Positions 1 through 13,359 of a stretch of DNA of 13,359 bases are shown here, one piece after another. The notes under the pieces are model-generated. The model saw nothing but the letters and a program-made list of their open reading frames with translations, ran no database searches and had not been told where the DNA came from. Every line of letters starts with the position of its first letter. Within the stretch, counting starts at the first letter, position 1. Source of the DNA: Candidatus Methanoperedens sp. (GTDB lineage: Archaea > Halobacteriota > Methanosarcinia > Methanosarcinales > Methanoperedenaceae). Both the position numbers and the translations under genes were made by a program. The stretch is taken from contig JAPMTY010000011.1 of NCBI GenBank assembly GCA_026552835.1, positions 1 through 13,359 on the forward strand, given 5' to 3'.

Positions 1-1053
1 GGGCTCAAGTCCTTTGAACAGGTAGCTAAAGCCACCATGATGCTGTTCAAGAACGAGCTGCCTTTTATCGAGAAAATAGAAGCCACGTATATCACCGACC
101 CTGAAGAGGTCGAAAAACAAAGAGCAGATGCAATAAAAATATACGAGGCAAGGGATGCCCGGACAAAAGGTCTTCATGATGAGGACGTGGATGTGTTCTA
201 CGGCTGCACCCTTTGCCAGAGCTTTGCGCCCACAAACGTATGCGTCGTGACGCCGGACAGGATATCCTTATGCGGCGCTATTAACTGGTTTGACGGGCGC
301 GCCGCTGCTAAGGTTGACCCTGAAGGGCCGCAGTTCGCCATTCCCAAAGGCGAGATAATAGACAAGGTTGGCGGCGAATACTCAGGTGTCAATGAGAAAG
401 CCGTAGCACTATCGGGCGGTGAGTATTCCCGTATCAAGCTGCACTCGTTTTTCGAGTACCCTCACACAAGCTGCGGATGTTTTGAAGTGGTCGGGTTTTA
501 CATTCCTGAAGTGGATGGCATCGGATGGGTTGACAGGGATTTCAGCGGAACCGCTCCTAACGGCCTTGCTTTCTCGACAATGGCAGGACAGACCGGCGGA
601 GGAAAGCAGATAATAGGTTTCCTTGGCGTCGGGGTGAATTATTTCCGCTCGCCAAAGTTCATAGAGGCTGACGGCGGCTGGAACCGTGTAATCTGGATGC
701 CAAAGAACCTCAGGGAAAAAATCAAGGCAGACATACCTTCGGAACTTATGGATAAGATACCTACTGAAGAGGAAGTTACCGACCTGAAGACGCTTCGTGA
801 TTATCTTGAGAAAAAGCAGCACCCGATTACCCAGCGCTGGGCAAAGGAAGAAGCTGCTGTGGAAGCCGCACCCCAGGAGAGCGCTTCGGCGGCGCCTGCA
901 TGGTCTTCTATGCCTGCGCCAGCCGTGACAATGCCTGCCGGAATGCCCATGATGCCGCAGTTCGGAGGCGGAGAGGGCATGAAACTTGTTTTCAAGAACG
1001 CTAAAATCACCATCGAAAGGATTGTATTGAAAGGTAAAGAGAAACAAAGTTGA
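1..1053 (+). CDS. cdhC: CO dehydrogenase/acetyl-CoA synthase beta subunit (CdhC), 5'-truncated
   Basis: This is the acetyl-CoA synthase subunit of the archaeal CODH/ACS (ACDS) complex, which makes or cleaves the C-C and C-S bonds of acetyl-CoA at the Ni-Ni-[4Fe-4S] A-cluster in the cytoplasm. The frame is open to base 1, so the Met codon at 37 is internal and the N-terminus lies upstream. Counting from that Met, cysteines fall at 57, 60, 69, 79, 146 and 148 (YGCTLCQSF, NVC, SLCG, SCGCF). Their spacing equals Cys506/509/518/528/595/597 of Moorella AcsB, so the [4Fe-4S] ligands and the CGC distal-nickel site are all present, as is the phenylalanine three residues after the bridging cysteine. 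An Ala/Pro/Met-rich linker (about 270-316) precedes a conserved-looking lysine-rich tail. By that spacing the full protein would be near 470 residues, the usual archaeal CdhC size. The next gene on the strand is unrelated. Confidence 0.96.
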   Translation, partial: GLKSFEQVAKATMMLFKNELPFIEKIEATYITDPEEVEKQRADAIKIYEARDARTKGLHDEDVDVFYGCTLCQSFAPTNVCVVTPDRISLCGAINWFDGRAAAKVDPEGPQFAIPKGEIIDKVGGEYSGVNEKAVALSGGEYSRIKLHSFFEYPHTSCGCFEVVGFYIPEVDGIGWVDRDFSGTAPNGLAFSTMAGQTGGGKQIIGFLGVGVNYFRSPKFIEADGGWNRVIWMPKNLREKIKADIPSELMDKIPTEEEVTDLKTLRDYLEKKQHPITQRWAKEEAAVEAAPQESASAAPAWSSMPAPAVTMPAGMPMMPQFGGGEGMKLVFKNAKITIERIVLKGKEKQS

Positions 1054-1252
1054 TGAAAATATCGACAACGAACTTTATCTTTCGCCTTTTGCGTCTTTGC
1101 GGTTAAATTGAATAACACCTCAAAGAACGTCAGAGTCAGTTAAAAAATATATTGAACCAAAAGTACCAATGAACAAATCTGCGTTCATCCGCGTTTATCT
1201 GCGGTTTGTTTTATAAAATTCACCACTTTATATTTCCTCAACCCTAAGAAAG
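1054..1252. repeat. Intergenic region with degenerate short repeats
   Basis: This is the spacer between cdhC and the SIR2 gene. Positions 1078-1107 hold a run of the 'cgccttttgcgtctttgcgg' type and 1175-1207 a run of the 'ctgcgttcatccgcgtttat' type. They are reverse-orientation versions of the 'accgcaaagaacgcaaag' and 'accgcagataaacgcagat' strings found in the intergenic repeats at 4.5-10.3 kb. Such imperfect heptamer-like tracts are common in intergenic DNA of many environmental prokaryotes and their function is unknown. I see no coding potential. Confidence 0.6.
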
Positions 1253-1264
1253 ATTATATATAAA
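1253..1264 (+). promoter_or_regulatory. Archaeal TATA box for the SIR2 gene
   Basis: The A/T-only core (ttatatataaa) is centred about 27 bases before the ATG at 1286. In archaea transcription starts roughly 25-27 bases after the TATA centre, which would put the RNA start at or next to the start codon. The mRNA is therefore probably leaderless, in keeping with the lack of a usable Shine-Dalgarno at 1286. Confidence 0.6.
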
Positions 1265-1285
1265 TGGATGTTATGATTTGGAAGA

Positions 1286-2368
1286 ATGGAATATAATAAT
1301 ATGACTATTCAAACCAGTGAAAATATATTGTTAACTGGGGCTGGTTTTACTAAAAATTTCGGGGGTCTGCTGGCAAGTGAGATGTGGGCTGAAATATTTA
1401 ACCATGAAAAAATCCAGGCTCAACCGAAAATTAAAGAATTAATGTCAGACGATTTCGATTATGAATCAATCTACTATTCTATAATGGAAGGTTCATATAC
1501 AGATGATGAAAAAAAAGCTATCGACGATGCTGTGAAGTCTGCATATGAGTATATTGACTCAATTCTTAGGCAGCTTATTATTAGTCACCCAAATCCATTA
1601 GAGCTTTATATTGTTAATGATTTGATTAGTAAGTTTAGTGAAACAGGAAGTTATAGTTACACTGGGGCTAACAATGTTACACATTACGTTTATCCTGAAA
1701 CAAGTATTAAAAGTTTTATCTTTACACTCAACCAAGATTTGTTTTTTGAAAGACTTTATCATAACCATCACGATGCAAAAGTTTCTATTCCAGGAATCAA
1801 AAATAATCCCAACTGGTTCACAACTTATTTTAATAAACCATTGAATCGAGAAGACTATTGTCAGTTACCTAATGAGGAGGAGCTAAGTCGGAACACTGAT
1901 ATGTTATCAGATGGAAATTTTTTCCTGATAAAGCTTCATGGTTCGTATAATTGGATAAGCTTCGATGGTACACAAAAAATGGTTATTGGGAGAGGTAAAA
2001 CTGAACAAATCCAGAAGGAACCGCTATTGAAATATTACTTTGAAATTTTTGAAAATGTACTTTCACAGAATGAACGCCGTTTGCTTATAATAGGTTATGG
2101 TTTTAGTGATAAACATATCAATGGCATAATATCTAAAGCCATTAGAGATTATGGATTAAAGATTTACATTATGTCACCGATTTCACCAGAGGAATTTAAA
2201 AAGAAATTATGTGAAAAACCTGGTTTTGGCATAAATATTTGGCAAGGAATTTCAGGGTATTTTCAATATAGTCTGAAAGAGATTATTTTTTCTAAGAATA
2301 GGAGTAAGAATACAGCAATTAAACAACATTTTGATGATATTTTTTGGGCAGGTCTAAATAAGATTTAG
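1286..2368 (+). CDS. SIR2-domain protein, putative NAD-consuming defence effector
   Basis: This is a 360-residue SIR2-like protein. The NAD-binding Rossmann core is seen as GAGFTKNFGG (18-27), TLNQD (147-151, the TxNxD element), KLHGSYNW (216-223, with the histidine of the sirtuin catalytic position) and IGYGFSDKHIN (269-279). These four blocks in this order mark the SIR2-like family whose members act as NADases in anti-phage systems (ThsA, DSR, SIR2-HerA, SIR2-APAZ) rather than protein deacetylases. No zinc-ribbon cysteines of true sirtuins are seen. No second effector, sensor or pAgo domain is fused, and no typical partner gene adjoins. A second in-frame ATG at 1301 is possible, but the TATA spacing favours 1286. 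Composition is clearly more AT-rich than flanking cdhC and cooC, suggesting horizontal acquisition. Family assignment is firm; the defence role is inferred. Confidence 0.85.
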   Translation: MEYNNMTIQTSENILLTGAGFTKNFGGLLASEMWAEIFNHEKIQAQPKIKELMSDDFDYESIYYSIMEGSYTDDEKKAIDDAVKSAYEYIDSILRQLIISHPNPLELYIVNDLISKFSETGSYSYTGANNVTHYVYPETSIKSFIFTLNQDLFFERLYHNHHDAKVSIPGIKNNPNWFTTYFNKPLNREDYCQLPNEEELSRNTDMLSDGNFFLIKLHGSYNWISFDGTQKMVIGRGKTEQIQKEPLLKYYFEIFENVLSQNERRLLIIGYGFSDKHINGIISKAIRDYGLKIYIMSPISPEEFKKKLCEKPGFGINIWQGISGYFQYSLKEIIFSKNRSKNTAIKQHFDDIFWAGLNKI

Positions 2369-2430
2369 AATGATGAACTTTTTTGAGAAAAGATACCTAT
2401 GCAAAACAGCAATAAACATTAAATAAAGAT

Positions 2431-2436
2431 GGAGAG
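2431..2436 (+). promoter_or_regulatory. Shine-Dalgarno (GGAGAG) of the TPR gene
   Basis: GGAGAG lies six bases before the ATG at 2443 and fixes that start. No convincing TATA box is seen in the 74-base gap after the SIR2 stop, so the TPR gene may be read from the SIR2 promoter; the T-run at about 2379-2384 could weaken that readthrough. Confidence 0.6.
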
Positions 2437-2442
2437 AAACAT

Positions 2443-3648
2443 ATGAAATATCCCAAAATATTTGAAATACATCCAGAATTAATAAAAAATGGATTGAGTA
2501 TATTTATTATATGTTTGATATTCTTTTCAATTATGCCGTCATTAGTTGAGGCAAAAAGTGCTGAAGAATGGTTTAATAAAGGGATTAATTTAGGTCAATC
2601 GGGAAAGTATGAAGAAGAAATCAAAGCCTATGACGAAGCATTGAAGATTAATCCACAGGCTGATAAAGTGTGGTATAACAAAGGTGTTGCTCTTGCTGAT
2701 CTAAAAAGATACGAGGAAGCAAATGAAGCATTTGAAGAAGCCTTGAAGATTAATCCACAGGATGCTGTGGCGTGGCATAACAAAGGATACGCTCTTGCTG
2801 AACTGAAAAGATACAATGAATCAATAGAAGCCTATGATGAAGCCTTGAAGATTAATCCACAATTTGCTGAAGCTTGGAATAACAAAGGAAATGCACTTCG
2901 CTCCTTAGAAAGATACAATGAATCAATAGAAGCCTATGATGAAGCCTTGAAAATCAATCCTCAAAATGATTATGCTTGGTATAACAAAGGAAATGCTCTT
3001 GCTGAACTGAAAAGATACGATGAAGCAATCAAAGCCTACGATGAAGCACTGAAGATTAATCCACAATTTGCTAATGCGTGGTATGGCAAAGGACATGCTC
3101 TTGCTGATCTAAAAAGATACGATGAAGCAATCAAAGCCTACGATGAAGCCTTGAAGATTAATCCACAATTTGCTGAGGCGTGGAATAACAAGGGAGTTGC
3201 TCTTCAAAATCTTGGGAGATATGATGAAGCAATCAAAGCCCATGATGAAGCCTTGAAAATCAATCCACAGTCTGCTTCGGCGTGGATTAACAAAGGGAAT
3301 GCTTTTGCCGAACTGAAAAGATATGAAGAAGCAATCAAAGCCTATGATGAAGCCTTGAAAATCAATCCACAGGAAGCTGGAGCTTGGTTAAGCAAAGGAG
3401 CTGCTCTTTACGAACTGAAAAGATACGAAGAATCAATCAAAGCCTCTGATGAAGCCTTGAAGATTAATCCACAACATGCTGAAGCGTGGTATAACAAAGG
3501 ATTGGCTCTTAAGAATCTTGGAAGAAAAGATGAAGCAAATGAAGCATTTGATAAAGCATCGAAGTTGCAAAAAGCACCTGGGTTTGAAATAATATTTGCA
3601 ATCGCTGGGCTGGTCATGATAGCGCATTTAATGAGAAGAAGGGGATGA
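2443..3648 (+). CDS. Secreted TPR-repeat protein with PGF-CTERM archaeosortase signal
   Basis: This is a 401-residue exported scaffold protein. Residues 17-34 form a hydrophobic signal segment ending in VEA, with likely cleavage after Ala37. Residues 39-378 are ten uninterrupted 34-residue tetratricopeptide repeats with the consensus W-x-NKG-x-AL...RY-x-EAI-x-AYDEALKINPQ, forming a superhelix that normally binds other proteins. The last repeat runs directly into PGFE at 379, followed by a hydrophobic segment and RRRG at the end. This is the PGF-CTERM tripartite signal, which in archaea is processed by archaeosortase ArtA so that the protein becomes lipid-anchored at the cell surface. The protein is therefore probably displayed on or under the S-layer. 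The repeats are nearly identical, suggesting recent expansion. Its outside location argues against a direct partnership with the cytoplasmic SIR2 protein upstream. The binding partner is unknown. Confidence 0.9.
   Translation: MKYPKIFEIHPELIKNGLSIFIICLIFFSIMPSLVEAKSAEEWFNKGINLGQSGKYEEEIKAYDEALKINPQADKVWYNKGVALADLKRYEEANEAFEEALKINPQDAVAWHNKGYALAELKRYNESIEAYDEALKINPQFAEAWNNKGNALRSLERYNESIEAYDEALKINPQNDYAWYNKGNALAELKRYDEAIKAYDEALKINPQFANAWYGKGHALADLKRYDEAIKAYDEALKINPQFAEAWNNKGVALQNLGRYDEAIKAHDEALKINPQSASAWINKGNAFAELKRYEEAIKAYDEALKINPQEAGAWLSKGAALYELKRYEESIKASDEALKINPQHAEAWYNKGLALKNLGRKDEANEAFDKASKLQKAPGFEIIFAIAGLVMIAHLMRRRG
2557..3576 (+). repeat. Ten tandem 102-bp TPR-coding repeats
   Basis: Ten in-frame units of exactly 102 bases (34 codons) encode the TPRs. 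Strings such as 'gatgaagccttgaagatta' recur in most units with few changes. Units 4-8 are especially alike, so copy number could vary between strains by recombination or slippage, and short-read assembly here may be unreliable. Confidence 0.9.
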
Positions 3649-3727
3649 GGAAAGGTTGCTTTTCAATAACGTTACAAAAGTTAAGAATATCAATTTTTCT
3701 GAATAAAAATAAATTTATTATAAAAAT

Positions 3728-3731
3728 GGAG
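3728..3731 (+). promoter_or_regulatory. Shine-Dalgarno (GGAG) deciding the cooC start
   Basis: GGAG sits nine bases before the ATG at 3741. The same frame is open back to 3645, overlapping the TPR gene, and has another ATG at 3726. Homology of the P-loop ATPase N-terminus (MKVIAITGKGG) and this site support 3741. Confidence 0.6.
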
Positions 3732-3740
3732 ACAAAAACC

Positions 3741-4490
3741 ATGAAAGTAATCGCAATCACAGGCAAGGGCGGAACAGGAAAAACAGCGGTAGCCGGGATG
3801 CTGATAAAACACCTGTCCTTTGGCAAAAAAACGCTGCTTGCCATTGACGCAGACCCGGATTCCAACCTGCCGGACGTGCTTGGCGTCAGGGTTGAGAAGA
3901 CAATCGGCGACATGAGGGAATTCATGCTGCAGGAGCGCGATAAGATGGCTCCAGATACAAATAAGGAGAGGCTGCTGGAATCGAAAGTGTATGAGGTTCT
4001 CACAGAGATGCCGCATTACGACCTGCTGGTGATGGGTCGGCCTGAAGGTTCGGGCTGCTACTGCTTTGCAAATAATCTCTTGCGCGGGATTATGGACAGG
4101 ATCCTTAAGAACTATGACCTGACGATAATCGACACGGCTGCAGGGCTTGAGCACCTGTCGCGGCGGATAATCCGCGATGTGGATGAACTGCTCGTGGTCA
4201 CGGACGGGTCGCGCCGCGGCCTCCAGACTGCTGAGCGGATACGGGAACTGGCAAAGTCGCTGAATCTGAATATTAAGAAAATGCACGTGGTAGCGAACAA
4301 GGTCACACCCGAGAACCGCGCAAGGATTGAGGAGTATGCGAGGGAGTTGAAGATGGACCTTGTGGGTGTTGTGCCTTTTGATGAGACGCTTGCGAGATTT
4401 GACCTTGAGGGGAGACCGCTTGCGGAGCTGCCGGAGGATTCGGTGGCGTTTCGTGGGGTCGGGGAGATTGCGAAGAGGATGGGGTTGTAG
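3741..4490 (+). CDS. cooC: CooC-type carbon monoxide dehydrogenase accessory ATPase
   Basis: This is a 249-residue cytoplasmic MinD/ParA-type P-loop ATPase that helps load nickel into the CODH C-cluster. It begins with VIAITGKGGTGKT, a deviant Walker A with the signature lysine, followed by LLAIDADPDSNLP at the switch I position, GRPEGSGCYC with the CxC motif that in CooC forms the nickel/zinc site at the dimer interface, LTIIDTAAGLEH at the Walker B position, and VVANKVTPE in the nucleotide-base loop. Length is typical of the family. It belongs functionally with cdhC at the left edge, but 2.7 kb of unrelated, AT-richer genes now separate them. No cdhD or cdhE follows; repeats do. I prefer the start at 3741 over the upstream in-frame ATGs because of the Shine-Dalgarno and the homologous N-terminus. 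Confidence 0.92.
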   Translation: MKVIAITGKGGTGKTAVAGMLIKHLSFGKKTLLAIDADPDSNLPDVLGVRVEKTIGDMREFMLQERDKMAPDTNKERLLESKVYEVLTEMPHYDLLVMGRPEGSGCYCFANNLLRGIMDRILKNYDLTIIDTAAGLEHLSRRIIRDVDELLVVTDGSRRGLQTAERIRELAKSLNLNIKKMHVVANKVTPENRARIEEYARELKMDLVGVVPFDETLARFDLEGRPLAELPEDSVAFRGVGEIAKRMGL

Positions 4491-4508
4491 GGAAAAACAA
4501 AATGCGTT

Positions 4509-4625
4509 AACAGCGAACTTATACTAACTCAGATTTAAATAGTTTTAACTGTTCGGCGCGCCGATAGAAGTCGATGCAACCGTCTCACCTCAAAAACCAC
4601 AGAGCGCACAGAGGACACAGAGAAA
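4509..4625 (+). repeat. Composite intergenic repeat, left module copy 1 plus short repeats
   Basis: The left module spans about 4509-4580: 'ttaacagcgaact', 'actaactcagatttaaatag', 'ttttaactgtt', the ten-base palindrome CGGCGCGCCG (4554-4563), 'atagaag' and CGATGCA (4572-4578). It is followed by 'accacagagcgcacagagg' type short repeats (4595-4623). No right module is attached to this copy. The same arrangement recurs at 6266-6376. Confidence 0.75.
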
Positions 4626-4689
4626 AAAAATATTGGAAAAAAAGTTTAACTTTGTTCATTGGAATGATTATTAACAGACACAAAACATT

Positions 4690-4985
4690 AACAGCGAACT
4701 AATACGAACTCGTACGAACTCTGGAGTCAAACATTTTTCAACTGTCCAGCGCGCCGATAGAAATCGATGCAGCCGCAACATATCGAAATTATAAACCACA
4801 GATGAACGCCGAATTACCGCGACGCACACGGATGACACGGATTTGACGGATTTCCACGGATAATTAAAATCCGTGTGATCAGTGTCATCCGTGCAATCCT
4901 TGTTCCAACAGCATCGGCGCAATAATTTAATATTAATCAAATATATATATATGGCGCTTTTACTGCAAATGGTAAAAGAACTCAA
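4690..4985 (+). repeat. Composite intergenic repeat, copy 2, with left module, nested palindromes and right module
   Basis: The left module is at 4690-4779, again starting with 'aacagcgaact' and ending in CGATGC (4765-4770). The middle (4794-4903) is built of 'cacggatgacacggat' type repeats folded into nested perfect inverted repeats. The right module starts GCATCGGCGC (4911), has an AT stretch and ends GGCGC near 4963, lacking the GC-rich tail of the other copies. The left end CGATGC and right start GCATCG are inverted repeats of each other. Confidence 0.75.
4827..4893. repeat. Nested perfect inverted repeats (12-bp and 7-bp arms)
   Basis: CACGGATGACAC at 4827-4838 is the exact reverse complement of GTGTCATCCGTG at 4882-4893. 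Inside, CACGGAT at 4855-4861 pairs with ATCCGTG at 4869-4875 across a 7-base A/T loop. The whole would fold as a long stem-loop in RNA or single-stranded DNA. No gene ends just before it, so a simple terminator role is not evident. Confidence 0.8.
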
Positions 4986-5002
4986 AACAAGCCAGATTTA
5001 AT

Positions 5003-5025
5003 CTTTATAAACGATAAATATTTAA
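5003..5025 (+). promoter_or_regulatory. Possible TATA box(es) upstream of the 34-residue ORF
   Basis: Two A/T-rich TATA-like strings (ctttataaac and gataaatatttaa) lie 35-55 bases before the ATG at 5059. Either could serve a short-leader transcript, but the region is AT-rich and the call is weak. Confidence 0.3.
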
Positions 5026-5058
5026 TGTCTAAATGGTATTTCTAAATGTTGATAGTAA

Positions 5059-5163
5059 ATGTCCGAAGAAAAATACCTGGAAGACCCCTTTTTCAAGATG
5101 CGTACTTTCCAGACGTCAGAAGATTTATCAGAAATGCATGATGAAATCTACGACGAGGACTGA
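5059..5163 (+). CDS. Possible 34-residue acidic small protein
   Basis: This short ORF begins MSEEKYLEDPFFKMRTF and ends with an acidic HDEIYDED. A stop codon (taa) lies directly before the ATG, so this is the only start. The composition is unlike random translation of this AT-rich DNA: 12 of 34 residues are Asp or Glu, and hydrophobic residues are spaced in a helix-like way (LEDPFFKMRTF...LSEMHDEIYDE). There is no clear Shine-Dalgarno. It is convergent with the minus-strand membrane protein whose stop is at 5172, leaving an 8-base gap. I do not recognise a family. It could be a genuine small regulatory or binding protein or chance. Confidence 0.4.
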   Translation: MSEEKYLEDPFFKMRTFQTSEDLSEMHDEIYDED

Positions 5164-5171
5164 ATTCTCAT

Positions 5172-6251
5172 TCAAACAACCACGGTTTTCATGGTTTGTG
5201 TTTCCATCACGTTATTATTGACAATAAGCTGGATTGTAATCGAATAATCTCCCGCGGGTCTTACACCACTCACTTTTTCAGGAATCGTAACTTGCACAGG
5301 TATTTCAACAGAATCCCCCTGTTTTAGCTCGTAATCAAAGTTGCTTGTAAACTCTTTTTTCGAAATGTCACCCATCCATTCAAACTTGTGGTTCACAGCA
5401 AGCGTTTTTATGGAAAACTGTTTTACTGGAACGGTTCCGGTATTCAGGAGGTATATCCTTGCATTTACAGTATCCCCGGCGCGATAGCTTCCTGCGATAT
5501 CAATCCTTGTTATCTTGATTTTCGTCACAGTTTCAAGATTGAAACTCCCGCTTCCGATATCGTTGCCATGGAAAGTCGCTTTCCATGCATGAGCGTCGGC
5601 GGCAAGGCCGGAAACGGTCATTTTCCTGCATTCCGGAATTGTACCCATGTCTTTTCCGTCCAGGATAACTGAGACGCCGTCTATGTAATGAGTTGCATCA
5701 TTGTATTTTGTCATGAAAACGCGTTCGTTGGTCATGCTCCCTGTTACTGCTTCAGCCAGAATGCCATCGGTTGAGTTCACGACGATAATCCGGGCTTCAT
5801 CCTGAAGTGAATCATTGCTCGATACTGCTTTTAAGATAACTGCGTTCGTACCGGGCGCAAAAGTATAAACAAGGTTCCTATCCGTACCTATGGTTTTATT
5901 GTCGATTGACCATTCAAGCTTCGCAGTCCGAAGGTTTGTAGTCGCTGACAGGTGAACTTCTGTATCCTTCCAGACAACCCTGCTGCAGCCGATACTCACG
6001 CTTGGTTTGAAGACGTAACTGGAAGGTGCGTTCGCGACCGAAGTATCATTCACCGCAATTTCAGGCGTTGTGTATATATCCCATAAACCATACGCTGCAG
6101 CCCCTTCAATAATAAAGATAAGTATCACAGCTACCTGTTTTTTTGTTATTTTTTTCAGGTCAAACTTCAATTTAAATGTCTCCTGGAAATCAGAAAGAAA
6201 TCCTGTTTCCTTAAACTTATCTCTTTTAAAATCTCTTCGGGCTTGCACCAT
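5172..6251 (-). CDS. Single-pass membrane protein with Ig/PKD-like and CARDB-like extracellular domains
   Basis: This is a 359-residue protein of unknown function. Residues 1-38 are strongly basic (RRDFKRDKFK, LKKITKK) and would stay in the cytoplasm. Residues 39-58 form one membrane helix, giving an N-in, C-out topology. The outer part looks all-beta: about 85-158 resembles a PKD/Ig-like domain (WKDTEVHLSATTN, LEWSIDNKTIGTD, LVYTFAPGTNAVILKAV), and about 243-359 resembles a CARDB/NEW3-like domain (GDTVNARIYLLNTGTVPVK, GDSVEIPVQVTIPE, AGDYSITIQL). Asn-x-Ser/Thr sites occur (NDTS, NDS, NST). Such proteins in methanogens are usually envelope or adhesion components. The likely ATG has no Shine-Dalgarno, and repeat copy 3 begins about 15 bases upstream, so its promoter, if any, lies in or behind the repeat. 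Confidence 0.75.
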   Translation of the reverse strand: MVQARRDFKRDKFKETGFLSDFQETFKLKFDLKKITKKQVAVILIFIIEGAAAYGLWDIYTTPEIAVNDTSVANAPSSYVFKPSVSIGCSRVVWKDTEVHLSATTNLRTAKLEWSIDNKTIGTDRNLVYTFAPGTNAVILKAVSSNDSLQDEARIIVVNSTDGILAEAVTGSMTNERVFMTKYNDATHYIDGVSVILDGKDMGTIPECRKMTVSGLAADAHAWKATFHGNDIGSGSFNLETVTKIKITRIDIAGSYRAGDTVNARIYLLNTGTVPVKQFSIKTLAVNHKFEWMGDISKKEFTSNFDYELKQGDSVEIPVQVTIPEKVSGVRPAGDYSITIQLIVNNNVMETQTMKTVVV

Positions 6252-6265
6252 ATGGGGAGGCGCAC

Positions 6266-6376
6266 GGAACTCGTACGAACTCAGAGTTAAATAGTTTTAA
6301 CTGTTCGGCGCGCCGATAGAAAGCGATGCAATCAACCCACATCAAAAACCACAGAGCGCACAAAGGACACAGAGAC
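6266..6376 (+). repeat. Composite intergenic repeat, left module copy 3 plus short repeats
   Basis: This is the clearest left module: 'ctcgtacgaactcagag', hairpin arms AGTTAAA (6285-6291) and TTTAACT (6296-6302) with a 4-base loop, palindrome CGGCGCGCCG (6306-6315), then CGATGCA (6324-6330). 'accacagagcgcacaaagg' type repeats follow to 6376. The matching right module is not adjacent; the nearest begins at 6902, beyond the DUF4242 gene. Confidence 0.8.
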
Positions 6377-6441
6377 CTATTTTTCCAAGAAATTTTTATT
6401 GATGCACAAAAAACCTACCGTATTTGAATTACCGACTTCGT

Positions 6442-6483
6442 TAAAAAAAAACGAGGCATCTCCAGTTCGGATGCTCATGCCTC
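6442..6483 (-). terminator. Hairpin plus T-tract terminator of the DUF4242 gene
   Basis: Read on the minus strand, GAGGCAT (6483-6477) and ATGCCTC (6459-6453) form a 7-bp stem with a 17-base loop, followed within two bases by nine consecutive T residues (plus-strand A-run 6443-6451). It lies 25 bases after the DUF4242 stop. Both a hairpin and the U-tract that archaeal RNA polymerase mainly responds to are present. Confidence 0.7.
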
Positions 6484-6507
6484 TAAGGATGCCTTTCGAA
6501 GAACGAC

Positions 6508-6747
6508 TCATTTACGAGTAGAATTTATCTCATAAACCCAGTCGATCTTAACTTTCGCCTTCGCATGGTGCTTCTCAACGGCTGCCTTGTTAGGAGCATC
6601 AAGGATGCACCATATTTTGTTGTCTTTCTCGCTGAAAATGATCTCGTGGTGTGTGACCCCGAATTCATCCGCAGGCGCATTCTGAAGTTCTCGAAGTTGC
6701 TCTGGTTTTAAGGGCTTCATCGCATGCTGATCAATGTATTTTGGCAT
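6508..6747 (-). CDS. DUF4242 small protein, putative nickel-binding
   Basis: This 79-residue soluble protein has the layout of the DUF4242 family, whose structurally studied member SCO4226 of Streptomyces binds nickel. Recognisable parts are MPKYIDQHAM at the start, EFGVTHHEIIFSEKDNKIW (the central strand with two adjacent histidines), CILDAPNKAAVEKHHAKA (the signature DAP...A helix with a further HH) and IDWVYEI at the end. Five histidines and one cysteine could ligate metal. A strong Shine-Dalgarno (GGAGGTGA), a TATA box and a hairpin/T-tract terminator make it a self-contained transcription unit. Nickel handling would fit an organism with CODH/ACS and methyl-CoM reductase, but metal and role here are inference from the family. 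The gene lies between a left and a right module of the intergenic repeat. Confidence 0.8.
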   Translation of the reverse strand: MPKYIDQHAMKPLKPEQLRELQNAPADEFGVTHHEIIFSEKDNKIWCILDAPNKAAVEKHHAKAKVKIDWVYEINSTRK

Positions 6748-6753
6748 TACTCT

Positions 6754-6761
6754 TCACCTCC
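6754..6761 (-). promoter_or_regulatory. Strong Shine-Dalgarno (GGAGGTGA) of the DUF4242 gene
   Basis: GGAGGTGA is a full match to the 16S rRNA 3' end and lies six bases before the ATG at 6747. It implies a leadered, well-translated mRNA, unlike the leaderless-looking genes nearby. Confidence 0.8.
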
Positions 6762-6808
6762 CCCTCCATGGGTCTTATTTCCCTCTCAATAAGTTAGTTT
6801 AACTTTTG

Positions 6809-6819
6809 TAATATATAGT
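6809..6819 (-). promoter_or_regulatory. TATA box of the DUF4242 gene
   Basis: On the minus strand this reads ctatatattac. Transcription would start near 6787, giving a leader of about 40 bases that contains the Shine-Dalgarno. Confidence 0.55.
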
Positions 6820-6859
6820 CTTATGCGTCTATTCTTTTTCGTGATATGTGGGCGCCGAG

Positions 6860-7121
6860 TCGAGAACCGTTAGGTTTCGGCTTTGATGAACGCAGATTTG
6901 CTGCATCGGCGCCAACAATTTAATATTAAAAAAGTGATATATTTGTGGCGCTTTTCACCGCAAAGACCGCAAAGTTGCGGCGCATTTTAGTAACATATTA
7001 ATGCGCCGATGAGCGGCTTCACGCGACCGGGCGCCCCGCTTGAGCGCAGGACTGTCGCCTCCCGCACGCAGGCGGATGCGGGCTTGTTCCGCACGGGCGG
7101 CGCACGTCTTGGCACGTATAG
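6860..7121 (+). repeat. Composite intergenic repeat, right module copy (R2)
   Basis: The copy opens with 'gagaaccgttaggtttcggc', shared in part with 9244-9266, then 'gatgaacgcagattt'. The right module follows from TGCATCGGCGCC (6902) through an AT-rich stretch to TGGCGC and 'accgcaaagaccgcaaag'. GGCGCATT (6979-6986) pairs perfectly with AATGCGCC (7000-7007). A GC-rich tail contains CCCGCA...TGCGGG and two 'gcacgt' strings, ending 'ggcacgtatag'. It aligns closely with 10104-10319. No ORF of note is present. The 440 bases between the DUF4242 and HEAT-like genes hold this copy, the DUF4242 promoter and an unexplained 66-base end. Confidence 0.8.
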
Positions 7122-7187
7122 AATTCTTGAAATGGGTTATAAAGCCTGAAATGGAACGCCAAAATTCATGAAATCTCAGCTCAAAAA

Positions 7188-7784
7188 CTAACCGCTGAGC
7201 ATATATATTTCTATCGCATTAATTAAGTCTTTTCTCTCCTCATCTGTAAACTCCAAAATCTCCCAACCAATCCACCTATACTTGCTCTGATCAATATTGA
7301 AATTATTCAACCCGCCAATTCTTATGAAAGAAGCAATTGCAAGGTCTCCCACGTGTGGTTTAACCTCGAATCCGTCTGCATGGATGAGATATTCATGTGT
7401 ATTTTTTAGGAAGGGGAGAAGGGATTTTAGGACTTTGTCTTTATCTCTTATGAAGTTCTCCGGTTTATTATATTCCCCGCTTGAAGAGCGATAACGATAG
7501 TTGCCGAGGAGGTACGCAGCGAGGCCATTAAGATCATAGTCATTCATAGCTAAAATGAGTGTTTCTTCACCTTTCGGGTCGTCGACATGAGCGAGAATAA
7601 AAAGTAAGGCTTTTCTGAACTGCGGGTCGCTGCTGCTCTCCATCCAGGTCAGTAGTTCGGGCAAGACTTGGGTACCCATGCCAATTATTTGACTCATTGC
7701 GGGCGATGCTGATATGGGATAGTAAGCCTTGTAACCTGAAGTGAAGTTCTTATCTGAAGCGAGACGCTGGAATTCGCCCCGCAT
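7188..7784 (-). CDS. Signal-less HEAT-like domain paralogue of the upstream lipoprotein
   Basis: This 198-residue protein aligns over its whole length with residues about 50-248 of the lipoprotein encoded just upstream; shared blocks include GYKAYYP, SASP-x-MSQ, SSSDPQ, LNGL-AYLLGNY and GDLAIASFIRIGG. The helical pairs and 'DP...EETLI.A..D' pattern resemble HEAT/PBS-lyase-like repeats, a protein-binding fold. It lacks the signal peptide, Pro/Ser/Thr linker and cysteine-rich C-terminal domain, so it would stay in the cytoplasm. It starts 17 bases after the lipoprotein stop with a good Shine-Dalgarno (GGGGTGA at 7793-7799, eight bases before the ATG), so the two are co-transcribed and it is probably expressed rather than a dead fragment. 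DNA similarity is also high, indicating fairly recent tandem duplication. One possibility is an immunity-like or decoy partner of the exported paralogue; there is no direct evidence. Confidence 0.7.
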   Translation of the reverse strand: MRGEFQRLASDKNFTSGYKAYYPISASPAMSQIIGMGTQVLPELLTWMESSSDPQFRKALLFILAHVDDPKGEETLILAMNDYDLNGLAAYLLGNYRYRSSSGEYNKPENFIRDKDKVLKSLLPFLKNTHEYLIHADGFEVKPHVGDLAIASFIRIGGLNNFNIDQSKYRWIGWEILEFTDEERKDLINAIEIYMLSG

Positions 7785-7801
7785 TAATTACTTCACCCCG
7801 T

Positions 7802-9184
7802 TCACTTAGTTTTCGTATTCCCAGCCTGGCCGTTCCATTTATCTGCAGCCTTCTGGAAATTGTCAGAGGGTTTGTCACTATTTCCCTCGCCAGACGGCGT
7901 TATGCTTCCGTCATCATTGACTTTGAAGCCCCAGGTTATACAGCCGTAGCACTTCCCGATATCTGTACCTCCAGCGCAGATAGCACAGGTCTCAAATTCG
8001 AATTTATAACCATGGAAACCACTTGGTTTATCCCACATCCAAGAATCATCTCCACCAGGTCTGCCGTTGTGATTATTGTCCTGATCGCCACCTGTATTGT
8101 CTGTACCATAATAAGGGCTGGTCATGTCATCGTATCGGTCAAGTGACCATCCATCGGGTGTAGCGCGACCCGCCATCCGACCCCCTGGTCCCCCAGGGTA
8201 GACATGGACGCCTGAAGGGTCAGTTATCCTGACGATTTGGATAAAGAGTATTTTTGTGCAATCCAGAGTAGCTTTAGCTGTAAAATTCAATGTAACTTCA
8301 GAGGAATTCTTGGTAGCAGGAATTTTTTCTTTAACAAAGGTGAATGTGCCATTGGCTACCGTTAGATTGGTCACATTTTTATTTGCGGGTGGAATCTCCC
8401 CTTTTATTCCTCCATCAGGTGGAGGATATGCCTCACCTCCACCCGACTTTTCATAGAAAGTTTCTGAAGCCTGCAATAGATCCTTCCTGTCGCTTTCACT
8501 TAACTCAGGGATCTCCCAACCAATCCACCTATACTTGTTCTGATCAATATTGAAATTTTTCACGCCACCGATCCTTATGAACGAGGCAATCGCCAAGTCT
8601 CCAACTTGAGGGCGAGCTTCGAAATTATCTGCTCTGATAGGATATAGCGTAGAATTTCTGAGAAGAGGAAAGAGGGAATTTAATACATTTTTTCTATCTC
8701 TTACGAAGCTCTCAGGCCTATTATAATCTCCACTGGCTGGACGGTAAAGGTAGTTGCCAAGAAGATATGCCGAGAGACCATTGAGATCATTGTCCTTCAA
8801 GGCCGAAATAAGTGTCTCCTCAGATCTCGGGTCGTTAATTTGTGCAATTATAAATAGTAAGCTTTTCCTGTACTGTGGGTCACTGCTGCTATTCATCTGT
8901 GCCAATAATTCAGGCATGTCTTTCGGGCCAATTCCTATTAGTTGGCTCATCGTGGGCGAAGCAGATAATGGATAGTATGCCTTGTAACCGAAACTGAATT
9001 CTTTGTCTTCAGCCAGAGAACGAAGCAGAGTATCCACGTTTACTTGAGGCGTAGCGGTGGGTGAAGAAGTCACGGTTGAAGTCGGTGAAGGAGAAGGAGT
9101 TGGAGGTGGTGGAGTAACACAACCCGATAAAATAAGAATAACTGCTAAGAGTACAACAAGTTTCCATTTTTTTAAAATCGCCAT
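7802..9184 (-). CDS. Exported lipoprotein with HEAT-like domain and cysteine-rich C-terminal domain
   Basis: This is a 460-residue protein of unknown function. Residues 1-21 form a basic, hydrophobic lipoprotein signal ending in the lipobox LSGC, so Cys22 would be lipidated and the protein anchored outside the membrane. A Pro/Ser/Thr-rich linker (23-48) follows, then a helical HEAT-like domain (about 50-248, duplicated in the next gene) and a Pro/Gly-rich hinge (249-266). The C-terminal domain (267-460) is beta-rich with a glycine/asparagine-rich stretch and the motif C-AI-C...C-YG-C (Cys400, 403, 412, 415), then ITWGFKVNDDG. That last part reminds me of C-terminal domains in proteins linked to extracellular contractile injection systems; this is from memory and weak. 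An in-frame GTG at 9196 is possible, but GGTGA five bases before the ATG at 9184 and the lipoprotein N-terminus favour 9184. Confidence 0.75.
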   Translation of the reverse strand: MAILKKWKLVVLLAVILILSGCVTPPPPTPSPSPTSTVTSSPTATPQVNVDTLLRSLAEDKEFSFGYKAYYPLSASPTMSQLIGIGPKDMPELLAQMNSSSDPQYRKSLLFIIAQINDPRSEETLISALKDNDLNGLSAYLLGNYLYRPASGDYNRPESFVRDRKNVLNSLFPLLRNSTLYPIRADNFEARPQVGDLAIASFIRIGGVKNFNIDQNKYRWIGWEIPELSESDRKDLLQASETFYEKSGGGEAYPPPDGGIKGEIPPANKNVTNLTVANGTFTFVKEKIPATKNSSEVTLNFTAKATLDCTKILFIQIVRITDPSGVHVYPGGPGGRMAGRATPDGWSLDRYDDMTSPYYGTDNTGGDQDNNHNGRPGGDDSWMWDKPSGFHGYKFEFETCAICAGGTDIGKCYGCITWGFKVNDDGSITPSGEGNSDKPSDNFQKAADKWNGQAGNTKTK

Positions 9185-9216
9185 TCCAATCACCACTTTT
9201 ATGCATGATTTTGACG

Positions 9217-9228
9217 TTATATATACTT
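9217..9228 (-). promoter_or_regulatory. TATA box of the lipoprotein/HEAT-like operon
   Basis: On the minus strand it reads agtatatataac, centred about 38 bases before the ATG at 9184. Transcription would start about 10-12 bases before the ATG, just including the GGTGA site. It is expected to drive both minus-strand genes. Confidence 0.6.
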
Positions 9229-9243
9229 ATCCATTCCAAGTCT

Positions 9244-9453
9244 GAGAACCCTGAAGGTTTCAGCACGATGAACGCAGATTTGCTGCATCGGCGCCAATAA
9301 TTTAATAGTAATAAATTGATATATTTGTGGCGCTTTTCACCGCAAAGTTCGCAAAGACCGCAAAGCTGAGGGCAGTATAGTAACCTATTAATGCGCCGGT
9401 GAGCGGCTTCACGCGACCGGGCGCCCGCCTGAGCGCAGACGCCTCCCGCACCA
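9244..9453 (+). repeat. Composite intergenic repeat, right module copy (R3), 3'-truncated
   Basis: The copy begins 'gagaaccctgaaggtttcag' and 'gatgaacgcagattt' like copy R2, then TGCATCGGCGCC (9284) with the AT stretch, GTGGCGC, 'accgcaaagttcgcaaag' and the GC-rich part to 'cctcccgcacc'. The last 70 or so bases of the full module, including CCCGCA...TGCGGG, are missing. The opening overlaps the transcript start area of the minus-strand operon. Together with the two flanking promoters this explains the 336-base gap before the DUF4258 gene. Confidence 0.75.
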
Positions 9454-9498
9454 AGGTTAAGTCATCTATTTGGTGTTTTGTCTTTTGACGATCGTGAG

Positions 9499-9509
9499 CT
9501 TTTATATAA
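9499..9509 (+). promoter_or_regulatory. TATA box of the DUF4258/DUF2283 pair
   Basis: ctttttatata-like sequence (cttttatataa) is centred about 28 bases before the ATG at 9533. The predicted RNA start coincides with the ATG, and no Shine-Dalgarno is present, so the mRNA is probably leaderless. Confidence 0.6.
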
Positions 9510-9532
9510 CATCCCATCTAAAATAACGCTGA

Positions 9533-9778
9533 ATGGTTAAAGTTAGCTTCACCAAACATGCCGAAGATATGCTGATAGAGAGAACATTTACAAAAGAAGA
9601 AATTATCTCTGTCATAAGGAATCCTGATCGGCAGGTAACTGATGAGGTTGAAGCTGATGTTTGGCATGCATTTAAAAAGATTGGGAAAAAAGTTTTGAGA
9701 ATAGTTATTAAAGGAAGAGAAGAACCATATACAGTGATAACAATGTTTTATGATAAAAGGTTGAGGAATCAAAGATGA
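9533..9778 (+). CDS. DUF4258 family protein, putative RelE-fold toxin
   Basis: This 81-residue basic protein begins with the DUF4258 signature: FTKHAEDMLIERTFTKEEI (His8, Arg17 region) followed by VIRNPD. The middle and end are two strands, KKVLRIVIKGRE and PYTVITMFYD, ending in a basic tail. DUF4258 proteins have a BrnT/RelE-like fold and are often annotated as RNase toxins of type II toxin-antitoxin modules. The downstream DUF2283 gene overlaps it by four bases (ATGA), as expected for a translationally coupled pair. The toxin-first order is common for this family. Activity is not demonstrated by sequence; some members may be non-toxic. Confidence 0.8.
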   Translation: MVKVSFTKHAEDMLIERTFTKEEIISVIRNPDRQVTDEVEADVWHAFKKIGKKVLRIVIKGREEPYTVITMFYDKRLRNQR

Positions 9779-9990
9779 GAATTAAAGTCGATCTGGAAAG
9801 TGATGCGCTCTACTTCAGAATCAGCGAAGACCCGATAGAAGAGAGCGAGGAAATTAAGAAGGGGCTTATCGTTGATTACGATGCCAGTGGCAAGGTTGTA
9901 GGAATAGAAATTCTTAACATAAAAGAAAAATTCAAGATGGAAGATTTGACGGGTCTTAAATTGGAAATGCCTTCAGTTGCAGCAGCGTAA
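9775..9990 (+). CDS. DUF2283 family protein, putative antitoxin
   Basis: This 71-residue acidic protein has the DUF2283 layout: YD-like start (VDLESDALYFRI), a variable acidic loop (EDPIEESEEIKKG), LIVDYDASGKVVGIEIL as the signature strand-turn-strand, and a short helical end. It overlaps the DUF4258 stop by four bases, so it is translated by reinitiation from the same transcript. DUF2283 genes are very often next to DUF4258 genes in archaea and cyanobacteria and are thought to neutralise them. It lacks an obvious DNA-binding domain, so autoregulation by this protein alone is not apparent. The left module of repeat copy 4 begins within a few bases of its stop codon. Confidence 0.8.
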   Translation: MRIKVDLESDALYFRISEDPIEESEEIKKGLIVDYDASGKVVGIEILNIKEKFKMEDLTGLKLEMPSVAAA

Positions 9991-9994
9991 GGGC

Positions 9995-10319
9995 TTACGT
10001 ACGAACTCAAAGTTAAATATTTTTTAACTGTACGGCGCGCCAATAGAAGCCGATGCAACTTTATCGAAATTATAACCGCAGATAAACGCAGATGAACGCA
10101 GATTTGCATCGGCGCCAATAATTTAATATTAATAAAGTGATATATATGTGGCGCTTTTCACCGCAAAGAACGCAAAGTTGAGGCGCATTTTAATAACATG
10201 CACCGATGAGCGGCTTCACGCGACCTAGCGCCCGCTTGAGCGCAGGATGCCGCCTTACCGCACGCAGGCGGATGCGGGCTTGTTCGCACCTTCAGGCGGC
10301 GCACGTCTTAGCACGTATA
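9995..10319 (+). repeat. Composite intergenic repeat, complete copy 4 (left, middle and right modules)
   Basis: This is the fullest compact copy. The left module (9995-10060) holds 'acgtacgaactcaaag', AGTTAAA...TTTAACT, CGGCGCGCC and GCCGATGCAA. The middle is 'accgcagataaacgcagatg' plus 'aacgcagat' (10074-10103). The right module runs from TTGCATCGGC to 'agcacgtata'. GCCGATGCAA (10049-10058) and TTGCATCGGC (10104-10113) are a perfect 10-bp inverted repeat with a 45-base loop. The GC-rich tail has CCGCACGCAGGCGGATGCGG-type hairpins. No ORF is present. Confidence 0.85.
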
Positions 10320-10385
10320 CAATAATTGATACAAAATTGTAAAATCGGTGTTTTAAAAAAATCTTAAGCGAGACCAATGGAATGA

Positions 10386-10397
10386 ATATATATATAT
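10386..10397 (+). promoter_or_regulatory. TATA-like element upstream of the HEPN-like gene
   Basis: An alternating A/T run (atatatatatat) lies about 100 bases before the ATG; a second TATA-like string (cttataatag) is at 10408-10417. Either gives a leader of 55-85 bases. I see nothing else in the 175 bases between repeat copy 4 and the gene. Confidence 0.4.
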
Positions 10398-10483
10398 CTT
10401 TGAGAATCTTATAATAGTGACGTTATGGGTTGAAATGATTTGGCTGAAACTTTAGGGTTGTTGGCTGGGATCATTGAGGCAAC

Positions 10484-10489
10484 GGAGGT
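10484..10489 (+). promoter_or_regulatory. Shine-Dalgarno (GGAGGT) of the HEPN-like gene
   Basis: GGAGGT is six bases before the ATG at 10496 and fixes the start. Confidence 0.75.
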
Positions 10490-10495
10490 ATATTC

Positions 10496-11071
10496 ATGGG
10501 CATTGAAGAAAAACCTAAGCTTGTCCACTGGAATTATTTTTTAGCATTTGATTCGGATGTTGAGAAATTATCGAGATATATAGAGTTTACAAAAAAAAAT
10601 GAAAAGACTTATTCGATAGAATTGGTACGCCTACTTTTATCTGCAGCTTCAGAAGTTGATGTGGTCGCTAAACTCCTATGTAACAAAGTGAAGCCTGATG
10701 AAAATGCTGGAAATATGGAAGACTATCGAAATATTCTGAATCCGATTTTTCCAAAAATTAGAGATATGAAGATACAAATTCGACGCTATGGGTTAGACCT
10801 AACTCCTTGGGAAAAATGGAACGAAAATAAAGCTCCTATCTGGTGGAAGGACTACAACGGTGTTAAGCATCAGAGAGATATAAATTTTCAGAAAGCCAAT
10901 CTCAAGAACACTTTAAATTCTATTGCTGGGTTATATTGTTTGTTGCTGTATTATTACAGAGATGAGGCAGAAAAAGGTAATTTAATTCCTTATCCTAATT
11001 TGTTCTCTGTTAGTAGAAAATTCCAAAGTAATACTATTTCAGTGCAAAGTCGACCGCTTTACAAGTTATAG
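10496..11071 (+). CDS. HEPN-like all-helical protein of unknown function
   Basis: This 191-residue soluble protein looks almost entirely helical. Helices are suggested at 12-31 (WNYFLAFDSDVEKLSRYIEF), 42-62 (LVRLLLSAASEVDVVAKLL) and 131-156 (NLKNTLNSIAGLYCLLLYYY). Between them lies WWKDYNGVKHQR (116-127), which resembles the 'W..YN.vKHdR' stretch of HEPN-type proteins before the last helix; Lys118, His125 and Arg127 could be the polar set of a HEPN RNase site, although the textbook R-x4-6-H is not exact. HEPN proteins are frequent in toxin-antitoxin and abortive-infection systems. No nucleotidyltransferase partner is adjacent. It sits alone downstream of repeat copy 4, with a strong Shine-Dalgarno. 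Treat the HEPN label as a hypothesis from pattern. Confidence 0.6.
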   Translation: MGIEEKPKLVHWNYFLAFDSDVEKLSRYIEFTKKNEKTYSIELVRLLLSAASEVDVVAKLLCNKVKPDENAGNMEDYRNILNPIFPKIRDMKIQIRRYGLDLTPWEKWNENKAPIWWKDYNGVKHQRDINFQKANLKNTLNSIAGLYCLLLYYYRDEAEKGNLIPYPNLFSVSRKFQSNTISVQSRPLYKL

Positions 11072-11118
11072 GATTATCATATCCTCGATGATTTGTCTCA
11101 ATATTCTACATAAAATGC

Positions 11119-11175
11119 TGGCGGGGCGCCTGAGCGTGGGGGTACTCCTGTTCTTGCTCATATACAATAATTGAC
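11119..11175 (+). repeat. Probable degenerate remnant of the right-module tail
   Basis: A short GC-rich patch ('ggggcgcctgagcgtggggg') in otherwise AT-rich DNA, followed by 'atacaataattga', recalls 'gcgcccgcttgagcgcagg' and 'atacaataattga' at 10228-10332. The match is patchy. Confidence 0.4.
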
Positions 11176-11295
11176 CGTCAAAATTGGGAGATTGATTTAT
11201 ATGAGAGTCGTATAAAATTCCAGTTTATAATTATAATAATAGTTCTTGGAACTTAGTATGAAATGATAGACTATATTGAAACATCAATTTGTCGT

Positions 11296-11391
11296 ATTAC
11301 TAATATAGTAAATTAGTTAGTAATAATAAAAATATAACTTTCCAAAAAATTAATTAGACGAATTACTAATAGATTAAACCAAAATTTGGTT
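11296..11391. repeat. AT-rich intergenic DNA with inverted and direct repeats
   Basis: The 499-base stretch 11072-11570 has no credible gene. ATTACTAA (11296-11303) is exactly inverted as TTAGTAAT (11317-11324). 'gacgaattactaat' at 11357-11370 nearly repeats 'gtcgtattactaat' at 11291-11304. AACCAAA-A-TTTGGTT (11377-11391) is a perfect short palindrome. These could be operator sites or simply AT-rich DNA. Confidence 0.5.
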
Positions 11392-11493
11392 CATAAAAAT
11401 TACTTTAGATCTCTATTTAGTCAATTATCGCTATGCTGAAGGCTTTTTTTAAAATATTTTGACTTGGATTCTTTTACAATTCGTAACGGTTAG

Positions 11494-11504
11494 ATTTATA
11501 TATA
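11494..11504 (+). promoter_or_regulatory. TATA box upstream of the three-helix membrane protein
   Basis: tttatatataa lies about 72 bases before the likely TTG start, predicting a leader of about 45 bases with the GGAGG site. Confidence 0.5.
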
Positions 11505-11559
11505 ATAAGATAATAGACTAAATCATATCAATGGGATTTTGGTTATATTATTACAAAGC

Positions 11560-11564
11560 GGAGG
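11560..11564 (+). promoter_or_regulatory. Shine-Dalgarno (GGAGG) supporting a TTG start
   Basis: GGAGG is six bases before the TTG at 11571. A weaker AGGA (11585-11588) precedes the in-frame ATG at 11598, so that ATG is an alternative start. Confidence 0.6.
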
Positions 11565-11570
11565 CTATAT

Positions 11571-11963
11571 TTGTTTAACTTAAAAGGATATGAATTTATG
11601 ATTGATACCTTTAGTAAAATATTAACATTATTTTTAACAATATCCATTGAGTTGGTTCTTTCTTGGAAAATTGCACATGCTCTCGAAAATTGGAAGAAAA
11701 CAAATGAAGAAGATGATTTTCAATCGAAAATTATTGTAGGCATAATTATGATATCTTTAATATTTATGTTTCTTTTAAGTGCTATGATTATTCATATGTT
11801 AATAACAAATGAAGTAATAGATATCAAGATAATTTATGTAATGTTAATTCTACTTATTGGGTATATAGTCCCCCTTCTGATATTATCTAATATTTTAAAA
11901 ATTAAATTTAGTAGTGAAAAGCTGAACAATAAAAAATACAAAGAAAGAATACCCCAAAATTAG
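11571..11963 (+). CDS. Small membrane protein with three predicted helices
   Basis: This 130-residue protein has no family I recognise. Three hydrophobic segments are visible at about 13-33 (FSKILTLFLTISIELVLSW), 55-78 (IIVGIIMISLIFMFLLSAMI) and 86-108 (IIYVMLILLIGYIVPLLILS). They are joined by a charged loop (NWKKTNEEDDFQSK) and followed by a lysine-rich tail (SSEKLNNKKYKERIPQN). The charge pattern favours a cytoplasmic C-terminus. Start is TTG at 11571 by Shine-Dalgarno, or ATG at 11598. The DNA is extremely AT-rich compared with ilvD and cooC, suggesting foreign origin. The 3' end overlaps a convergent ORF by 69 bases. Small multi-helix membrane proteins often serve as effectors or anchors in accessory systems, but nothing here shows such a role. 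Confidence 0.6.
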   Translation: MFNLKGYEFMIDTFSKILTLFLTISIELVLSWKIAHALENWKKTNEEDDFQSKIIVGIIMISLIFMFLLSAMIIHMLITNEVIDIKIIYVMLILLIGYIVPLLILSNILKIKFSSEKLNNKKYKERIPQN

Positions 11964-12161
11964 GAAGAGAAATCCAAATAAAAAATCGGTTTCTATAAAT
12001 AGCAATCCAATATAATTCAATATACCAATAAGTAATATCGATAAAATGAACATGTTCAAATTTGATTTTATAATAAATAGATAATTCATAGAATTATAGC
12101 CTATTAGTTGTTTGAACTCTTTGTTTAAATCCTTTTCGTTTAAGAATTTAAGAATATGCAA
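11895..12161 (-). CDS. Possible small membrane protein, convergent with the preceding gene
   Basis: This 88-residue ORF is in AT-rich DNA. After a polar start (HILKFLNEKDLNKEFKQLIG) it has two or three hydrophobic segments (about 37-55 and 60-83). Its start is TTG without a visible Shine-Dalgarno, and 69 bases overlap the 3' end of the convergent gene, both of which lower confidence. The polar N-terminal part lies outside the overlap and looks protein-like. If it is not real, 11964-12345 is non-coding apart from the ilvD promoter. Confidence 0.35.
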   Translation of the reverse strand: MHILKFLNEKDLNKEFKQLIGYNSMNYLFIIKSNLNMFILSILLIGILNYIGLLFIETDFLFGFLFLILGYSFFVFFIVQLFTTKFNF

Positions 12162-12308
12162 TTAGATATGGTCTTATAATTATTTAGCGTTGACTATTTT
12201 AAGAACATTTCCTAAATATTCGAACTCTATTACTATGTTGCGAATGAATATTGCATCTCAGTATATTTCCCTTGAAAGTCCCCACCACCCAAATCCACCC
12301 AAACGCAA

Positions 12309-12318
12309 TATTTAAAAT
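12309..12318 (+). promoter_or_regulatory. TATA box of ilvD
   Basis: atatttaaaa is centred about 33 bases before the ATG at 12346, predicting a leader of roughly 5 bases or fewer. There is no Shine-Dalgarno. A leaderless ilvD transcript is likely. Confidence 0.5.
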
Positions 12319-12345
12319 AATTGCCGTCCTCTACACTCCCATATC

Positions 12346-13359
12346 ATGAGAAGCGATAATATCAAAAAAGGACTTGAACGCGCCCCTCACAGGTCTTTAT
12401 TAAAAGCAGTCGGGCTGACCGATGAAGAAATGGTTCTTCCCTTCATAGGAGTGGTAAACTCCTGGAACGAGATAATACCCGGACACATTCATCTTGATAA
12501 GCTCGCCGAAGCCGTAAAAGCAGGTATTCGCATGGCAGGCGGCGTACCATTTGAGTTCAACACCATCGGGATATGCGACGGCATAGCAATGGGGCATACA
12601 GGCATGAAGAACTCGCTGCCAAGCAGGGAACTGATAGCAGACAGCATCGAGCTCATGGTCGAAGCGCACCAGTTTGACGGCATAGTCATGATACCAACAT
12701 GCGACAAGATAGTTCCGGGTCACCTGATGGCTGCGGGAAGACTTGACATTCCCGCCATCGTAGTAACAGGCGGGCCCATGATGCCGGGGATAGCCGGGGA
12801 TGAACCCCGGGATTTAATAACTTTATTCGAGGCTGTGGGAGCGCGCCAGAACAACAAACTCTCAGACGAGGAGTTGAAGATTCTTGAAGACTGCGCATGC
12901 TGCGGCGCGGGTTCATGCGCCGGATTATTTACAGCCAATACGATGGCATGCGTGACCGAGGCGCTGGGCATGAGCCTTCCCGGATGCGGTACTGCGCATG
13001 CAGTGGATGCCAAAAAGACAAGGATTGCAAAGCATACCGGCATGAAGATACTTGAACTTGTGGAAAAAGAAATAACCCCGAGTCAGATAGTCACGCAGGA
13101 ATCGCTTGATAATGCGATACGCGTTGACATGGCAATAGGGGGCAGCACTAATACCGCGCTCCACCTTCCAGCCATAGCGCAGGAATTCGGGCTTGACCTT
13201 CCGCTTATGAGGTTTGATGAAATAAGCAAAGAGACGCCGCATCTTATAAATCTGAGGCCGGGAGGAGACCGATACCTTATAGACTTTGAACGGGCGGGAG
13301 GAGTACCTGCAATCCAGCAGCGGCTGCAGGACAAGCTTGACATGGACACCCTGACCGTA
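12346..13359 (+). CDS. ilvD: Dihydroxy-acid dehydratase (IlvD), 3'-truncated
   Basis: This enzyme of valine, leucine and isoleucine (and pantothenate precursor) synthesis dehydrates 2,3-dihydroxy-3-methylbutanoate and its homologue to the 2-oxo acids, using an Fe-S cluster and Mg2+ in the cytoplasm. The window holds the first 338 of roughly 550 residues with no stop. Family blocks in order are [13 protein letters not shown] (38-50), [17 protein letters not shown] (71-87), [11 protein letters not shown] (90-100), [14 protein letters not shown] (116-129), VTGGPMMPG (140-148) and [15 protein letters not shown] (186-200), then [14 protein letters not shown]. Cys119 and Cys191 are the expected cluster ligands and Cys77 is a third candidate; Asp78 fits the metal site. 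Its start is fixed by homology and the nearby TATA box. Its higher GC content matches cooC and cdhC and marks the return to core chromosome. Confidence 0.96.

Follow-up and report, generated by a model that had tools for sequence, protein, structure and literature searches.

Gene cassettes held in arrays of fixed polarity are known from integrons, in which they depend on IntI and on attC sites with the box consensus RYYYAAC ... GTTRRRY, and toxin-antitoxin genes are frequent among integron cassettes. Short, stem-forming, intergenic, multi-copy repeats are familiar as MITE and REP-BIME elements. Clusters of attC without an integrase (CALINs) are reported from archaea as well, in PMC9668308, which requires two attC sites separated by less than 4 kb and whose main text contains neither the word Methanoperedens nor Methanosarcin-. 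Repeat-rich DNA is also tied to Methanoperedens through Borgs, extrachromosomal elements whose repeats PMC11208441 defines as perfect tandem units, located within genes as well as between them. Copies of the repeat R described here are spaced apart, and genes lie between them.

Here, we analyze a 13,359-nt stretch of Candidatus Methanoperedens DNA (the window), the region between cooC and ilvD, whose plus strand carries every copy of two repeat modules, L and R, interleaved with accessory genes. The R arrays of this genus resemble integrons and CALINs in that small accessory genes lie between co-oriented repeats a few kilobases apart, and in that these genes change order and are exchanged between species while each unit retains its polarity; the co-oriented, gene-separated repeats of these clusters are, however, R cores and not attC sites. 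They also resemble defence islands and hotspots, which gather accessory defence genes between conserved chromosomal genes, but they differ in having a specific co-oriented repeat between units and a retained unit polarity. The reading we tentatively favor, at a little under an even chance, is that the Rp core of R and its companion short repeats form a Methanoperedens element. This element would set the bounds of directional arrays in which small accessory genes gather, namely toxin-antitoxin pairs together with restriction genes and others of a defence-like kind, and units would be exchanged by recombination between direct repeats. The window is a short example of this class, with L and Rd modules alongside R, and it probably lies at the junction of the cooC and ilvD neighbourhoods.

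Repeat modules and genes of the window

The repeat families of the window (61, 95 and 109 nt) have identities of 70-94%, far above chance. R is composed of Rp, Rm and Rd, and Rd is also found without Rp and Rm. A covariance model built on the 56-nt Rp core scores the window cores at 60-87 bits, with E-values that are no independent test because the model was built with these copies. The features are as follows.

~4506-4593, plus strand: L1, an L module, then a CACAGAG-type repeat
~4681-4790, plus strand: L2, an L module, then a CACGGAT-type hairpin
4910-4963, plus strand: R1, an Rp core alone (covariance model, 60.2 bits)
5058-5163, plus strand: antitoxin gene remnant (vapB-like, by eye), internally deleted, toxin gene lost
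5172-6251, minus strand: membrane-protein gene, as named in the sequence-only reading
6203-6262, no strand given: junction, running from a thioredoxin-like gene end (by eye) through an Rd remnant to L3
~6263-6345, plus strand: L3, an L module
6508-6747, minus strand: PF14026 gene (formerly DUF4242), confirmed by Pfam
6885-7132, plus strand: R2, Rp core at 6902-6957 with Rm and Rd (85.5 bits)
7188-7784 and 7802-9196, minus strand: two tandem related genes, lipoprotein/HEAT-like
9267-9475, plus strand: R3, Rp core at 9284-9339 with Rm and a truncated Rd (79.4 bits)
9533-9990, plus strand: DUF4258 and DUF2283 gene pair, both domains confirmed by Pfam
~9991-10064, plus strand: L4, an L module
10105-10332, plus strand: R4, Rp core at 10105-10160 with Rm and Rd (86.6 bits)
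10496-11071, plus strand: HEPN-like gene, also named in the sequence-only reading
~11118-11205, plus strand: weak, degenerate Rd-tail-like stretch to the right of the HEPN-like gene

The sequence-only reading had described a single composite repeat on the plus strand that alternates with genes. The repeats, their strand and the alternation are real, but L and R are separate modules. Within the window, L and R join into composites only at L2-R1 and L4-R4; elsewhere (contigs G001:C70 and G016:C134) the two have opposed orientations, and the stretches running from L to R (CGCAGAT, CACAGAG, CACGGAT and CGCAAAG types) are a different and far more widespread kind of repeat. A single-element reading of the whole composite was rejected, as the modules are also found separately and arranged differently. 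To the earlier list of repeats we add the stretch at ~11118-11205, which matches an Rd-adjacent tail in genome G002 (79.6% over 49 nt, E 1e-5) and the window's own R4 tail at an E-value of only 0.79. The gene names fared unevenly: DUF4242, DUF4258 and DUF2283 stood, whereas the HEPN-like protein has no Pfam match and the HEAT match of 7802-9196 falls under the Pfam cut-off (21.8 vs 27.7 bits). Pfam likewise gives no match for the HEAT-like protein of 7188-7784 and none over cut-off for the membrane-protein gene product. The two tandem genes are 70% identical to each other over 300 nt, and the protein of 7802-9196 has no close relative among the 31 genus genomes. An RNA family reading was rejected: Rfam gave no match, and single-sequence folds of window copies were not better than shuffles (z of -1.04, 0.45 and -0.81).

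Co-oriented R clusters with toxin-antitoxin cargo, altered order and kept polarity

Among 31 genomes of the genus, the Rp covariance model found 119 R copies in 24 genomes. Of these copies, 78 lie less than 5 kb from another, spread over 19 genomes, and all 55 neighbouring pairs within 5 kb, in these 19 genomes, are co-oriented. The model found many more R copies than strict pattern searches allowing up to 3 mismatches, which gave 7 matches to the R core in 4 of the 31 genomes and 39 to the L core in 13. A full L4-R4 copy, used as the first query, could not serve to count R, as most of its matches were to the CGCAGAT-type repeat, which is widespread (31 of 40 genomes). In G006, an R array adjoins trp genes, as judged by eye. 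R cores had no match in 34 loci outside the genus (475 kb), plasmid and phage records gave no match to the repeats, and viral contigs contained no exact match to the L or R pattern.

According to the sequence-only reading, copies in nearly all intergenic regions would mark the repeats as ordinary residents. R does not behave in this way: the 512 kb of related non-array DNA searched around cooC and ilvD (36 loci) contain no core match. Nor does R show the REP-like pattern of copies in many intergenic regions whatever the genes, a pattern that the CGCAGAT-type companion repeats do follow. R and L could instead be short non-autonomous mobile elements, MITE- or REP-like and served by an unseen transposase, that favor accessory islands and have the genes as bystanders. 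Consistent with this, solo R, solo L and solo Rd all exist, R or L is present at some orthologous sites and absent at others (the L1 site has neither in G001, locus L031, or in G016, locus L034), and, by eye, some arrays (in G005, G002, G007 and G044) have transposase-like genes nearby, with two DDE_Tnp_1 members in the cargo sample. R is short, stem-forming, intergenic and multi-copy as MITE and REP-BIME repeats are, but it is clustered in islands, strictly co-oriented there and absent from the 512 kb of related DNA, and no transposition hallmark was noticed by eye. At the cooC site, terminal inverted repeats or a target duplication were not recognised by eye, the junctions falling in degenerate repeats. 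We regard such mobile elements as a very improbable explanation.

The R clusters hold small gene units, whose commonest Pfam matches are toxin-antitoxin families. The cargo sample (150 of 205 ORFs, a set that includes some open frames inside repeats and, before sampling, 10 ORFs of more than 320 aa) contained 11 members of PIN, 7 each of D12 methylase and UPF0150, 6 of aspartyl protease, 4 of DUF5615, 3 of HicB-like and 2 each of DUF433, DUF4258 and TumE. None of these families is among the 25 commonest of 163 control families, drawn from 150 of 251 non-array ORFs that had been limited to at most 320 aa (251 of 352).

Polarity relative to R is preserved in 172 of 172 protein pairs, which come from 27 hand-listed families; with R masked, the shared segments preserve it too (211 of 211). 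One retropepsin-like protein of 6 and one TumE protein of 3, both distant members of their families, have the opposite polarity, but neither makes a pair at 40% identity. Segment order is altered in 12 of the 14 genome pairs with at least three segments in common, as in 3,1,4,2 between G045 and G001, and unchanged in two. Directionality, kept polarity and reordering would also fit R as the recognition site of a putative site-specific recombinase, in an integron-like system of its own kind whose unit moves as a circle. The R core has a stem in which 7 of 11 pairs show changes on both sides; its covariation score is 0.150 (shuffles, 0.127), from an alignment that had been fitted to this structure. 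The stem points the same way. So does the low identity of R cores inside one array, averaging 74-85% (10 arrays with at least four copies), which makes them poor substrates for homologous recombination. Against such a recombinase, none was seen with the arrays by eye in part of the gene maps, and the systematic search, which covered the integron integrase only (TIGR02249), gave nothing over cut-off in the 19 R-cluster genomes; the two of 31 genus genomes over cut-off, G046 and G047, have no R cluster, and many of the genus assemblies are incomplete. Nor is R visibly inherited with the unit, as the flanking copies discussed below are hardly above background identity, whereas in integrons the site moves with the cassette. 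attC boxes were found in 0 of 87 R contexts (the core and 120 nt on each side) in either orientation, where shuffles average 1.85, and, unlike integrons and CALINs, R arrays hold gene families of both polarities. R arrays thus fail as members of the integrons, and we judge a site-specific recombinase acting on R to be decidedly unlikely. A broader proposal, that of a dedicated, integrase-independent Methanoperedens cassette system in which the R core would be the recombination site of undescribed machinery for fixed-orientation exchange of toxin-antitoxin and defence arrays between species, strikes us as unlikely.

Recent exchange between species and the part played by the repeats

Several units are younger than the divergence of the species that share them. 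The DUF4242 gene lies in a block (6508-6844) common to the window and G044 at 91.5% identity, with a pS of 0.109 vs 0.679 for ilvD (p=3e-13), indicating lateral acquisition after species divergence. The DUF4258/DUF2283 pair, in a block (9442-9992) that is 94.5% identical to G002 and is flanked left and right by R-type sequence in each of the two genomes, has a pS of 0.089 vs 0.526 for cooC (p=3e-13) and is likewise an exchanged unit younger than species divergence. A different chromosomal place for the pair in G002 was first suspected and dropped; the neighbourhood is the same, since G002:C6 ends in the start of ilvD. The HEPN-like gene (87.8% nucleotide identity to G006 over 10486-11023; pS 0.295 vs 0.62-0.65) is also lateral and younger than species divergence. 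Beyond the window, a HicB-type gene shared by G012 and G022 has a pS of 0.077 vs 0.672 for ilvD. This last comparison comes from a set of 180 pairs preselected at 70% nucleotide identity or more, at least 6 of them core or resident genes, and pS was no lower than that of ilvD in 46 of the 180.

The antitoxin/toxin pair behind the 5058-5163 remnant is open in loci L032, L034 and L229, and the thioredoxin-like gene ending at the 6203-6262 junction is an open frame in L034. L032 has one R only at the R1 site and, at its counterpart of L3, a complete R directly after L, the gene between being absent. Both the cooC and the rpl12-ilvD sites vary between genomes, with junctions in degenerate companion repeats; the rpl12-ilvD gap is ~110-120 bp in G007 and G042 (an empty site) and ~1.6 kb in G001, filled with L/R repeats and a 155-aa ORF.

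Whether R takes part in these changes is the point on which our favored reading meets its main rival, in which R and its companions merely reside in defence islands that are poor in genes and change fast. The repeats would multiply there through local tandem duplication and have no role in gene movement; genes would turn over by ordinary recombination, illegitimate or homologous, wherever intergenic DNA tolerates it. When the same unit occurs in two genomes, the R copies flanking it exceed the identity of any two R copies by a mean of only 0.009 on the left (n=85, p=0.03) and 0.004 on the right (n=54, p=0.45), in keeping with passive residence. Shared segments run through an R core in 6 of 77 cases vs 24.8 under a uniform null, and 59 of 148 segment ends lie at R vs 30.7, a strong enrichment that shrinks once the null is intergenic (43 of 98 vs 33.2, p=0.02; with R masked, 43 of 94 vs 31.2, p=0.007). 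Segments with both ends at R at 88% identity are not enriched (3 vs 1.5, p=0.18), the HEPN-like and SIR2 shared blocks stop at the gene, and the DUF4242 block stops ~40 nt before R2. The membrane-protein gene is also consistent with passive repeats: it occupies the same place in two other species (L032 and L034), is missing from this place in G001 and G002, and, with a core-gene-like pS of 0.278 to G045, evolves vertically as core genes do and is not laterally young. At the cooC end, repeats were gained without cargo while genes were lost. Against passive residence stand the zero R cores in 512 kb of related DNA, and co-orientation in 55 of 55 and kept polarity in 172 of 172 pairs, which are unexpected if inversion is allowed; we consider it somewhat unlikely.

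Recombination between direct repeat blocks is our best guess for the route by which units move; against it stand the low identity of R cores inside one array, the flanking R copies that do not travel with units and the modest excess of segment ends at R over the intergenic null. Units would be lost or gained between directly repeated R or companion-repeat blocks, through RadA-type homologous or short-homology exchange; because recombination of direct copies would remove or insert the intervening DNA and never invert it, the repeat would stay at its site while gene content turns over. The cassettes proposed from the window alone are thus supported in part, and beyond the window, by the genus-wide co-oriented clusters, the altered order with kept polarity and the units younger than species divergence. 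As a pattern, the exchange of small gene units at places marked by the repeats has support; the border as a mechanism is not shown, given the vertical membrane-protein gene, the repeats gained without cargo and the lack of co-inheritance of R.

The Methanoperedens arrays resemble integron cassettes, yet neither the integron enzyme nor the sites that it recognises were seen with them. Arrays exchanged across an archaeal genus without IntI or attC would be a second way of accumulating defence and toxin-antitoxin genes and passing them around. The 56-nt R core offers a simple sequence handle for locating such genes, and the arrays would reveal how these methane oxidisers renew their defences.

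Repeat modules in the window

The positions, plus-strand orientation and alternation with genes that the sequence-only reading gave for the repeats are all borne out in the window; its single composite repeat is not, and resolves into two separate modules, L (about 70-110 nt) and R (a 56-nt core, Rp, plus Rm and Rd). Each is also found by itself, with solo copies of L, Rp and Rd all occurring. Between the modules lie short imperfect repeats of the CGCAGAT, CACAGAG, CACGGAT and CGCAAAG types, spread far more widely than L or R. The full composite matched 31 of 40 genomes, other families included, mostly via its CGCAGAT part among the matches listed, and the CGCAGAT-type repeat has matches in other families too. 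Imperfect repeats of 7-10 nt, to which the ATCCTGT and ACGAACTC types also belong, often stand beside R or L, and some form hairpins; they recur in many fetched loci and lie in the window at 1165-1206, 4590-4620, 4794-4893 and 10074-10106. A literature search with six typical strings of these repeats returned no relevant paper. By eye, hairpin-like GTCACGAACCTC...GGCATC-type stretches adjoin DUF4242 and HEPN-like genes in different genomes:

Window, 6430-6500: GTCACGAACCTC...GGCATC-type stretch
Locus L230, about 7180-7240: stretch of the same type
Locus L233, about 1340-1400: stretch of the same type

To the right of the HEPN-like gene, a weak Rd-tail-like stretch (about 11118-11205) suggests that this unit, too, was once bordered on both sides.

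Clusters of R across the genus and their cargo

A covariance search across related genomes, which the sequence-only reading had proposed, shows that R is clustered and uniformly oriented. With a cut-off of E ≤ 0.01, the Rp-core model, built on 12 sequences from the window and genomes G045, G016, G002 and G005, matched at least 119 times, spread over 24 of 31 genus genomes; the count is a minimum, since scoring covered 150 candidates in each genome. A neighbour lies within 5 kb of 78 of the 119, in 19 genomes, and all 55 neighbouring pairs are co-oriented. At E ≤ 0.1 there were no matches in 34 loci (475 kb) outside the genus, nor in 36 loci (512 kb) around cooC or ilvD from Methanoperedens and family members, so R does not occupy nearly all intergenic regions, as an ordinary resident element might.

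Most clusters were mapped, and in these small gene units alternate with R copies, while between some adjacent copies no gene is apparent. Among 150 ORFs drawn at random from 205 in and near the arrays, most of them matching none of the following families, we found PIN (11), PIN_3 (10) and PIN_2 (9), overlapping models that can count a single protein repeatedly, together with D12 methylase (7), UPF0150 (7), aspartyl protease (6), DUF5615 (4), HicB-like (3), DUF433, DUF4258 and TumE (2 each) and DUF2283 (1). None of these families was among the 25 commonest of the 163 families in the control. Arrays repeatedly contain, beside R, short frames akin to the C-terminal portion of D12 adenine methylase (loci L314, L316, L319 and L324), and longer D12 genes occur at arrays of G005, G001, G024, G019 and G017. 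On contig C34 of G016 (L162, 9774-12234), a complete L-R composite adjoins a DHH-family-like gene, after which come TIR-like and SLATT-like genes (all named by eye), likely a defence cluster.

Reordering and exchange of units

Segment order differs in 12 of the 14 genome pairs with at least three common segments and is kept in 2; four segments of G045:C25, for example, run 3,1,4,2 in G001:C136. Orientation relative to R, in turn, was kept in all 211 shared segments inside arrays (R cores ±30 nt masked; some are non-coding repeat stretches), and protein-level polarity in all 172 pairs from 27 hand-listed families (at least 40% identity, different genomes; 39 of the pairs are D12 methylase copies or fragments). 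Some families run along R and others against it; one of six retropepsin-like and one of three TumE genes point opposite to the rest of their family, but they are distant members and form no pair at 40% identity or more. Units are common to genomes across species lines: synonymous differences per site (pS) were lower than for ilvD of the same genome pair in 134 of 180 preselected unit pairs, among them a HicB-type gene in G012 and G022 (0.077 against 0.672, p = 4e-19) and DpnII in G017 and G019 (0.222 against 0.727, p = 7e-25).

Set against core genes of the same two genomes, pS between each window unit and its closest copy in another genome indicates that the DUF4258/DUF2283, DUF4242 and HEPN-like units were exchanged recently. 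The DUF4258/DUF2283 pair stands at 0.089 to G002 (cooC 0.526, ilvD 0.371, cdhC 0.573; p 3e-13 to 1e-7), DUF2283 at 0.190 to G023 (ilvD 0.471, p = 6e-4), DUF4242 at 0.109 to G044 (ilvD 0.679, p = 3e-13) and the HEPN-like gene at 0.295 to G006 (0.618-0.652, p 2e-7 or less); the DUF4258/DUF2283 pair is not young relative to G007 (0.611), and the DUF4242 difference to G015 is not significant. The block shared by the DUF4258/DUF2283 pair (9442-9992, 94.5%) starts inside Rd and stops just short of L4, and R-type sequence flanks the pair on both sides in the window and G002 alike; in G002 the pair is found upstream of ilvD, as is a partial copy in G023. The DUF4242 block stops about 40 nt before R2, and the HEPN-like and SIR2 blocks stop at the gene. 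None of the 31 genus genomes encodes a close relative of the larger HEAT-like protein, whose single match (G008) is 31% identical across residues 376-461. A SIR2-like gene (1286-2368) sits between cdhC and cooC, as in locus L044 of G007; its pS of 0.225 (comparison genes 0.421-0.628, p about 1e-5 or less) is far below that of both flanking genes, which points to exchange of the gene alone.

These comparisons set the window against relatives with mostly fragmented assemblies, G001 being the nearest of those compared; the window belongs to Candidatus Methanoperedens, its cooC protein being 97% identical to the copy on JAPZAN010000019.1. Modules and gene content beside cooC differ between genomes. 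Downstream of cooC, neither L nor R occurs in G001 (L031) or G016 (L034); G045 (L032) carries a single R there, and the window L1 and L2-R1. A vapBC-like pair found there by eye is open in L032, L034 and L229 (G002) and has decayed in the window to a remnant without toxin (5058-5163); by eye, the L031 antitoxin frame near cooC also seems cut short. The membrane-protein gene occupies the matching place in L032 and L034, with a pS to G045 (0.278) comparable to core genes (0.201-0.273), and is missing there from G001 and G002. Past it, L032 has a complete L-R without a gene inside, followed by a pair akin to the TumE/TumA-type pair found in a G013 array; in the window, L3, the DUF4242 gene and R2 come next. 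On the other side, the rpl12-ilvD gap is about 110-120 bp in G007 and G042 and about 1.6 kb in G001, where it holds L, Rp and Rd modules and a 155-aa ORF. Since rpl12 was not found beside ilvD in the remaining ilvD loci fetched, this adjacency is not the general genus order; G045 and G002 carry R copies and differing accessory genes upstream of ilvD. Because cooC and ilvD lie about 55 kb apart on a single contig of G005, the window may represent two neighbourhoods that became joined within the repeats.

Where and how units may be exchanged

R marks joints between units. Shared-segment ends fall within 100 nt of R in 59 of 148 cases (uniform null 30.7), and 6 of 77 segments cross R (null 24.8). 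When the null is drawn from random intergenic positions, the enrichment becomes modest, with 43 of 98 ends within 60 nt (33.2 expected, p = 0.02), or 43 of 94 with R masked (31.2, p = 0.007), and segments with both ends at R are not enriched at 88% identity. Two R copies that flank one unit in different genomes resemble each other barely more than R pairs taken at random (excess of 0.009 on the left, p = 0.03, and of 0.004 on the right, p = 0.45). These results speak against a simple model in which a cassette carries its own site. R thus sits at the joints, and exchange may take place either in R itself or in the companion repeats adjoining it.

The arrays behave like integron cassette arrays, but we reject that identity: the attC box pair is absent from all 87 R contexts, no IntI integrase exceeded the cut-off in the 19 genomes with R clusters, and the repeat was not seen moving with the unit. 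The integron integrase model did exceed its cut-off in two other Methanoperedens assemblies, 77% and 63% complete (G046:C157:739-1404 and G047:C5:3211-3909), and these may be genuine integrons of archaea or stem from contamination. Methanoperedens is not named in the main text of the paper on archaeal integrons (PMC9668308). We found no description of such arrays in the Methanoperedens literature on repeats, cassettes, toxin-antitoxin systems, hotspots or lateral transfer, a search mostly confined to journals outside subscription, nor in the portions consulted of two papers on Methanoperedens elements (PMC11208441, PMC9674854).

Passive accumulation in tolerant islands is a serious rival explanation. 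The low identity of R copies, whose cores average 74-85% inside single arrays (10 arrays), is hard to reconcile with simple homologous recombination and would allow for a dedicated recombinase. Recombination between directly repeated blocks would remove or insert the intervening DNA, would never invert it and would leave a repeat behind. The shared orientation of R, the conserved polarity of units, their changed order and the sites with repeats alone all fit this, and such direct-repeat recombination is our best reading of how these arrays gain, lose and reorder their units.
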